DNA of 64,000 bases from an uncultured Chitinophaga sp. (GCF_902168175.1 NZ_CABHOU010000054.1:62001-126000), one strand, 5' to 3'. Counted from the stretch's first letter, positions 1 to 64,000 are shown. Translations and numbers: made by a program. The notes: generated by a model from the sequence alone, not told the origin.

Positions 1-389
1 TGGTCTTTATAAACAAACCACTTCTGTCTGATGTCCGGATAGTTCAGCAGACAATTCCTGAACTGCTGAAAAGGAGATTTTTTCCGGATGGACAATGCAA
101 AATAGTTTTGCGTTCTGCCATCTGATATTGTTTCAATGAAGTCTTCCATGAATCCAAACGACTGGTAACTCTCAGGTGGTTCTATTTCAATGTAGTTATC
201 TGGTGAGGCTTCCACTAGTTTCATGATAGCAGGTGCATCACTTTTTTCACCGGTAATCGCTTCAAATTCGTCTGGGTCCATATTGGGGGCAGAAAGAACT
301 TCTCCGGTACTTATCTCGTAATAGCAGATGTTTCCGGATGCAAGTTCAGCCGCTATATCTTTCAGTTTCTCGTCGTTTGGTGTTATCAT
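1..389 (-). CDS. UPF0158 family protein, 3' end outside window
   Basis: A reverse-strand frame opens with ATG at 389 and stays open to the left edge, so the ORF track omits it. About 129 residues are visible. The protein starts MITPNDEKLKDIAAEL, is acidic, and carries the block FRNCLLNYPDIRQKWFVYKD near the visible end. That layout (short N-terminal helix, acidic middle, F-x-N/D-x-L-x-x-Y-P-x-x-R-x-x-W-F block) resembles the UPF0158 family of small soluble proteins of unknown role. No signal peptide or membrane segment is seen. The stop and the true C-terminus lie beyond base 1. Family call is from memory of the motif, so it is moderate. Confidence 0.6.
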   Translation of the reverse strand, partial: MITPNDEKLKDIAAELASGNICYYEISTGEVLSAPNMDPDEFEAITGEKSDAPAIMKLVEASPDNYIEIEPPESYQSFGFMEDFIETISDGRTQNYFALSIRKKSPFQQFRNCLLNYPDIRQKWFVYKD

Positions 390-533
390 AGTTAATGTTG
401 AGCGGATGTAAAAATACTGACGATCCGTCATTTTCCCTACTGACGCATTTAACCCCTTAATTGTCGCTTTTACGGGTTACCCGGCATTGAATACCGGCGT
501 AGTTTTATATCATCAAAAAACACACTACGACTT

Positions 534-902
534 ATGAAAAAGACAAAAGTTATTTACTGGATATTCACCGCGCTGTTTGCCGCTTTTATGTTGCTCACTG
601 CCGTGCCGGACGTATTGATGTCGGACGATGCAGTTAAATATATGGATCACCTCGGCTACCCGCATTATTTCACGCCCTTTATCGGGTGGGCTAAAATATT
701 AGGTGCTATCGCCATCCTGGTTCCTGGTTTTCCGCGCATCAAGGAGTGGGCATACGCCGGGCTTTTCTTTGATCTGATCGGTGCTACGTATTCACAAATT
801 GCCACCGACGGCATTATGCCACAAATGCTGTTTATGCTGCTGCCATTTGTATTGGGCACCGTGTCTTATGTGTATCATCACAAAAGGCTCAGGGGAGAAT
901 AA
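534..902 (+). CDS. DoxX-like small membrane protein
   Basis: A 122-residue protein with four predicted membrane segments (about residues 8-28, 47-66, 72-90 and 95-115) and a short basic C-terminal tail (HHKRLRGE). The segment order and the motif FIGWAKILGAIAILVPGFPRIKEWAYAG are typical of the DoxX-like family. Members are inner-membrane proteins with poorly defined roles, some linked to oxidoreductase partners. The start ATG at 534 immediately precedes a Lys-rich N-terminus (MKKTK) and is the only sensible one. The gene stands alone: a strong hairpin terminator follows it directly and no partner oxidoreductase is adjacent. Confidence 0.75.
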   Translation: MKKTKVIYWIFTALFAAFMLLTAVPDVLMSDDAVKYMDHLGYPHYFTPFIGWAKILGAIAILVPGFPRIKEWAYAGLFFDLIGATYSQIATDGIMPQMLFMLLPFVLGTVSYVYHHKRLRGE

Positions 903-919
903 CATTATTGAAATACAAT

Positions 920-965
920 GAAGGGTTGATGTGATACCATTGCATCAACCCTTCGTGTTTTTTTC
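920..965 (+). terminator. Rho-independent terminator of the DoxX-like gene
   Basis: A 12-bp perfect stem (GAAGGGTTGATG / CATCAACCCTTC) closes an 11-nt loop and is followed by GTGTTTTTTT. It begins 18 bases after the DoxX stop codon. Confidence 0.8.
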
Positions 966-1136
966 CTACATTTATCCCATGAGAATGACTCCCATGTTAT
1001 AATTCATCCTTCTACTGCCATTCCGGCAATTGCCTCAGGTTTTGCTGAGGCTGTTCACTTTATTGCTTTTACCTGGCGTTTAATGGGTTTCGGACTGCCA
1101 CGGCAGCCCGTTATTTGCCATCAATTAAGAACAAGT

Positions 1137-1919
1137 ATGAAAGATGTTTTAAACAGGGAGCAGATCAATCAATTTATCCGCGACGGATTCGTGCGCATTG
1201 ATAACGCTTTTCCCACTGAAATAGCGAAAGCTGCAAGAACAATACTCTGGAAAGATACCGGCTGCGACCCTCATGATCCGGCAACATGGACGAAGCCGGT
1301 GATATGGCTCGGTATGTATACCGCCGCACCATTTGTGGAGGCGGCTAACACAGCAATATTACATAGCGCTTTTGATCAGCTGGCAGGTGCCAACCGTTGG
1401 CTGCCTTGCAAAAGTGTGGGCGCATTCCCCGTACGTTTTCCTTCGGATGCAGATCCCGGTGATGGTGGCTGGCATGTAGATGCCGGTTTTCCCGGTAGCG
1501 ATCCGGCCGACTACTTTAGCTGGCGGATAAATGTGAAGTCAAAAGGCCGTGCGCTGCTAATGTTGTTTTTGTTTTCTGATGTAGAACAGGATGATGCGCC
1601 TACGAGAATTCGTGTGGGTTCGCATATGGACGTGGCCCGCTTATTACAACCTGCCGGCGATGCAGGCCTTTCTTTCATGGAACTGGCAAACGCACTTGAT
1701 AGTTTACCCGAACACAAACAAGTATTGGCCACCGGTAAAGCAGGAACGGTGTATTTATGCCACCCTTTCCTGGTGCATGGCGCACAGCCGCATCATGGTA
1801 AAAATCCAAGGTTTATGGCGCAGCCGCCACTCCAGTTAAAACAGGAATTAGAGATCGGGGTAAGTCAAACAACCACGCCGCTGGAGGATGCTGTTAGCAT
1901 AGCCCTGGGGAAGTCATAG
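1137..1919 (+). CDS. Phytanoyl-CoA dioxygenase (PhyH) family protein
   Basis: A 260-residue protein if started at the internal ATG at 1137; the track start at 1083 adds an 18-residue stretch that is not family-like. It matches the PhyH-type Fe(II)/2-oxoglutarate oxygenases. Iron ligands are visible as the HxD pair H113/D115 (GGWHVDAGF) and a distal His, H214 (FLVHGAQPHH), followed by R225, which would bind the 2-oxoglutarate carboxylate. The N-terminus NREQINQFIRDGFVRIDNAFP is the usual PhyH opening. It is probably cytoplasmic; the substrate cannot be read from sequence. A GH43 glycosidase follows after a hairpin, so the two are not obviously co-transcribed. Confidence 0.8.
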   Translation: MKDVLNREQINQFIRDGFVRIDNAFPTEIAKAARTILWKDTGCDPHDPATWTKPVIWLGMYTAAPFVEAANTAILHSAFDQLAGANRWLPCKSVGAFPVRFPSDADPGDGGWHVDAGFPGSDPADYFSWRINVKSKGRALLMLFLFSDVEQDDAPTRIRVGSHMDVARLLQPAGDAGLSFMELANALDSLPEHKQVLATGKAGTVYLCHPFLVHGAQPHHGKNPRFMAQPPLQLKQELEIGVSQTTTPLEDAVSIALGKS

Positions 1920-1920
1920 A

Positions 1921-1962
1921 TAAAATAGTATCCGCCACCTGGCAGCGGCGGGTACTATTTTA
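1921..1962. terminator. Long hairpin, probable terminator after the PhyH gene
   Basis: TAAAATAGTATCCGCC pairs with GGCGGGTACTATTTTA around a short loop, starting right after the PhyH stop codon. The stem is nearly perfect (one mismatch). The A/T-rich ends could serve as U-tracts in either direction. Confidence 0.65.
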
Positions 1963-2007
1963 GTTTCTTGTTGGCAAGTGGTTTGTGTTGATAAGCAAAA
2001 ACGCAAC

Positions 2008-2865
2008 ATGTCTAATCCGATCATCCGCCATATATACACAGCCGACCCAACCGTATTGGTGTATAATAACACAGTTTATCTATACACCGGTCATGATGAG
2101 CCGCCAGATGGTGTTGATGATTATGTAATGAATGATTGGCGCTGTTTCTCATCCACCGATCTGCAGCAATGGGCGGAACATCCTGTTCCATTGAAGGCAT
2201 TGGATTTTGCATGGTCGTCGGGCAATGCTTACGCATCGAAGGTGATTGAGTTTAATGGTAAGTTTTATTGGTTTGTGGCCGTTACCAATGCTATGGATGG
2301 CAACAGCGCTATTGGTCTTGCTGTTGCAGACAGGCCACAGGGCCCGTACACGGATGCGCTTGGTGCGCCACTTATAACGCTCAGTATGCTGCCGCCTACG
2401 GATAATCCAAAAGCCAATCTCGATCCCACCGTGTTGTATGCGGACGGCGCACATTACGTCTGTTGGGGGCATCAAACGCCCTACTTTGCCCGGCTTAATG
2501 CGCCACTTACCGCCCTGGACGGCCCCATCACCACATTAACCCTACCGAACTTCAGCGAAGGCGCGCACCTGCACAAACATAAGGACTGGTTTTATCTTTC
2601 CTATGGTTATGGCTCGCCTGAAAAGGTGGCGTACGCGATGAGCAGGGACATTAATGGCCCATGGGAATTCAAAGGAATACTGAACGACGTGCCGTACAAC
2701 TGTGAAACCAATCGTCCGTGTACGCTGGAGATGGGCGGTGAGTCATATTTCTTTTATCATAACGGAGCGTTGCCGGGTGGTGGCAGTCACAGGCGTTCAG
2801 TGTGTATAGACAGGCTATATTATAACGATGACGGTACCATACAGGAGGTAGTGATGACCAGGTGA
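2008..2865 (+). CDS. Glycoside hydrolase family 43 protein
   Basis: A 285-residue five-bladed beta-propeller hydrolase of the GH43 type (xylosidase / arabinofuranosidase group). The three expected carboxylates are visible: base D13 in YTADPTVL, pKa-tuning D139 in NLDPTVLYADG and acid E184 in FSEGAHLHKH. The C-terminal block LPGGGSHRRSVCIDRL is also GH43-like. The track starts at a GTG at 1978; the ATG at 2008 is preferred because the family fold begins immediately after it (NPIIRHIYTADP). No signal peptide is seen, so it may act on imported oligosaccharides in the cytoplasm. It stands alone, without SusC/SusD partners. Confidence 0.85.
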   Translation: MSNPIIRHIYTADPTVLVYNNTVYLYTGHDEPPDGVDDYVMNDWRCFSSTDLQQWAEHPVPLKALDFAWSSGNAYASKVIEFNGKFYWFVAVTNAMDGNSAIGLAVADRPQGPYTDALGAPLITLSMLPPTDNPKANLDPTVLYADGAHYVCWGHQTPYFARLNAPLTALDGPITTLTLPNFSEGAHLHKHKDWFYLSYGYGSPEKVAYAMSRDINGPWEFKGILNDVPYNCETNRPCTLEMGGESYFFYHNGALPGGGSHRRSVCIDRLYYNDDGTIQEVVMTR

Positions 2866-2886
2866 TCGTATCAGGAAGAAAATAAA

Positions 2887-2912
2887 GAAGCCGCTACCAG
2901 AGCGGCTTTTGT
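2887..2912 (+). terminator. Terminator after the GH43 gene
   Basis: AAGCCGCT / AGCGGCTT stem with a 5-nt loop followed by TTGTTATTT, about 20 bases after the stop codon. Confidence 0.75.
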
Positions 2913-3070
2913 TATTTAGCGTATATGCGTTTTAATAGTAATTGTTTACAAGGTAAACGCCTTGTTCACAGTGATTATTGTCTTAAAAAAATATACTGTA
3001 AAATGATTTTTTGCCGCCCCTCAATTGAATACATTTGAACACTCACCACTGGTTTTATAACTCAAATAAT

Positions 3071-5662
3071 ATGGCAAATCCTCTTGTATTCAATTTGCGT
3101 GACCTGGATAAAAGTCAATTATCGATCGCTGGTGGCAAAGGCGCTAACCTCGGCGAGCTTTCCCGGATTGATGGTATACATGTACCTGATGGTTGCTGTG
3201 TTACCACCGAAGCTTTTAAAAAAGTGATAGGGCAAACTGATAATATTAAGGCGTTAATCGCGCAGTTATCAGCACTGAGTATAGGAGATAGTAAAAACAT
3301 CGCTGCGTTGAGTGGTGATATCCGCAGCCATATTGAGAAAGCCATGATTCCGCAGGAGGTAGTAGAAGAAATTATACTTCACCTTTCGGACGCGTCGCCT
3401 TATGCCGTACGTTCAAGCGCCACTGCCGAAGACTTGCCATCCGCTTCCTTTGCCGGCCAGCAGGACACTTACCTGAACATCATTGGTAAAGAGGCAATAC
3501 TACAACATATCAGTAAATGTTGGGCATCGCTGTATACAGAGAGGGCAGTTATTTACCGTTTACAAAATGGTTTCGATCATCGTAAAGTGCAGCTGGCGGT
3601 GGTGGTGCAAAAGATGGTTTTTCCGCAGGTGTCGGGCATTATGTTCACTGCCGATCCTGTTACGTTTAACAGGAAAGTGTTGTCGATCGATGCAAGTTTT
3701 GGACTCGGAGAGGCCGTGGTTGCGGGTATGGTGAGCGCGGACAACTATAGGGTGTGTGAGGGCGAGGTGAAGGAGAAAAGAATATCGACCAAAAAGCTGG
3801 AGGTGCTTGCCATCGAAATTGGGGGTACTAAAACACGGGAGATAGCATTGGATAGGCAGCAAATGCAGTCATTGACCGATGAACAGATCTTACAGCTGGA
3901 ACACATTGGCAGGAAAATAGAAGCACATTTGAAACATCCCCAGGATATAGAATGGTGTTTGGCGGACAATAAGTTTTATGTGGTGCAGAGCCGTCCCATC
4001 ACCACTTTATATCCCATTCCTAAAGCCGCAGACCAAGAGAATCGCGTGTATATATCCGTGGGTCATCAGCAAATGATGACCGATGCGATGAAGCCATTGG
4101 GTCTGTCATTTTGGTTGTTGACGGCACTCCGCCCGATGAGTATTGCCGGTGCACGGCTCTTTGTAGATATAACGGACAGTCTTGCGTCGGATACTATGAG
4201 GAATATGATGTTAAGCTTGCTTGTTAAATCCGATCCACTTATAAAAGATGCGCTTACCACCATCATAGATCGCGGCAATTTTATAAAACTCAAGCCCGAC
4301 CCAGCGCCCGGCGATAAAGTGATGCCTGTTTATATCAATCCATCTCCGATCAAAAGTGATCCTGCAATTGTTGCGCGATTGGTCAATGAACATCAGGCAG
4401 CGTTGACAAAGCTTAAAGAGGATATTCAATTAAAATCAGGAGCAGATGCATTTGATTTTATTGCAGAAGATATCGTTCAATTAAAGAAGCTTTTATTTGA
4501 TCCGGAAGGTTCCGCTGCTATTATGGCGGCGATAAATGCCTCTTCATGGATCAATGAAAAAATGAACGAGTGGCTGGGGGAGAAGAATGCTGCAGATGCG
4601 CTATCACAGTCCGTTGCCAACAATGTTACTTCCGAAATGGGCCTGGCCTTGCTGGATGTGGCTGATATAATTCGTCCCTACCCGGATGTAGTTAACTATC
4701 TACAACAGGCAAAGGATGAGCATTTTATGGATGGATTGATGATCGTTGATGGTGGTCAGCAGGCTTATAATGTTATCACTGCTTATCTTGATAAATACGG
4801 AATGCGATGTGCAGGCGAAATTGATATCACCAAGCCCCGTTGGAGCGAAAAGCCTGCAACACTTATCCCCATAATCCTCAGTCACATTAAGAACTTTCAA
4901 CCCAACGAAAGCACCCGCAAATATGAACGCGGATTGCAGGAGGCTGTGAATAAGGAAAGGCAACTATTACAACGTCTGAAGCAATTGCCCGATGGCGAAC
5001 AGAAAGCAGCAGAAACCAAACAGCAGATCGACCTGCTACGTAACTTCGCCGGCTATCGAGAGTATCCGAAATATGGTTGGGTGAGCCATTATTTCATCTA
5101 TAAAAAAGCTTTACTGAAAGAGGCTCAGAAGCTAATGGAGGCGGGCATTCTTCATGAGAAAGAAGATGTTTACTACCTCACTTTTGAAGAGTTTCGGCAA
5201 GTAGTACATGATCAACAAGCTGACTACGAAATCATCCACAAACGAAAGGAAGAATTCAGATTGTATGAAAAGCTACAGCCCCCGCGTGTGATCACCTCTG
5301 ATGGTGAAATTATTAGTGGCGCTTACAACCGGGAGTATCTTCCGGCAGGTGCCATTGCAGGCCTGGCTGTATCTTCAGGCATCATCGAAGGCCGTGCCCG
5401 GGTTATTTTAAAGATAGAAGACGCCGTAATAGAAGAAGGCGATATATTAATCACGACCTTCACAGATCCCAGCTGGACACCGTTGTTTGTATCGATAAGC
5501 GGCCTGATAACCGAAGTTGGCGGATTAATGACACACGGCGCTGTGATAGCACGTGAGTATGGATTGCCGGCAGTAGTGGGGGTGGAGAATGCGACTAAGC
5601 TGATTAAGGACGGGCAGCGGATACGGCTGAACGGAACGGATGGGTATGTGGAGGTGTTGTAA
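3071..5662 (+). CDS. Rifampin phosphotransferase / PEP synthase-like enzyme
   Basis: An 863-residue, three-part phosphotransferase. Residues ~1-325 form a PEP-synthase-like ATP-grasp domain (GGKGANLGEL with K24; YAVRSSATAEDLPSASFAGQ with R114; DIEWCLADNKFYVVQSRP). Residues ~330-760 are a large helical middle region, and residues ~770-863 are the swivelling His domain with MTHGAVIAREYGLPAVVG and catalytic H822. Length and residue positions fit rifampin phosphotransferase, which passes the beta-phosphate of ATP through this His to rifamycin. True PEP synthases share the end domains but have a TIM-barrel PEP domain, which is not evident here. ATG 3071 is preferred over the upstream TTG at 3035. 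Whether it inactivates rifampin is inference. Confidence 0.75.
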   Translation: MANPLVFNLRDLDKSQLSIAGGKGANLGELSRIDGIHVPDGCCVTTEAFKKVIGQTDNIKALIAQLSALSIGDSKNIAALSGDIRSHIEKAMIPQEVVEEIILHLSDASPYAVRSSATAEDLPSASFAGQQDTYLNIIGKEAILQHISKCWASLYTERAVIYRLQNGFDHRKVQLAVVVQKMVFPQVSGIMFTADPVTFNRKVLSIDASFGLGEAVVAGMVSADNYRVCEGEVKEKRISTKKLEVLAIEIGGTKTREIALDRQQMQSLTDEQILQLEHIGRKIEAHLKHPQDIEWCLADNKFYVVQSRPITTLYPIPKAADQENRVYISVGHQQMMTDAMKPLGLSFWLLTALRPMSIAGARLFVDITDSLASDTMRNMMLSLLVKSDPLIKDALTTIIDRGNFIKLKPDPAPGDKVMPVYINPSPIKSDPAIVARLVNEHQAALTKLKEDIQLKSGADAFDFIAEDIVQLKKLLFDPEGSAAIMAAINASSWINEKMNEWLGEKNAADALSQSVANNVTSEMGLALLDVADIIRPYPDVVNYLQQAKDEHFMDGLMIVDGGQQAYNVITAYLDKYGMRCAGEIDITKPRWSEKPATLIPIILSHIKNFQPNESTRKYERGLQEAVNKERQLLQRLKQLPDGEQKAAETKQQIDLLRNFAGYREYPKYGWVSHYFIYKKALLKEAQKLMEAGILHEKEDVYYLTFEEFRQVVHDQQADYEIIHKRKEEFRLYEKLQPPRVITSDGEIISGAYNREYLPAGAIAGLAVSSGIIEGRARVILKIEDAVIEEGDILITTFTDPSWTPLFVSISGLITEVGGLMTHGAVIAREYGLPAVVGVENATKLIKDGQRIRLNGTDGYVEVL

Positions 5663-5705
5663 AACAAAAAAGCCCGCCATCTTGCGATAACGAGCTTAAA
5701 GCTTG

Positions 5706-5792
5706 CGGAGAAGAAGGGATTCGAACCCTTGAAACCCTTTCGAGTTTACACACTTTCCAGGCGTGCCAGTTCAACCACTCCTGCACTTCTCC
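5706..5792 (-). tRNA. tRNA-Ser (anticodon GGA)
   Basis: The reverse strand folds as an 87-nt class II tRNA. Acceptor GGAGAAG pairs with CTTCTCC (discriminator G). The anticodon arm CACGC-CTGGAAA-GTGTG gives anticodon GGA. A long variable arm is present (AAACTCGAAAGGGTTT), and the T-arm is AGGGTTCGAATCCCT. CCA is not encoded. It decodes UCC/UCU serine codons. The 60-aa ORF on this strand is a shadow of the tRNA. Confidence 0.97.
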
Positions 5793-5819
5793 GTTAGGTT
5801 GAATCCTTATTCAGGGCTG

Positions 5820-5849
5820 CAAAGATAATGATCTTTGCCATATTTCCAA
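5820..5849 (-). promoter_or_regulatory. Bacteroidota-type promoter of tRNA-Ser
   Basis: On the reverse strand TTG, 19 bases, then TATCTTTG: the textbook -33 / -7 arrangement (TTG-N19-TAnnTTTG). Transcription would start about 20 bases before the tRNA 5' end. This is the best promoter match in the window. Confidence 0.8.
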
Positions 5850-5853
5850 CTTT

Positions 5854-6885
5854 TTATGCAATTTCGGAAGGCGTCAGTTCCCCGCGCAGCGACGTTTCTA
5901 TCTGGTTCTTCAGGTCGGCCTGACTTAATTCCTGCCCTAGCAGGAACATCAGTTTGGTGGTGGCGGCTTCGAAGGTCATATCATGACCGCTGATGATGCC
6001 TATGTCCTGCAGGTAGCGGCTGGTTTCGTATTTGCCAAGCTCTACCGATCCACCATCACACTGTGTAATGTCTACCATCACGATACCCTTGTCGATGCCG
6101 CGCTTCAGGCAATCGATAAACCATTGCTGGGTGGTGGCGTTGCCGCTGCCGAACGTTTCCAGTATCAGGCCTTTTAACCCGGGTGTGTTAATGATGGCAT
6201 CTACCGCGCGGCGATTAATACCAGGGAATATTTTCAGTACAGCGATGTTCGACTCCAGGTTCTTATGCACCTTTAGTGGTTTATCGGGGCACGGCAATAC
6301 GTACTGGTGTTTGTATTTGATGTCGATGCCTGCCTCGGCCAGCGCCGGGTAGTTCATCGAATAAAATGCTTCGAACTTTTCGGCATTATACTTTTTGGCG
6401 CGGTTACCGCGGAACAGCATAAAGTCGAAGTAGATGCATACTTCCGGCACCATCACCTCTCCATTTATACGGGTGGCGGCTATCTCCATCGCTGTAATAA
6501 TGTTCTCCTTAGCATCGGTCCTTATTTTGCCTATAGGCAACTGGGAGCCGGTAAGGATTACAGGTTTGGTAAGATTCTCCAGCATGAAGCTGAGGGCGGA
6601 AGCGGTAAAGGCCATCGTGTCCGAGCCGTGAAGTATCACGAACCCGTCGTAGCGGTCGTAGCGGTCTTCTATAATCCCGGCCAGTTCCACCCACACATCG
6701 GGCGACATGTCGGAACTGTCCATGGGCGGATTAAAAGCGTATACGTAAAAGTCGATCCCCATCCTGTATAATTCAGGAAGGTTGTTGCGGATTTCATTAA
6801 AGCCGATCGGTCGTAAAGCGTTGGTCTTATCGTCGTAGATCATCCCCACGGTTCCTCCCGTATAGATGATAAGTATTTTACTCAT
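5854..6885 (-). CDS. ansA: Type I L-asparaginase
   Basis: A 343-residue cytoplasmic-type asparaginase that hydrolyses L-asparagine to aspartate and ammonia. The nucleophile Thr lies in YTGGTVGM (T12), and the second catalytic Thr/Asp pair lies in HGSDTMAFTASAL (D89/T90). GSQLPIGKIRTDAKEN, with its family lysine, follows. No signal peptide is present, which separates it from the periplasmic type II enzymes. Length is normal for AnsA. The gene sits just upstream of the tRNA-Ser gene on the same strand and downstream of tatD; a 42-nt gap with its own -7 element suggests separate initiation. Confidence 0.9.
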   Translation of the reverse strand: MSKILIIYTGGTVGMIYDDKTNALRPIGFNEIRNNLPELYRMGIDFYVYAFNPPMDSSDMSPDVWVELAGIIEDRYDRYDGFVILHGSDTMAFTASALSFMLENLTKPVILTGSQLPIGKIRTDAKENIITAMEIAATRINGEVMVPEVCIYFDFMLFRGNRAKKYNAEKFEAFYSMNYPALAEAGIDIKYKHQYVLPCPDKPLKVHKNLESNIAVLKIFPGINRRAVDAIINTPGLKGLILETFGSGNATTQQWFIDCLKRGIDKGIVMVDITQCDGGSVELGKYETSRYLQDIGIISGHDMTFEAATTKLMFLLGQELSQADLKNQIETSLRGELTPSEIA

Positions 6886-6907
6886 GTATCTGGTTGCAAT
6901 TGCAGTG

Positions 6908-6915
6908 CAAATGTA
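6908..6915 (-). promoter_or_regulatory. -7 element upstream of ansA
   Basis: Reverse-strand TACATTTG, an exact TAnnTTTG match 23 bases before the ansA start. No clear TTG box lies at the expected distance, so only the -7 part is supported. Confidence 0.45.
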
Positions 6916-6927
6916 TCTACTTATCAG

Positions 6928-7698
6928 TTAGAGCATTTTGAATAATTTGCGGGCATTCATGCTTGTAATCGCAGCTACATCTTCAATTTTTAGATTTTTT
7001 ATATCTGCGATCTTTTCTCCCACGAGCGGAACATAGCTGCTCTCGTTCCTTTTCCCGCGGTAGGGCACCGGGGCCAGGTAGGGCGCATCTGTTTCAATAA
7101 CAATGTGTTCGAGCCCAATTTCTTCCAGCACCTGCTCCAATCCCGACTTCTTAAAAGTAACGACGCCACCTATGCCCAGGTGAAACCCCATCTCTGTAAT
7201 TTCTTTCGCCTCGGCCACCGATCCGGAAAAACAATGGAACACGCCGGTAAGTTTTCCATTATGTAGTTCTTTCACCACGTCTATGCACTCGCGGGTCGAC
7301 TCGCGACTATGGATGGCGATGGGTATATCATATTGAAGCGCCAGCTTTATTTGCTCGCGGAAAGCCTCATATTGCTGGGAAACATAGGTTTTATCCCAAT
7401 AAAAGTCCAGCCCTATTTCTCCAACGGCCCAAAATTTTCGCTTCTCCAGCCACTGGCGCACAATAGTTAACTCCGATTCTACGTTCTCTTTCACGTCGCA
7501 GGGGTGCAAACCCATCATCGGAAGGCATTGTCCGGGGAATTCGGTTTCCAGTTTTAACATTCCCTCAATAGAAGAACTATCAATATTTGGCATAAACAGG
7601 TGCGTCACCCCGGCCTCAAAAGCCCTCTTAATCATTTCATTACGATCATTTTCGAACTTGGGACTATATAAGTGAGTATGAGTGTCGATCCAGGTCAT
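6928..7698 (-). CDS. tatD: TatD family metal-dependent hydrolase / DNase
   Basis: A 256-residue amidohydrolase-fold protein with the TatD metal-binding set: DTHTHLYS (H7, H9) at the N-terminus, GEIGLDFYWDK, AIHSRES, GVFHCFSG and ETDAPYLAP near the C-terminus. TatD-type enzymes act as magnesium-dependent 3'-5' exonucleases in DNA repair and degradation. Length is typical. It is encoded just upstream of ansA on the same strand; the 42-nt gap allows either co-transcription or independent starts. Confidence 0.9.
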   Translation of the reverse strand: MTWIDTHTHLYSPKFENDRNEMIKRAFEAGVTHLFMPNIDSSSIEGMLKLETEFPGQCLPMMGLHPCDVKENVESELTIVRQWLEKRKFWAVGEIGLDFYWDKTYVSQQYEAFREQIKLALQYDIPIAIHSRESTRECIDVVKELHNGKLTGVFHCFSGSVAEAKEITEMGFHLGIGGVVTFKKSGLEQVLEEIGLEHIVIETDAPYLAPVPYRGKRNESSYVPLVGEKIADIKNLKIEDVAAITSMNARKLFKML

Positions 7699-7769
7699 TA
7701 TATATATTTTAGAGATAATTTGATTTTATTTACTTTTATATTAATTTTAATACTAATTAAACCGGAAAG

Positions 7770-7802
7770 CAAAGTTACGGTCGAATTAGCCATACCTATC
7801 CA
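7770..7802 (-). promoter_or_regulatory. Promoter candidate for tatD
   Basis: On the reverse strand TTG, 22 bases, then TAACTTTG. The -7 box matches exactly; the spacer is at the long end of the accepted range. The predicted 5' leader is about 65 nt and A/T-rich. Confidence 0.45.
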
Positions 7803-7811
7803 AAAACCTTT

Positions 7812-8687
7812 ATGATGAGAAATTATTTTAACACCAACAAAGTATTAGCTACGGGTATCCTCACCGTTGCCACAGTCACAATTTTCTTTGCCTGTAAAAA
7901 GGATGATAAGGTTTCCAGCGAAAAAAATGATGCGCAAACACTGGCCGCTGCACAGGTGAATGCGGAAGCTGCTGCTTTGTATGATGATGCTTTTCAGCTT
8001 ACTGTCAATACCAGTTATTCGGAAAGTGATTTGAACAGGAATAGTCGTTTGGCAGGCGCAGGTGCTGCTAAAGAAACTGATATGTGTGCCTCGCTGAGTA
8101 TTACGCCGGTTGAATTGGGTGTGTGGCCTAAAACGGTGACGCTCGATTTCGGCACTTCCGGTTGTACCTTCGAAGGCCGCACGCGTAAAGGCAAATTGGT
8201 GTTTACGCTAAACAAATTCCTGTTCGCCAGCGGCGGTACAGCTTCTCTAACATTTGAGAATTACTCCGTAAACGATATTAAAATAGAAGGCACACAAACC
8301 ATTACCAACACTACTACCAGCGAGGGTTTTGGTTATACTTACAGCGTTGCCGGTGGTAAGGTTACTTACCCAAGCGGAAAGGCTTACACTTACACTACCA
8401 ACCGCAAAATCTCCCAAACCGATGGTAGTGCTACACTGCTCGACCTGGGTGATGATGTATACAGCCTCGAAGGCACCGCCAATCTTTCTACAGATTCTAT
8501 CCAGGCTACCTTCAACGTGCAGGAGCCGCTGGTCAAAAAGGCAGATTGCCTTTACCTGTCTAAAGGTATCCTGGCGGTTACAGTGAATGGTTACAAAGGC
8601 AACATTAACTACGGTGATAATGTGTGCGACGATAAAGCCACTCTTACTGTAGGTGATAAGTCCAAAGAAATTACTCTTACACGCTAA
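7812..8687 (+). CDS. Hypothetical lipoprotein
   Basis: A 291-residue protein with a hydrophobic N-terminus and a lipobox ending IFFAC (C28), so it should be cleaved by LspA and lipid-anchored. The residues after the Cys are KKDDK, a charged tether similar to the surface-export signals described for other Bacteroidota lipoproteins, which suggests display on the outer surface (inference). The rest is beta-rich, Thr/Ser/Gly-rich and has a few Cys residues that could pair. No family was recognised. Two ATGs (7812, 7815) are equally possible starts. It is a single gene closed by a strong terminator. Confidence 0.7.
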   Translation: MMRNYFNTNKVLATGILTVATVTIFFACKKDDKVSSEKNDAQTLAAAQVNAEAAALYDDAFQLTVNTSYSESDLNRNSRLAGAGAAKETDMCASLSITPVELGVWPKTVTLDFGTSGCTFEGRTRKGKLVFTLNKFLFASGGTASLTFENYSVNDIKIEGTQTITNTTTSEGFGYTYSVAGGKVTYPSGKAYTYTTNRKISQTDGSATLLDLGDDVYSLEGTANLSTDSIQATFNVQEPLVKKADCLYLSKGILAVTVNGYKGNINYGDNVCDDKATLTVGDKSKEITLTR

Positions 8688-8722
8688 TTAGCAAATTGTC
8701 ATAATCAGTGTTAAAAATTAAG

Positions 8723-8755
8723 ATGGCCAGGCTGTTGTTGCCTGGCCATCGCTAT
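8723..8755 (+). terminator. Terminator of the hypothetical lipoprotein gene
   Basis: A perfect 10-bp stem ATGGCCAGGC / GCCTGGCCAT with a 7-nt loop, 35 bases after the stop. The downstream U-tract is weak (CGCTATTAAAT). Confidence 0.6.
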
Positions 8756-8790
8756 TAAATCAATAAGTTATTTTTAGGTAGATGAGATAG

Positions 8791-8964
8791 CGGTGTGTAC
8801 ACGGCCATGACGCAGATTGGTGGGTGAACGGTGTATACATGGCCATTATTCCGGTTGACGGGCTAAGGTGTATACATGGCCCACCGATATTAGATGGATT
8901 GCGGTGTATACATGCTCACCAATACGCAGTTCATCTCGTCAATCCAATACCCGGTATATACACC
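8791..8964. repeat. Short tandem array of GGTGTATACAT repeats
   Basis: Four copies of (C/A)GGTGTATACATGGC (the first one variant, CGGTGTGTACACGGC) begin at 8791, 8829, 8866 and 8902, a spacing of 36-38 bases. A fifth, degenerate CGGTATATACACC lies at 8952. The spacers between copies differ. The core is close to the palindrome GGTGTATACACC found in other spacers of this window. ORFs drawn through this stretch by the track look spurious. Confidence 0.75.
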
Positions 8965-8975
8965 AACATAACCTC

Positions 8976-9602
8976 CTACTGCGGCAACACCTCCATCCTC
9001 AACCCTTCCTTCTGGCAATGCGCCAACGCCCGTGGCAACGCATACTCCAGCCGGTCCCAGGCCTTGGCGCTATCATGAAATACGATGATCGACCCACGCT
9101 TCATCTTAAACACTACGTTCTGCAGGCAGTCTTCGCCGCTAATCTCTGTATCGAAATCGGCACTTAAAACATCCCACATAATGATTTTATAAGGCGGCTT
9201 TTGCTGGTGCAACTGGCGTATCTGGAAAGGAGAAATACGGCCATATGGCGGACGAAACAGATTGCTCCTGATGTATTCCCCGGCAGTGGAGATGTTCTCC
9301 AGGTAAGCCTTATTACCGGTCTTCCAGCCGTTCAGGTGGTTGTGGGTGTGGTTGCCTACGGCATGGCCTTCGGACAGGATGCGCTGGTAGATCTCCGGCT
9401 GCTCAATTACATTTTTGCCTATGCAGAAAAACGTGCCTTTAGCGTCGTACTTTTTCAACTGGTCCAGCACAAATGGCGTTGCCTGGGGATGCGGGCCATC
9501 ATCAAAGGTAAAATATACAACAGGGGCTGTTGGTGATAAGCTCCAGATGCAGCTGCTGTACACCTTTTTGAGCAGTGCTGGTGTTTTTGTGAAATAGAAC
9601 AT
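8976..9602 (-). CDS. Polysaccharide deacetylase (NodB-type, CE4)
   Basis: A 208-residue CE4 esterase core, which removes N- or O-acetyl groups from polysaccharides such as peptidoglycan or chitin oligomers. Motif 1 is FTFDDGPHP (D34, D35), motif 2 is HTHNH (H85, H89, metal ligands), and motif 3 is RPPYGR. The late motifs (MWDVLSADFD; IIVFHDS) are also present. The N-terminus is only weakly hydrophobic (YSSCIWSL), so location is uncertain. It has no operon partner: the repeat array lies downstream and gltX diverges upstream. Confidence 0.9.
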   Translation of the reverse strand: MFYFTKTPALLKKVYSSCIWSLSPTAPVVYFTFDDGPHPQATPFVLDQLKKYDAKGTFFCIGKNVIEQPEIYQRILSEGHAVGNHTHNHLNGWKTGNKAYLENISTAGEYIRSNLFRPPYGRISPFQIRQLHQQKPPYKIIMWDVLSADFDTEISGEDCLQNVVFKMKRGSIIVFHDSAKAWDRLEYALPRALAHCQKEGLRMEVLPQ

Positions 9603-9673
9603 ACGGTTGCCAGGTATAATACGCTTTAAATGTAGCGCATCTTTTTATAATAAACCATGAAGGCTTGTTATGG

Positions 9674-9707
9674 TTTGGAACCATTTTCCAACTAAATATT
9701 ACCTTTG
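9674..9707 (+). promoter_or_regulatory. Promoter candidate for gltX
   Basis: TTTG (9674-9677), 22 bases, then TACCTTTG (9700-9707), an exact -7 match. The predicted start of transcription falls at or within a few bases of the ATG at 9714, implying a leaderless or near-leaderless mRNA. Confidence 0.5.
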
Positions 9708-9713
9708 CGGGCT

Positions 9714-11243
9714 ATGGAACAGAAAAAAGTAAGAGTACGTTTTGCACCGAGCCCTACGGGTGGCCTTCACCTGGGAGGTGTTCGTACGGTGCTGTTCAAC
9801 TATTTATTCGCTAAGCAGCAGGGCGGCGAATTCGTGCTGCGCATTGAAGATACTGATCAAACCCGCTTTGTAGAAGGAGCGGAGGAATATATACAGGAAT
9901 GCCTTCGCTGGTGTGGCCTGGAGCCGGATGAAGACCCGGTTAAAGGCGGTCCTTACGGTCCTTACCGCCAAAGTGAGCGCAAACCCATGTACCGCCAGTA
10001 TGCAGAGCAACTGGTCAACGCTGGTTACGCCTACTACGCCTTCGACTCCCCCGAGGAGCTGGAAGCCATGCGTGAAGTGGAGAAAGCGAAAGGCAACCAC
10101 GCCCCGCAATACAACCAAACCATCCGCGCTACCATGCGGAACTCCCTTACCCTCAGTGCTGCCGAAACGGCTGAACTGCTGGAAAAAGGTGCGCCACACG
10201 TGGTTCGTATTAACATGCCCGTAAACGAAGAGGTAAGCTTTACAGATATGATCCGCGGTACGGTTACCTTTAATACGTCTACCGTGGATGATAAAGTGCT
10301 GCTCAAAGCAGATGGTATGCCCACTTACCACCTGGCCGTTGTAGTGGACGATTACCTGATGAAGATCACGCACGCCTTCCGGGGCGAGGAATGGCTGCCT
10401 TCTGCACCTATCCACGTACTGCTCTGGAAATACCTGGGCTGGGAAAAGGATATGCCGCAATGGGCGCATCTTCCGCTGATCCTGAAACCGGATGGTAATG
10501 GTAAACTCAGTAAACGCGATGGCGATCGCTTAGGTTTCCCGGTGTATGCCATGAACTGGAAAGATCCTAAAACCGGTGACCTCACAAAAGGTTTCAGGGA
10601 GATGGGCTTTTTGCCGGAAGCGTTTATCAATATGCTGGTTATGCTGGGCTGGAACGATGGTTCCGGTGAAGAAATATTCTCGCTGGACGAACTGATCAAA
10701 CGTTTCTCCATCGACCGTGTTCATAAGGGCGGCGCCAAGTTCGATTTCGATAAAGCAAAATGGTTTAACCAGCAGTATATCCAGAAAACGGATAATGCCA
10801 GGCTCGCTGCGCTGTTGCAGCCAGTGTTACAGGAAAAAGGCATCACCGCCACCGAAGATTTTGTGATGAAGGTAACAGGCCTCGTAAAGGAACGCTGCCA
10901 GTTCGTCAACGAAATCTGGGACCACGGCTTCTTCTTTTTCCAGAAACCAACGACTATCGATGTCGATTCGGTGAAGCCGAAATGGACACCGGAGAAACAA
11001 CAGTTCTTCGAAGAATGGGCTGCCGGCTTCGCCCAGCTACCCGACTTCAACGCGGTCGCACTCGAAGAGAGCTTCAAACAACTGGCAACTGCTAAGGGTA
11101 TCAAACCCGGCGAACTGCAAATGCCTTTCCGCATTATGTTATGCGGTGGCAAGTTCGGTCCGCAGGTATTTGTGATTGCAGAAGCATTGGGTAAGGAGGA
11201 AACGATTGCCCGTATTCAGCATGCACTACCATTATTCGCTTAG
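9714..11243 (+). CDS. gltX: Glutamyl-tRNA synthetase
   Basis: A 509-residue class I synthetase that charges tRNA-Glu. The HIGH-type motif is APSPTGGLHLGGVRT near the N-terminus. LRIEDTDQTR and the KMSKS-type loop GKLSKRDGDRLG follow, then a helical anticodon-binding C-terminus. The track start at 9705 is a TTG; the ATG at 9714 (MEQKKVRVRFAPSPTG) is preferred on family grounds. A separate glnS lies downstream in the opposite direction, so this organism charges Gln directly, and gltX is expected to be discriminating. It ends at a strong terminator. Confidence 0.95.
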   Translation: MEQKKVRVRFAPSPTGGLHLGGVRTVLFNYLFAKQQGGEFVLRIEDTDQTRFVEGAEEYIQECLRWCGLEPDEDPVKGGPYGPYRQSERKPMYRQYAEQLVNAGYAYYAFDSPEELEAMREVEKAKGNHAPQYNQTIRATMRNSLTLSAAETAELLEKGAPHVVRINMPVNEEVSFTDMIRGTVTFNTSTVDDKVLLKADGMPTYHLAVVVDDYLMKITHAFRGEEWLPSAPIHVLLWKYLGWEKDMPQWAHLPLILKPDGNGKLSKRDGDRLGFPVYAMNWKDPKTGDLTKGFREMGFLPEAFINMLVMLGWNDGSGEEIFSLDELIKRFSIDRVHKGGAKFDFDKAKWFNQQYIQKTDNARLAALLQPVLQEKGITATEDFVMKVTGLVKERCQFVNEIWDHGFFFFQKPTTIDVDSVKPKWTPEKQQFFEEWAAGFAQLPDFNAVALEESFKQLATAKGIKPGELQMPFRIMLCGGKFGPQVFVIAEALGKEETIARIQHALPLFA

Positions 11244-11267
11244 CACCTCTGAACTCTAAATAGCTAT

Positions 11268-11296
11268 AGCCCCGCAGTAATGCGGGGCTTTTTTTG
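11268..11296 (+). terminator. Terminator of gltX
   Basis: AGCCCCGCA / TGCGGGGCT perfect stem, GTAA loop, then TTTTTTT, 25 bases after the stop codon. Confidence 0.9.
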
Positions 11297-11304
11297 TCCA
11301 ACTG

Positions 11305-11460
11305 CTATGTATACACCGCGAGCTTAACAACGTGTGACAAGGCTTGTTCCACCCAAAAAACAAAAAGCCCCGCAGCAATGAGGAAACAATTGCTGAAGGC
11401 CGCTATGTACACACCACCATAAAGCTCACCCCGCCATCCCTAAAAACAAAAAGCCCCGCA
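11305..11460. repeat. Degenerate duplicated block with palindrome and terminator half
   Basis: Two blocks share a start (GCTATGTAYACACCRC at 11305 and 11402) and an end (the identical 19-mer AAAAACAAAAAGCCCCGCA at 11356 and 11442). Their middles have diverged. The block ends are half-terminators; the second one forms the glnS terminator. It looks like a local duplication between convergent gltX and glnS. No gene is visible here. Confidence 0.6.
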
Positions 11461-11474
11461 TCTCTGCGAGGCTT
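11446..11474 (-). terminator. Terminator of glnS
   Basis: On the reverse strand AAGCCTCGCA / TGCGGGGCTT (one mismatch) with a 4-nt loop, followed by TTTTGTTTTTA. It begins 18 bases after the glnS stop codon. Confidence 0.75.
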
Positions 11475-11491
11475 CTGTCTATCTGAAATAA

Positions 11492-13156
11492 CTATCGTTT
11501 CGATTCCTTTGCCCAGGTATCTTTCAACGTAACGGTCCTGTTGAATACCGGGCGGCCGGGCTTGCTGTCTTTATCCACGCAGAAGTAACCTTTACGCATA
11601 AACTGTAAACGTGTACCTTCTTTGGCTTCCAGCAGCGATGGTTCTACGTAGGCATGCTGGATAACAGTGAGCGATTCGGGATTGATATGATCTTTGAAAT
11701 CACCTTCTGCATTACCTACATCTTCTACTTTAAACAGGCGGTCGTACAGGCGCACTTCGGCTGTGGCGGCGTGTTGCGCGCTCACCCAGTGAATCGTGCC
11801 TTTAACGGTAAGGCCACTGTTATCGGTGCCGCTTTTGCTTTCGGGAAGATAAGTGGCGTATACGGTGGTTACATTGCCATCTGCATCTTTCTCGAAACTA
11901 TCGCACTTCACAATGTAAGCGCTCTTTAAACGTACGGCCAGTCCAACGCCCAGGCGGAAGAACTTCTTCGGAGGGTTCTCCATAAAGTCTTCCCGCTCGA
12001 TGTACAGCGTGTTGCTGAACGGTACGGTGCGGCTACCTGCAGTAGTATCTTCAGGGTTGTTCTCTACCTGCATTTCCTCTACCTGTCCGTCGGGATAGTT
12101 GGCCAGTACCAGTTTGATAGGGTCCAGTACGGCCATTACCCTGTTGGCGGTTTTGTTCAGCTCCTCACGGATGCAGAACTCCAGCAGGCTGATGTCGATC
12201 AGGTTATCGCGTTTAGCTACGCCGATCTTTTCGCAGAACTGGCGGATGCTGTCGGGTGTATAACCACGCCTGCGCAAACCACTGATGGTGGGCATACGGG
12301 GATCGTCCCAACCGGTAACATGATTTTCGTTGACCAACTGCAGCAGTTTGCGTTTGCTCATGATCGCGTAGGTCATGTTCAAACGCGCAAACTCGTACTG
12401 GTGGCTGGGGAATATGTTTAATTTCTCTATAAACCAGTCGTACAGCGGGCGGTGAGGTATGAACTCTAAAGTACATACAGAGTGGGTAATCTGCTCGATG
12501 CTGTCGCTTTGTCCGTGGGCAAAGTCGTACATCGGGTAGATGCACCATGTATCACCGGTGCGGTGGTGGTGTGCGTGGCGGATGCGGTAGATGATGGGGT
12601 CGCGCATGTGCATGTTGGGGGCCGACATATCTACTTTCGCCCGTAAAACTTTCTCTCCGTCCTTGAACTTACCTTCGCGCATTTGCGTAAACAGGTCCAG
12701 GTTTTCGGCAGCGCTGCGGTTGCGGTAAGGACTTTCCTTGCCGGGTTCTGTAGGCGTGCCTTTCATGGCGGCAATTTCTTCGGAGGTGGAGTCGTCTACG
12801 TACGCATATCCCTGTTCGATCAGTTTACACGCGAAGGTGTATAGTTGTTCGAAGTAATCGCTCGCATAAAACTCGTTGGCCCAGTTGAAGCCCAGCCATT
12901 GGATATCCTGTTTAATGGAATCCACGTACTCGGTATCTTCCGTAATGGGATTGGTATCGTCAAAACGGAGATTGGTTTGGCCATTGTATTTCAATGCCAG
13001 TCCGAAATTGAGGCAAATGGACTTGGCGTGGCCTATATGTAAATAACCGTTCGGCTCTGGCGGGAAACGGGTAAGCACCCTGCCGCCATGAGTTCCATTG
13101 GCTATATCCTCTTCAATGATCTGTTCTATAAAGTTTAACGATTTTTCCTCGCTCAT
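11492..13156 (-). CDS. glnS: Glutaminyl-tRNA synthetase
   Basis: A 554-residue class I synthetase for tRNA-Gln. The HIGH motif is [15 protein letters not shown], the KMSKS counterpart is [10 protein letters not shown], and the C-terminal half has the two beta-barrel anticodon domains of GlnRS. RFDDTNP and [16 protein letters not shown] are diagnostic active-site segments. Length matches bacterial GlnRS. The gene is convergent with gltX and divergent from the B12-binding protein gene. Confidence 0.95.
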
Positions 13157-13182
13157 ATAACTTTTGGCTTTTTACCGGACTG

Positions 13183-13190
13183 CAAATGTA
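13183..13190 (-). promoter_or_regulatory. -7 element upstream of glnS
   Basis: Reverse-strand TACATTTG, an exact TAnnTTTG box 27 bases before the start. A matching -33 box is not clear. Confidence 0.45.
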
Positions 13191-13269
13191 AGATAAACTG
13201 GGGTTTTCCTTAACGTCGCGCCTATAACCGATAAAATACTACATTTACAGTTTAACATCAAAAAAGGTT

Positions 13270-13689
13270 ATGGTCAACCCTGTAAATCGCCCGGTAAGGG
13301 TATTGGTAGCCAAAGTGGGACTTGATGGCCACGACCGCGGTGCCAAAGTTATTGCCTCGGCCCTGCGGGATGCCGGCATGGAAGTAATTTATACCGGTTT
13401 ACGTCAGACTCCCGAAATGGTCGTAAATGCTGCGTTACAGGAAGATGTGGACGCAATCGGCATCAGCATACTCAGTGGTGCCCATATGACGGTTTTCCCC
13501 CGCGTATTGGCCATTATGCAGGAAAAAGGCATGAATGATGTACTGCTAACAGGCGGCGGCATCATTCCCGAAGAAGATATTAAAGCACTGAACCAACTGG
13601 GCGTGGGCAAAATATTTCCCCCGGGCACACATACCCAGGAAATTGCAGGCTACATCACTGAATGGACGGCCGCCCACCGTAACTTTTAA
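13270..13689 (+). CDS. Cobalamin-binding subunit of a methylmalonyl-CoA-type mutase
   Basis: A 139-residue stand-alone B12-binding domain. The DxHxxG motif is LDGHDRG (D19, H21, G24), in which His would coordinate cobalt. The conserved ISILSGAHM and LLTGGGIIP segments, which contact the nucleotide tail, follow, then [10 protein letters not shown]. Such small subunits pair with a separate catalytic mutase chain for the methylmalonyl-CoA/succinyl-CoA or related isomerisation. The catalytic chain is not in this window, but a methylmalonyl-CoA epimerase is at 29.7 kb. A crotonase follows 26 bases downstream, so the two probably form an acyl-CoA operon. Confidence 0.85.
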
Positions 13690-13715
13690 TCAGGACCAGT
13701 TTAAAAACCAACGTT

Positions 13716-14492
13716 ATGTACGAAACCATCAAAACGGAACTATCCGGCAACACCCTCGTTATCTCTATTAACAGGCCCGATAAAATGAACGCGCTCAACC
13801 AGCAGGTAATGCAGGAGTTGGCGCTGGCTATCGACGAAGTATACACGAACAAAAACATAAAGAGCGCCATCATTACCGGTACAGGGCCTAAAGCTTTTGT
13901 AGCCGGGGCTGATATCGCAGAGTTCCTCTCTTTATCTACCGAACAGGGTGTAGAACTGGCCAAACGTGGGCATGTTATATTCCAGCGTATTGAGGATTCT
14001 CCTAAACCAATAGTGGCCGCCGTTAACGGTTTTGCCCTGGGTGGTGGCTGTGAGCTGGCCATGGCGTGCCATTTTCGCATTGCTGCCGAAAATGCTAAGT
14101 TCGGCCAGCCTGAAGTGAACCTGGGCATTATTCCCGGGTATGGTGGTACACAACGCCTTACACAACTGGTGGGTAAAGGCAAGGCACTTGAATTAATTAT
14201 GACGGGAGATATGGTGACGGCACAGGAAGCCCTCTCGCTCGGCCTGGTTAACCACGTAGTACCAGCCGAAGAACTGATCGCCAAAACCACCGCCATCCTC
14301 CAAAAGATCGAAGCTAAAGCCCCACTGGCCATTGCCCGCGTAGTAAAATGCGTGAATGGCGCTATGGACAAAGATGTGGATGGCTTCGACCTCGAGATTG
14401 TGGAATTTGGTAGCTGTTTTAGCACCAAAGACCTGCAGGAAGGTGCGGCTGCTTTTATCGAAAAGAGGGCGCCAAACTTCAAAGGAGAATAA
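13716..14492 (+). CDS. Enoyl-CoA hydratase/isomerase family protein
   Basis: A 258-residue crotonase-fold enzyme. Oxyanion-hole segments are KAFVAGADIAEF and ALGGGCELAMACHF. The two Glu residues used by hydratases are present: E113 (GGGCE) and E133 (GQPEVNLGIIPGYGGTQRL). This favours a true 2-enoyl-CoA hydratase acting in fatty-acid or branched-chain catabolism. It lies 26 bases after the B12-binding subunit and probably shares its transcript. A 275-residue antisense ORF covering the gene is a codon-bias shadow. Confidence 0.88.
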   Translation: MYETIKTELSGNTLVISINRPDKMNALNQQVMQELALAIDEVYTNKNIKSAIITGTGPKAFVAGADIAEFLSLSTEQGVELAKRGHVIFQRIEDSPKPIVAAVNGFALGGGCELAMACHFRIAAENAKFGQPEVNLGIIPGYGGTQRLTQLVGKGKALELIMTGDMVTAQEALSLGLVNHVVPAEELIAKTTAILQKIEAKAPLAIARVVKCVNGAMDKDVDGFDLEIVEFGSCFSTKDLQEGAAAFIEKRAPNFKGE

Positions 14493-14530
14493 AAAGTCTA
14501 AAAATGACCCGTCAATTCCTCATTTTCCTG

Positions 14531-14538
14531 TAGGTTTG
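14531..14538 (+). promoter_or_regulatory. -7 element upstream of fumC
   Basis: TAGGTTTG, an exact TAnnTTTG match 20 bases before the fumC ATG. No TTG box is seen at the expected spacing. Confidence 0.4.
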
Positions 14539-14557
14539 TATCCCTAAAATTCAGCAT

Positions 14558-15961
14558 ATGGAGTTCAGAATAGAGAAAGATACGATGGGAGAGGTGAAAG
14601 TGCCCGTGAATGCATATTACGGCGCGCAAACCCAACGTTCTATCGACAATTTCCGCATCGCACAGGATATTAACAGGATGCCCAAAGAAATCATCCGCGC
14701 ATTTGCTTACCTGAAAAAAGCTGCGGCCTTTACTAACCAGGAAGCGGGTGTACTGCCTGCCGAAAAAGCAACCCTTATCGCTAAGGCCTGCGACGAAATA
14801 CTGGAAGGTAAACTGGATAATGAGTTTCCATTGGTAGTATGGCAAACCGGATCGGGCACCCAAAGTAACATGAACGTTAACGAAGTGGTGGCCTACCGTG
14901 CGCATGTAATCAACGGTGGACAGCTTTCTGATAAAGACAAAGTGATACATCCTAACGATGATGTAAACAAATCACAGTCCTCTAACGATACTTTCCCGAC
15001 TGCCATGCACATTGCGGCATATAAAATACTGGTGGAAACAACCATCCCCGGTATTAAAAAACTTCGCGATACCCTGGCTGCCAAAGCAAAGGAGTATAAA
15101 GACATCGTGAAAATCGGCCGCACCCACTTTATGGATGCTACGCCGCTTACACTGGGTCAGGAAATCAGTGGTTATGTGTCGCAACTGGACCACGGTCTGC
15201 GTGCGATCAACAATACCCTGGCGCACCTGAGCGAACTGGCGCTGGGTGGTACTGCGGTAGGTACGGGCATTAATACGCCTAAAGGTTACTCTGAGAACGT
15301 AGCGAAAAAGATCGCTGACCTTACTGGTTTACCTTTCATCACTGCGGAAAACAAATTCGAATCACTGGCTGCACACGACGCTATCGTTGAAGCACACGGC
15401 GCACTGAAAACAGTGGCGGTGAGCCTGATGAAAATTGCTAACGATATCCGTATGCTCAGCTCTGGTCCACGCTCTGGTATCGGCGAACTTTATATTCCCG
15501 ATAACGAGCCTGGTTCTTCTATCATGCCGGGTAAAGTAAACCCAACGCAGTGTGAGGCGCTCACAATGATCGCCGCACAGGTAATGGGTAACGATGTTGC
15601 CATCAGCATCGGCGGCGCCAGCGGTCACTTCGAACTGAACGTGTTTAAACCGGTAATGATCTACAACTTCCTGCACTCTGCCCGCCTGATCGGCGACGGC
15701 TGTGTAAGCTTTAACGATAAATGCGCCGAAGGCCTTGCTCCCATCGAAGCTAACATCAAAAAACACGTAGATAATTCACTGATGCTGGTAACTGCGCTGA
15801 ACACTAAGATCGGTTACTACAAAGCAGCAGAAATTGCGCAGACTGCCCATAAAGAGGGTACTACGCTGAAAGAAATGGCTATCAAACTGGGTTATGTAAC
15901 GGCCGAGGAGTTCGACCAGGTGGTAGTGCCTTCTAAAATGGTGGGCGACATTAACCTCTAG
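14558..15961 (+). CDS. fumC: Class II fumarate hydratase
   Basis: A 467-residue member of the fumarase/aspartase superfamily; class II (iron-independent) fumarase, which hydrates fumarate to L-malate in the TCA cycle. The signature [11 protein letters not shown] lies at about residues 318-328 and contains the catalytic Ser loop. [14 protein letters not shown] and [16 protein letters not shown] supply the substrate-binding site and the catalytic His. Length and the fumarase version of these motifs separate it from aspartase and argininosuccinate lyase. It is followed by a bidirectional terminator shared with the convergent AsmA-like gene. Confidence 0.95.
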
Positions 15962-15978
15962 TTTATTAAGGATAAAGA

Positions 15979-16014
15979 AAAAGGCTGTAACCATCAAGGT
16001 TGCAGCCTTTTTAG
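15979..16014. terminator. Bidirectional terminator between fumC and the AsmA-like gene
   Basis: AAAGGCTG-T-AACC pairs with GGTT-G-CAGCCTTT around ATCAA, with A-run and T-run flanks on both sides. It serves both convergent genes. Confidence 0.85.
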
Positions 16015-16015
16015 T

Positions 16016-19000
16016 TTATTGTTGTGCCGTTTCTTCTTCCGGCGCTTCGTCATCTTTTTCTTCCAGTAATTCTCCGTTCTTTCCTCTCTTCAGTTTCACT
16101 ACTGGTTTTTCCTGTGTGCCGGTAACGTTGAACGGTATACCGAACAAGCCGAACGGCGGCAGGCCCACCCGCCCTTTCAAATTCAATCTTCCATCAAAAC
16201 TAACCTGCCCCTCGAACCTCGGTTGCAAGCCGGAAATGCGCATCCTGGTACGGTTGATGGTAATGATGTTATTATTGATAGTGGTTTTGATCGTTACTTT
16301 AGATAAATCAGGATCGCTCAGTCCTTCTTTGCCGGTGCTTTTACTAACGGAGTTAAACAAGCGGAAACCTTTCAGTTTGATCTTCTTTAACGTAAGCTCA
16401 CCTCCACCTTTCAAAGAAGGATATACCGGGTCCATGTTTTCATCGAGCCGCCCGCTTAACTGGTAGGTAAGGCCCACAATGCCGCTGGCACTGGCTGCGG
16501 AACTAGCAAGGTCATGGAATAACTTAATCTCATTATACGCGCGTTTGATATCGAATTCGGCCGCGCTGATACGGTAGTCGAACGTGGCTTTACGCGGACT
16601 CACACTTGTATACGTAGCGTCCATTTCTACCGGCGCACCGATGATGGTAAAACCCGTTTTGCCTAATTTGATCTTATTGCTATCTAACCCCACCTGTCCG
16701 TGGAAGTTGTTAATATCGATACCATTAAAATGTACTTTACGCGCCGCCGCATTCAGCACCAGCGATAGATTTGCGGGCACCATTACTACACCGGGAGCGG
16801 AGGTCGCGGCTGTGCCGGCATCGCCGCCGTTCACCATCAGCTCGTCCACTAAAATGTAATTACATTTTACATCGAAGCTGCCTTTTAATGTTTGATTAGT
16901 TTGTGTAGCATAACCAATTACATTACTCAATGCCCCGTTCAATACCAGGTCTGACTTGCCATACGTCGCCTTAAACTGATCGAACCAAACTTTGTCCTGT
17001 TCGAAGCGGAACAGGCCACTGCGGATATAGAACGGTAATGGGAAAAGTTCTGCGTTCACCATTACATCTTTCACCTGCATGGTGCCTTTGTTATGCAGCA
17101 GATGATAACGACCAGCCACCGCATCGCTTTGTGAACCGGCGAATGCAAGATTGGTCTTAATAAAACCCTCTACATTATATCCTTTGATCGCAAACACTTT
17201 GTAAATCTCGCCCAGTGGCAGTATGCCGCGCGAAGTAATGTTGTACCGCAGGTTGTCGAAGTTGTTGAGATCGGCTTTTAGCATGAACGGTTGTCCTTCG
17301 AACTCGAACGATACTGGTTTCAGATCCACTTTCAAAGAACGAAGCGTACCGGTGGTATTGGTGATGCGGGCATCGATGTTTATTTTCTGTAGTGGCTTTG
17401 GATAGTAAGGTGTGCGCACCTCGCCGTTGTTCATGGTAAGGGTGGCTGTTGTTACCGGGAACAGGCGTTTGGCCGGTACATAACTTCCTTTACTGCTGAT
17501 GGCGATGTTCAGGTCTCCCTGCACATCGAGGCTGTCTGTTTTGTAGAACTGCTGCAGATCGGCGAGGTGTAGTACCGATTCCAGCTGCGCATCTACATGT
17601 GGCGCACTGAAATTCTTCAGGCGAAGAAAGCCTTTGATATAGTTACTTAACAGGTTGGCGTTAATGTCATTGATGTTAAACTGTGTATGCGCGTAATTAC
17701 TGTCGGGGCACGACGCCTGTACATCAAACCGTATATCTTTCAAACCCTGCGGCATGCCTGCAAACTTAAAGTAACCGTTGCGCAGCGTAGCCGCTAAGTT
17801 GAAAGCCGGAATGCTGGTCACTACGGTATCAGGGTGATTACGAATACCTTTGTATACAACGCCTGTAGCGTAACGCCCATTTGCATGCAGTCTTGCCTGC
17901 AACCTGCCTTTCAGTTCGGCCGATTGTAATCCGACTGCGCTGCTCCACTTTTCAAGATCCAGATCGGTGTTGAGTTGCGCGTATATCTGTGGCGTGGTAA
18001 AGCCCGTGGTGCGCAGTACTGCGGAAAAGTAATCCTTATCCAGGTTAAAGAATATAGAATCGATATTGATGCGCAGACTGTCGGTATTGAGCTGTGACAT
18101 CGACGAGCGGAAATTCAGGTAAAGGTTTTTGACCGGCACCGGTGCTTTGGCATGTGATATGAGGCCGTTGCGCACGTTGAGGTTAAAAGTGATGCCAGGC
18201 ATTGTGTTGGTTTCGGCAATGTATTCGCCAGCCAGTGTGGCATCCAGGTCGGCTATACCCTGTACCGTTGTTTCCTTCGCCCAGCTTACATATTCGGAAG
18301 GGAGTGCGCTGAAAAAGTCTTGCAGGGCCGACTGTTTGGCCTGCAAACTGAAGTCCATTCTATACCCGTTTTTCAGGAAACCGAAAGCGCCTTTGAAGGC
18401 TACGGGCAGCTCATTTATTTTGATATCGTTTCTCTCGAAAATAAAATCCAGTGAATTGGTATTGATCTTTGTAACGAGGTTGCCATTCAGTTTTTTGGAA
18501 GAGATGTAAGAAGTTCCGCCATAGGAGAGGTCGAAAGCACCAATGTTTATATCGGAGAACAGGTCGAATTGTGCTTTACTTAAATCGCCCTTGCCCGTGT
18601 AGTTAAGGTCCATGGCGCGGATATACATGGGGAGCGAGCGGTCGTCGTAAATAACATTACAGTGTTCCAGTTGTATACGCGCGATTTTCAGCGATGCGCT
18701 GCCACTGTCGGCCGGCTCGCCTGATGTGGATGGCGAAGACTCGTACACGTTATAGTTCGGATGTCCCGCACTATCTACCAGTACATGCACATCGCCTTCT
18801 GTAAGATATATTTCATCAATACCTACTGAATTGGAAAAGAGGGTGGCAAGGTTTACGCCCAGCGCTACTTCTTTAGCCGCTATCAGCGTATCGCTACTGA
18901 AAGGTGCCGCACCTTTCAAACTCACCTCATATAAAGTAAGCGTGAGGGAAGGGAAGTGATTGAAGAAGGATAGTCTTGCCTTCGAAAAATTAAGATCACC

Positions 19001-19141
19001 TTTAATACTATTGTTGGCCCAGGCTTTCACCTTGGTGGTAACCGCGCCGGGAAACAGGAACGGCAACAGGAACAACGCCAGCAACAGCAGGGAGGTAGAT
19101 ATAGAAGTAACTTTCAGGCCTTTTAAAATGGCTCGTTTCAT
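16016..19141 (-). CDS. AsmA-like envelope protein
   Basis: A 1041-residue protein with one N-terminal membrane anchor (about residues 13-33) and a very long beta-rich region, the layout of the AsmA-like / bridge-forming lipid-transport superfamily. The early segment WANNSIKGDLNFSKARLSFFNHFPSLTLTL is typical of AsmA N-termini, and LRMRISGLQPRFEGQVSFDG-type repeats occur late. The C-terminal ~25 residues are acidic (EEKDDEAPEEETAQQ). Such proteins sit in the periplasm and are thought to carry phospholipid between membranes; that role here is inference from the fold. The start ATG at 19141 has no competing upstream start. It is probably transcribed alone. Confidence 0.8.
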   Translation of the reverse strand: MKRAILKGLKVTSISTSLLLLALFLLPFLFPGAVTTKVKAWANNSIKGDLNFSKARLSFFNHFPSLTLTLYEVSLKGAAPFSSDTLIAAKEVALGVNLATLFSNSVGIDEIYLTEGDVHVLVDSAGHPNYNVYESSPSTSGEPADSGSASLKIARIQLEHCNVIYDDRSLPMYIRAMDLNYTGKGDLSKAQFDLFSDINIGAFDLSYGGTSYISSKKLNGNLVTKINTNSLDFIFERNDIKINELPVAFKGAFGFLKNGYRMDFSLQAKQSALQDFFSALPSEYVSWAKETTVQGIADLDATLAGEYIAETNTMPGITFNLNVRNGLISHAKAPVPVKNLYLNFRSSMSQLNTDSLRINIDSIFFNLDKDYFSAVLRTTGFTTPQIYAQLNTDLDLEKWSSAVGLQSAELKGRLQARLHANGRYATGVVYKGIRNHPDTVVTSIPAFNLAATLRNGYFKFAGMPQGLKDIRFDVQASCPDSNYAHTQFNINDINANLLSNYIKGFLRLKNFSAPHVDAQLESVLHLADLQQFYKTDSLDVQGDLNIAISSKGSYVPAKRLFPVTTATLTMNNGEVRTPYYPKPLQKINIDARITNTTGTLRSLKVDLKPVSFEFEGQPFMLKADLNNFDNLRYNITSRGILPLGEIYKVFAIKGYNVEGFIKTNLAFAGSQSDAVAGRYHLLHNKGTMQVKDVMVNAELFPLPFYIRSGLFRFEQDKVWFDQFKATYGKSDLVLNGALSNVIGYATQTNQTLKGSFDVKCNYILVDELMVNGGDAGTAATSAPGVVMVPANLSLVLNAAARKVHFNGIDINNFHGQVGLDSNKIKLGKTGFTIIGAPVEMDATYTSVSPRKATFDYRISAAEFDIKRAYNEIKLFHDLASSAASASGIVGLTYQLSGRLDENMDPVYPSLKGGGELTLKKIKLKGFRLFNSVSKSTGKEGLSDPDLSKVTIKTTINNNIITINRTRMRISGLQPRFEGQVSFDGRLNLKGRVGLPPFGLFGIPFNVTGTQEKPVVKLKRGKNGELLEEKDDEAPEEETAQQ

Positions 19142-19310
19142 CTTGAAATAAGGAGAGTTTATCGGAATAAAGTATTAACAGGACTCTACAGGTAGTAACA
19201 AATTGTACGCAGGAATGTTGGCAAAGTTAGCCATTTTAAGCAATCGCGGCTTCATATAGGCAGACGGGTATATTTTATCTGCAGCCAGGCTGTAAATCCC
19301 GCCTATTGCT

Positions 19311-19347
19311 GTAAATAAAAAGGGCGCTCTTATTACAAGAACGCCCT
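19311..19347 (-). terminator. Terminator of the TauE/SafE gene
   Basis: On the reverse strand AGGGCGTTCTT / AAGAGCGCCCT with one mismatch, then TTTTTATTTA, 22 bases after the stop codon. Confidence 0.85.
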
Positions 19348-19369
19348 CTGAATTATGGCAAAAGAAAAC

Positions 19370-20335
19370 TTATAACCAGGAAAGGATGATGGTGCGCAGG
19401 CTCATTAATATCACGAGTGTACCCACGATCAGCATCAATGGTTTACGCTTGATGCGGCGTACCAGGATGGCTGCAAACGGAGAAGCAATAACACCGCCGA
19501 TGATAAGGCCAACAATTACGTGCCAGCTATTAATGCCGTTAAAGAACAGGAACGTGCTGGCACTGGCCAGTGAAATAAAGAACTCTGCCGCATTTACAGA
19601 ACCGATGGTGTAGTGTACCGTGCGGCCCTGGCTCAGCAGGGTAGAGGTCACTATTGGGCCCCAGCCGCCGCCGCCGATGGAGTCCATAAAGCCGCCGAAC
19701 AGCGCCAGCGGACCCAGGTTGCGGGTTTTGCTTTTCTTCTTTCTATTCTTCAAAGCTTTGGTAATAATGATGATACCAAGTACAAGCAGGTAAGCGCTCA
19801 TAAATGGTTTGATCACATCGCCGTTAATCCAGTCGCTCAGTAACCAGGCGCCGGCAATAGCGCCCACTACACCCGGTATCAGCAGGTTCAGGAACAGCTT
19901 TTTATTAACGTTACCCAGTTTGAAATGCGCAATGCCAGATACCCCGGTGGTAAACACCTCGGCCACATGTACACTGGTACTGGTAATGGCAGGGGATACA
20001 CCCAGGCCCAGCAACATCGACGAAGAAGATGCCCCGTAAGCCATACCCAATGCCCCGTCTATCATTTGCGCGGCTAAACCTACACCAATGAAGAAAAACA
20101 GGTCTTTCGTAAATATCTTGCCCGCTAATACCCCCACCCTGGTTTGCGCATCGTGCGACAAACCATAGAAGTAGGCATATACACCGGCTAACAGCACTAC
20201 ACCGATAACACCTATTATTGCCCAGAGCACACGGTTCGACTTATTTTCCTCGTTTACCAGGTCAATAAGCACTTCCTGGCTCTCTACGGTAGCCTTGCGT
20301 TGCTCAATTTTATCGATCACCTCATTATGCGACAT
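19370..20335 (-). CDS. TauE/SafE-type sulfite/anion exporter family permease
   Basis: A 321-residue polytopic inner-membrane protein with about eight or nine hydrophobic segments. The family motifs GAxxGAxxG-like (DGALGMAYGASSSSMLLGLG) and GGFMDSIGGGGWGPIVTSTLL in the second half match TauE/SafE (DUF81) permeases, which export sulfite, sulfoacetate or related anions. The N-terminal ~45 residues are cytoplasmic and Glu/Lys-rich (NEVIDKIEQRKATVESQE), longer than in minimal members. No sulfur-metabolism gene is adjacent, so the substrate is unknown. Confidence 0.82.
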   Translation of the reverse strand: MSHNEVIDKIEQRKATVESQEVLIDLVNEENKSNRVLWAIIGVIGVVLLAGVYAYFYGLSHDAQTRVGVLAGKIFTKDLFFFIGVGLAAQMIDGALGMAYGASSSSMLLGLGVSPAITSTSVHVAEVFTTGVSGIAHFKLGNVNKKLFLNLLIPGVVGAIAGAWLLSDWINGDVIKPFMSAYLLVLGIIIITKALKNRKKKSKTRNLGPLALFGGFMDSIGGGGWGPIVTSTLLSQGRTVHYTIGSVNAAEFFISLASASTFLFFNGINSWHVIVGLIIGGVIASPFAAILVRRIKRKPLMLIVGTLVILMSLRTIILSWL

Positions 20336-20751
20336 ATATTATAGTGCTTGTATAGTCTATAGATATTGTGGACTAAAATAGGCTGAATATCCGGCATCTC
20401 CAAATATTTCAGAAAATAAAAACCGGGGGAAGTGCAGAGGGGTTTGCCTTTGGGGGATATACATGAGTATAAATTTTCAATTGGAAAAGTGCTGAAGATG
20501 GGGCGCGGTGTAGAGAGGAGAGGCCTGTCACTGTACACACCGATAGTAGCAATGATAAGCACGTTGCGCCGCCATGGTTGGGCTCACGCGCCAACAATGC
20601 TTTTTACTGACGGGGTGGTGGGGCTGCAAACCCAATAACAGTGGCTCCGGAAGCTCGTGACTGACACGAAGATTTGCTCTGATGGCAGCATCGTGAATAC
20701 GCAAATCCAACACCGTTGCATCCCGGGCTTTTACTGATGGGAAAAACTGGC

Positions 20752-20816
20752 GCTGTCGCAATCACACCCGCAGGACTAAAAACAGGTTTTACCGTCCGCT
20801 TACCCTCCGCTTCTCC
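20752..20816. repeat. ~65-bp dispersed element, copy 1
   Basis: Begins GCTGTCGCAATCACACCCGC and ends ACCCTCCGCTTCTCC. A second copy, 64 bases with roughly 85% identity by eye, lies at 45435-45498 in the same orientation. Neither copy lies in a recognisable gene. Confidence 0.75.
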
Positions 20817-20843
20817 TTGTCTTGTCCTTATGCTCAGGCTATA

Positions 20844-20883
20844 TTTTCTGCTTTCAGGACAATTTTTTCTGCTTTCAGGACAA
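20844..20883 (+). repeat. Two-copy 21-bp direct repeat upstream of the 20932 gene
   Basis: TTTTCTGCTTTCAGGACAA occurs perfectly at 20844-20862 and 20865-20883. It ends 48 bases before the ATG at 20932, which is a position suited to a regulator site, but this is inference. Confidence 0.8.
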
Positions 20884-20931
20884 CCTTTCGGCTTGCTGGT
20901 ATGCGAACTTTATAATAAAAAACGAACAAAC

Positions 20932-21993
20932 ATGGCAGTATATATACATAACGTTATTACGTACGGCCTTAGCGGCAAATACGGCAAGGCCGGCTACTTC
21001 CGGCAGCGCAACGGACGTACTTACTTTTGCAGGCAGGAAAACCCTTACACGGGGCCGCTATCGCTGAAGCAGGTGACAAATAACAACCGGTTCCGCGAGG
21101 CGCAGTTGTTTGCCCAAATGATCATCGGCGATCAGGAAAGGAAGGCGGTGTATGCCAGTCGTGCACGGAAAGGCCGCAGTGCCTACAACGAGGCCATCTC
21201 AGATGCCATGCATGCCCCGGAAATAAAGGAAGTGCAGGTGTGTGAACGCAGCATTTACATACGGGCAACGGATAATTTCGAAGTAACGCAGGTAAGGGTG
21301 CAGTTGTATGACGATACAGGAGCGCTGTTGGAGGAAGGGCTGGCAGTGGGTGGCAGCGGGGAATGGTACTACCAGGTCAGCCTAACGATTACCGCCCGTG
21401 TAGTGATCACGGCTTTTGATGCAGCAGGGAATACTGATTTGCAGGAAGTGTTCGCTGAAGGCATAAAACAGTTGCCGCAGCCTGGGCAGCCCTGCTCATC
21501 GCCCCACCTGCTTCCTGCGGTTGAAGAGTGCGACGCAACGGGGGCTGGGGAGAATTCCCCAGCCCGGGCCCATAAAAAAAGGCCGTCCCTTACGGAACAG
21601 CCTTTTACTTCAAAGAAAATATTTTTACATCACCTGGTGCTGGTCGTCGGCGAGCGTATTGGTTTCTACGGTCGGGTGCGTGGCAGGCACTTTGCGGGTG
21701 AGGAAACGTTTCTGGAAAAGGAGGATGGAAATAACACCTACAGAAATGGCGGCATCGGCGATGTTAAATACGGGCCGGAAAAAGATGAAGTACTCACCGC
21801 CCCATACCGGTACCCAGGTTGGCAGGGTGCCTTTGTACAGCGGGAAGTACAACATATCTACCACTTTGCCATGCAGGAAACTTGCGTATCCGCCGCCCTC
21901 AGGCAGGAATTTGGCCACATCGGCCGGGGTGCTTTCTGTAAATATAAGACCGTAGAACATGCTGTCGATCAGGTTGCCCGCAGCGCCGGCTAA
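20932..21993 (+). CDS. Hypothetical protein with an abnormal convergent tail
   Basis: The first ~180 residues from ATG 20932 are protein-like. They open with HNVITYGLSGKYGKAGYFRQ, contain an Arg/Lys/Asn-rich middle, and end in a beta-sandwich-like stretch (VRVQLYDDTGALLEEG...VVITAFDAAGNTDLQEVF). I recall short Bacteroidota hypotheticals of this type but no function. After about residue 185 (~21480) the frame stays open through a hairpin and then antisense through lspA to 21993, giving a Pro/His/basic tail that looks non-coding. A stop lies in each other frame nearby (TAA at 21464, TGA at 21522), so a frameshift or lost stop is likely. The track start at 20716 crosses the repeats and is rejected. 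Confidence 0.5.
   Translation: MAVYIHNVITYGLSGKYGKAGYFRQRNGRTYFCRQENPYTGPLSLKQVTNNNRFREAQLFAQMIIGDQERKAVYASRARKGRSAYNEAISDAMHAPEIKEVQVCERSIYIRATDNFEVTQVRVQLYDDTGALLEEGLAVGGSGEWYYQVSLTITARVVITAFDAAGNTDLQEVFAEGIKQLPQPGQPCSSPHLLPAVEECDATGAGENSPARAHKKRPSLTEQPFTSKKIFLHHLVLVVGERIGFYGRVRGRHFAGEETFLEKEDGNNTYRNGGIGDVKYGPEKDEVLTAPYRYPGWQGAFVQREVQHIYHFAMQETCVSAALRQEFGHIGRGAFCKYKTVEHAVDQVARSAG
21574..21606 (-). terminator. Terminator of lspA
   Basis: On the reverse strand AAAGGCTGTTCC / GGGACGGCCTTT with two internal mismatches and a GTAA loop, followed by TTTTATGGG. It lies 19 bases after the lspA stop. A second GC-rich palindrome (GGGCTGGGGA / TCCCCAGCCC, 21542-21565) sits just beyond it. Confidence 0.75.
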
Positions 21994-22293
21994 TATCAGC
22001 GAACCGCAGATCAGCAGGCCCCTGTGGTACCCATCGCGGATCAGGCGTTTCATGTATACGAAACCTACCACCACGGCTATAAGGCGGAACAGGGTCAGGA
22101 AGATCTTGCCAAAGTCGCCACCGAACTGCAGTCCGTAGGCCATGCCTTCGTTCTCGATAAAATGAATATGGAACCAGTCGGCAAATATGGTGTGCTCCTG
22201 GGTAAGGAACATGTTCGTTTTGATCCAGAATTTCAGTGCCTGGTCTACCAGCAATACCAGTATTACAATTATAACTACGTGACGATATTTCAA
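21625..22293 (-). CDS. lspA: Lipoprotein signal peptidase II
   Basis: A 222-residue inner-membrane aspartyl protease with four membrane segments that cleaves prolipoproteins at the lipid-modified Cys. The two catalytic Asp boxes are GNLIDSMFYG and FNIADAAISVG. There is no ATG at the family start: the track's 269-residue version begins inside the upstream gene and includes non-family sequence. A TTG at 22293 (then KYRHVVIIVILVLLVDQ) fits the family start and leaves a 65-base gap to murF-alr. The C-terminal ~25 residues are a hydrophilic extension. The many lipoproteins in the window are its expected substrates. Confidence 0.9.
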   Translation of the reverse strand: MKYRHVVIIVILVLLVDQALKFWIKTNMFLTQEHTIFADWFHIHFIENEGMAYGLQFGGDFGKIFLTLFRLIAVVVGFVYMKRLIRDGYHRGLLICGSLILAGAAGNLIDSMFYGLIFTESTPADVAKFLPEGGGYASFLHGKVVDMLYFPLYKGTLPTWVPVWGGEYFIFFRPVFNIADAAISVGVISILLFQKRFLTRKVPATHPTVETNTLADDQHQVM

Positions 22294-22358
22294 AATCTCT
22301 GAGTTTTTGCCAAAAATAGTATTTTCTTTTAATCCTTTACAGGTTTGATGATCAATAA

Positions 22359-24860
22359 CTATTCCTGGAAATAGATACGTTTTACACGCTGGGATATGCC
22401 GGTGAGGATTTCGTAAGGGATGGTGTCGGCCCACGTAGCGAGTTGTTGTACAGACAGTTGTTCGCCAAATACGATCACCACGTCGCCCTCTTTAACGTCG
22501 GGAACATGGGTTACGTCGAGCATGAGCATGTCCATGGCGATGGTACCGGCCACAGGTACCAGTTTGCCGCGTATCAGCATCTGGCCTTTGCCGTTGCTGA
22601 GCCTGCGGCTGTAACCATCAGCATAACCGATACGTACGGTCGCAATTACGGAGGGAACTTCGGCCTTCCATTTGCCGCCGTAACCTACGGTTTCGCCTGG
22701 GGCGAGGTGTTTTACCTGGGCCACGGTGGTTTTGAGGGTGCTTACGTTCTTAAGTCTGGCCTGCATGTCCTCACTACAGTCTATTCCATACATGCCAATA
22801 CCCAGGCGTACCATATCGAACTGTAAGTCGGCGTGGCGGTGAATACCGGCGCTGTTGGCAATGTGGCGGATGATAGGGTAGCCCAGCGATTTTTGCAGTT
22901 CGGCGCTCATTTCGCGGAACAGGTGCCCCTGTTTCTTGGTGAATTCGTCCATATTCGGGTCGTCGCTGCCGGCAAGATGACTGAAAATGGATTTCACGAT
23001 AAAGTGACCATGTTCTTTCAACTGGCGGGCGAGTTCGGGAATGTCTTTTTTCTCAAAACCCAGGCGGTGCATGCCGGTATCCAGCTTAATGTGCACGGGG
23101 TAATTGAGTTTATTGGCAGCACGTACTTCTTCCTCGAAGAGGCTGAGCAGGTGCATGGAGTAAATTTCTGGTTCCAGCCCCCATTGCAGGATGGCATCGA
23201 AGGTGCTGGGTTCGGGGTTCATCACCATGATAGGCATGGTAATGCCGGCCCGGCGAAGTTCCACTCCTTCGTCGGCGTAGGCCACGGCGAGATAGTCTAC
23301 ACCATGGAACTGCAGCAGGTTGGCTATTTCGAAACTGCCGCTTCCGTAAGAAAATGCTTTCACCATGCCCATTAATTTGGTGCCTGGTTTCAGCAGCGAC
23401 TGGTACTGGGTAATATTATGGGCCACCGCCGAAAGGTCTATTTCGAGGATGGTTTGATGTGCTTTATGTTCCAGCAGTTTGCCAATGCGCTCGAACTCGA
23501 ACACACGGGCACCTTTTACCAGGATGGTTTCCTGCACAAAGTTCTGCGGGTTAAATTCCTGGATAAATTCATCTGTACTCTGGTAAAAACTGCTTTTTAA
23601 GCCGAGTACCTGCTGGAAGATCTTTTTCTCACGGCTGATGTTACGGCCAATGCCTACCAGTTGCTGGATGCCCTTTTGCTCAAGCAGCGCCGCCACTTCT
23701 TCATAGAGGCTAAAGTCGCTTTTGCCGCTTTGTAAGATGTCGCTGAGAATAACTGTTTTGTTCGGGTGCTGGCGTTGCTGTTGTAAAAAATCCAGTGCAA
23801 TACTCAGCGATCCCATATCGGAATTATAGCTGTCGTTAATGATGGAGCTGTTGTTGATGCCCTGCCTCAATTCCAGTCGCATGGCGATGTTGCCGAGGCG
23901 TTCCATACGTTCCTGGATGGTAGTCTGCGGGATGTTCATGTACAACATCAGGGCCCAGCAGTTAATGGCATTTTCGATTGAACCTTCGTCGCTAAAGGGG
24001 ATGCTGATGCTGATCGTTTCCTCTTTATACAACGCGTCTATACGAGTATGATTATTCAGTTTTTCGCAGTGGGTAATACGCAGGTCTGCATCTGTTTTGC
24101 GCGACCAGGCGAAGAGTTGAATGGCTTTGTCCGTTTCGCGTTTACCTACCTGTGTGTGAAAGTTCAGCACGCATTCGTTTAGCGCGAGGTAATCTTTCGG
24201 GTAGATGAGTACGTCACTTTTCATGAACAACACCAGTTTCTCATTGATCTTCTGGCGGATGTTCAGAAAGCCTTCGCTGTGCGCTTCACCGATGTTGGTG
24301 AATATACCGATGGTAGGTTTGATGAGTTTCTCGAGGTTCACCATTTCGCCTGGTTGGGAAATGCCTGCCTCGAATATCGCCAGGTCGTTATCGGCTTTCA
24401 TCTGCCAAACAGACAGTGCAACACCGGTTTGAGAGTTATAGCTTTTAGGACTGCGTACGATGTTATGGTCTTTTTCCAGCAGCTGGTATAACCATTCTTT
24501 TACGATGGTTTTACCGTTACTACCGGTAACGCCTATCACCGGCAAATGGAAATGCTGACGGTGCCAGGCTACTAATGCGTGTAGTGCCTGTAAGGTGTCT
24601 TTTACCAATATCACATTGGCCTTGGGGTACTTCTGAAGGTCTGTTGTTTCGCTTATTATGAAATTGCTTACGCCTTTTTCATAAAGCTCTTCAATAAACT
24701 GGTGCGCATTGCGGCGCGCGCTAACAAGGGGAATGAACAATGACGTTTCTGCGAAATTCAGCTTTCGGCTGTCCAGTACAATGTGTTCGATCTCCGGAGC
24801 ACCTGTTTGTTGCAACAGCTCTCCCTTCAGTACCTTGCTGATGGTTTCTGCGTTATACAC
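22359..24860 (-). CDS. Bifunctional MurF-type ligase / alanine racemase
   Basis: An 833-residue fusion typical of Bacteroidota. Residues ~1-455 are a Mur ligase (P-loop GVTGSNGKT at 110-118, FEAGISQPGEM, NDSYNSD) like MurF, which adds D-Ala-D-Ala to the UDP-MurNAc-tripeptide. Residues ~465-833 are a PLP-dependent alanine racemase, with PLP Lys K501 in MVKAFSYGSG and RIGYADGYSRRLSNG near the catalytic Tyr, making D-Ala from L-Ala. The translation start is GTG. A separate full murF lies at 35.7 kb, so the ligase half may be redundant or specialised. lspA follows on the same strand. Confidence 0.92.
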   Translation of the reverse strand: MYNAETISKVLKGELLQQTGAPEIEHIVLDSRKLNFAETSLFIPLVSARRNAHQFIEELYEKGVSNFIISETTDLQKYPKANVILVKDTLQALHALVAWHRQHFHLPVIGVTGSNGKTIVKEWLYQLLEKDHNIVRSPKSYNSQTGVALSVWQMKADNDLAIFEAGISQPGEMVNLEKLIKPTIGIFTNIGEAHSEGFLNIRQKINEKLVLFMKSDVLIYPKDYLALNECVLNFHTQVGKRETDKAIQLFAWSRKTDADLRITHCEKLNNHTRIDALYKEETISISIPFSDEGSIENAINCWALMLYMNIPQTTIQERMERLGNIAMRLELRQGINNSSIINDSYNSDMGSLSIALDFLQQQRQHPNKTVILSDILQSGKSDFSLYEEVAALLEQKGIQQLVGIGRNISREKKIFQQVLGLKSSFYQSTDEFIQEFNPQNFVQETILVKGARVFEFERIGKLLEHKAHQTILEIDLSAVAHNITQYQSLLKPGTKLMGMVKAFSYGSGSFEIANLLQFHGVDYLAVAYADEGVELRRAGITMPIMVMNPEPSTFDAILQWGLEPEIYSMHLLSLFEEEVRAANKLNYPVHIKLDTGMHRLGFEKKDIPELARQLKEHGHFIVKSIFSHLAGSDDPNMDEFTKKQGHLFREMSAELQKSLGYPIIRHIANSAGIHRHADLQFDMVRLGIGMYGIDCSEDMQARLKNVSTLKTTVAQVKHLAPGETVGYGGKWKAEVPSVIATVRIGYADGYSRRLSNGKGQMLIRGKLVPVAGTIAMDMLMLDVTHVPDVKEGDVVIVFGEQLSVQQLATWADTIPYEILTGISQRVKRIYFQE

Positions 24861-24904
24861 TTTTATTATGGTTTGTCGAGTTGGCTACTACCGCCTATTA
24901 ACGG

Positions 24905-25855
24905 TTAAACCTTCTGGTCTGTTACGTCTTCTGGTAAATTTTTCTTTTGATGGTATAAGGAATACAGGATGGAACCACCCAAACATGCCACTATAACGAT
25001 AAGTGACACATATATGGGAATGTTAAAGTGAAAATATTCTACAAGCATCTTGGCACCAATAAATATCAATACGATAGCAATGCCTTGCTGAAGATAATCG
25101 AATTTATCCACAGCGCCACGTAATAAAAAGAACAGCGAGCGCAGGCCCAGTACGGCAAAGATGTTGGACGTATACACGACCAAAGGTTCTTTACTAATAG
25201 CGAACACGGCCGGTATAGAGTCGAGCGCAAACACAACATCTGTTACGGCCAGCATCATTACTACAATGGCGAGGTTGGTGAAAAACAGTTTGTTGTTGTG
25301 CCGTACCCAGAATTTCTCTTCCGGGTTATCGTGCGTAATACGCAGGCGTTTGCTGATGAACTTGTACACCGGGCTTTCGGCCGGATTGTACTCATCGTCC
25401 TGCTTTACAAAGAACATTTTGAAACCGGTGTATACCAGGAACGCGCCGAAGATGTAAAGTATCCAGTGGAAGCGTTCGATGAGGGCCACGCCCAGGGTAA
25501 TAAATATCGCACGCAGCACAATCGCCATCAGGATGCCGATGAGCAACACACGGGCGTAATTGGATTCTTTGACTTTAAAGAACCCGAAAATAAGTATGAA
25601 CACAAAGATGTTGTCGATGGATAGCGACCATTCCATGAGGTAGGCGCTGAGGAAGCTGATAGCGAGGGTAGAACCATCTTCGTACCAAACATAACCAAAA
25701 AACAGAAGGGCGAGCCCAACCCAGAAGGAGGTCTGGACCAGAGCCTTTTTAATTGAAATGGTAGAAGACTTTTTACTCAGTAGGCCGAGGTCAAAAATAA
25801 GCGCAACTAAAATAACAATGCCGAAAACGATAAACGTCCATTGCTCCGCGTTCAT
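24905..25855 (-). CDS. TerC family integral membrane protein
   Basis: A 316-residue polytopic inner-membrane protein with about nine hydrophobic segments. The family core EWSLSIDNIFVFILIFGFFKV, with buried acidic residues, and the later VTDVVFALDSIPAVFAI repeat it as an internal duplication; both are TerC hallmarks. TerC-type proteins have been tied to tellurite tolerance and, more recently, to manganese export. No other ter gene is nearby, so metal handling is the more likely job (inference). Its C-terminus ends in a charged tail (KKNLPEDVTDQKV). Confidence 0.9.
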   Translation of the reverse strand: MNAEQWTFIVFGIVILVALIFDLGLLSKKSSTISIKKALVQTSFWVGLALLFFGYVWYEDGSTLAISFLSAYLMEWSLSIDNIFVFILIFGFFKVKESNYARVLLIGILMAIVLRAIFITLGVALIERFHWILYIFGAFLVYTGFKMFFVKQDDEYNPAESPVYKFISKRLRITHDNPEEKFWVRHNNKLFFTNLAIVVMMLAVTDVVFALDSIPAVFAISKEPLVVYTSNIFAVLGLRSLFFLLRGAVDKFDYLQQGIAIVLIFIGAKMLVEYFHFNIPIYVSLIVIVACLGGSILYSLYHQKKNLPEDVTDQKV

Positions 25856-25880
25856 ATACAGGATGAAATTTTATGAAAGG

Positions 25881-25888
25881 CAAAGATA
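25881..25888 (-). promoter_or_regulatory. -7 element upstream of terC
   Basis: Reverse-strand TATCTTTG, an exact match identical to the tRNA-Ser -7 box, 26 bases before the start codon. No clear TTG partner was found. Confidence 0.4.
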
Positions 25889-25932
25889 ATGCTTTCAAAT
25901 CATCCTTTTTTGGCTAATACTATGTCATAGTG

Positions 25933-27651
25933 TCAGGCACTGAATCGGCGCTGGCGGACAAAGTTGAACACCATCGCGAACAAAAGCACCAGTCCGATCG
26001 GGATCGCAAAGGCCAGCAGTTGCCATTTGCCCCGCTGTTGTTTCACCTTTTCCGCATCGAGCAGTCGCAGTACCAGCTCGCGGTTGCGGGTTTCCATGAT
26101 GCCACTGGTATTGGTGAGGTACTCCAGGCTATTGGTGAAAAACTCCTTGTTGGCAAATACATACTCCTGGTTAAACTCGTTAACGCCCATTTGCAGGGGC
26201 CCATTTTTCTGTGAGTAAGCATTGGTGATAAAGTCGGCGCCGCCCACTACGATCATTTTATTGGGCTCGGTGGTTACAGAGCGGTAGGGTACGCCGGAGA
26301 GCTGCTGCACCATTTGAAGTTGCTTCGCACTCAGGCGGTGGTTGAACAGGGAGGTGAAGTTGCCCTCAAGCAACACCGCGGCCGGAATGCCGCTTTTCAT
26401 GAACTGGCGGGGATTGGCCTGCACTTTCATGTCTTCGAGGTTGATGCGTACGGGGGCATTTATAGTACGGCTACGTGCAGAAGAGGCCAGCAGTATGGTT
26501 TTGCGGATGCCTCCGCCAGTTATCGTGTCGATAGAGTTGGTGAACCTGCCCAGCACTACGTCCATATTTTTCACGATCGGGTGACCGCCGGTGGGCGTAA
26601 ACACGGGGAAAAAGGGGAAAGGCACTGGCTGGATCTGCGGTTTGTTATCGATGTTGCCTACGATCAGCGGCATTACATCGCTCTGCAAATCCTGTATGAG
26701 ATCGAGGTTTACACGCGCGCCGTAGCGGAAAAGGAGGTCTTCGAGTTCGAGGCCGCGGTTAAGGGCGACGAAGCTGTTGGCGGTGTGCAGACTGTCGGTA
26801 TCGGAAGTAAGGTTGCTGATGAACCAGATCACTTTCCCGCCATTCATCACGTACTGGTCGATCTTCAGTTTATCTTCTTCGGTAAAGGTTTCGAGTGGTT
26901 TTACAAATATGATGGTACCAAACTCGCGTGGAATAAAAGGATTCAGGCGAAGGTTAATCGTATCTAAGCGGTAGCTGAGTTGCAGCGTGCGAAGGGCGTC
27001 GTACACATTAGGGCCAACTGGTTCGCCATGGCCGAGCATATACCCAACCAGTGGTTTTTCATCGAGCGATAACTGGTAAATGGCGTTGGTAAAGCGGTAC
27101 TCCAGCATGGCGGCCGAACTGTTCAATGCCTGTAGTGGATCACTGCCAGGCTGCCCCTGTAGCAGGTTTACGCCCATTTCCCGGCCTTTGTAACGTAGTA
27201 AGGCACCGGGGAAGATGAGTTTTTCGGTGAGTCCTTCGCTGGCCTCCGCCTGCACCTGCAGGTTAAAAGGCATAATGCCCTTAGATACGAGAGAGTCCTG
27301 GTAAGCGAAACGCATACTGTCGGGCAGGTGAGCGCCGGGGGTAATAAAACGGAAACGTATGTTATTGCGGCCGTACTCCGAAAACTCTTCCAGCAACTCC
27401 CTGGTGCTTTGTGCCAGTTGGCGGAAGCCTGCGGGGTAGTCGCCTTTCAGGAACACGTCTATTTCCACCGGGGCGTCCAGGTTGCGTAGCAGTTGTTTGG
27501 TGGAGTTGGTGAGCGTGTAGCGTTTTTCGGCGGTGAGGTCCCAGCGGCGATGCAGGTAAGCGGCGCCGGAATTAACCGCCACCAGTACCAGCAGCACGAA
27601 GAACACGCGCTGTATATATTTCTTTCGTTTATTCCTGGTCGTAACTTCCAT
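25933..27651 (-). CDS. gldG: Gliding motility-associated ABC transporter component GldG
   Basis: A 572-residue protein with one N-terminal membrane segment (about residues 14-31), a long periplasmic region and a C-terminal membrane segment (about 545-563). RRWDLTAEKRYTLTNSTKQLL and the central DPLQALNSSAAMLEYRFTN segment match GldG. With GldF and the ATPase GldA it forms an ABC transporter tied to gliding motility in Bacteroidota, although it is dispensable in some species. It begins 18 bases after the gldF stop, as in other genomes; gldA is not in this window. Confidence 0.9.
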   Translation of the reverse strand: MEVTTRNKRKKYIQRVFFVLLVLVAVNSGAAYLHRRWDLTAEKRYTLTNSTKQLLRNLDAPVEIDVFLKGDYPAGFRQLAQSTRELLEEFSEYGRNNIRFRFITPGAHLPDSMRFAYQDSLVSKGIMPFNLQVQAEASEGLTEKLIFPGALLRYKGREMGVNLLQGQPGSDPLQALNSSAAMLEYRFTNAIYQLSLDEKPLVGYMLGHGEPVGPNVYDALRTLQLSYRLDTINLRLNPFIPREFGTIIFVKPLETFTEEDKLKIDQYVMNGGKVIWFISNLTSDTDSLHTANSFVALNRGLELEDLLFRYGARVNLDLIQDLQSDVMPLIVGNIDNKPQIQPVPFPFFPVFTPTGGHPIVKNMDVVLGRFTNSIDTITGGGIRKTILLASSARSRTINAPVRINLEDMKVQANPRQFMKSGIPAAVLLEGNFTSLFNHRLSAKQLQMVQQLSGVPYRSVTTEPNKMIVVGGADFITNAYSQKNGPLQMGVNEFNQEYVFANKEFFTNSLEYLTNTSGIMETRNRELVLRLLDAEKVKQQRGKWQLLAFAIPIGLVLLFAMVFNFVRQRRFSA

Positions 27652-27669
27652 GTAAGTATTGATATAACC

Positions 27670-28407
27670 TTATGCCTGCCATATCCTGCGCTGCAGCGAT
27701 ACTTTGGTGAGGTACAGCATAAAGCCGATAACACTGAAAAAGTAAATAATATCGCGGCTGTCTATCACCCCGCGGCTGATTGATTGGTAGTGGAAACTGA
27801 TACCGGCCATTTGCAGGTAGTAGTCTATGGTGCCGGTGAATACAGGCAGTTTGCTAAGGGCGTCGAAGCCGGTATACAAAATATAACAGGTAAACACAGC
27901 CACGAGAAAGGCCACCACCGCGTTAGAAGTGATGGACGATGCCCAGATGCCCACCGCCGTAAACGTGCAACCGAGTAACAAAAGGCCAATGTAAGAACCG
28001 ATAATGCCGCCTGTGTCGATAGTACCCGGAATAGCCGCCAGTTGCGATATAGCGATGTAATAAATAAAAGTGGGAATAAGCGAGATGAGTACGATCAGCA
28101 CGCAGGCCCAGTATTTACCCAGCACGATCTGCCAGCCAGAAAGCGGTTTTGTACTCAGTAATTCCATGGTGCCGCTCTTAAATTCGTCGGAAAGACTGCG
28201 CATGGTTATGGCCGGAATGAGCAGTAAAAAGATCATTGGCGCCAGTTCGAACAGCGGATCGAGATTGGCGTAACCCGCGTCCAGCAGGTTAGAATCTTTA
28301 AACACGAACAGAAACAGGCCGTTTGCCAGCAGGAACAGGATAATGGCAACATACCCGGTAATACTGCTGAAAAACTGGTGAATCTCTTTTTTGAATATAG
28401 CTAGCAT
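27670..28407 (-). CDS. gldF: Gliding motility-associated ABC transporter permease GldF
   Basis: A 245-residue permease with about six membrane segments, starting MLAIFKKEIHQFFSSITGYV, the usual GldF opening. SLSDEFKSGTMELLSTKPLSGWQIVLGKYWA is the ABC-2-type cytoplasmic coupling segment. The track start 42 bases upstream adds MHINCLVLRNFDSY, which is not family-like, so ATG 28407 is chosen. It is the first gene of a gldF-gldG operon. Confidence 0.9.
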   Translation of the reverse strand: MLAIFKKEIHQFFSSITGYVAIILFLLANGLFLFVFKDSNLLDAGYANLDPLFELAPMIFLLLIPAITMRSLSDEFKSGTMELLSTKPLSGWQIVLGKYWACVLIVLISLIPTFIYYIAISQLAAIPGTIDTGGIIGSYIGLLLLGCTFTAVGIWASSITSNAVVAFLVAVFTCYILYTGFDALSKLPVFTGTIDYYLQMAGISFHYQSISRGVIDSRDIIYFFSVIGFMLYLTKVSLQRRIWQA

Positions 28408-28470
28408 GTAAGAATCAAAGTTGCGTAAAACTAAACAGTTTATGTGCAAGCTACAAATTAACTTTAAAAA

Positions 28471-29649
28471 TCATATAGAAGAAGGATAGAAGGGGCTCAA
28501 CTGCCTCAGTTTCTGCACCGCCGCGGTGATGGTGGTGATGGTGTAGTCGATTTCTTCTGCCGTAGTAAACCTGCCCAGTGAAAAGCGGATGGAGCCGCGG
28601 GCCAGTTCGTCGCTAAGGCCCATGGCTTTCAGTACATAACTGGGGGCACGGCTGGCGGAGGTGCAGGCAGAGCCGGAGGACAACGCAATACTTTTATCGG
28701 CGGCCATCATCAGGGCTTCACCCTCTACCTGCTCGAAAGATATGTTGGTGACATTGGGCAGGCGTTGTGTAATTGAGCCATTTACAGAGGTGCCGGGAAT
28801 ACGGAGCAGGGCGGTTTGTAGCTGATCGCGCAGGGTAGCCAGGCGCTGACTTTCGGCAGGCATGAATTCGCCCGCCAGTTCGCAGGCCTTCCCGAAACCG
28901 GCAATGGCCGGAACATTCAGGGTGCCGGAGCGTACGCCTCGTTCGTGACCGCCGCCATCAATCTGCGCTGTAAGTTTTACCCTGGGCGATTTACGGCGAA
29001 GGTAAATAGCACCGATGCCTTTAGGACCGTATAACTTATGCGCGCTACAGGCGAGGATGTCGATACCATCGGTGTTTACGTTCACCGGTAGTTTGCCAAC
29101 GGCCTGTGTCGCATCGCTCATGAATATAACGCCGTGTTTACGGGCAATGGCGCTGATGGCGGGTATTGGTTGCAGTACGCCGGTTTCGTTGTTGGCGTAC
29201 ATGATCGATATAAGAATAGTATTGGGGGTGATGGCGGCTTCCAGGGCGGCAAGGTCTATCAGCCCTTCGTGGTTAACCGGGAGGTACGTGATCACGGCAC
29301 CACGTTTTTCCAGGTGAAGGCAGGTATCCAGTACGGCTTTGTGTTCGGTAACGGCGGTAATGATATGATTGCCTTTTGCGGCGTACGATTCGAAGGCGCC
29401 TTTAAGGGCGAGGTTGTTGGCTTCTGTTGCGCCGGAAGTGAAATAAACTTCCTGTGTTTCGGCGCCGATCAGTTTGGCCAGCTGCTCACGGCCCAGGTCT
29501 ACAGCCGCTTCGGCATATAAACCCAGGGAGTGGCTGCGGCTGGCTGCATTACCAAAGTGTTGCGTAAAGTAAGGCAACATCGTTTCCACCACCTGCGGGT
29601 CGCAGGGAGTAGTGGCATTATAATCCAGGTACACCGGCAGTTTCAGCAT
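28471..29649 (-). CDS. Cysteine desulfurase (IscS/NifS type)
   Basis: A 392-residue PLP enzyme that removes sulfur from cysteine as a protein persulfide for Fe-S clusters, tRNA thiolation and other uses. The PLP Lys is K205 in SAHKLYGPKG, and the persulfide Cys is C329 in SSGSACTSASRAPS. YLDYNATTP opens the fold. The loop around C329 is long, as in IscS/NifS (group I) rather than SufS. The track start is a TTG; the ATG at 29649 is preferred. No iscU or other cluster-assembly gene is adjacent. A divergent mce gene lies 64 bases upstream. Confidence 0.9.
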   Translation of the reverse strand: MLKLPVYLDYNATTPCDPQVVETMLPYFTQHFGNAASRSHSLGLYAEAAVDLGREQLAKLIGAETQEVYFTSGATEANNLALKGAFESYAAKGNHIITAVTEHKAVLDTCLHLEKRGAVITYLPVNHEGLIDLAALEAAITPNTILISIMYANNETGVLQPIPAISAIARKHGVIFMSDATQAVGKLPVNVNTDGIDILACSAHKLYGPKGIGAIYLRRKSPRVKLTAQIDGGGHERGVRSGTLNVPAIAGFGKACELAGEFMPAESQRLATLRDQLQTALLRIPGTSVNGSITQRLPNVTNISFEQVEGEALMMAADKSIALSSGSACTSASRAPSYVLKAMGLSDELARGSIRFSLGRFTTAEEIDYTITTITAAVQKLRQLSPFYPSSI

Positions 29650-29713
29650 GTCCAATCGCTTTTAGAGTAATTAAAATTACTACATTTACCGCTAACACAA
29701 CCGCTACGCACTT

Positions 29714-30115
29714 ATGCTTAAAGTAGAACACATCGGTATCGCAGTACGTTCGCTCAGCGATGCTATTCCACTGTATGAGAAATTGCTGAACACCGATTGT
29801 TACAAACAGGAGCCGGTAGACAGTGAAGCGGTAATCACCGCGTTCTTCAAAAAAGGGGAAACTAAAATAGAACTGCTGGAAGCCACCGCCCCCGAAAGTG
29901 CCATCGCAAAGTTCATCGATAAAAAAGGAGAAGGCATGCACCATATCGCATTTGAGGTGGCTGATATTTATGCAGAAATGGAGCGACTGAAAGGCGAAGG
30001 TTTTGTATTGTTAAATGAACAGCCGAAAAAAGGGGCGGATAATAAACTGATTTGTTTTTTGCATCCGAAAGGTACTGCGGGTGTGTTGATAGAGATTTGC
30101 CAGGAGATAAGATGA
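29714..30115 (+). CDS. mce: Methylmalonyl-CoA epimerase
   Basis: A 133-residue vicinal-oxygen-chelate fold protein of two beta-alpha-beta3 modules. Metal ligands are visible as H6 (KVEHIGIAV), H76 or H77 (GMHHIAFEV) and E127 (GVLIEICQE). The enzyme interconverts (S)- and (R)-methylmalonyl-CoA, feeding the B12-dependent mutase of which a cobalamin-binding subunit is at 13.3 kb. It diverges from the cysteine desulfurase gene; the 64-base gap holds AGTAATT-AA-AATTACT and a TACATTTA -7-like box. Confidence 0.92.
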   Translation: MLKVEHIGIAVRSLSDAIPLYEKLLNTDCYKQEPVDSEAVITAFFKKGETKIELLEATAPESAIAKFIDKKGEGMHHIAFEVADIYAEMERLKGEGFVLLNEQPKKGADNKLICFLHPKGTAGVLIEICQEIR

Positions 30116-30456
30116 GTAGATGTATACACCGCCGCTGCGTCATGACTCCTCGATTTTTCACATACTTAGATTACTGAACGGTGTATACACCGCCGCGATG
30201 GAAGAACTGAACGTTACCCAATGTTGTTATGGCCGCCGGGTGAGCGACTGGTGGCTTTTAAAAGCATGGTCACGAAAAGCGCTTCTCCACGATACACGTT
30301 TTTACTACAGCGAAGACTGACGGCGATGGTTGCTGCGTGCCTCGCTATGATTGGTTGGGAGTGCCCGACTTTGCTTTTTTTTGATGAGTATGGAGATGCC
30401 GTTGAAGGGAGTGACACAACGGCGGCTTAATAGTACCGCTATCGCCTGTCCCCGAA
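30116..30456. repeat. Repeat-rich spacer between mce and the chaperone-usher-like locus
   Basis: The direct repeat TGTATACACCGCCGC occurs at 30121-30135 and 30182-30196; the second copy lies in the perfect palindrome GGTGTATACACC. A TTGCTTTTTTTTGATGAG stretch near 30371 resembles the spacer at 20.6 kb, and GCCGTTGAAGGGAGTGACACAACGGCGGC (30398-30426) matches copies at 45.3 kb. Three 66-69-residue ORFs crossing it on both strands overlap one another and are not convincing. Confidence 0.7.
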
Positions 30457-30966
30457 TTATAATCCTGTTGTACTAAAAATTACTGTTGCTGTGTAGTCGC
30501 CTGCTGGCTTTAGCAGATGTGTGCCGCCTTTCATGGTGTAACGGAAGTTGAAGTTGGCCAGGAGTGCCAGCACGCCAGAGGCTATTGTCTGGTTATTGGT
30601 GGTTAAAGTGATAACGCCGGTGCCAAATGAGGCACCCACCACCTGCACCGTTACGTTGCTGATGGCGATCGTATTGGTGCCGCTGGTAAGGTTGGCTGTG
30701 GCGGCGCGTACGGAAACCGTCCAGGCAAGGCCGAGTGTAAGTACAATGCTGCTGGGCGCATCAGAGAATTTACCGTTCTGATAATCGGCAGGGGTACTGA
30801 ATGTCATTATTGGCGGACTGCTGGTGGTGAAACCCAGGAAGTCGGACTCGTCGTGAATGCTGGTCGATGACTGCGGGCCACCTTCAGATTGGGCAAAGGA
30901 ATGTAGTGGCAGCCAAATCATCAAACCGGTGATGCATAATTTATATCTGCTTCGCAGCCATTTCAT
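30457..30966 (-). CDS. Secreted subunit-like protein, paralogue of the 31887 gene
   Basis: A 169-residue protein with a signal peptide (hydrophobic to about residue 25, ending HSFAQ). The mature part is Thr/Ser/Val-rich and beta-predicted. It shares with the 31887 product the segments SGTNTIAISNVTVQ (there NGTNTIPVSNVKVQ) and KPAGDYTATVIFS (there KPAGDYVTTITFS), plus the (A/T)xADYxNG element near its N-terminus. It therefore looks like a paralogous structural subunit. Its start overlaps the stop of the chaperone-like gene by 4 bases, so the two are translationally coupled. It has an extra acidic N-terminal stretch (DESDF), and could be a tip or minor subunit; no database family was recognised. 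Confidence 0.7.
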   Translation of the reverse strand: MKWLRSRYKLCITGLMIWLPLHSFAQSEGGPQSSTSIHDESDFLGFTTSSPPIMTFSTPADYQNGKFSDAPSSIVLTLGLAWTVSVRAATANLTSGTNTIAISNVTVQVVGASFGTGVITLTTNNQTIASGVLALLANFNFRYTMKGGTHLLKPAGDYTATVIFSTTGL

Positions 30967-31781
30967 TTACTGTGATTGAACTCTAGTTCTCCTATGCGTA
31001 AAGGCACGTCCGGACCATTATCCACGATGGCGACTGCCAGGTAGTTGCCTTTTTTTAACGAGGTGGGTAAATTAAAACGGATAATACGCCGTACGCCGGG
31101 TAATGTTGGTACTGGTAGTGCTTCCAGCTTTATCTCTTCTGCGGTTTCCTGATTTGTTAATTCCAGTTTTACGGTACTCTCCGACATGATTTCTCCTTTG
31201 TTCTTCAACACCAGTTCCAGTAAATGTTTGGCAGAGTCGTTTACCTGTTGCCAGCCCGCATCTTTAAAATCTATAAGTTCTACCTCTTTTTTACTGAGCG
31301 TTGGTGGCGTGTAATATACATGGATACCTACTTCCAGCCGTACGATCATGCTCGCCCCGGTTTTTTTCTGCTGCCGGATGCTTTCATCATCTTCCGCCTG
31401 TGTAAAAAAGATCATAGCATTGCGTACTGTATTACCCGAACCAGGCGGCGATACAAGTTTAACCGGTATTACTTTTTCCTCACCAGGCTGTAAAAGGATA
31501 CTACTGTAAGGCAACTCTATCCAGCTGGCGCAGGATTGATGTAAAGTATTGGGTTTAAAATATTGTTTCTCCCCAAGGCTGTCGCGATACCAGTCGGCCA
31601 GCGTAATACTGAACACCATAGCGCTTTTTCCAGGATTGATAATCCTGATTTCCTGCGTACTGGCCTGCCCTTGTGTGAAAGAATAAAACAATCGTGAAGG
31701 GGCAACCGACACAGCAGGTTGTGCCTGTGTGAAGTGCGCGCTCAGGCAGTATAATAATATAAATAACGCAGACTTATTCAT
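30963..31781 (-). CDS. PapD-like periplasmic chaperone
   Basis: A 272-residue protein with a signal peptide (LLYCLSAHFTQAQ) and two Ig-like halves. The first half (VAPSRLFYSFTQGQASTQEI...GKSAMVFSITLADW...LQPGEEKVIPVKL...NTVRNAMIFFTQ) has the strand order and the alternating hydrophobic G1-like strand of PapD/fimbrial chaperones. The second half is a further beta-sandwich ending in RIGELEF. In chaperone-usher systems such proteins bind pilus subunits by donor-strand complementation in the periplasm. Its position, 4-base overlapped with one subunit-like gene and 105 bases from another, supports that role. The call is by architecture, not by a family hit. Confidence 0.65.
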   Translation of the reverse strand: MNKSALFILLYCLSAHFTQAQPAVSVAPSRLFYSFTQGQASTQEIRIINPGKSAMVFSITLADWYRDSLGEKQYFKPNTLHQSCASWIELPYSSILLQPGEEKVIPVKLVSPPGSGNTVRNAMIFFTQAEDDESIRQQKKTGASMIVRLEVGIHVYYTPPTLSKKEVELIDFKDAGWQQVNDSAKHLLELVLKNKGEIMSESTVKLELTNQETAEEIKLEALPVPTLPGVRRIIRFNLPTSLKKGNYLAVAIVDNGPDVPLRIGELEFNHSK

Positions 31782-31886
31782 GGATACCAGGTTACGGTTT
31801 TTGAGGTTTGAGCAATAATATATCTGTACTGCAGGTTAGGTGTATACTTGCAGAGGTATAGGAAACAGTATTGTCTTAAAAGCTAA

Positions 31887-32399
31887 CTATCCAGCCGTAG
31901 CAGAAAACGTAATTGTTGTAACATAATCGCCGGCCGGTTTGCCGATAAAAGCTGCATTGTTAGCATCCGTACTGTACTGAAGATTAATGTTCTTCAATAT
32001 TGCGGCCGGTGCGCTGGTAACAATATTTTGATCGGTAGTGGAAAGCGATACCTGCGTAGCAGTGCCAATACCTGTAGTGCCTGTAGGCTGCACTTTCACA
32101 TTCGATACGGGAATGGTGTTAGTACCATTTACAAGGTCGGCACTGGCCGATCTTACTTTAACAGTATAGGCAGATGTACTGGTTACTGTTAACGCGTTCG
32201 CATAAGTAACGGTTACGCCGTTCGCATAATCGGCAGCAGTGGCAAATACCAATGTAGGATTGGTTTCGTTCACTGTCATCACTAATACTGATGTTAATCG
32301 TACAGTCAAAGTAGCGTTTTGTGCTGACGCTTTCTGGCTTACTGCAAGGCCCGCAAATGCAATGAATAACACGGAGAGAACTTTAATCGGGTTCCTCAT
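31887..32399 (-). CDS. Secreted subunit-like protein, probable major subunit
   Basis: A 170-residue protein with a clear signal peptide (MRNPIKVLSVLFIAFAGLAVSQKASAQ) if started at ATG 32399; the track start is a TTG 36 bases upstream. The mature protein is small, Thr/Val/Ala-rich, lacks Cys and is beta-strand-like throughout, and it ends with a Thr-rich strand (YVTTITFSATAG). It has clear similarity to the 30457 product (see there). Gene order subunit - chaperone - subunit on one strand with a divergent barrel gene suggests that it is exported with, and assembled by, those partners. No known pilin family was recognised. Confidence 0.7.
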   Translation of the reverse strand: MRNPIKVLSVLFIAFAGLAVSQKASAQNATLTVRLTSVLVMTVNETNPTLVFATAADYANGVTVTYANALTVTSTSAYTVKVRSASADLVNGTNTIPVSNVKVQPTGTTGIGTATQVSLSTTDQNIVTSAPAAILKNINLQYSTDANNAAFIGKPAGDYVTTITFSATAG

Positions 32400-32491
32400 A
32401 AGACGAAAATTTAAGTGTATTGATATGTGGTTCAAATTAGGTTTTTTATTGAAAAATATAAATTACATTTACCGCAATCAACCTGCCGAAT

Positions 32492-35263
32492 ATGCCCCGT
32501 AGCTTTCGTTTCAAGCTATTGATGTTATGTTACCCATTACTTTTTTCCGGGATGAAAATGCTGGGGCAGGTCTCACTTCGCTTTGAAAAAGAGGTGTTAA
32601 ATGTTAAGTCCGGACAAACCGTTACAACAAAACTTCATCTTAGCAATTCCTTTACAGATACGCTTTCTGGCCGATTGGTTTTAACGGCAGAAGGTGTGCT
32701 GTTGCTCAGCAGTGCTGTGAAAGAAATTAAGCTCGCGCCCGGTGAAGAGCGAACATTTGCAGTAAAGTTTTTCGCAAAGGAAGCGTTAAGTAATAACGAT
32801 AACAGCAGTTGCACCGCAGCGTTTACTTCGGTCGTCATTAACACTGGCTTAACAAAAAAGTTACGCTTCGTGGTGGAGCGGAAAAGACGTATCGTTTTAA
32901 TACCGCAAGAGCTCCCCGTTGTGATACATTCACCGCAGGATACGGTGCGCTGGAGGGTGCAGATCATGAACAGAGGTAATAGCAATGAACAGTTGCATTT
33001 GCAGTACAGTGCTATGCCTGGCGGCTTTCGCTTTATAGAAACACCCTTTCCTTTTTTATTAAGAAGTGGAGAAGATACCACCGTTATCGTAAGGGCTTTG
33101 CCTGACCAACAACTCAACATTGTACAGAAGCCGCAGATCAGCATTACGGTAAATAGTCCCAATAACGTTTTATTAGCATCTGCCTACTGCATGCCTTTAT
33201 TAGTAACAAGTCGTTACTCCGATCGTGGGCAGGACCTTATGCTACAGGGTAATTATTTAGATTTGAGCGCACGTAATCTTTATACAGGCACACCTTACCA
33301 GGAAGCAACACTTTTCTCCTCTCACACTAATGGAAGTAATGCGCTGGATATAAAACTGCAGGGCTTATATTTTTTTAATCAGCAGCAATCGTTGTTAAGC
33401 GATAGTTACATTTATCTTAAACAAGGCCGTTTCTTCGCTAAGGCGGGCAACATCAGTGCCTTGCAGGAGGTAATGATAAATGGGCAGGGCGGGTATGCAG
33501 GTGCAGAAATAAGTAAAGGTTTTACTGCGGCCTATACTTATTTGCACGACAATAGCAACCAGTTAAGATTTAATACGGAGAAGAATACCGTTAATGTGCC
33601 GCGTGTAACCACGCATGCAGTGGATATCGATTTCCGGAAAGAAGAAGGTTTCAGTTTTCATTCGCAATTCGTGCATCGCAATGATCCGCGTGATGGCGTT
33701 GTATCGCGACTGGGCTCCTTTAGTTTTAATTACCGGGATAAGGAGTTGATAAATTTACAGGGCGTGGTAGGTCTGAGTGATGAAACGATGGACACTACAG
33801 GCAGGCGATATGCAGCCGGTGCCGGCGGACTGGATATCACTGGCGCCGCGGGCCGCTTCTCCTGGATATCGTCGGCTTATGTATCAGGTAAGCGTTATGC
33901 GGGTTATAGAAGAGGTTTTCGCTTTTTCGACGAACGTTTCGGTATGCAGCTCACGGACAGGGTGGAGTTAGCAGTAAGATATTATCAACAGGCCAATGCG
34001 CCAGAGCTACTCAACCCGGTGCTTTATAGTTTTCTTCCGGAAAGTGATGAACAACAGTCGGCCGAATTTTCAGCGCGGATGGTGCTGACGAAAAACTTCA
34101 CGGTTACAGTAAGGCCTTACCGCAACTGGCAGGATGTGGACTACAGGGCGCAGGTGTTGCCGCATTATAAATCTACCAGTAACCGCGCAGCGGTCGACTT
34201 TCAACTGCAGTCTTCCTCGGGCTTCTTCGCCACTGCCACTTACGATATTGGCAGCACGCGTTATGATATAGACGGCGTAAAAGCAAACGTATTCCAGTCG
34301 CATAAAATGAACCTTAACATTGGTTTTAACTGGTTGTCATTTTCAGGGTGGGGGCAAATAGGTCCTTATTATTTGCGGGAATATGCTAACATGGACATTG
34401 TGTACCAGTCGTACCGTAATTTCCAGTTTGGTCCTATGATGCAGCGAAGCCTGTTCGCCGGTAAATTACAGTTGATGGCCAGCGCCCAGTGGTTGTACCA
34501 GGACCTGTTACCAGGCTGGCTCACCAGTTATGTGGCCCGCGCCGCCTGGCAGCCTGCAAAACATTTGTTGCTGCACGCCGACTATTCCCTGTTCGCTCCC
34601 GGCCGTTACGACTTTTCCAATCTGGGAGCAGGAGTAAGTTACCTTTTCAGCAAACCGGTAGGTACACCAAGAGCCGCCAGGTTCCATTTATCATTTTATG
34701 AGGACAGGAATAACAATAACATCAGGGATGGGGGAGAGCCAGGCCTTAAAGGTGTTGTCGTTCGGATTAATGGCAACGGTATGGTGTCTGACGGGGATGG
34801 GAGGATCGTGTTTGAGAGCGGGGAGAAGGAGCAGCGTATTGCGGATGTAGCGGCTCCGGCCGGCTGGATGACCGAGCCCCGGTTGTTGCTGCCGGAACAG
34901 CGTGGCCTTAAAGTATTGGCCGTTTCCATGAAAAAGAGCGCCGGTATTGCCGGACAGGTACAATGGGAAAAGGGCCGGTACAGTCAATACAATAAAGCGC
35001 CCAACGGCTGGATTGTAGAAGCTGTTGGTGGTAATGGTAAACCATGTCAGGCCTATGTTTCGAATGATGGTAATTTCCGGCTCTGGCTGCCTCCCGGAGT
35101 GTATGATGTTACGCTTAAGCAGGTGCAGCCCACCGGTTACTTTGAAGGCGTGCCTGCCCAAACCATTATCCTGCGGGGAAATGAGGAAGCGCAGGTGAAA
35201 TTCCTCGTTAAGGAAAACAACGGTGGGGCGATAATTAAACACTTTGGGAAAGCAAACCAATAA
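32492..35263 (+). CDS. Usher-like outer-membrane beta-barrel protein
   Basis: A 923-residue secreted protein. Residues 1-~26 form a signal peptide. Residues ~27-245 contain two Ig-like beta-sandwich segments (LAPGEERTFAVKF; LRSGEDTTVIVRALP). Residues ~250-735 form many alternating strands rich in Tyr, Phe, Arg and Asp, as in a large outer-membrane barrel. Residues ~735-748 hold a Ca-loop-like segment DRNNNNIRDGGE opening an SdrD-B-type domain. A final carboxypeptidase-regulatory-like sandwich (about 815-910) contains LWLPPGVYDVTLKQV. N-terminal sandwich, barrel and two C-terminal sandwiches is the layout of a chaperone-usher secretin. It diverges from the chaperone/subunit genes across 92 bases. 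No PapC-type sequence motif was recognised, so this is an inference from architecture. Confidence 0.6.
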   Translation: MPRSFRFKLLMLCYPLLFSGMKMLGQVSLRFEKEVLNVKSGQTVTTKLHLSNSFTDTLSGRLVLTAEGVLLLSSAVKEIKLAPGEERTFAVKFFAKEALSNNDNSSCTAAFTSVVINTGLTKKLRFVVERKRRIVLIPQELPVVIHSPQDTVRWRVQIMNRGNSNEQLHLQYSAMPGGFRFIETPFPFLLRSGEDTTVIVRALPDQQLNIVQKPQISITVNSPNNVLLASAYCMPLLVTSRYSDRGQDLMLQGNYLDLSARNLYTGTPYQEATLFSSHTNGSNALDIKLQGLYFFNQQQSLLSDSYIYLKQGRFFAKAGNISALQEVMINGQGGYAGAEISKGFTAAYTYLHDNSNQLRFNTEKNTVNVPRVTTHAVDIDFRKEEGFSFHSQFVHRNDPRDGVVSRLGSFSFNYRDKELINLQGVVGLSDETMDTTGRRYAAGAGGLDITGAAGRFSWISSAYVSGKRYAGYRRGFRFFDERFGMQLTDRVELAVRYYQQANAPELLNPVLYSFLPESDEQQSAEFSARMVLTKNFTVTVRPYRNWQDVDYRAQVLPHYKSTSNRAAVDFQLQSSSGFFATATYDIGSTRYDIDGVKANVFQSHKMNLNIGFNWLSFSGWGQIGPYYLREYANMDIVYQSYRNFQFGPMMQRSLFAGKLQLMASAQWLYQDLLPGWLTSYVARAAWQPAKHLLLHADYSLFAPGRYDFSNLGAGVSYLFSKPVGTPRAARFHLSFYEDRNNNNIRDGGEPGLKGVVVRINGNGMVSDGDGRIVFESGEKEQRIADVAAPAGWMTEPRLLLPEQRGLKVLAVSMKKSAGIAGQVQWEKGRYSQYNKAPNGWIVEAVGGNGKPCQAYVSNDGNFRLWLPPGVYDVTLKQVQPTGYFEGVPAQTIILRGNEEAQVKFLVKENNGGAIIKHFGKANQ

Positions 35264-35617
35264 GCAAACCTGCTGTTAATTAATTTATTATACGTGCAAA
35301 ATAGCCACAGTATTATATTTTAATGGTTGGGGCGGCTTTTATTGAACAATGGTGGCTAAGTTTTTGTTTCTTATTTGTCGTACGTTACACAGGTAAGCAT
35401 CTAAAGTTATAATAACAGGGAAATATTTTTTAAAATTGAAATCCGTGTAAGAACTTTTCCCGTAAATAGTTGTTGTTAATCAGGTTAACTGATATTATAT
35501 CCGGTTTTAGATTAGGAAAAGTAAGGAAACCTTACTATCTTGATTCTCAATAGATAATCTAGCTAAAAAATTCTGGCCGTAGGCTATTAAAATACTCTAA
35601 AGTTGGCATAGGTTATG

Positions 35618-35656
35618 AAAACCTGTGAGTTTTTTAGCTCGCAGGTTTATTTTTTT
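35618..35656 (+). terminator. Forward terminator downstream of the usher-like gene
   Basis: AAACCTGTGAG / CTCGCAGGTTT stem (one mismatch) with a T-rich loop, followed by ATTTTTTTATAC. Confidence 0.8.
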
Positions 35657-35671
35657 ATACACTTTATCAGA

Positions 35672-35704
35672 TAAAAAAGCGCCGTGTACTCCCGCACCGG
35701 CGCC
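35672..35704 (-). terminator. Terminator of murF
   Basis: On the reverse strand GCGCCGG-TG / CACGGCGC-type stem followed by TTTTTT, about 20 bases after the murF stop codon. Confidence 0.75.
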
Positions 35705-35725
35705 CTTAAAAGAGGTCTTTACCGC

Positions 35726-36991
35726 TTATAATACTTTCTCCATCCCCACACTCCTCGATCCTTTAATCAGCAAATGTGTGTGTTCAAATGCCTGCTGCTC
35801 CAGCCAATGTTTTGCCTCTTCGGCATTCTTCATGAAGATGTACGGATGTTTAACCTTCGCGAAATCGCCACCTACCAGCACTACCGCTTTCCAGTGGCTG
35901 CGTTCCAGCAGATCGATCAACGCCTGGTGTTCCTGCTCACTCTCTGCACCGAGTTCCATCATACCGCCTAACAGCAGTACTTTATCCCCGGCGTCCAGTC
36001 CGGCAAAATTTTCTATTGCAGCTTTCATGCTTGATGGGTTGGCGTTGTACGCATCCATGATAACGGTGTTGCTGCCTTGTTTGATGATCTGTGAGCGGTT
36101 GTTGGAAGGTACATATGCTTCCAGCGCCAGTTTGATCGTAGTGGACGGAATATCGAAATGGCGGCCGATCGCGTAGGCGGCCAATGCATTTGGTAAATTA
36201 TAAGCACCTACCAGGTGGGTGCGGATGTGTTCTTCCTCTGTTTTTACTTCCAGCAAAGCGGTGCCAGGCACGGCTTCTCCGTTATAGTCGGCCTTTTCGG
36301 TACCATAGGTAACGATATTAGAAATGCCTTTGCTCATATCGGCCAGGTAATCGTATCCATTGAAATAAAACACGGTACCATTGTTGGCGCGCAGGAAATC
36401 ATACAGTTCTCCTTTTGCCTTTTTTACGCCTTCCACACCGCCAAAACCTTCGAGGTGGGCCTTGCCTATATTGGTGATGAGGCCGTGTGTGGGCAGGGCT
36501 ACCTTACAATACCCTTCTATTTCCAGCTGGTGATTGGCGCCCATTTCTATGACGGCCATTTCCGTATCCATGGGTATACTGAGGATGGTAAGCGGTACAC
36601 CTATGTGATTGTTAAGGTTGCCAACAGTAGCCACTGTTTTGTATTTGGCTGACAATACGGTTTTCACCAGTTCTTTGGTGGTGGTTTTGCCGTTGGTGCC
36701 GGTAATGCCTATAAAGGGAATGGTAAATTGTTTACGGTGATGCAGGGCCAGTTGTTGCAGGGTTTCCAGCGCATCGCTTACCAGCATCATTTTATCGGGT
36801 TGGGTAAAGTACGCTTCTTCGTCTACCACAGCCAGTACGGCACCGGCTTCCAGGGCTGCCGTTGCATAAGTATTACCATTAAAGTTCGGGCCTTTAAGGG
36901 CAAAAAAGATATCGCCCGCCTTCAGTTTGCGGGTATCGGTTTGCACAGAAGGGTACTGGCGGTATATATGATACAGTTGCTCGATATTCAC
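35726..36991 (-). CDS. murF: UDP-MurNAc-tripeptide:D-Ala-D-Ala ligase
   Basis: A 421-residue cytoplasmic Mur ligase, the last amide ligase of the peptidoglycan precursor pathway. The P-loop is GITGTNGKTTTKELV, the central FGG-type segment is AVIEMGANHQLEI, and the late motif is DAYNANPSSMKAAIENF. DTRKLKAGDIFFALKGPNFNGN is the UDP-binding opening. The start codon is GTG. It is a stand-alone enzyme in addition to the MurF half of the MurF-Alr fusion at 22.4 kb. It appears to be transcribed alone. Confidence 0.93.
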   Translation of the reverse strand: MNIEQLYHIYRQYPSVQTDTRKLKAGDIFFALKGPNFNGNTYATAALEAGAVLAVVDEEAYFTQPDKMMLVSDALETLQQLALHHRKQFTIPFIGITGTNGKTTTKELVKTVLSAKYKTVATVGNLNNHIGVPLTILSIPMDTEMAVIEMGANHQLEIEGYCKVALPTHGLITNIGKAHLEGFGGVEGVKKAKGELYDFLRANNGTVFYFNGYDYLADMSKGISNIVTYGTEKADYNGEAVPGTALLEVKTEEEHIRTHLVGAYNLPNALAAYAIGRHFDIPSTTIKLALEAYVPSNNRSQIIKQGSNTVIMDAYNANPSSMKAAIENFAGLDAGDKVLLLGGMMELGAESEQEHQALIDLLERSHWKAVVLVGGDFAKVKHPYIFMKNAEEAKHWLEQQAFEHTHLLIKGSRSVGMEKVL

Positions 36992-37103
36992 TTTACATTA
37001 ATTTATTTACAAATGTATTATCTTTCACAGGAAAGACAACTCTTTGCAATATAAGCACGTATACAGAAAATTATAAGGATTCAAAAAAGATAAATAAGCT
37101 AGT

Positions 37104-37478
37104 ATGATGAAGTACCTATCCGGCATGTTGCTCTTATGGCTGGTGTATAGTGCCTGTACATCGGAACAGGCGCCGAAACCAGAGGACAAGAATTTCGCGT
37201 GCGATACCGCAGTAATTACCTCTGCAAGAATTTATACGATCATCCAGCAGAAGTGTACCAACTTTGGTTGTCACCCTGGCGGCGGTTCGCCCGTAGGTGC
37301 CAACTTCGGTACCCTGGCCAGTCTTAAGGCTTACATTACGCTAAACGGCGGCACGTTCGCCGAAAGAGTTACCTCCGTTAATGCAGATATGCCGCAGTCA
37401 CAGGGCTTCCCTGAACTGCCAAGAGCGGTGCGCGACTCCATTGCCTGCTGGATTTCGAAGGGAATGCCTGATCAATGA
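37104..37478 (+). CDS. Small c-type cytochrome-like lipoprotein with CX4CH motif
   Basis: A 124-residue lipoprotein (lipobox YSAC, C18) with one haem-type motif spelled CTNFGCH (C51, C56, H57), that is CX4CH instead of CXXCH. A possible Met ligand is M96 (ADMPQSQGFPELP). Bacteroidota carry families of single-domain cytochrome-like proteins with this spacing, often next to YceI and DUF5777 genes, as here. It would be anchored in the periplasm or outer membrane and may carry electrons. Covalent haem attachment with this spacing is inferred. It is the first gene of a probable operon (next gene 21 bases on). Confidence 0.75.
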   Translation: MMKYLSGMLLLWLVYSACTSEQAPKPEDKNFACDTAVITSARIYTIIQQKCTNFGCHPGGGSPVGANFGTLASLKAYITLNGGTFAERVTSVNADMPQSQGFPELPRAVRDSIACWISKGMPDQ

Positions 37479-37499
37479 TCCTTTAAACTGTAGCGTGTT

Positions 37500-38045
37500 A
37501 TGAAACGATTAATCCTGCTTATGGCGCTGTTGCCCTGCGCGGCAACTGCTTTCGCCCAAGATGTGTATTCTTCCCGAAATATAAACCTGTCGTTCTTTTC
37601 CAAAGCGCCGATGGAAGATATAGATGCCAAAACTTCCCAGGGGGTATCGGCTATTAATATCAAAACGGCGGCTGTATATTTTAAAGTGCCTGTTAACACT
37701 TTCCAGTTCAGGAAGTCGCTGATGCAGGAACACTTTAACGAGAACTACCTGGAAACGGATAAGTTCCCCTATGCGGAGTTTAAAGGGAGGATCCTGGAAC
37801 TGCCGGACCTCACCAAGCCCGGTACTTACAATGTTACGGTAGAAGGGACCCTGAACATGCACGGCGTTGTTAAAACCTACCGTGAAAAGGGCACCATTAC
37901 TGTAAGTCCTGGTAAACTGGCGGTCAACTGTACTTTTAAAGTGCGCATAGCCGATCATAAAATCAAAATCCCCACCCTGGTAATCAGGAACATTGCCGAG
38001 GTGGTGGATGTAACGGTGGATGGTACTTACGGCCCCACTAAATAA
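37500..38045 (+). CDS. YceI family protein
   Basis: A 181-residue secreted protein with a signal peptide ending AATAFAQ. The mature lipocalin-like beta-barrel has the YceI markers FKVPVNTFQFRKSLMQEHFNENYLETDKFPYAEFKG and VEGTLNMHGVVKTYR. YceI proteins bind polyisoprenoid or amphiphilic molecules in the periplasm. Association with a haem lipoprotein and a DUF5777 barrel is common in Bacteroidota, and suggests a role linked to respiration or quinones (inference). Length is normal. Confidence 0.9.
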   Translation: MKRLILLMALLPCAATAFAQDVYSSRNINLSFFSKAPMEDIDAKTSQGVSAINIKTAAVYFKVPVNTFQFRKSLMQEHFNENYLETDKFPYAEFKGRILELPDLTKPGTYNVTVEGTLNMHGVVKTYREKGTITVSPGKLAVNCTFKVRIADHKIKIPTLVIRNIAEVVDVTVDGTYGPTK

Positions 38046-38069
38046 ATTATTCAATACTAAAAATGCCTT

Positions 38070-39011
38070 ATGACCTTCGTACGTTTACTCACCGGTTTGC
38101 TGTTGTGTACTACCTGCTGTTTCGCACAGGATGATCTTAGTTCTATGTTTAAAGACTCTGCCCGCCGCAGCGAAAGGGTTACGGGTACCTTTAAATCTAC
38201 CCGCATTATTAACGGTCAAAGCAACGAAACGCTTGGGAAAAATGAGCTGGACTTCCGTGTGGGCCACCGTTTTGGTGATATGGGCGGCTCTAATGGCGGT
38301 TCTAAAACTTTCTTCGGTATGGATAACTCTACCGATATCCGCATTGCCTTTGAATACGGTATTTCAGATAACCTGATGGTGGGCATTAGTCGCTGTAAAG
38401 GTTCGGGCAATCTCTCGCAGATGTACGAGGGACTGATCAAATATAAACTGCTGCAGCAAACTACCGACAATCATGTGCCCCTGGCTGTTACGCTGTTCGG
38501 TAACGCCGTGGTAAGCGCCATGGAGTCGTCGGACGATGAATCGTCGCCCGGCTACTTCGGGAAGTTCAGCGACCGTATGTCTTATACCGCGCAGGTAGTG
38601 TTGGCCCGGCAGTTTGGACGTACCTTTTCGCTGGCGCTTTTGCCTACTTACGTACACCGCAACCGCGTGGGGTACCAGGACATGAACGATATGTTTGCCA
38701 TGGGTGTGGGCGGCAGGTTAAGGTTTACGAGGCGACTGGCCCTGGTGGTGGACTATTTCGTGCCTTTCCGCGACCAGGAGAGTAAGGACTATGCGGAAAC
38801 CTTGGATACCAAATACTACAATACCCTGGGTGTTGGTTTGGAGATAGAAACCGGCGGTCACGTGTTTAATGTCAATTTTACCAACTCGACCGCCATCCTT
38901 GAAAATCAATTCATTCCGGAAACTACTGCTACCTGGACCAATGGTCAGTTCCGCTGGGGATTCAATATTTCCCGTAGATTTGACCTTGACAGGAAGAAAA
39001 GCAAACATTGA
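38070..39011 (+). CDS. DUF5777 family outer-membrane beta-barrel protein
   Basis: A 313-residue protein with a signal peptide ending CCFAQ and regularly alternating beta strands. The opening TFKSTRIINGQSNETLGKNELDFRVGHRFGDMGG is the hallmark of DUF5777 proteins, which I recall beside cytochrome and YceI genes. The late strands (FRWGFNISRRFDL) end in a basic tail. It is probably an outer-membrane barrel of unknown cargo. Its stop codon overlaps the TTG start of the following HExxH gene (TTGA). Confidence 0.8.
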   Translation: MTFVRLLTGLLLCTTCCFAQDDLSSMFKDSARRSERVTGTFKSTRIINGQSNETLGKNELDFRVGHRFGDMGGSNGGSKTFFGMDNSTDIRIAFEYGISDNLMVGISRCKGSGNLSQMYEGLIKYKLLQQTTDNHVPLAVTLFGNAVVSAMESSDDESSPGYFGKFSDRMSYTAQVVLARQFGRTFSLALLPTYVHRNRVGYQDMNDMFAMGVGGRLRFTRRLALVVDYFVPFRDQESKDYAETLDTKYYNTLGVGLEIETGGHVFNVNFTNSTAILENQFIPETTATWTNGQFRWGFNISRRFDLDRKKSKH

Positions 39012-39334
39012 AAGTAATTATCTGCACCATAAAAGAAAACGCCTGGGTAGCCAAATTGGCCGCCCGCAACATGCGCTCCCGGAATATGGCCATCGTTTTT
39101 GGGTCCACCATTAACCTGTATGGCGTAAGCCGGGAAGAGTTCCTGGCCAATACAGGCTGGGTGCGCCACGAGGTGTGTCATGTGCGTCAATACCGCTACC
39201 ATGGCTTCGCATGGTTCCTGCTCCAGTATGTTTGGCAGTGGCTGAAGGTGGGGTATTACGAGATCAGCTTTGAAAAGGAGGCCCGCCTGGCCGAAAACGA
39301 TCCCTCTGTAATGGACGGGGTACGGATCTTGTAA
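39008..39334 (+). CDS. Small HExxH-motif protein
   Basis: A 108-residue protein starting at TTG, overlapping the DUF5777 stop codon by one frame (TTGA), so it is probably translated by coupling. It contains HEVCH (H54, E55, H58), a zinc-metallopeptidase signature, followed by a hydrophobic stretch (WFLLQYVWQWL) and two downstream Glu residues (E89, E91) that could be a third ligand. RNMAIVFGSTINLYGVSREEFL precedes the motif. Such short HExxH proteins resemble the DUF4157-like group. Catalysis is not established: the domain is half the usual size and no obvious substrate-binding insert is seen. Confidence 0.65.
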   Translation: MKVIICTIKENAWVAKLAARNMRSRNMAIVFGSTINLYGVSREEFLANTGWVRHEVCHVRQYRYHGFAWFLLQYVWQWLKVGYYEISFEKEARLAENDPSVMDGVRIL

Positions 39335-39418
39335 AGAATCGTTAAAAGAGCCCCGGCTGTGTAAATTTTAACATATGCGGGTGATTTTTCCTTATTTTTA
39401 CGTACAAAGGTTGTTCCT

Positions 39419-39805
39419 ATGGTCAAGAAGGTAACAGAGGGTATTACAATCAGCGTGGAAACGTTTTACCAGCCGGATTACTCCAATCCGATCGGAAGTG
39501 AGTTTATGTTTGCTTATCGTATAACGATCGAAAACAACAACACCTTCCCGATCAAATTGCTTCGTCGTCACTGGTACATCATCGATTCTAACGGTACCCA
39601 CCGCGAGGTGGAAGGAGAAGGCGTAGTAGGCGTACAACCGCTGCTGGCACCTGGGGAAAGTTATCAGTACGTTTCCGGCTCTAACCTCCGTACGGAGATT
39701 GGTAAGATGTACGGAAACTATCAGATGGAGAACCAGCTTAACAAAAAGATGTTCGAGGTGAAAATCCCCGAATTTCAGATGGTAGTGCCTTTTAAACTGA
39801 ATTAA
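39419..39805 (+). CDS. apaG: ApaG-domain protein
   Basis: A 128-residue beta-sandwich protein of the ApaG (DUF525) family: VETFYQPDYSNPIGSEFMFAYRITIENN, LLRRHWYIIDSNGTHREVEGEGVVGVQPLLAPGESYQYVSG. ApaG is a small fibronectin-type-III-like protein whose role is debated (Co2+/Mg2+ handling in enterobacteria, and nucleotide binding in others). Length is normal. It is convergent with gldB, with a shared terminator between them. Confidence 0.92.
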   Translation: MVKKVTEGITISVETFYQPDYSNPIGSEFMFAYRITIENNNTFPIKLLRRHWYIIDSNGTHREVEGEGVVGVQPLLAPGESYQYVSGSNLRTEIGKMYGNYQMENQLNKKMFEVKIPEFQMVVPFKLN

Positions 39806-39896
39806 ACTTACTGTGCCCACCGCGGCGTATCCCTGCTCACTTATTCATTTATCTGGGCTTGTACTTCGATTTTTCCTTTTCAACATACTGGATAAA

Positions 39897-39929
39897 CAAA
39901 AAAGGCATCTCTTACGGGATGCCTTTTCG
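39897..39929. terminator. Bidirectional terminator between apaG and gldB
   Basis: AAAAGGCATC / GATGCCTTTT stem around a short loop, with A-run and T-run flanks. It lies 5 bases beyond the gldB stop (reverse strand). Confidence 0.8.
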
Positions 39930-39933
39930 TTTA

Positions 39934-40989
39934 TTATTTCGGTCTGTACTTCGATTCGTTAAAGATCTGCACCGCGTCTTTGTTTTCCATTAACTGCGCC
40001 AGTGTTACTTCGGGGTGTTTCTCCATGTAACGTTGTACAATGCGGCTGCCTACATAAGCGCCTATTTTGCCTGGCGAGCCTGGCGGCATGCCCTGCGTAC
40101 TCGGCCCTTCGCCCATAAAGTGCATCAACTGTTGCCAGTCGGAGGAGTACAACAGGTTTTGCTGTACAAAGAACTGCCATACCAATTCCTCGTTGGCGTT
40201 ACACCAGTCGAGCTGGGCCTGTGTATAACCAATGCGCAGCGTATCGCCGGTATCAGGCAGTACTTTGGAAAGGAAGTATTGCTGCCTGCCCGCATCTACC
40301 ATCTGTTCTATCAGTTTACGGCCTTCTGCCGGACGGGGGAATAAATCCTGTTCTATTACTTTCATCACATTCACTGGTATATACTCCGGCTCAAACGTCC
40401 TTACAAGGTAAGATGGTAACTCCTGCGACAACATGGCGTATACCGGGAAGTCTTTGCCCAGGTACATGTCCAGGCCAATGGCCACCGTTGAATCTACCGT
40501 AAGCGCACCATAGTTGCCGATGGCAGACATAAAGGTTTTTACTTTGGGGGGATGAAAGGAAGGGATGTAATACTTTGTGTAACGAAAGGCCTGTGCCAAC
40601 GCTTCTTCTGTTTTATCGAGCGATTTAAAATGCACATTGATACTGTCCTGCAGGCCTTTAAAATCGGGGTTGGTGAGGAAGGCGCGTAGGGCGTGTTGCA
40701 CCAGCTCCATATCCACCGTAGTATCACCTATTGGCCCGAAGTTGAGGATGTGCTGAAAGTAAAATGGCATAAAGCGCGGATGCTTGTCGGCCAGCAATTT
40801 TAAGCCACCTGCTACGTTATTGGTATCGATATTAAAAAAATCCTGGTCGAACCGCTCGGCCTTTACCGTCATTGGGATGTGGCTTACATCGGGTGCTTTA
40901 GTGCCACTACCGCAACTGTTAAGCATCACCAAAAGAGTAAAGGACGATATTAACAGGCGCAGGATATTTTTATTGAAGTAACTTTGCAT
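39934..40989 (-). CDS. gldB: Gliding motility lipoprotein GldB
   Basis: A 351-residue lipoprotein (lipobox LNSC, C26). VKAERFDQDFFNIDTNN, FMPFYFQHILNFGP, YTKYYIPSFHPPKVKTF and GDTLRIGYTQAQLDWCNANEELVWQFF match GldB, an essential gliding-motility protein thought to sit in the envelope and, in some species, to be required for viability. The neighbour nadE two genes away is conserved in other Bacteroidota, which supports the call. The usual partner gldC is not adjacent here. Confidence 0.85.
   Translation of the reverse strand: MQSYFNKNILRLLISSFTLLVMLNSCGSGTKAPDVSHIPMTVKAERFDQDFFNIDTNNVAGGLKLLADKHPRFMPFYFQHILNFGPIGDTTVDMELVQHALRAFLTNPDFKGLQDSINVHFKSLDKTEEALAQAFRYTKYYIPSFHPPKVKTFMSAIGNYGALTVDSTVAIGLDMYLGKDFPVYAMLSQELPSYLVRTFEPEYIPVNVMKVIEQDLFPRPAEGRKLIEQMVDAGRQQYFLSKVLPDTGDTLRIGYTQAQLDWCNANEELVWQFFVQQNLLYSSDWQQLMHFMGEGPSTQGMPPGSPGKIGAYVGSRIVQRYMEKHPEVTLAQLMENKDAVQIFNESKYRPK
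40979..40986 (+). promoter_or_regulatory. -7 element upstream of the PorT-like gene
   Basis: TAACTTTG, an exact TAnnTTTG match 20 bases before the ATG at 41007. It overlaps the start of the divergent gldB gene. Confidence 0.4.
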
Positions 40990-41006
40990 CGCTTTTTAAA
41001 ACTTTA

Positions 41007-41753
41007 ATGATGGTAAAAATATTGCATAACATGTTATCAGGAAAGCAGAATTATTGGAAATCTTTAATATTTGCCGGTTTGATCATGGGCGCAGGTGTAA
41101 CAGCAAAGGCGCAGGAAGGATTTTCAAAGAGAATGTCTAAAGAGATTGGCAGAAAGGTACGTTTCGGTTTTAAACTCGATCCGGGGGTGGGCATTCTGAA
41201 ATCACAGGAAGAGGGCATAGAGCGTAACGGCGCCAAGTTGAACCTTGCTTACGGTATCATGGCCGACTTCTTCCTCGACCGGTCGGAAAACTATGCCATT
41301 GGTACAGGTTTTCAGATTACACATACCGGTAGCGTAATGATGTACGATAAAGGCATTGGTCTTAACGAATACAACGATTTTCCTACCGAGTACGATCTGC
41401 GTGTACAATACCTGGAAGTACCGGTAACCCTCAAACTCAAATCTGAAACCCAAAGCGACATCGGCATCTGGGGCCAGTTCGGCACTTACTTTGCTGCACC
41501 TATAAAAGCACGGGCAAACGTAATAAGCAATAACATCGAACACAAAAAACAGAATGTGCTGCCCGAAATGCACCGTATTAATATGGGCCTGTTGCTGGCC
41601 GCAGGTATTGAATACCCGCTTACAGAAACATTGTCAGGTATTGTTGGTTTTGGCTACCAGGGCGGATTTACCGATCTTACCCGCGATAAAAAGTGGAACG
41701 ATGGTAAATTAAACCTCAACAGCTTCTCCCTCAGATTAGGCCTGTTTTTTTAG
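41007..41753 (+). CDS. PorT-like outer-membrane protein
   Basis: A 248-residue protein with a signal peptide (about residues 14-36, ending AKAQ) and an eight-stranded beta-barrel pattern. The core FGFKLDPGVGILKSQEEG...LAYGIMADFFLDRSENYAIGTGFQI...YLEVPVTLKLKS resembles the outer-membrane beta-barrel family that includes PorT/SprT. PorT is part of the type IX secretion and gliding machinery, but many unrelated barrels share this fold, so that link is only suggestive. It lies between gldB (divergent) and nadE (18 bases downstream). Confidence 0.65.
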   Translation: MMVKILHNMLSGKQNYWKSLIFAGLIMGAGVTAKAQEGFSKRMSKEIGRKVRFGFKLDPGVGILKSQEEGIERNGAKLNLAYGIMADFFLDRSENYAIGTGFQITHTGSVMMYDKGIGLNEYNDFPTEYDLRVQYLEVPVTLKLKSETQSDIGIWGQFGTYFAAPIKARANVISNNIEHKKQNVLPEMHRINMGLLLAAGIEYPLTETLSGIVGFGYQGGFTDLTRDKKWNDGKLNLNSFSLRLGLFF

Positions 41754-41771
41754 TAGCAGTAACTTTATAGT

Positions 41772-43427
41772 ATGAAAATAGTATTAGCGCAGCAGAACTA
41801 TCACATTGGTAACTTCGAGGACAATACAGCGAAGATCATAACCGCCATCAAAGAAGCGGAAGCTGCCGGGGCCGACCTGGTAGTGTTCTCCGAACTTTGT
41901 GTGTGCGGTTATCCGCCCCGCGACTTCCTCGAGTTCCAGGACTTCATCAATAAGAGTTACGCTGCGATAGATACGATTAAACTGCATACCCAAAACATTG
42001 CCGTGCTGGTAGGCGCCCCTGCCCGTAACCCACAGCAGGAAGGCAAAGACCTGTTTAACGCCGCCTGGTTCCTGCACGAACAGGAAGTAAAACAGGTGGT
42101 ACACAAAACACTGCTGCCTACCTACGATATATTTGATGAGTACCGCTACTTCGAACCTTCGTACGAATGGAACGTGGTGCCTTTTAAGGGCAAAAAGCTG
42201 GCGGTCACTATTTGTGAAGACATATGGAACCTGGGCGATAACCCGCTGTACCGCGTGTGCCCCATGGATAAACTTATAGAACAACAGCCGGATGTAATGA
42301 TCAATCTTTCCGCTTCTCCTTTTGATTACGATCACGACGAGAACCGGAAAGAGATCATCCTGGCCAATGTACGCAAGTACAAAATCCCCATGATTTACTG
42401 TAACACCGTAGGCTCGCAAACCGAGATCGTATTCGACGGCGGTTCGCTGGTGTACGATGCCGAAGGTAACATCGTGAAAGAACTGCCGTATTTCAAAGAG
42501 GCAATGGAAACGGTGGAACTCGAAACCCTGAAAGGTACGGTACAACAGCAGCCGAAGAAAGGCATCACCGGCCTGGAGTTCGGGCACAACATCGACCGTA
42601 TTTACCAGGCTTTATTGCTGGGCATTAAGGATTACTTTAAGAAGATGGGATTTACCAAAGCGATATTGGGCTCATCTGGCGGTATAGACAGCGCGGTGGT
42701 GCTGGCCCTGGCCTGTGAGGCGTTGGGTAAAGACAATGTGCGCGCTATCCTGATGCCATCGCCCTACTCCACCGAACACTCTGTGAGTGATGCCGTGGCC
42801 CTGAGTAAAAATCTGGGTAACCCGCACGATGTGATCCGCATCAACAACATCTACGAAAGCTTCCTCGATACACTGGACCCCTATTTCCAGGGGCTTCCGT
42901 TTAACGTGGCAGAAGAAAATACACAGTCGCGCATTCGGGGTAACCTGTTGATGGCGCTGAGCAATAAGTTCGGTTACATCCTGCTTAACACCTCCAACAA
43001 AAGTGAGCTGAGTACCGGTTATGGTACATTGTATGGTGATATGGCAGGCGGCCTCTCCGTGCTGGGCGACCTCTATAAAATGCAGGTATATGCCCTGGCC
43101 CGCTATATTAACCGCGACCGCGAAATAATCCCCCTCAACATCATAGATAAAGCGCCGTCCGCAGAGCTGCGTCCGAACCAGAAGGACAGCGACAGTCTGC
43201 CTGATTACGCCATCCTCGACCGCATTTTGTACCAGTACATCGAGCGCCGGCAGGGCCCCCGCGAAATTATCGCGCAGGGTTTTGAGCCAGAGCTGGTGTC
43301 GCGTACGCTGAAGCTGGTGAACAATAACGAGTACAAACGTAACCAGTTCTGCCCCATCATCCGCGTGTCGTCCAAGGCATTTGGCGTGGGGCGCAGGGTG
43401 CCTATCGTGGGTAAATACCTCGCTTAA
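41772..43427 (+). CDS. nadE: NAD+ synthetase, glutamine-dependent
   Basis: A 551-residue two-domain enzyme that amidates deamido-NAD+ to NAD+. The N-terminal nitrilase-type glutaminase has the E-K-C triad E41, K112 and C148 (VTICEDIWN). The C-terminal synthetase has the PP-loop SGGIDS (302-307) and SNKSELSTGYGTLYGDMAGG. A glutaminase half means glutamine, not free ammonia, is the nitrogen donor. The adjacent gldB is a conserved neighbour in other Bacteroidota. Confidence 0.95.
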   Translation: MKIVLAQQNYHIGNFEDNTAKIITAIKEAEAAGADLVVFSELCVCGYPPRDFLEFQDFINKSYAAIDTIKLHTQNIAVLVGAPARNPQQEGKDLFNAAWFLHEQEVKQVVHKTLLPTYDIFDEYRYFEPSYEWNVVPFKGKKLAVTICEDIWNLGDNPLYRVCPMDKLIEQQPDVMINLSASPFDYDHDENRKEIILANVRKYKIPMIYCNTVGSQTEIVFDGGSLVYDAEGNIVKELPYFKEAMETVELETLKGTVQQQPKKGITGLEFGHNIDRIYQALLLGIKDYFKKMGFTKAILGSSGGIDSAVVLALACEALGKDNVRAILMPSPYSTEHSVSDAVALSKNLGNPHDVIRINNIYESFLDTLDPYFQGLPFNVAEENTQSRIRGNLLMALSNKFGYILLNTSNKSELSTGYGTLYGDMAGGLSVLGDLYKMQVYALARYINRDREIIPLNIIDKAPSAELRPNQKDSDSLPDYAILDRILYQYIERRQGPREIIAQGFEPELVSRTLKLVNNNEYKRNQFCPIIRVSSKAFGVGRRVPIVGKYLA

Positions 43428-43437
43428 TCTAAATTCC

Positions 43438-43470
43438 TTGCGGCTTTAAGGCCTGTAAATTCTATATTTG
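43438..43470 (+). promoter_or_regulatory. Promoter candidate for serS
   Basis: TTG (43438-43440), 22 bases, then TATATTTG (43463-43470). The -7 match is exact, and the leader would be about 13 nt. Confidence 0.5.
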
Positions 43471-43489
43471 TCAAAATTTTTTCGACATA

Positions 43490-44761
43490 ATGTTACAGGT
43501 ACAGTTTATCCGTCAGAACAAAGCATTGGTGCTGGAACGCCTTGCCCTGAAGAATTTCAGGGAGTTGGGCGTTGTAGACGAAGTGTTAGATCTGGACGAC
43601 AGAAGGAAGAAACTCACACAGGAGTACGATGATACCCAGGCCCGTGTGAAATCCAGTTCCAAGGAAATAGGTAAACTGATGTCGCAGGGCTCGCAGGAAG
43701 AAGCGGAAAAGCTGAAAGCCGAAGTAGCCACCCTGAAAGAGCGCCTGGCCCCGATCAACGAAGAGTTGAACGCTACCGAAAAGTTACTGCTGGAAACAAT
43801 CGTAAAACTCCCCAACCTGCCCGCTGCCATCGTACCTGCCGGTAAAACACCGGAAGATAACGTAGAAGTGCGCCAGGGCGGTGCTAAGCCGGAACTATAT
43901 GCAGGCGCCGTGCCGCATTGGGACCTGGTGAAGAAATACAACCTCATCGACTTTGAACTCGGTAACAAGATCACCGGCAGCGGTTTTCCTGTTTATACAA
44001 ATAAAGGCGCCCGCTTACAGCGTGCATTGCAGAACTATTTCCTCGACTTTAACACCGCCGCAGGTTATATTGAGCATCAGCCACCATTGCTGGTAAACGA
44101 AGACAGTGCTTTCGGTACCGGCCAGTTGCCTGATAAAGAAGGGCAGATGTACTTTGCCACGGAAGATAAGTATTACCTGATCCCCACCTCCGAAGTGCCG
44201 CTGACCAACATCTACCGCGACGATATCGTAAAAGAGTCCGACCTGCCAATCAAACTTACTGGTTATACACCTTGTTTCCGCAGGGAAGCAGGTTCTTACG
44301 GTAAAGATGTGCGTGGTCTCAACCGCCTGCACCAGTTCGATAAAGTGGAGATCGTACAACTGGTACATCCCGATAAATCGTTCGAGATACTGGATGAAAT
44401 GGTAGCACACGTGGAAAAGCTGGTCGCATCGCTCGGCCTGCACTACCGTATTTTACGCCTTTGTGGCGGCGATATGGGTTTTGCATCTGCTATTACCTAC
44501 GACTTCGAAGTTTACAGCGCTGCCCAGCAAAAATGGCTGGAAGTAAGCTCTGTATCTAACTTTGAAAGCTACCAGACAAACAGGATGAAGATCCGTTACA
44601 AGGATGGCAATGGTAAAACGCAACTGGTACACTCGCTCAACGGCAGTTCCCTGGCCTTCCCGCGTATACTGGCCTGTATCCTGGAAAACAACCAGACCGC
44701 CGAGGGTATTAACCTGCCGGAGGTATTGCACAGTTATGCCGGTTTCGACAAAATAGCATAA
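43490..44761 (+). CDS. serS: Seryl-tRNA synthetase
   Basis: A 423-residue class II synthetase with an N-terminal coiled coil (~30-100: KKLTQEYDDTQARVKSSSKEIGKLM...ERLAPINEELNATEKLLLETI), which grips the long variable arm of tRNA-Ser such as the one at 5.7 kb. Motif 2 is FRREAGSYGKDVRGLNRLHQF and the motif 3 region is NGSSLAFPRILACILENNQT. It also charges tRNA-Sec where present. Length is normal. It ends at a strong terminator. Confidence 0.95.
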   Translation: MLQVQFIRQNKALVLERLALKNFRELGVVDEVLDLDDRRKKLTQEYDDTQARVKSSSKEIGKLMSQGSQEEAEKLKAEVATLKERLAPINEELNATEKLLLETIVKLPNLPAAIVPAGKTPEDNVEVRQGGAKPELYAGAVPHWDLVKKYNLIDFELGNKITGSGFPVYTNKGARLQRALQNYFLDFNTAAGYIEHQPPLLVNEDSAFGTGQLPDKEGQMYFATEDKYYLIPTSEVPLTNIYRDDIVKESDLPIKLTGYTPCFRREAGSYGKDVRGLNRLHQFDKVEIVQLVHPDKSFEILDEMVAHVEKLVASLGLHYRILRLCGGDMGFASAITYDFEVYSAAQQKWLEVSSVSNFESYQTNRMKIRYKDGNGKTQLVHSLNGSSLAFPRILACILENNQTAEGINLPEVLHSYAGFDKIA

Positions 44762-44780
44762 ACATATTTTAATACGAATT

Positions 44781-44814
44781 AAGCCCGCCGTTAAGCAACC
44801 GGCGGGCTTTTTGT
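44781..44814 (+). terminator. Terminator of serS
   Basis: AAGCCCGCCG / CGGCGGGCTT stem with an 8-10-nt loop, then TTTTTG. Confidence 0.9.
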
Positions 44815-44895
44815 ACGTATATGTCTAAACATGTTGTTTTTTGGTCTGGTGTAAATCAATTACTTTGTCAATGGCTTTAACTAAATACTCTATTT

Positions 44896-45186
44896 ATGAA
44901 AAGATTAGGTCAAATCGCCTTCGCCATGCTGCTGTTAAGTGCCTGCGCCCGTAATAAAACCAATACAGGCGAAAGTCCCGAAGTAGCATTCGCAAGGTAC
45001 CCGGCATCTGAAGGAAAAACTTTATTCCAGGAAAAGTGCAATCGCTGTCATGTGTACAGGCTGCCCGAAACCCATAGCACAAGCTCCTGGGTGCCTATCA
45101 TGAACAGGATGGCGCGTAAAGCAAGGCTGAACGACGATCAGAAAGCCGCCGTACTGGCTTTTGTACAGTCGAACGCTAAAAAGTAG
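44896..45186 (+). CDS. Small c-type cytochrome lipoprotein
   Basis: A 96-residue lipoprotein (lipobox LLSAC, C17) with one canonical haem motif CNRCH (C48, C51, H52). A candidate sixth ligand is one of the Met residues in WVPIMNRMARKARL. The rest is helical (LNDDQKAAVLAFVQSNAKK), as in small class I cytochromes. It would be lipid-anchored, facing the periplasm or the exterior, as a mono-haem electron carrier. It stands alone, closed by a terminator. Confidence 0.85.
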   Translation: MKRLGQIAFAMLLLSACARNKTNTGESPEVAFARYPASEGKTLFQEKCNRCHVYRLPETHSTSSWVPIMNRMARKARLNDDQKAAVLAFVQSNAKK

Positions 45187-45212
45187 TTTGCTGCCCGTAA
45201 AATGTTAAACGC

Positions 45213-45243
45213 AGAGCAGTTGTGCGAACAACTGCTCTTTTTT
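45213..45243 (+). terminator. Terminator of the cytochrome lipoprotein gene
   Basis: A perfect 11-bp stem AGAGCAGTTGT / ACAACTGCTCT with a 4-nt loop, then TTTTTT. Confidence 0.9.
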
Positions 45244-45261
45244 AATGCCCCACAGCCCGGT

Positions 45262-45379
45262 GCCGTTGAAGGGTGTGACACAACGGTGGTTGAGCAGGGA
45301 GGGGTAGTTGGTTAAATAATAATGGGACAAACTTTAGTAACATCCTTCAGCCGCCGTTGTGTCACTCCCTTCAGCGGTT
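45262..45379. repeat. Inverted repeat: GCCGTTGAAGGG arms
   Basis: The left arm is GCCGTTGAAGGGTGTGACAC followed by AACGGTGG; the right arm is the reverse complement with a few changes (CCGCCGTTGTGTCACTCCCT then TCAGCGG). About 62 bases separate the arms. A single forward copy is at 30398-30426. Confidence 0.8.
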
Positions 45380-45434
45380 GAAACTACACTGAGCCTGTCT
45401 CAATCTGGCAGGGTATACACTGCTCCTTTTTCAG

Positions 45435-45498
45435 GCTGTCGCAATCACACCCGCAGGCCTGAAACACGTTTAACCGTCCGCTCACCCTCCGCTTCACC
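45435..45498. repeat. ~65-bp dispersed element, copy 2
   Basis: GCTGTCGCAATCACACCCGC to ACCCTCCGCTTCACC, matching 20752-20816 with roughly 85% identity and one single-base gap. Confidence 0.75.
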
Positions 45499-45590
45499 AT
45501 ACTCTCTCCCTGCTTTCTATACACCTCCCGGCAATGTATATACCGCATTTGTTGCTCACTTTCTCAACCTGCTCCTTATATTTGGGATGT

Positions 45591-46136
45591 ATGGACCACT
45601 TTTTACCAAATGGAAGTACCCTCGTTATCCGCCGTCCCAGGGTGGAGGATGCCGCTGCTTTGCTGGAATGTTTCCGGCAGCTTACCATGGAAACGGACTT
45701 CCTGCTGTACTCGCAGGCAGAGGCTATGAGGTTCAGCATCCGCGATGAGGAGGACTTTATACGGCAATACCTGCTGCAACCCCGGCACCTGCTGTTACTG
45801 GCCGAAGTGGAGGGGCAAATAACGGGCTCTATCGCTATTAACCAGAGCAGGTTCGAGAAACAGTCGCACCTGGGGGAACTGGGCATCGCCATACTGCGAT
45901 CGCACTGGAACCTGGGGATCGGGCGCAGGCTAATGACGGCGGCCATCCGCTGGGCAATAGAACACCCCAGCATGGAGATCATTCATTTTGGGGTATTAGC
46001 CAATAACGAAAAGGCGATACAGTTGTACCGCAACTTCGGCTTCCTCGAATGTGGCCGCCTGCCACAGGCAGCAAAAACTATAGACGGTAGTTATGTAGAC
46101 CTCATTACCATGGCTAAACGAATTAAAAACCCATAA
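45591..46136 (+). CDS. GNAT family N-acetyltransferase
   Basis: A 181-residue acetyl-CoA-dependent transferase. The track start adds 19 residues from the spacer; ATG 45591 (MDHFLPNGSTLVIRRPRVED) fits the family opening. The acetyl-CoA pyrophosphate-binding strand-loop (LGELGIAILRSHWNLGIGRRLMTAAIRWA) and the late VLANNEKAIQLYRNFGFLECG, with the family's N and F/G signature, place it with ribosomal-protein or small-molecule GNATs. The substrate is unknown. The stop is 6 bases before the M48 protease gene, so the two are probably co-transcribed. Confidence 0.88.
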   Translation: MDHFLPNGSTLVIRRPRVEDAAALLECFRQLTMETDFLLYSQAEAMRFSIRDEEDFIRQYLLQPRHLLLLAEVEGQITGSIAINQSRFEKQSHLGELGIAILRSHWNLGIGRRLMTAAIRWAIEHPSMEIIHFGVLANNEKAIQLYRNFGFLECGRLPQAAKTIDGSYVDLITMAKRIKNP

Positions 46137-46142
46137 CCTGTT

Positions 46143-47216
46143 ATGTATACCTACCAGGGAAAATACCATTATGAGAGCTCGGCCGAAGTACAAACGGCCA
46201 CGGTATCGTTCGCCAATAACAAACTGCAGATAGGCCTCAAAGACGAACACGGTAACCCACGGAACGTATTGTGGTTCTGGGAAAAAATCGTGATCGAAAA
46301 AATAAATGGGAGCGAATGTTTCCTGGGGTACGATGGGTATCCGCGGCAAACACTTATTGTGCTATCGTCAGAGTTTGCGGAAGAACTGGAGAAGCGCCGA
46401 AAGGTGTTTGGAAAACCAACCAGCAATAACCGCGCGGTGAATGCTATTTTGGTAATATCTGGTGTGATGCTGGTGCTGGGACTGGCCCTTTATTTGTGGC
46501 TCATTCCTTACCTGGCGGGTAAAGCGGCCGAAGCCATACCTGTATCATATGAGCAGGAGCTGGGCGACAAACTATACCGCTCGCTGATCGCCGAATATAA
46601 GGTAGAGCCGGAAAAAACGAAGCTGGCCAACGAGTTCTTTAAACAAATGAAAGTGCCCACCGCTTACGATATCCGCATTACGGTTGTAAAGGACGATCAG
46701 TTGAACGCCTTTGCCATGCCGGGCGGTAATATTGTGGTGTACGATAAGCTGATACGCGAAATGAAAGGCCCGGAAGAATTGGCCGCGCTGCTGGCGCACG
46801 AGTTTTCGCATGTACAGTTGCGGCATACCACCAAAACCATGTTCCGCAGCATGGGGACTTACGTAATGTTATCGCTCGTATTTGGCGACCTGACCGGTGT
46901 TGGTGGCGTGATGCTGGAAAATGCCCACAGCCTTAAAAACCTGCAGTACTCCCGCAGTCTTGAGAAAGAGGCTGACCTCAATGGGCTGGAACTGCTGCAG
47001 GCCAGGCATATTAACGGCAATGGCTACGTGAATTTATTTAACACGCTCAAAAAAGAAAATGGTCTTGCCCCGTCCGAATGGATGAGCAGCCATCCCGATC
47101 TCGACAACAGGATTAATTATATAAAGTCAAACGAACACTACCAGCCCGGCGCCACTACAGACACGACGTTAACCCGCCTGTTTGCAGCTTTGCAGTCCGA
47201 TGAAAAGACATGGTAG
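46143..47216 (+). CDS. M48 family metallopeptidase
   Basis: A 357-residue membrane protease. The first ~95 residues form a soluble beta-rich domain (IGLKDEHGNPRNVLWFWEKI). One membrane segment follows (about 100-123), then the zinc domain with HEFSH (H219, E220, H223) and the third ligand in LEKEADLNG (E276). LNAFAMPGGNIVVYDKLI is the M48 substrate-strand region. Such enzymes degrade misfolded or periplasmic proteins. The unusual N-terminal domain before the membrane segment is not typical of minimal M48 proteases. A ThiF/MoeB-like gene follows 15 bases on. Confidence 0.88.
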   Translation: MYTYQGKYHYESSAEVQTATVSFANNKLQIGLKDEHGNPRNVLWFWEKIVIEKINGSECFLGYDGYPRQTLIVLSSEFAEELEKRRKVFGKPTSNNRAVNAILVISGVMLVLGLALYLWLIPYLAGKAAEAIPVSYEQELGDKLYRSLIAEYKVEPEKTKLANEFFKQMKVPTAYDIRITVVKDDQLNAFAMPGGNIVVYDKLIREMKGPEELAALLAHEFSHVQLRHTTKTMFRSMGTYVMLSLVFGDLTGVGGVMLENAHSLKNLQYSRSLEKEADLNGLELLQARHINGNGYVNLFNTLKKENGLAPSEWMSSHPDLDNRINYIKSNEHYQPGATTDTTLTRLFAALQSDEKTW

Positions 47217-47231
47217 TTTAAACGCAGAAAG

Positions 47232-48320
47232 ATGCAACGATACGACAGGCAAACCAGGTTGAAGGACTTTGGTCCGCAGAAGCAGGCGCTTTTACAAAAC
47301 GCGGCTGTATTGGTAATTGGGGCGGGTGGATTGGGAATGCCCGTTTTACAATACCTCACTGCCATGGGCGTGGGCAGAATAGGGATCGTGGAACACGACA
47401 ATGTTTCTATCACCAACCTGCAACGCCAGGTAATGTATGATACCGCAGATGAGGGCAAGTCCAAACTGGGCGTAGTGACTAAAAAACTGCAGGCCCTTAA
47501 TCCGGAGGTGAAGTTTGACGCCTGGGATACCTTTATACTCCCGCATAATGCGCTGGAAATCATTGGGCAGTACGATGTGGTGGCCGACTGTTCCGACAAC
47601 TTCGGTACCCGTTACCTGGTAAACGATGCCTGTGTGATTACAGGCAAACCGCTGATTTACGGCGCTATTTACCAGTACGAGGGCCAGGTGAGCGTATTTA
47701 ATTACAATGGCAGTGCCACTTACCGCTGCCTGTTTCCCGAGCCGCCTGCGGAGGGCGAGCGGATGGATTGTAATGAACTCGGCGTGTTGGGCATATTGCC
47801 CGGTATAGTGGGTAGTTATATGACCAATGAAGTGGTGAAAGTGGTGTGCGGTATCGGTTTGCCGCTTACGAACCTGTTGCTTACCATCCATATATTACAG
47901 AACGACCACCAGGTATTCCATTTCGGCCCGGTATCCGGCAATCACCAGATAAAGGCGTTGCAGGAAAGTTATGACCAGGGAGCATGTGAAGTCCCTGCAG
48001 GCTTACAATTACTGGAAGTGAAAGAGCTGGCGCAGTGGCGCGGTGGTGGTCGCACCTTCCAGTTGCTGGATGTGCGGGAGCAGGATGAGTGGGAGGTATG
48101 CCACATCGAGGGCGCCCTGCACATCCCGATGAACAGCGTAATGCGGTATGCAGACAGGTTGCCGAAAGACCAGCCCATCGCTGTGCTTTGCCATCATGGC
48201 ATGCGCAGCCGGGCAGTAGCGCAACAGCTGTTACAGGCAGGTTTCCGTACAGTGTATAACGTTACTGGCGGTATACATGCCTGGGCCATGGAGGTAGATC
48301 CGGAAATGGCTGTTTACTAG
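47232..48320 (+). CDS. ThiF/MoeB-type adenylyltransferase with rhodanese domain
   Basis: A 362-residue fusion. Residues ~1-245 are an E1-like adenylyltransferase (VIGAGGLGMPVLQYL nucleotide loop; RYDRQTRL Arg; ADCSDNFGTRYLVNDACV), and residues ~255-362 are a rhodanese (LLDVREQDEWEVCHIEGALHIP; VLCHHGMRS with C320). This layout serves sulfur carriers such as MoaD or ThiS: activation, then sulfur transfer. The usual zinc CxxC pairs are reduced: only RCLFPEPP and MDCNELG remain, so the Zn site looks absent or altered. No moaD or thiS lies next door. The M48 gene is 15 bases upstream. Confidence 0.85.
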   Translation: MQRYDRQTRLKDFGPQKQALLQNAAVLVIGAGGLGMPVLQYLTAMGVGRIGIVEHDNVSITNLQRQVMYDTADEGKSKLGVVTKKLQALNPEVKFDAWDTFILPHNALEIIGQYDVVADCSDNFGTRYLVNDACVITGKPLIYGAIYQYEGQVSVFNYNGSATYRCLFPEPPAEGERMDCNELGVLGILPGIVGSYMTNEVVKVVCGIGLPLTNLLLTIHILQNDHQVFHFGPVSGNHQIKALQESYDQGACEVPAGLQLLEVKELAQWRGGGRTFQLLDVREQDEWEVCHIEGALHIPMNSVMRYADRLPKDQPIAVLCHHGMRSRAVAQQLLQAGFRTVYNVTGGIHAWAMEVDPEMAVY

Positions 48321-48417
48321 CGCGTTTTGTTGGAATGGAATTTGGGCAATGATTTGTTAACATAGGCACTTTAAACTTAGTGGATATATTACAGTCATAC
48401 TCTAAATCCTTTGCAAT

Positions 48418-49863
48418 ATGGCCCTGGTTCCCGAGAAAATACAGATGCAGCACCTGGCATGGCGTGCCGGTTTCGGCGAAAACCTGCCCGTTATAGAAGG
48501 TTGGGGTAAGCGTAAACGGAAGGAAACCGTTAAGCGCGTGCTGGCCGGGCAGGATAAAGAGATGGAGGAGCTGCGCGTGATCAACGAAACCGATCTGCCC
48601 GACTACAAGCGCCTCAAAGATATGAACGAGGAGCAGCGCCGCGCCATCCAGAAACTCAATACTGATGGTATTAAAGACCTGAACGTATCGTGGATGAACG
48701 CGATGATCAAAACCAGTCACCCACTTAGGGAAAAGATGGCGCTGTTCTGGCATGGCCACTTCGCCTGCCGCACCCAAAACGTATTATACAACCAGCAACT
48801 GCTCGAAGTAATTCGTACCAATGCCCTCGGCAATTTCGGGGAGTTACTCACCGGGGTATCTAAAAGTCCCGCCATGCTGGGCTTCCTCAATAATCAGCAG
48901 AACCGCAAACAACGCCCTAACGAGAACTTTGCCCGCGAGGTAATGGAACTGTTTACAATGGGACGCGGTAACTACACCGAAAAAGATGTGAAAGAAGCTG
49001 CCCGCGCCTTTACGGGCTGGAGCTTCGACGAAGTGGGCCAGTTCCAGTTCCGCCAGCGTGTACACGACGATGGAGAGAAAACGATACTGGGTAAAACAGG
49101 CAACTTCACCGGCGAAGATGTAATCCAGCTTCTGCTGGAACAAAAGCAAACAGCGAAATACATCACCACAAAAATATACCGCTACTTCGTAAACGAAACG
49201 CCGGACGAGGCACGTATTAACGAACTGGCCGAAAAGTTTCACCAGAGCAACTACGATATTAAATCGCTGATGCAGGAGATATATGTGAACGACTGGTTTT
49301 ACGAGGAGAAGAACGTGGGCGCTATTATCAAATCGCCGGTAGAATTACTGGTGGGCCTTCGCCGCGCTATTCCCATGCAGTTTGAACAGGAAGAAACCAT
49401 GTTGCTGTTCCAGCGGGTATTGGGACAAACACTGTTTTATCCACCCAACGTGGCCGGCTGGCCCGGTGGCCGCAACTGGATCGACAGCTCGAGCCTGATG
49501 TTTCGCATGCGTGTACCACAGGTGGTATTATACTCACAGGAGTTCAACATCCGCCCAAAAGAAATAACACCCGAAATGGGAGAGGGGAAGAATTACAAGA
49601 TGACCCTTGAGATCAATGAATTCCTGAAACGGCAGTACGCCAAAAAAGTAAACGCGCAAATAGACTGGAAGCCTTATGTAGACGGTTACAGCAAAGTGCC
49701 GCGTGAAGAACTGGCAGATGCCATTGCAGGCACGCTGCTGCTGAAGAACAAAAGCCTGGACAAAGGTTTCCTGGATAAGTATGCAGACAGCAGCACCCGC
49801 GAAAACTATATTAAAACCGTGACCATTGATGTAATGAGCACGCCCGAATACCAGCTGTGTTAA
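48418..49863 (+). CDS. DUF1800 family protein
   Basis: A 481-residue protein without an obvious signal peptide. KMALFWHGHFACRT, NENFAREVMELFTMGRGNYTEKDVKEAARAFTGW and FYPPNVAGWPGGRNWIDSSSLMFR are the DUF1800 signature segments. Function is unknown. These proteins are almost always paired with DUF1501 proteins, as here (19 bases apart). The pairing suggests one complex or pathway. Confidence 0.92.
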   Translation: MALVPEKIQMQHLAWRAGFGENLPVIEGWGKRKRKETVKRVLAGQDKEMEELRVINETDLPDYKRLKDMNEEQRRAIQKLNTDGIKDLNVSWMNAMIKTSHPLREKMALFWHGHFACRTQNVLYNQQLLEVIRTNALGNFGELLTGVSKSPAMLGFLNNQQNRKQRPNENFAREVMELFTMGRGNYTEKDVKEAARAFTGWSFDEVGQFQFRQRVHDDGEKTILGKTGNFTGEDVIQLLLEQKQTAKYITTKIYRYFVNETPDEARINELAEKFHQSNYDIKSLMQEIYVNDWFYEEKNVGAIIKSPVELLVGLRRAIPMQFEQEETMLLFQRVLGQTLFYPPNVAGWPGGRNWIDSSSLMFRMRVPQVVLYSQEFNIRPKEITPEMGEGKNYKMTLEINEFLKRQYAKKVNAQIDWKPYVDGYSKVPREELADAIAGTLLLKNKSLDKGFLDKYADSSTRENYIKTVTIDVMSTPEYQLC

Positions 49864-49882
49864 TCAATTAAATTTCCGTCTT

Positions 49883-51091
49883 ATGTTAATCGTAAACAGG
49901 CGTCGTTTTTTACAGGTAGGATCGCTGGCTTCGGCATCGCTGATGTTGCCCAAATTCCTGAAAGCTTTTGAACAGGGCCATTTAGTGCCTCCCGGTAATA
50001 AAGTGCTGGTCGTCATCCAGTTGTCTGGTGGCAACGATGGTCTTAACACTATAATACCTTACCGTAACGATATTTATTACCGCAACAGGCCTGCGTTAGG
50101 GATTAAAAGAGAAACAGCGCTGGGTCTCAACGACGATCTCGGTATCCATCCTTCGCTCAAAACGTTTAAAGCTTTATACGATGAGGGTAACCTCTCGGTG
50201 CTGAACAACGTGGGTTATCCCAATCCCGACCGTTCGCACTTCCGATCTATGGACATCTGGCACAGTGCCAGCGATAGCCGCGATTACTGGAACTCCGGCT
50301 GGATAGGCCGTTACCTCGACGCACAGTGTAAAGGTTGCGATAAACCCACACAGGCGCTGGAGATTGATGATACTTTAAGCCTGGCATTAAAAGGAAATAA
50401 TGTAAAAGGCCTGGCCCTTACAGATCCTGCCCGGTTGTTCGGCACCAGCAACGAGAAGTACTTTAAGTCGCTGCTCCAAAACCAGCAACAGCATGGGCAT
50501 AACGAACACGATAATGCCGATTACCTGTATAAAACAATGGCCGAAACTATTTCATCGGCCTCGTACATCCAGCAACAGTATAAAACGTACAAGTCCAAAC
50601 AGCAATACCCCAATTCGGCCCTCGGCAAAAACCTGAAGACCATTTCCGAACTGATCATGACCGATATCAATACCAGCGTGTATTATGTATCACACGGGAG
50701 TTTCGATACCCATGTAGGCCAGGATGGGCAGCAGAAAAGGCTGTTCGGGCAACTGGACGAAGCCGTGAAAGTGTTTACGGAAGACCTGAAGAAGAACAAC
50801 CGTTTCCAGGATGTGGTAGTAATGACCTTTTCAGAGTTTGGCAGAAGGGTGGCACAGAATGCAAGTGGCGGAACAGACCATGGTACGGCTAACAATATGT
50901 TCCTGATAGGCGGTGGGTTAAAAGAAAAGGGCATTCTTAACGAAGGCCCCGATCTGAATAATCTGCAGGATGGCGACCTCAAATATAAGGTAGACTTTAA
51001 GAGCGTATATGCCACCCTGTTGGGTAACTGGCTTAAAGCCGATGATGCCGCTATCCTGCAGCACAAATATGATAAACTGAGTTTTGTATAA
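49883..51091 (+). CDS. DUF1501 family protein
   Basis: A 402-residue protein with a twin-arginine-type N-terminus (NRRRFLQVGSLASASLMLP), so it is likely exported folded. The mature part resembles alkaline-phosphatase-superfamily hydrolases (VLVVIQLSGGNDGLNTIIPY; DRSHFRSMDIWHSA; FSEFGRRVAQNASGGTDHGTANNMFLIGGG). Metal-binding His/Asp residues are visible, but the substrate is unknown. It follows the DUF1800 gene directly. Confidence 0.92.
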   Translation: MLIVNRRRFLQVGSLASASLMLPKFLKAFEQGHLVPPGNKVLVVIQLSGGNDGLNTIIPYRNDIYYRNRPALGIKRETALGLNDDLGIHPSLKTFKALYDEGNLSVLNNVGYPNPDRSHFRSMDIWHSASDSRDYWNSGWIGRYLDAQCKGCDKPTQALEIDDTLSLALKGNNVKGLALTDPARLFGTSNEKYFKSLLQNQQQHGHNEHDNADYLYKTMAETISSASYIQQQYKTYKSKQQYPNSALGKNLKTISELIMTDINTSVYYVSHGSFDTHVGQDGQQKRLFGQLDEAVKVFTEDLKKNNRFQDVVVMTFSEFGRRVAQNASGGTDHGTANNMFLIGGGLKEKGILNEGPDLNNLQDGDLKYKVDFKSVYATLLGNWLKADDAAILQHKYDKLSFV

Positions 51092-51094
51092 GAT

Positions 51095-51595
51095 CTAGTA
51101 AGAAGTATAAACGATACGGAAGGCGCCCTTAGTCAATGTTCTGGGGGTGCCCAATCCATCTATCATAGTACCGGAGAAACTACCCTCTATTACAGAATCC
51201 CGCTTGGCCCTCACTTCAAACACCATATCGCCGGTTTGATCGTCCGCTACCATGTCCAGGCCTTCGAAAGGCAGGGTAAGGTTAAAGCTGTTGCCGGCTT
51301 TTGCGCTGCTGTATATACCTGTTTTGAGTTCTGCTTCCTCGCTTTTTAACGACAATACTGCCATGGTGCCAACCGTGTGGTTGAGGCTTGTAGCGTGCAG
51401 GGCCGAAAAGTTATATTGCGGATCGGGGCTGGTAGGTAAAAACAGCGTACCCGACGATAACTCGGTGGTATATGGAATGCCATCCAGCTGAAAAGAAATG
51501 AACTTACGCGTAGGCGGTTCAGTACTTTCTTTTGAACAGGCAAATAAGAAGAGGGTTACCAGCAATACTCCCAGTGGCATAATTCTGCGTCGCAT
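51095..51595 (-). CDS. Hypothetical lipoprotein
   Basis: A 166-residue lipoprotein (lipobox LFAC, about residue 20). The mature protein is beta-rich, with FISFQLDGIPYTTELSSG and NYFSALHAT-like short strands, and probably forms a single small sandwich. No family recognised. It is convergent with the DUF1501 gene, 3 bases from its stop codon, so the two genes share their 3' ends with no terminator between. Confidence 0.7.
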   Translation of the reverse strand: MRRRIMPLGVLLVTLFLFACSKESTEPPTRKFISFQLDGIPYTTELSSGTLFLPTSPDPQYNFSALHATSLNHTVGTMAVLSLKSEEAELKTGIYSSAKAGNSFNLTLPFEGLDMVADDQTGDMVFEVRAKRDSVIEGSFSGTMIDGLGTPRTLTKGAFRIVYTSY

Positions 51596-51646
51596 AGGTA
51601 TATGAAAATTTTATCAAATGTACTATTTATCTCTGACAATATACGT

Positions 51647-51678
51647 CAGCGGGCAGGCTTTTATTGCCCTGCCCGCTG
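51647..51678 (-). terminator. Terminator of the OPT transporter gene
   Basis: CAGCGGGCAGG / CCTGCCCGCTG perfect 11-bp stem with a 10-nt loop, 8 bases after the OPT stop codon. The U-tract is weak (ACGTATATTG). Confidence 0.7.
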
Positions 51679-51685
51679 GTAAAAT

Positions 51686-53746
51686 TTATATGTCCAGCTT
51701 TTTAGGTTGTTTTTTGGCGATGCGGTAAAGCACCCATCCCATGAAGCCGAATGCCAGGGCTGCAAGCAGTTGATAACCACCATTGCCGAGGTAAGCTTCC
51801 AGTGATTTTTCCATGTTTACATTGGTCAGGAAGTCGGCTGCACCGCTGTTTACAGACAATACCGCCACGATCACACCGGCAATGGCGCCGCCGGCCACCA
51901 GTCCGGTCGCAAAAAGGCTGCCGCCGCCCAGTTCTTCCTCTTCCGGCGTTAACACGATGCCCGACTTCTTGCGTCTCCAGTCTATCAGTCCGCGGATAGC
52001 GCCGCCAACAAATATGGGCAGTGTAGTAGCCAGGGGCAGGTACGCTCCCACGGCAAACGACAGGGAACTGATACCACAAAGCTCCATGGTAATGGCGATG
52101 AAGGCGCCCACGATCACGAATTGCCAGTCGAGGTTAAAGGATAGGATACCTTTAATCAGCGTGGCCATCAAAGTAGCTTGCGGTGCAGAATAGGTAGTAG
52201 AACCAATAGCGTGTTTAATGCCTTTGGATGCCATTTCCGCCGTAGGTGTATCGAGAATGTGTACCGTCCAGCCAATTACGATAGCCGAAACGATAGCACC
52301 TATAAACAGCGTAATTTGCTGATAGCGGGGCGTAGCACCAACCAGGTACCCGGTTTTAAGGTCCTGTGAGGTAGTGCCGGCATTGGCAGCGGCGATACAG
52401 ATGATGCCTCCCACCACAAGGGCCATCGGTTCATATACTTTACCGGTCCAGCCCACAGCAATGAATATCAGGCAGGTGCCCATAATAGTGGCGATGGTCA
52501 TGCCTGATATCGGGTTGTTCGTGGTGCCGATAATCCCTACGATACGGCTGCTTACCGTTACGAAGAAGGCACCGAAGATCACTACCAGTATGCCGATCAG
52601 TAACCGTTGCCATATAGTGTCGCCAGGCAATTGTGTAAGCAGCGACATTACCAGCACCAGGCCGATCGTACCAAAGATCACCACTTTCATAGACAGGTCT
52701 TTCTCGGTACGCAGTACTGCTTTTTCTTCTTCCCCTTTTATAGAACCGAGGCTGCCTTTAAATGATTTGATAATGGTAGGGATAGTTTTGATCAGCGTGA
52801 TCAATCCACCGGCAGCTACAGCACCTGCGCCAATCTGTTTCACATAGGCCTGGTATACTGCGTTGGAAAGATTGGAGAAAGTATGGGTGGCAGGGTCCCA
52901 TCCGAAGTTATCGTTTACCGTAGTAAGATCGGCCAGTTGCCCGAGCTTAACCAGTTGTAAGGCGATTTGATCATGCGGCACCAGGGAGGCCAGCAGGGGA
53001 ATAAGTCCCAGCCAGGAAAGTACGCCGCCGGCAACCAACACGCCGCAAATACGCGGGCCAATAATGTAACCAACCCCCAGGTACTCAGGAGTAATTTCGC
53101 CACTGATTCGGGCAGCCGGGAAATACTTGTTCGCTTTGTCGGTGACGAAAGTAGGTACCTCGGCAATTACATGTAATACCTTTTGCAACAGCGCGTACAC
53201 TACAGCGAAGCCAAGACCGAGGAAGGCCGTCTTGGCGAAATTGCCGCCTCGTTCACCAGCCTTGAGTACGGCCGCGCAGGCCGTGCCTTCGGGATAAGGA
53301 AGCGTATGATGTTCTTTTACGATCAGCGATTTACGAAGGGGGATCATCAGCAAAGTGCCGAGTAGTCCGCCCAGTATAGCCAGGATGAGAATTGTCCAGT
53401 AGTTGAAAAAGGATGCGCCGTCATTCACGCCCGCCTCGTTGAGCGACAGGAACAGGAAGCCCGGAAGCGTAAATGCTACGCCGGAGGCAATAGACTCACC
53501 AGCGGAACCGGTCGTTTGAATGATGTTGTTTTCGAGAATGGTGGTTTTAAAGAATTTGCGCCCTAAGGTAATGGCCACTACGGCTATAGGGATAGATGCC
53601 GATACGGTGAGGCCGGCCTTTAAAGCCAGGTATACGTTGGCGGCACCGAAGATAATCCCGAAAATACAACCCAGCAGGATGGATTTAAGGGTGAATTCCT
53701 TCATTTGTGTTTCGGGGGAAACGAAGGGTTTGAAGTTGTTGCTCAT
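51686..53746 (-). CDS. OPT family oligopeptide transporter
   Basis: A 686-residue polytopic inner-membrane protein with about 15-16 hydrophobic segments. FTLKSILLGCIFGIIFGAANVYLALKAGLTVSASIPIAV opens the OPT fold; LPYPEGTACAAVLKAGERGG and DLKTGYLVGATPRYQQITLFIGAI are conserved OPT segments. OPT proteins import peptides or, in some bacteria, metal chelates. A POT peptide transporter lies immediately upstream on the same strand, so the region looks like a peptide-uptake module. Length is normal. Confidence 0.93.
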   Translation of the reverse strand: MSNNFKPFVSPETQMKEFTLKSILLGCIFGIIFGAANVYLALKAGLTVSASIPIAVVAITLGRKFFKTTILENNIIQTTGSAGESIASGVAFTLPGFLFLSLNEAGVNDGASFFNYWTILILAILGGLLGTLLMIPLRKSLIVKEHHTLPYPEGTACAAVLKAGERGGNFAKTAFLGLGFAVVYALLQKVLHVIAEVPTFVTDKANKYFPAARISGEITPEYLGVGYIIGPRICGVLVAGGVLSWLGLIPLLASLVPHDQIALQLVKLGQLADLTTVNDNFGWDPATHTFSNLSNAVYQAYVKQIGAGAVAAGGLITLIKTIPTIIKSFKGSLGSIKGEEEKAVLRTEKDLSMKVVIFGTIGLVLVMSLLTQLPGDTIWQRLLIGILVVIFGAFFVTVSSRIVGIIGTTNNPISGMTIATIMGTCLIFIAVGWTGKVYEPMALVVGGIICIAAANAGTTSQDLKTGYLVGATPRYQQITLFIGAIVSAIVIGWTVHILDTPTAEMASKGIKHAIGSTTYSAPQATLMATLIKGILSFNLDWQFVIVGAFIAITMELCGISSLSFAVGAYLPLATTLPIFVGGAIRGLIDWRRKKSGIVLTPEEEELGGGSLFATGLVAGGAIAGVIVAVLSVNSGAADFLTNVNMEKSLEAYLGNGGYQLLAALAFGFMGWVLYRIAKKQPKKLDI

Positions 53747-53778
53747 AAGGAGGTTTATCTATTAAAAATAAAACAAAA

Positions 53779-53811
53779 AAGGAGCTGAGGCAATTCTCAA
53801 CTCCTTTTTTG
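53779..53811 (-). terminator. Terminator between the OPT and POT genes
   Basis: AAGGAGCTGAG / CTCAACTCCTT stem (one mismatch), with A- and T-runs on either side. It ends the POT transcript before the OPT gene. Confidence 0.8.
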
Positions 53812-53828
53812 GAAAAAGGTGATTATCC

Positions 53829-55538
53829 TTATTGGGCGTTCATTAGCTTCTGCAACTGTTTGGTAATCATAAACAGGATCAGGGAGGCAACGCCCGCCAT
53901 GATCACAAACAACATGAAGAACTCATAAAGGTTGGATATCTGGAATCCCATGAACTGGGTAGGGCTCTTATCAGGATAAAGTGCGCTGAGTTCACCTGCC
54001 AGCTTGTTGGCACCTGCGTTAGCGAGGAACCAAACTGCCATCAGCAGGGAGGCGAAACGTACAGGAGAAAGTTTGTTCACCAGTGCAAGGCCGATGGGCG
54101 ACAGGCAAAGTTCGCCCCAGGTGTGCAGGGCGTACATGCTGATCAGGAACAGCATGGTTACTTTCATACCAGGTGCCACGCTTTTAACACCTACACCTAT
54201 CACTACATAACCCAGTGCCAGCAGCAACAGGCCGATAGCCATTTTGGTTGGGGAGCTAGGTTCGTACTTGCCCAGTTTCAGCCATATCCAGGCAAATAAA
54301 GGTGCAAATGCTACTACGAATAAAGAGTTCAGCGACTGGAAGGCGCTTGCTGGTAATTCTTTCACAGTGATCGTCATATCGCCGGCGCTGTAAAGGCTGA
54401 TGTTCAAGTATACGAGGTAAGCGCCCGCGAGCAGTAACAATACAGCCAGCGTGGTTTTTACGCTCTTCGGATCTTCAATCATCTTCGTGTTGATCTTGCG
54501 GATCAGCACATAGATGTAATATATAGCCACGGCGCTAAGTGCAGAAATCACCCAAACAGGAATGTTCCAGTTAAGTACACGATCGGTCTGCTCGTCCGCA
54601 AAGAATGTAAGTGAAGCACCAGCCTGCTCGAACGCAGCCCAGAAGAACACTACGAAGAACGAGAGGATGAAGATCACACCGATCTTCTTTTTCTCAATAA
54701 CGGTAAGACTTTTATCGCTGAAGATCATCACGATGATAATCACTACAGCAGCGATCAGCAGGTAAGTAAGGAAAGGGAATTCTTTAGCATCTACCCATAA
54801 CATACCAATGGCCAGTGCAGAGAAAAGCAGCAGGGCCGGGATAACTACGATAGGGTTGGTCGCATTTTTAGGCGCTTCTGCAGGCACAATACCCAGTGGT
54901 TCGCCGCTGGATTTGCGGATGTAAAAGTCTTTAAGCCACTGGAACACTACTACGCTCAATAACATACCGATACCTGCGCAAAGGAAGGCCCATTTAAAAT
55001 CAGCAGGGTTGCCGGTATCGCCAAGTCCGCCGCACAATGCAGGGCCTAAAGCGCCACCTACGTTAATACCCATATAGAAGATGGTGTATGCCGCATCTAT
55101 CCTCCTGTCGTTAGCCGGGTACAGCTGGCCAACCATAGAGGAGATGTTAGGTTTGAAGAACCCGTTGCCGGAAATCATGAAACCAAGGCCAGAGAAGAAG
55201 AGCAGGGAGGCGAGTTGCGGATTGCTGGCATAAATGGATGCACATCCGAACAGCAGGAACTCACCCAGTGCCATTAACAGGCCACCGGTAATGATTGATC
55301 TCCTGTTACCCCAGTAGCGGTCGGCTACAAAGCCACCTACAAGCGGGGTGAGGTAAACAAGGCTGGTATAGCTGCCATATAAACTGGACGCGAAGGCTTT
55401 GTCGAACAACAGGGCTTTAGTCATAAACAGGATCAGGATCGCCCTCATCCCATAGTAGTTAAACCGCTCCCACATTTCTGTTGCAAACAATACGTACAAG
55501 CCCTTCGGATGCCCCTTAGGCGTAGCAATTTGATTCAT
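53829..55538 (-). CDS. Proton-dependent peptide MFS transporter (POT/PTR)
   Basis: A 569-residue major-facilitator protein with about 14 segments. The POT signature EMWERFNYYGMRAIL (ExxERFxYY, proton coupling) and FSGLGFMISGNGFFKPNISSMVGQL are clear. It imports di- and tripeptides with protons. The conserved block after segment 4 (RRIDAAYTIFYMGINVGGALGP) fits too. The OPT gene is the downstream neighbour, but a terminator separates them. Confidence 0.93.
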   Translation of the reverse strand: MNQIATPKGHPKGLYVLFATEMWERFNYYGMRAILILFMTKALLFDKAFASSLYGSYTSLVYLTPLVGGFVADRYWGNRRSIITGGLLMALGEFLLFGCASIYASNPQLASLLFFSGLGFMISGNGFFKPNISSMVGQLYPANDRRIDAAYTIFYMGINVGGALGPALCGGLGDTGNPADFKWAFLCAGIGMLLSVVVFQWLKDFYIRKSSGEPLGIVPAEAPKNATNPIVVIPALLLFSALAIGMLWVDAKEFPFLTYLLIAAVVIIIVMIFSDKSLTVIEKKKIGVIFILSFFVVFFWAAFEQAGASLTFFADEQTDRVLNWNIPVWVISALSAVAIYYIYVLIRKINTKMIEDPKSVKTTLAVLLLLAGAYLVYLNISLYSAGDMTITVKELPASAFQSLNSLFVVAFAPLFAWIWLKLGKYEPSSPTKMAIGLLLLALGYVVIGVGVKSVAPGMKVTMLFLISMYALHTWGELCLSPIGLALVNKLSPVRFASLLMAVWFLANAGANKLAGELSALYPDKSPTQFMGFQISNLYEFFMLFVIMAGVASLILFMITKQLQKLMNAQ

Positions 55539-55808
55539 AAATGGTTAGTTTTGTTATAGCTGATTTTAGTTATTAAGCTGCGTTTTCTTGCTCTCGGAGT
55601 CATGGATGCGGGGCGTAAGTTAAATAAATTCAGCAATCCAGCTAAAAAAATAAGGCTTTTGTACATTTTTAGTGTTCCTTTGCAAAAAAATCCAATTCCC
55701 CATTTTTCATGTCCATATCCCGGCTATCATCCCCTTGCAAAAGGGTTAGTTGATGCATGACCTTGAAAAGCACGCCTATGGCGGGGGGAATACTATTTTA
55801 GGAGAATT

Positions 55809-57086
55809 ATGAAGATACTATTACTTGGAAGCGGCGGCCGCGAACATGCGCTGTCATGGAAAATGTCTCAGAGCACTAAGTGTACGGGTCTGTTTATAGC
55901 CCCGGGAAATGCAGGCACCGCCCAGTACGGTACCAACGTAAACATTGCGGGTACCGATTTCGAGAAACTCAAGAATTTCTGTATTGACAATAAAATTGAG
56001 CTGTTGGTAGTGGGTCCTGAAGATCCACTGGTACACGGCGTTTACGACTTTTTTACGCAAGATCCTGCGCTGCAGCACATACCAGTGATAGGCCCCTCTA
56101 AAGTGGGTGCCCAGCTGGAAGGCAGCAAGGCCTTTGCCAAGGAGTTCATGCTCCGCCACAATATTCCCACCGCCGCTTACCGCGAGTTCAGCGAAGCCAA
56201 TTACGAAGACGGTGTTGCTTACCTTAAGCAACACAGCCTGCCTATCGTACTAAAGGCCGACGGACTGGCAGCAGGTAAAGGTGTGGTAATTGCGGCCACG
56301 CACGAAGAAGCCCTGACAGAGTTTGCGCAAATGATTAAAGACGCCAAGTTTGGTGATGCAAGCAAGAAAGTGGTGGTAGAACAGTTCCTTACCGGGATTG
56401 AACTGTCTGTTTTCGTGCTTACAGATGGCATCTCTTATAAAATTCTTCCTGCTGCGAAAGACTACAAGCGGATCGGCGAGGGCGATACCGGCCTTAATAC
56501 CGGCGGTATGGGTGCCATTTCACCGGTGCCGTTTGCAGGCAAAGCCTTTATGGACGAGGTGGAACAAACCATCATCCGTCCAACGGTGGAGGGCCTGGCG
56601 AAGGAAAACATCACGTACAAAGGATTCGTTTTCGTAGGACTCATCTCCGTGGAAGGCAAACCTTTTGTGATCGAGTACAACTGCCGTATGGGCGATCCGG
56701 AAACCGAAGTGGTAATGCCACGTTTGCAGAACGACCTGCTGGAACTGTTTGCTGCCGTAAGTAACGGTACGCTGGCTGAACAAACGATCTATGAAGATCC
56801 GCGTGCGGCAGCTACTGTAATGTTGGTGGCGGGCGGTTATCCCGAGGCCTACGAAAAAGGGAAGGAGATTACAGGTATACCGGAAGCCACGCTGGACCAG
56901 ATTGTTTTTCATGCCGGAACAAAGGAAGAAGGTGGGATGGTGCTTACAAACGGGGGACGGGTATTAACTGTAACTTCGATGGCGGCCGATTTGAACCTGG
57001 CTTTAACGCATTCCAAACAAACTGCCGAAAGTATCAGTTTTGAAGGCAAATATTACCGTAGAGATATAGGCTATGAATTTGTGTAA
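55809..57086 (+). CDS. purD: Phosphoribosylamine-glycine ligase
   Basis: A 425-residue ATP-grasp enzyme of purine synthesis, joining phosphoribosylamine and glycine to form GAR. The N-terminus MKILLLGSGGREHALSWK and HNIPTAAYREF are typical; GLAAGKGVVIA and the ATP-binding/metal loop FVIEYNCRMGDPETEVVMPRL are present. Length is standard. It has an AGGAG-type ribosome-binding site 5 bases before the ATG. It appears to be transcribed alone. Confidence 0.95.
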   Translation: MKILLLGSGGREHALSWKMSQSTKCTGLFIAPGNAGTAQYGTNVNIAGTDFEKLKNFCIDNKIELLVVGPEDPLVHGVYDFFTQDPALQHIPVIGPSKVGAQLEGSKAFAKEFMLRHNIPTAAYREFSEANYEDGVAYLKQHSLPIVLKADGLAAGKGVVIAATHEEALTEFAQMIKDAKFGDASKKVVVEQFLTGIELSVFVLTDGISYKILPAAKDYKRIGEGDTGLNTGGMGAISPVPFAGKAFMDEVEQTIIRPTVEGLAKENITYKGFVFVGLISVEGKPFVIEYNCRMGDPETEVVMPRLQNDLLELFAAVSNGTLAEQTIYEDPRAAATVMLVAGGYPEAYEKGKEITGIPEATLDQIVFHAGTKEEGGMVLTNGGRVLTVTSMAADLNLALTHSKQTAESISFEGKYYRRDIGYEFV

Positions 57087-57287
57087 CAATAAGTTACAGC
57101 ATAAAATATATGTCGCTATTTTTGGGGTAAGCAGCAATTAAAGCAATTTAAATCCGTTAAAACGGAAAAGAATATCTAGCAATGCTTCATACTATAAAAA
57201 AAATTATTATACTTTAAGCATTTTGCATCGTATATTCGTTGGAATTAATCATTTTTGCATATCTAATTCTTTTGACCGTATCAAACA

Positions 57288-58310
57288 ATGGGCTTCTTTA
57301 ATTTTTTAACACAAGAAATCGCGATAGACCTGGGAACCGCGAATACGTTGATCATACACAACGATTCGGTGGTGGTGGACGAACCCTCCATTGTAGCCAT
57401 AGAGAGAGCCTCCGGCAAGATTGTGGCCGTGGGTAAGAAGGCTATGATGATGCACGAGAAAACGCACGAGTATCTTCGCACTATACGTCCCCTGAAAGAT
57501 GGGGTTATTGCCGACTTCAATGCTGCCGAGGGCATGTTGAGGGAACTGATCAAAATGGTTTATCCAAAGAAGCCGCTGTTCGCCCCTAGCTGGCGCATGG
57601 TGATCTGTATCCCTTCGAGCATTACCGAGGTAGAAAAAAGAGCGGTACGCGACTCTGCCGAACAGGCGGGCGCCAAAGAAGTTTATCTTATTCATGAGCC
57701 TATGGCTGCAGCACTCGGTATTGGTATCGATGTGGAAGAACCTGTAGGTAACATGATCATCGACATAGGAGGCGGTACCACCGGTATTTCGGTTATCGCC
57801 CTGGCGGGTATCGTTTGCGACCAGAGTATCCGTATTGCGGGTGACGAGTTCACCTCCGATATCATGGAAGCCCTGCGCCGTTACCACAGCCTGCTGATCG
57901 GCGAAAGGACTGCCGAACAGATCAAGATCCAGATCGGTTCTGCCCTGAAAGAACTGGACAACCCACCAGATGATATCGCGGTGAACGGTCGTGACCTTGT
58001 TACCGGTATTCCTAAACAGATCTTTGTGTCTTACCAGGAAATCGCCGAAGCACTCGATAAATCTATTTTCAAAATAGAAGAAGCTATCCTGAAGGCGCTG
58101 GAAACAACCCCTCCGGAGCTGGCCTCGGACATTTACCGCCGTGGTCTTTACCTTACAGGTGGCGGCGCATTGCTGCGCGGACTGGACAAACGCCTTTCTC
58201 AAAAAATTAAGCTGCCCGTACATGTAGCTGACGATCCGTTACGTGCGGTGGTGAGAGGAACAGGTATTGCCCTCAAACACATCGGTAAATATCCTTTCTT
58301 AATGCAATAA
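57288..58310 (+). CDS. mreB: Rod-shape actin homologue MreB
   Basis: A 340-residue actin-like ATPase whose filaments organise lateral wall synthesis at the inner membrane. IAIDLGTANTLI, NMIIDIGGGTTGISVIAL and LTGGGALLRGLDKRL are the phosphate and adenosine loops. The short N-terminus (MGFFNFLTQEI) resembles the amphipathic membrane-binding helix. It is the first gene of the elongasome operon with mreC, mreD, pbp2 and rodA. A 305-residue antisense ORF here is a shadow. Confidence 0.96.
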   Translation: MGFFNFLTQEIAIDLGTANTLIIHNDSVVVDEPSIVAIERASGKIVAVGKKAMMMHEKTHEYLRTIRPLKDGVIADFNAAEGMLRELIKMVYPKKPLFAPSWRMVICIPSSITEVEKRAVRDSAEQAGAKEVYLIHEPMAAALGIGIDVEEPVGNMIIDIGGGTTGISVIALAGIVCDQSIRIAGDEFTSDIMEALRRYHSLLIGERTAEQIKIQIGSALKELDNPPDDIAVNGRDLVTGIPKQIFVSYQEIAEALDKSIFKIEEAILKALETTPPELASDIYRRGLYLTGGGALLRGLDKRLSQKIKLPVHVADDPLRAVVRGTGIALKHIGKYPFLMQ

Positions 58311-58368
58311 TTTCTGGAAGTTCCGGAATCGCAGGTAATGTGGTTCCGGAACCTATACTTTTATCAAG

Positions 58369-59256
58369 GTGCGTAATCTCATTATTTTCTTCAGGCGGTA
58401 TTTCAACTTCTTTCTGTTTTTGCTGCTGGAAGTGATATGTATTGCCTTCGTGTTCCGTAACAACAATTACCAGCGCACGGTATACATCAACTCTTCCAAC
58501 AACATCGGCGGTCAGTTGTACACATGGAATAACGGCATCCAGTACTATTTTCACCTTAGATCTACCAACGACAGCCTGGTAAAAGAAAACGCGCGCCTGC
58601 ACAATGAGTTATTATCGGCCTTCAATACGGTCGATACTGGCTTCCTCCTCAAAGCAGATACCCTCAGGAAATTTTCCAATGATACCATGCACCGTGTAAT
58701 TGGTTCCGAAGTACGCCGTTATCGCTGGCTCGAAGCCAAAGTGATCAACAACAGTATTACGCGGGAAATTAACTATCTCACCATTAACCGCGGCAGCAAA
58801 TACGGCATCAGGCCCAATATGGGCGTGGTTGGACCCAGCGGTGTTGTGGGGGTGGTGCGTAACGTAAGTGAGAACTATGCCACCGTTATATCGCTCCTCT
58901 CTAAAACAGCTGCATTTGGCTTTAGCGCCAGGCTGCAGTCTAGCCGCGAAATGGGTACCGTAGTGTGGGATGGAAAAGATGGTGCGCATGCGATCATGAA
59001 AGATGTGCCCAAAAGCGCGAAAATTAAGGCCGGCGATACGGTGGTAACCAGCGGTTACTCCCAGTTGTTCCCTGAAAATATCCATATCGGTTATATCGAA
59101 AGCTTTTCGCTGTCCGATAAATCCAGCACGGCATATACCATTAAACTGAGGTTGGCTACCAACTTCTCCAATGTGCAATATGTGTATGCGATAGACAACC
59201 TGCTGAAAGATGAGCAGGCAAAACTTGAAGATTCTACCTACAAGCAGATAAAATAA
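58369..59256 (+). CDS. mreC: Rod-shape protein MreC
   Basis: A 295-residue bitopic protein: one N-terminal membrane segment (about 8-26), a short coiled coil (DSLVKENARLHNELLSAF) and two C-terminal beta barrels (INYLTINRGSKYGIRPNMGVVGPSGVVGVVRNVSENYATV). It bridges MreB to the periplasmic PBP2. The start codon is GTG. It lies 58 bases after mreB and its stop is 3 bases before mreD. Confidence 0.94.
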   Translation: MRNLIIFFRRYFNFFLFLLLEVICIAFVFRNNNYQRTVYINSSNNIGGQLYTWNNGIQYYFHLRSTNDSLVKENARLHNELLSAFNTVDTGFLLKADTLRKFSNDTMHRVIGSEVRRYRWLEAKVINNSITREINYLTINRGSKYGIRPNMGVVGPSGVVGVVRNVSENYATVISLLSKTAAFGFSARLQSSREMGTVVWDGKDGAHAIMKDVPKSAKIKAGDTVVTSGYSQLFPENIHIGYIESFSLSDKSSTAYTIKLRLATNFSNVQYVYAIDNLLKDEQAKLEDSTYKQIK

Positions 59257-59259
59257 GAG

Positions 59260-59769
59260 ATGAGCGTACTGTTTAAAAATATTATCCGCTTTGTGCTGCT
59301 GCTGATGTTGCAGGTACTGGTGCTTAACCAGGTACTCATTCATCAGCTGGTAAACCCTTATATCTACATGTTATTTATCCTGCTGCTGCCCTTTAACCTG
59401 CCAAGGCCGGCGGTGCAGCTGTTAGGACTGTTACTGGGCCTTACGCTTGATATGTTTATGGATACGATGGGCCTGCATGCAGCAGCCTGTGTGTTTATCG
59501 CATATCTCCGCCCGTTTATCCTCAATGTACTATCTCCCCAGGGTGGTTTTGAGGTAACGCAGAAAACACCGTCCATCACAAGTATGGGTACTTCGCAGTT
59601 TGCTATTTATGTTTCTATACTGGTGTTGTTGCACAACATCGTTTATTTCTTACTGGAAGTTTTCGGTTTCGCCAACCCTTTTTACCTGTTGTTGAAAATG
59701 CTCGCAAGTACAGCCGCCAGTTTGGTGCTTATACTTATTTACGAGTTACTTTTCTTCGCCAGGAAGTAG
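59260..59769 (+). CDS. mreD: Rod-shape protein MreD
   Basis: A 169-residue inner-membrane protein with about five hydrophobic segments. Sequence identity to other MreD proteins is weak, as is normal, but its position between mreC and pbp2, its length and its segments (PYIYMLFILLLPFNLPRP; LGLLLGLTLDMFMDTMGLHAAACV) leave little doubt. Translation is likely coupled to mreC. Confidence 0.92.
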   Translation: MSVLFKNIIRFVLLLMLQVLVLNQVLIHQLVNPYIYMLFILLLPFNLPRPAVQLLGLLLGLTLDMFMDTMGLHAAACVFIAYLRPFILNVLSPQGGFEVTQKTPSITSMGTSQFAIYVSILVLLHNIVYFLLEVFGFANPFYLLLKMLASTAASLVLILIYELLFFARK

Positions 59770-59850
59770 AATGTTAAATGCAAGTGAAAGCAGCCCGACC
59801 GCTGCCCGTTATTTTGTATATTCGTTTCATTAGCCTGCAGTTTACAGTCC

Positions 59851-61827
59851 ATGTCCGTTTATAATCAGCCCAGACAAAGAGTCATCCAGATGATCATCCT
59901 TGGGATGGTAGCACTTATCGTGGTGAGGTTATGTTACCTCCAGCTGGTTGATAAGAAGTATTCTAAACTTGCCGACGCCAATGCGGTGTTGCGCAAAGTG
60001 GTGTATCCCGACCGTGGCATCATCTACGACCGGAAAGGGCGCAGTGTGTTAGGCAATGATGCCCTGTACGACCTTGTCGTAACACCTGCCAACGTTAAAA
60101 GAATTGATACCACTTACCTCTGCCAGTTACTTCAGATCGATAAAGATGAATTTATCCGCCGGATAGGCGATGCTATACGTAAGAATGGCCGTGTAAGGCA
60201 AACTGTGTTTTACCCGCTGATGCCGCCCGATATGTACGGCAAACTGCAGGAAAGCATGTACCTGTTTCAGCCGGGCTTCGAGCTGGTATTAAGACCAGTA
60301 CGTTCTTACCCTTACCATGCCGCCGCCAACATCCTCGGGTACATTGCGGAAGTACCGCCTTATATGCTCGACGATTCGTTGCAACGCTGGGCCGATTACT
60401 CCATGGGCGATTTCATTGGCCGTACCGGTCTGGAGAGTTCTTATGAAAAAGTATTAATGGGCCAAAGGGGGATACAATACCTGGTGAAAGATAACCTCAA
60501 CCGTCCGCAGGGCCCTCTCGAAAACGGAGAGTTCGATACCGCGGCAGTCGCCGGTAAAAACCTGCGCTTATCCCTCGATATAGAACTACAGGCCCTGGGC
60601 GAAAAGTTCCTGAAAAACAAGATCGGCAGTATCGTGGCCATCGACCCGCAAACGGGTGGTATACTGGCCATGGTGAGTGGACCTACCTTTGATCCAAACC
60701 TGCTTACCGGCTCAATGGGCCGTAAGAACTTCAATAAACTGTTTGTGGATACGGTGTACCCTATGTTGAACAGGGGGATGCAGGCGATTTATCCGCCGGG
60801 TTCGTCCATGAAGCCACTTACGGCATTGATGGCGCTGGATGAAGGGGTAATCACCAAAGACTTCGGTTTTCCCTGTCACGGGGGATATGTGAACTGTGGA
60901 CGCTTAATTAAATGTACGCACCATAATCCCGGACACGCGGCTAACCTGCGCCTGGCGATCGCTAACTCCTGTAACGCCTATTTCGTACACCTTTACCGCC
61001 TGGCCGTAGACGCACCTAAGTGGGGTGGCGTTAAAAAAGGACACCAGAAGTGGTGGGGGTATATGCGCGATTTCGGGCTGGGACATCCGCTCGGTGTTGA
61101 TGTACCTGGTGAGTATCCGGGCCGTGTGGCCGACACTGTACGTATTAACCGCCTGTACAACGGTTACTGGAACTCCTGTAGTGAATTGTATGTGGGTATG
61201 GGGCAGGGTAACGTATCAACCACCCCGCTGCAAATGGCCAATGCCATGTGTATTATTGCGAACAAAGGCTCGTACTACATCCCGCACTTCGTAGAAAGTA
61301 TAGATGGCGATAAGTCGGACATACTCAAAAAATATAAAGAAAAACATAAGGTAGCCAATGTGTCTGACGATGCTTACGAGTCGGTAACACTCGGTATGGC
61401 GGACGTAATTACCAGTGGTACAGGTCGTGTTGCCGCTATCGATGGGATAGAGGTATGTGGTAAAACCGGTACTGCCGAAAACCAGGCTAAGATTAACGGT
61501 GTACTTACCAAACTGAAAGACCACTCGGTGTTCGTTTGTTTTGCTCCCCGTGTAAACCCGAAAATTGCGGTTTGTGTAATCATCGAGAACGGTGGTTTCG
61601 GTGCCACCTACGCCGCGCCAATTGCCAGCCTGATGATGGAGAAATATCTTAATGATACCATCGCTATGACGCCCAAACGCCAGGCGATGATGCAAAAGAT
61701 GTTTGCCGATAATACCATGTCTCCAGCCCTCCGTGAAAAATCGAAACTGGACTCAATGAATAGCGCCTACGCTGGCTCCGGCCATTTTGGCATCGATAAC
61801 AGGGGAAGATTTATACTGAATCAATAA
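59851..61827 (+). CDS. mrdA: Penicillin-binding protein 2 (elongation transpeptidase)
   Basis: A 658-residue class B penicillin-binding protein: N-terminal membrane anchor (about 10-28), a dimerisation domain beginning LRKVVYPDRGIIYDRKGR, then a transpeptidase domain with SxxK (S318-S-M-K321 in PPGSSMKP), SxN (NSCN) and KTG (CGKTGTAEN). It cross-links peptidoglycan during cell elongation with RodA. The C-terminal ~50 residues after the KTG block are Met/Ser-rich and longer than in minimal PBP2. Confidence 0.95.
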   Translation: MSVYNQPRQRVIQMIILGMVALIVVRLCYLQLVDKKYSKLADANAVLRKVVYPDRGIIYDRKGRSVLGNDALYDLVVTPANVKRIDTTYLCQLLQIDKDEFIRRIGDAIRKNGRVRQTVFYPLMPPDMYGKLQESMYLFQPGFELVLRPVRSYPYHAAANILGYIAEVPPYMLDDSLQRWADYSMGDFIGRTGLESSYEKVLMGQRGIQYLVKDNLNRPQGPLENGEFDTAAVAGKNLRLSLDIELQALGEKFLKNKIGSIVAIDPQTGGILAMVSGPTFDPNLLTGSMGRKNFNKLFVDTVYPMLNRGMQAIYPPGSSMKPLTALMALDEGVITKDFGFPCHGGYVNCGRLIKCTHHNPGHAANLRLAIANSCNAYFVHLYRLAVDAPKWGGVKKGHQKWWGYMRDFGLGHPLGVDVPGEYPGRVADTVRINRLYNGYWNSCSELYVGMGQGNVSTTPLQMANAMCIIANKGSYYIPHFVESIDGDKSDILKKYKEKHKVANVSDDAYESVTLGMADVITSGTGRVAAIDGIEVCGKTGTAENQAKINGVLTKLKDHSVFVCFAPRVNPKIAVCVIIENGGFGATYAAPIASLMMEKYLNDTIAMTPKRQAMMQKMFADNTMSPALREKSKLDSMNSAYAGSGHFGIDNRGRFILNQ

Positions 61828-61833
61828 CGAGAA

Positions 61834-63120
61834 ATGAACCGCTCACAACCTAAATTAACACAGGGTATCGACTGGCCTATTCTGGGCCTCTACTTCGCAT
61901 TGGTATGCATTGGTCTGATGGCCATCTTTGCTGCCGAACACCGCGATGGCGATAATGTCTGGAATAACATTATTACCCTGAATAAAAACTATGCACGCCA
62001 GCTCATGTGGCTTGGAGTTTCCCTTGCTCTCGCTACGATCATATGGCTGATGGACAGTAAGTTTTTTACGGCTACGGCTAACCTGTTGTATGCATTCGGT
62101 ATCCTTTTACTCTTATTGGTACTTGCTATCGGGCAGGATGTGAAAGGTTCGCACTCCTGGCTGAATGTAGGCTCGTTCAGGTTTCAGCCCGCGGAGCTTA
62201 CAAAGTTGTTCACCAACCTGGCCCTGGCCAAATACCTCTCATCGCTGGAAACTGATTTTACCAAACTGCGTCCACGGCTTATTGCAGCCGCTATTGCCCT
62301 GTTACCCTGCGCCATTACCATATTGCAGGACGAAACCGGGTTGGCGCTCGTATATTTTTCTTTCTTCCTGGTAATGTATCGCGAAGGTTTGCCTTCGGTA
62401 TTACTCGTTATTGCATTCTCTGCTATCGTGCTGGTATTGTCGGCACTATTGGTTGATAACAAGATATTATTTATCATTTTCACCGTCATCGCCGGCCTGG
62501 TCATCTACTTCGCGCGGCGGGAAATAAGACGGAAGAAATCGCGCCTGTTCACGATTGTGGGTATCTGGGCTTTTTGCTCCATATTCGTAGTGTTCGTAGT
62601 GCCCTACGCTTTTACCAAAGTGTTGAAGGACTACCAGGTGAAACGTATTAACGTAATGCTGGGAAAGGAAAACGATCCCAAAGCTACCTATAACACCCGC
62701 CAGAGTATTATCGCTATTGGTTCCGGTGGTCTGTTCGGTAAAGGATACCTGAAAGGCACACAAACCCGGTTCGACTTCGTACCAGAACAGAGTACGGACT
62801 TTATTTTCTGTACCATCGGCGAGGACTTTGGTTTTGTTGGTTCCGTTATTTTTATTGGCCTTTATGTGGCCCTGCTCTTACGGATCATTCTCATCGCAGA
62901 GCGACAGCGATCGACATTCAGCCGAGTCTATGCGTACGGGGTGGCCTGTATCATCTTTTTTCACCTGGCCATTAACCTGGCCATGACCATCGGTTTGGCG
63001 CCGGTAATCGGTATTCCCCTGCCATTGGTGAGTTACGGTGGGTCTTCGCTTATGACGTTTACGATGCTTCTCTTCATCATGCTGCGGCTCGATGCCGACA
63101 GGCAGATGGTGTTACGCTAG
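61834..63120 (+). CDS. rodA: SEDS-family glycosyltransferase RodA
   Basis: A 428-residue polytopic inner-membrane protein, the glycan polymerase of the elongasome that works with PBP2. About ten hydrophobic segments; SHSWLNVGSFRFQPAELTKL and QSTDFIFCTIGEDFGFVG are diagnostic, as is PLPLVSYGGSSLMT at the end. A hydrophilic, Lys/Arg-rich loop in the middle (REIRRKKSR) is cytoplasmic. It begins 6 bases after the pbp2 stop codon, closing the mreB-rodA operon. Confidence 0.95.
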   Translation: MNRSQPKLTQGIDWPILGLYFALVCIGLMAIFAAEHRDGDNVWNNIITLNKNYARQLMWLGVSLALATIIWLMDSKFFTATANLLYAFGILLLLLVLAIGQDVKGSHSWLNVGSFRFQPAELTKLFTNLALAKYLSSLETDFTKLRPRLIAAAIALLPCAITILQDETGLALVYFSFFLVMYREGLPSVLLVIAFSAIVLVLSALLVDNKILFIIFTVIAGLVIYFARREIRRKKSRLFTIVGIWAFCSIFVVFVVPYAFTKVLKDYQVKRINVMLGKENDPKATYNTRQSIIAIGSGGLFGKGYLKGTQTRFDFVPEQSTDFIFCTIGEDFGFVGSVIFIGLYVALLLRIILIAERQRSTFSRVYAYGVACIIFFHLAINLAMTIGLAPVIGIPLPLVSYGGSSLMTFTMLLFIMLRLDADRQMVLR

Positions 63121-63302
63121 TAACGCCCCTCGGTCTATCCGGTTTTTTTGTTCGTATCCGGCTATAATCAACCCGCAAAGGGTTATCTGGCGTGGCCGGA
63201 TTTAAGTCCGATTTCATAAGCGTGTGTGCAGGCTCCGGTGACTTCCATTGATAACAAAGAACGGTTTACGTTGGGTCGATAAACCACTTCGGTGAAAAGC
63301 CG

Positions 63303-63310
63303 TATTTTTG
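63303..63310 (+). promoter_or_regulatory. -7 element upstream of the MBL-fold gene
   Basis: TATTTTTG, an exact TAnnTTTG match 8 bases before the ATG at 63318, implying a leaderless transcript. No -33 box at the usual distance. Confidence 0.35.
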
Positions 63311-63317
63311 CAGCAGC

Positions 63318-64000
63318 ATGGCACGAATCATACCACTCTCGGAAGGAAGTTTTACAGTTGACGGAACAAAGGCTTTTGTTCCTTATAACACCAGTAAGGA
63401 TACGATGCAACAACGGGGCCCCGGCGCGTTGTTGGTGGAAATTCAACCTTTCCTCGTTATTACAGATAAGGACTACCTGCTCTGCGATACCGGCCTCGGT
63501 TTCCGCAACAGTAACGGCATCCTGCAACTGCATCAGAACCTGATCGACAATGGAATTAATCCGCTGGAGATCACGAAGGTGCTGATGAGCCACCTGCATA
63601 AAGACCATGCCGGCGGGGTTACTGTACAGGACCCGGTTACGGGCGAACGTACACTCAGCTTTCCACACGCCACTTATTATGTGAACACACGCGAAATGGC
63701 TTATGCCATTGAGCAGGACGGCAAATCGTACCACGCAGAGGAAGTAGACCAGTTGCAAAAGCGCGATAACGTAGTGTTTATCGATGGCAATGGTACCATA
63801 GATGGTTATATACATTATGAATTCACTGGCGGCCACTGCCCCTATCACCAGGCATTTTTGATAGATGATGGCGAGGATAAGGTGTTTTTTGGTGGCGATG
63901 TTACCCCGCAGTTATCACAAATGCGCAGCCGTTTTATTGCCAAATACGATTACGATGGAAAGCTGAGCATGGAATTGCGCCAGCAGTTCATTGAACGTGG
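63318..64000 (+). CDS. Metallo-beta-lactamase-fold hydrolase, 3' end outside window
   Basis: A forward frame opening at ATG 63318 (MARIIPLSEGSFTVDG) and running to the right edge without a stop; the track omits it and lists antisense shadows instead. About 227 residues are visible. The metal motif is SHLHKDHAGG (H92, H94, D96, H97), a further His lies in FTGGHCPYHQAFLI, and VFFGGDVTPQ follows. This is the MBL fold used by lactonases, glyoxalases and other hydrolases; the substrate cannot be told. It is separated from rodA by about 200 bases. Confidence 0.9.
   Translation, partial: MARIIPLSEGSFTVDGTKAFVPYNTSKDTMQQRGPGALLVEIQPFLVITDKDYLLCDTGLGFRNSNGILQLHQNLIDNGINPLEITKVLMSHLHKDHAGGVTVQDPVTGERTLSFPHATYYVNTREMAYAIEQDGKSYHAEEVDQLQKRDNVVFIDGNGTIDGYIHYEFTGGHCPYHQAFLIDDGEDKVFFGGDVTPQLSQMRSRFIAKYDYDGKLSMELRQQFIER

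Follow-up and report, generated by a model that had tools for sequence, protein, structure and literature searches.

A locus of an uncultured Chitinophaga likely to encode a highly diverged chaperone-usher-type pilus

The locus comprises four adjacent genes in the window, by which we mean the whole 64-kb stretch of Chitinophaga DNA that was analysed. Three of them lie on the minus strand: a second putative pilin of 169 aa and candidate tip or initiator (30457..30966), a putative two-Ig-domain periplasmic chaperone of 272 aa (30963..31781), and a putative stem-type pilin (31887..32399, with a likely ATG at 32399 in an ORF of 182 aa that extends to 32435). The fourth, on the plus strand, encodes a 923-aa predicted outer-membrane barrel protein and candidate usher-like translocon (32492..35263). 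The chaperone was assigned by a match to the WxL-interacting protein (WxLIP) family and by hhalign to E. coli chaperones, the stem-type pilin and the barrel protein by AF2 and Foldseek, and the second pilin by its leader (SEGGPQSSTSIHDESDFLGFTTSSPP) and a Gly at -14. An intergenic stretch of 92 bp (32400..32491) divides the divergent pilin-chaperone-pilin genes from the barrel gene and probably holds divergent promoters, which were not shown; a promoter/terminator consensus scan of this region came out close to shuffles and no better than them, and no Rfam elements were found in the 64-kb window. A preliminary description, made from sequence alone, had claimed four adjacent secreted-protein genes at 30457-35263 and a 4-base overlap of the chaperone gene with one subunit gene. 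Both claims held: the ORFs are present, all four translations (4/4, read by eye) open with a signal-peptide-like start ending in ...AQ or ...GQ and without a lipobox, and the chaperone stop overlaps the start of the 30457 subunit at 30963-30966.

The locus is flanked by methylmalonyl-CoA epimerase and murF, an arrangement also found in a congener (L032). Nearby, to both sides, are the gliding-motility genes gldG, gldF and gldB (window 25933-28449 and 39934-40989). The nearest named relative is Chitinophaga sedimenti, whose chaperone is 72% identical. Its barrel homologue (L140 6534-9262) is broken into two open frames of 788 and 122 aa and the subunit frame beside it is short, as would be seen with either an inactivated gene or a sequencing error. 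Single-sequence searches of Pfam, NCBIfam and PDB with the window proteins returned no significant match, no PF00577 usher was found in the source genome, and the chaperone is present there in a single copy. The parts of the proposed system are too diverged for standard family models to recognise.

The 30457 and 31887 products are homologous (phmmer E = 3e-21), and the GTNTI and KPAGDY segments that had been noted as common to them (SGTNTIAISNV / NGTNTIPVSNV, and KPAGDY) are indeed shared. An AF2 model of the 31887 product, which began at ORF residue 14 (Arg) without an initiator Met, an immaterial difference, reached a pLDDT of 87.8 and left the N-terminal strand unpaired. When this model was compared with the PDB using Foldseek, TLP-1a ranked first, followed by CfaB, CsuA/B, FimA, FimF/G/H and PapA, and nearly all of the top 50 matches were chaperone-usher (CU) pilins; the scores were modest (E 1e-4 to 1e-2, TM-scores 0.3-0.6) and the matches strikingly consistent. 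The 31887 pilin (minus strand) is thus predicted to have an incomplete Ig core, and it carries an N-terminal donor strand (QNATLTVRLTSVLVMTV) and a Gly at -14 from the C-terminus. CU pilins are known to carry this C-terminal Gly-14. Among relatives of the subunits, Gly occupied exactly the -14 position in 190/253, compared with 26/280 other proteins of similar length, and Tyr occupied -12 in 225/253 compared with 22/280. Gly at -14 is also found in E. coli FimA/F/G/I and in 27/36 DUF4402-type pilins. If a chaperone anchors the carboxylate, just such a constant distance from the C-terminus is predicted. The subunit family does not conserve the Tyr that is penultimate in CU pilins and has aromatics at -6 and -12 instead. 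The subunits meet what defines a CU pilin, namely an incomplete Ig fold, an N-terminal donor strand and a C-terminal Gly-14; the last two signatures are shown and the fold is predicted by the model. A direct profile match between the subunits and E. coli pilins (apparently 42-89%) disappeared after the signal peptides were trimmed, and was therefore not used as evidence.

Leader length, measured from the mature N-terminus to the core, was bimodal across the subunit family (51 short and 177 long, with none at 22-25). Exactly one short-leader subunit was present in 45 of the 94 loci scored, two in 3 and none in 46, and 44/45 loci with a single short leader also held long-leader subunits. The 46 loci without a short leader were counted by an automatic measure, and some tip candidates were multi-domain or unparsed. 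The same measure scored the 30457 subunit as long-leader; that it lacks a donor strand was judged by eye, its leader (SEGGPQSSTSIHDESDFLGFTTSSPP) showing no alternating hydrophobic residues. In some loci a protein of 310-514 aa with two or three subunit domains adjoins the chaperone, and such a protein could be a multi-domain tip adhesin. Upstream of the chaperone, L093-L097 carry as many as five tandem, near-alike stem-type subunit genes.

The chaperone alignment profile matched EfmWxLIP1 in the PDB (E 5.6e-8, 221 residues, both domains; 8.7e-6 with a broader chaperone alignment), which is the nearest solved relative of the chaperone, and homology is thereby shown. WxLIP has been predicted to complete a WxL sandwich by a strand (PMC10599100). 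Against E. coli K-12 chaperones, hhalign gave 91.7% over 197 columns, co-linear with FimC, whereas reversed and shuffled profile controls reached ≤1.4%; the alignment to FimC spans both domains and includes the C-terminal [IL]xDxG motif. A two-Ig periplasmic chaperone of the PapD family is thus the likely identity, supported by co-linear profiles and WxLIP homology and not by a structure model. FimC R8 corresponds to Arg30 and FimC K112 to His154 in the window chaperone; His replaces K112 in 77/92 chaperones, and the canonical basic pair (positions 8 and 112) is kept in 10 loci of the family. A penultimate Gln was found in 94/168 pilins paired with a chaperone non-basic at position 8 versus 3/80 with a basic one (Fisher 1e-17). 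The test is confounded by phylogeny and relatedness inflates its significance, but such covariation would be expected of residues in contact. Chaperones of the window group matched PapD_N in 6/29 cases, against 15/27 in a Bacteroidota group adjoining DUF4402 genes, and WxLIP in 18/29 against 7/27; compared with one another, the groups gave a match of 99.3%. The window chaperone itself has no PapD_N match in Pfam, and its translation ends at the second domain without a hydrophobic C-terminal helix. The family bridges the PapD_N and WxL-interacting-protein models, a tentative hint at one strand-donating superfamily.

The 923-aa protein was modelled by AF2 with moderate confidence (mean pLDDT 74.7, pTM 0.47). 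The predicted chain has a signal peptide, two Ig-like N-terminal sandwiches (aa 27-235), a barrel of ~26 strands (aa 255-718) and two TTR/Ig-like C-terminal sandwiches (aa 728-908; 728-826 and 840-908). The best PDB matches in Foldseek were FimD/PapC (5.8e-12, ~800 columns), with BtuB next in rank (6e-10) over the barrel portion alone; TM-scores were low (~0.3). The protein has no match to the Usher Pfam (PF00577), its model contains no plug-sized insertion, and neither a plug nor a TonB-barrel match was found among the Pfam families of 17 barrel members. At the level of sequence, the C-terminal domain pair alone clearly matches DUF4402-type ushers (99.1%). The barrel profile scored 95% over 179 columns against TonB receptors and 57% against ushers, where the match lay at the end of the barrel and in the C-terminal domain. 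Sequence similarity between the barrel core and ushers is not significant, and TonB receptors of the same genome scored equal to or above ushers against this core. We therefore do not claim direct usher homology: an untrimmed alignment to DUF4402-type ushers gave 99.8% over 793 columns, of which trimming left the barrel end and C-terminal domains, and TonB receptors taken as a control did as well as ushers. The canonical definition of an usher (PF00577, 24 strands, an inserted plug) is not met, while the architecture and top fold matches agree with one. The barrel is likely to work like an usher; membership of the usher family is not shown, and with a core that sequence cannot place among ushers, it may be a true usher or an independent replacement. 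The N-terminal Ig domains (aa 27-235) resemble the chaperone family (hhalign 87%) and could be a built-in docking domain.

The chaperone is present in 29/150 genomes of the same taxonomic family. A scan of GTDB genomes yielded 53 chaperone loci, all with subunits (53/53), and a barrel was found on the fetched stretch in 28/53, a count limited to the DNA fetched around the chaperone. A barrel-profile scan of the phylum recovered full-length relatives in several other families, and chaperone and subunits were present at 16/16 fetched full-length barrel loci from these families; a DNA-pattern scan using the barrel found no relatives. Where no barrel adjoined the chaperone, one was located elsewhere in the genome in 5/6 cases. 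In all, a full-length barrel was present in 9/10 genomes checked, the nine including five with none beside the chaperone locus; the genome without one is fragmented and 89% complete. The four-gene set is shown to recur across many genera, and its architecture is therefore not due to chance. For L036, L040, L043, L045 and L046, the genome has a barrel gene, but one unlinked from the chaperone and subunits. MAG records titled Williamsia, Azovibrio and Sphingomonadales (L144, L167, L189) carry a Bacteroidota-type locus and are probably mislabelled or contaminated bins.

A solved relative of the subunits is available. The subunit profile matches PDB 9ikk/9ikj (TLP-2/TLP-1) with an E of 3e-5, and the TLP fragment had one match among 396 genomes of the phylum, a subunit (L099) that lies beside a chaperone and a barrel and matches TLP-2 with a phmmer E of 4.9e-9. 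TLP-1a/TLP-1b (PDB 9ikj, 9ikk), homologous to the locus subunit and its top fold match, are deposited as a 16-chain cryo-EM assembly. It is likely that a member of the subunit family has already been seen as a filament, the filament being inferred from these entries.

Together, we consider it likely (probability about 0.8) that the locus encodes a highly diverged chaperone-usher-type pilus. Export through the barrel, strand exchange, the tip and stem roles and a surface pilus in the organism are all inferred, and there are no expression or microscopy data. In the proposed assembly, the four proteins would reach the periplasm via Sec, where the first Ig domain of the chaperone would donate a β-strand to each small protein and so complete its strand-deficient Ig fold; the last 14 pilin residues would be held in a fixed register set by the C-terminal carboxylate. 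Chaperone-pilin complexes would then move to the 923-aa barrel at the outer membrane, where its Ig-like periplasmic domains would dock them. By donor-strand exchange, each incoming pilin would displace the chaperone strand with its own N-terminal strand, and the chain would exit via the barrel. The 30457 subunit would form the tip because it is leaderless and able only to accept a strand, while the 31887 subunit would both donate and accept and so form the stem.

The preliminary description had inferred chaperone-usher-like export and assembly, and this was largely right, the pilus and export through the barrel being inferences still. The two PapD-type Ig halves it saw in the 272-residue protein are supported by profiles over both halves, without a model of the chaperone, and the sandwich-barrel-sandwich architecture of the 923-residue protein held in the moderate-confidence AF2 model. 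It had also named findings that would refute it. Conserved co-occurrence in relatives was tested and strongly upheld (53/53 loci with subunits; 16/16 barrel loci), and a many-stranded barrel with periplasmic sandwiches was borne out in the moderate-confidence AF2 model (~26 strands); PapD topology is supported by profiles co-linear with those of E. coli chaperones and by the homology with a solved WxLIP, again without a structure model. Its hedge that this may be a distant or independent branch is still right, as sequence cannot place the barrel core with ushers. The CU-pilin fold matches, Gly-14, the donor-strand and leaderless subunits and the multi-chain cryo-EM relative are new since then.

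Alternatively, the pilus could be the same and its barrel not an usher by descent, with another barrel (e.g. from TonB-receptor stock) fused to Ig and TTR domains. The core profile is nearer to TonB receptors (95%, 179 columns) than to ushers (57%), the model lacks a plug domain, and TTR domains occur in TonB receptors too. Against this, Foldseek ranks FimD/PapC first over ~800 columns while BtuB covers the barrel only, the C-terminal pair best matches DUF4402-type ushers (99.1%), and the TonB similarity of the core may be generic β-barrel likeness that same-phylum composition can inflate; on balance we lean slightly away from this alternative. A bolder reading, which we regard as no more than a possibility, combines an independently recruited translocon with a chaperone superfamily joining PapD and WxLIP, such that WxL clusters and CU pili share ancestry.

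Two other explanations dispense with the filament. In a WxL-like display system, the WxLIP-like protein would stay bound and anchor the small proteins to the surface or peptidoglycan; EfmWxLIP1 is the nearest solved relative of the chaperone (E 5.6e-8), and WxL clusters likewise pair a single WxLIP with both small and large substrate proteins (PMC10599100). However, the subunits have no WxL match in Pfam and those of the window no paired WxL motifs, the chaperone lacks a C-terminal transmembrane helix, the subunits resemble CU pilins and a filament-type entry, and an outer-membrane barrel always co-occurs, making this explanation unlikely. We give still less credence to a barrel that secretes monomeric adhesins or matrix proteins without polymerisation. 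Polymerisation is itself inferred, and some loci encode multi-domain subunits of 300-500 aa, but the donor strands and the split into leaderless and leader-bearing subunits suit chain assembly, and the homologue TLP was deposited as a 16-chain cryo-EM assembly. A type V pilus was rejected, as the translations contain no lipobox and no FimA/Mfa family match was found.

Compared with CU pili (FimACDFGH, CsuA/BABCDE, CfaABCE), the diverged CU-type locus proposed here has the same two-Ig chaperone, strand-deficient pilins with a donor strand and Gly-14, clustered genes, a tip-like subunit that is leaderless, and a large barrel whose sandwiches are periplasmic and C-terminal. It differs in that its barrel protein has a core without significant similarity, no plug and an Ig-type rather than usher-type N-terminal domain, in that window-type chaperones have His for K112, and in that window-type pilins lack the penultimate Tyr. 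Plug and TonB-barrel family matches, which mark TonB-dependent receptors, are absent from the window-type barrel despite the profile similarity of the core. The WxL/WxLIP clusters of Firmicutes resemble the locus in that both domains of their WxLIP are homologous to those of the chaperone and in that a single WxLIP accompanies substrates small and large, but they are Gram-positive, have a transmembrane anchor and a WxL motif, and lack a barrel. Type V pili (FimA/Mfa1) of Bacteroidia are surface fimbriae of Bacteroidota that are assembled by strand complementation; unlike the window locus, they have lipoprotein precursors, no PapD-like chaperone and no barrel.

What is understood of Bacteroidota fimbriae comes almost entirely from the type V pili of species from the gut and mouth. 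Reported hosts of archaic CU systems, the most widespread branch, are Proteobacteria, Cyanobacteria and Deinococcus-Thermus (PMC4654587), Bacteroidota not being among them, and we found no description of a CU system in Bacteroidota in the open-access literature searched. The locus offers a candidate pilus, invisible to family models, for environmental genera (Chitinophaga, Mucilaginibacter, Pedobacter, Niastella, Flavipsychrobacter and others). Chaperone-assisted donor-strand assembly would reach another phylum, PapD-type chaperones would be linked to the WxL-interacting proteins of Firmicutes, and a plug-less, non-canonical barrel as a pilus translocon becomes testable.

A set of DUF4402-pilin loci from Bacteroidota and their relatives (L108-L111, L120-L139) resembles the window locus in its homologous chaperone, barrel C-terminal domains and Gly-14 pilins, but differs in that its pilins are of PF14352 type with a penultimate Tyr and its barrels are recognisably usher (98.6% over 594 columns against E. 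coli ushers, with one matching PF00577 at 3e-4). Together with L056-L059, these loci represent a second pilus-like system of Bacteroidota, with PF14352 (DUF4402) pilins, a PapD_N-like chaperone and an usher-related barrel, the latter two below family cut-offs. Some of its loci add secreted proteins of 1100-2950 aa or a conserved protein of ~620 aa.
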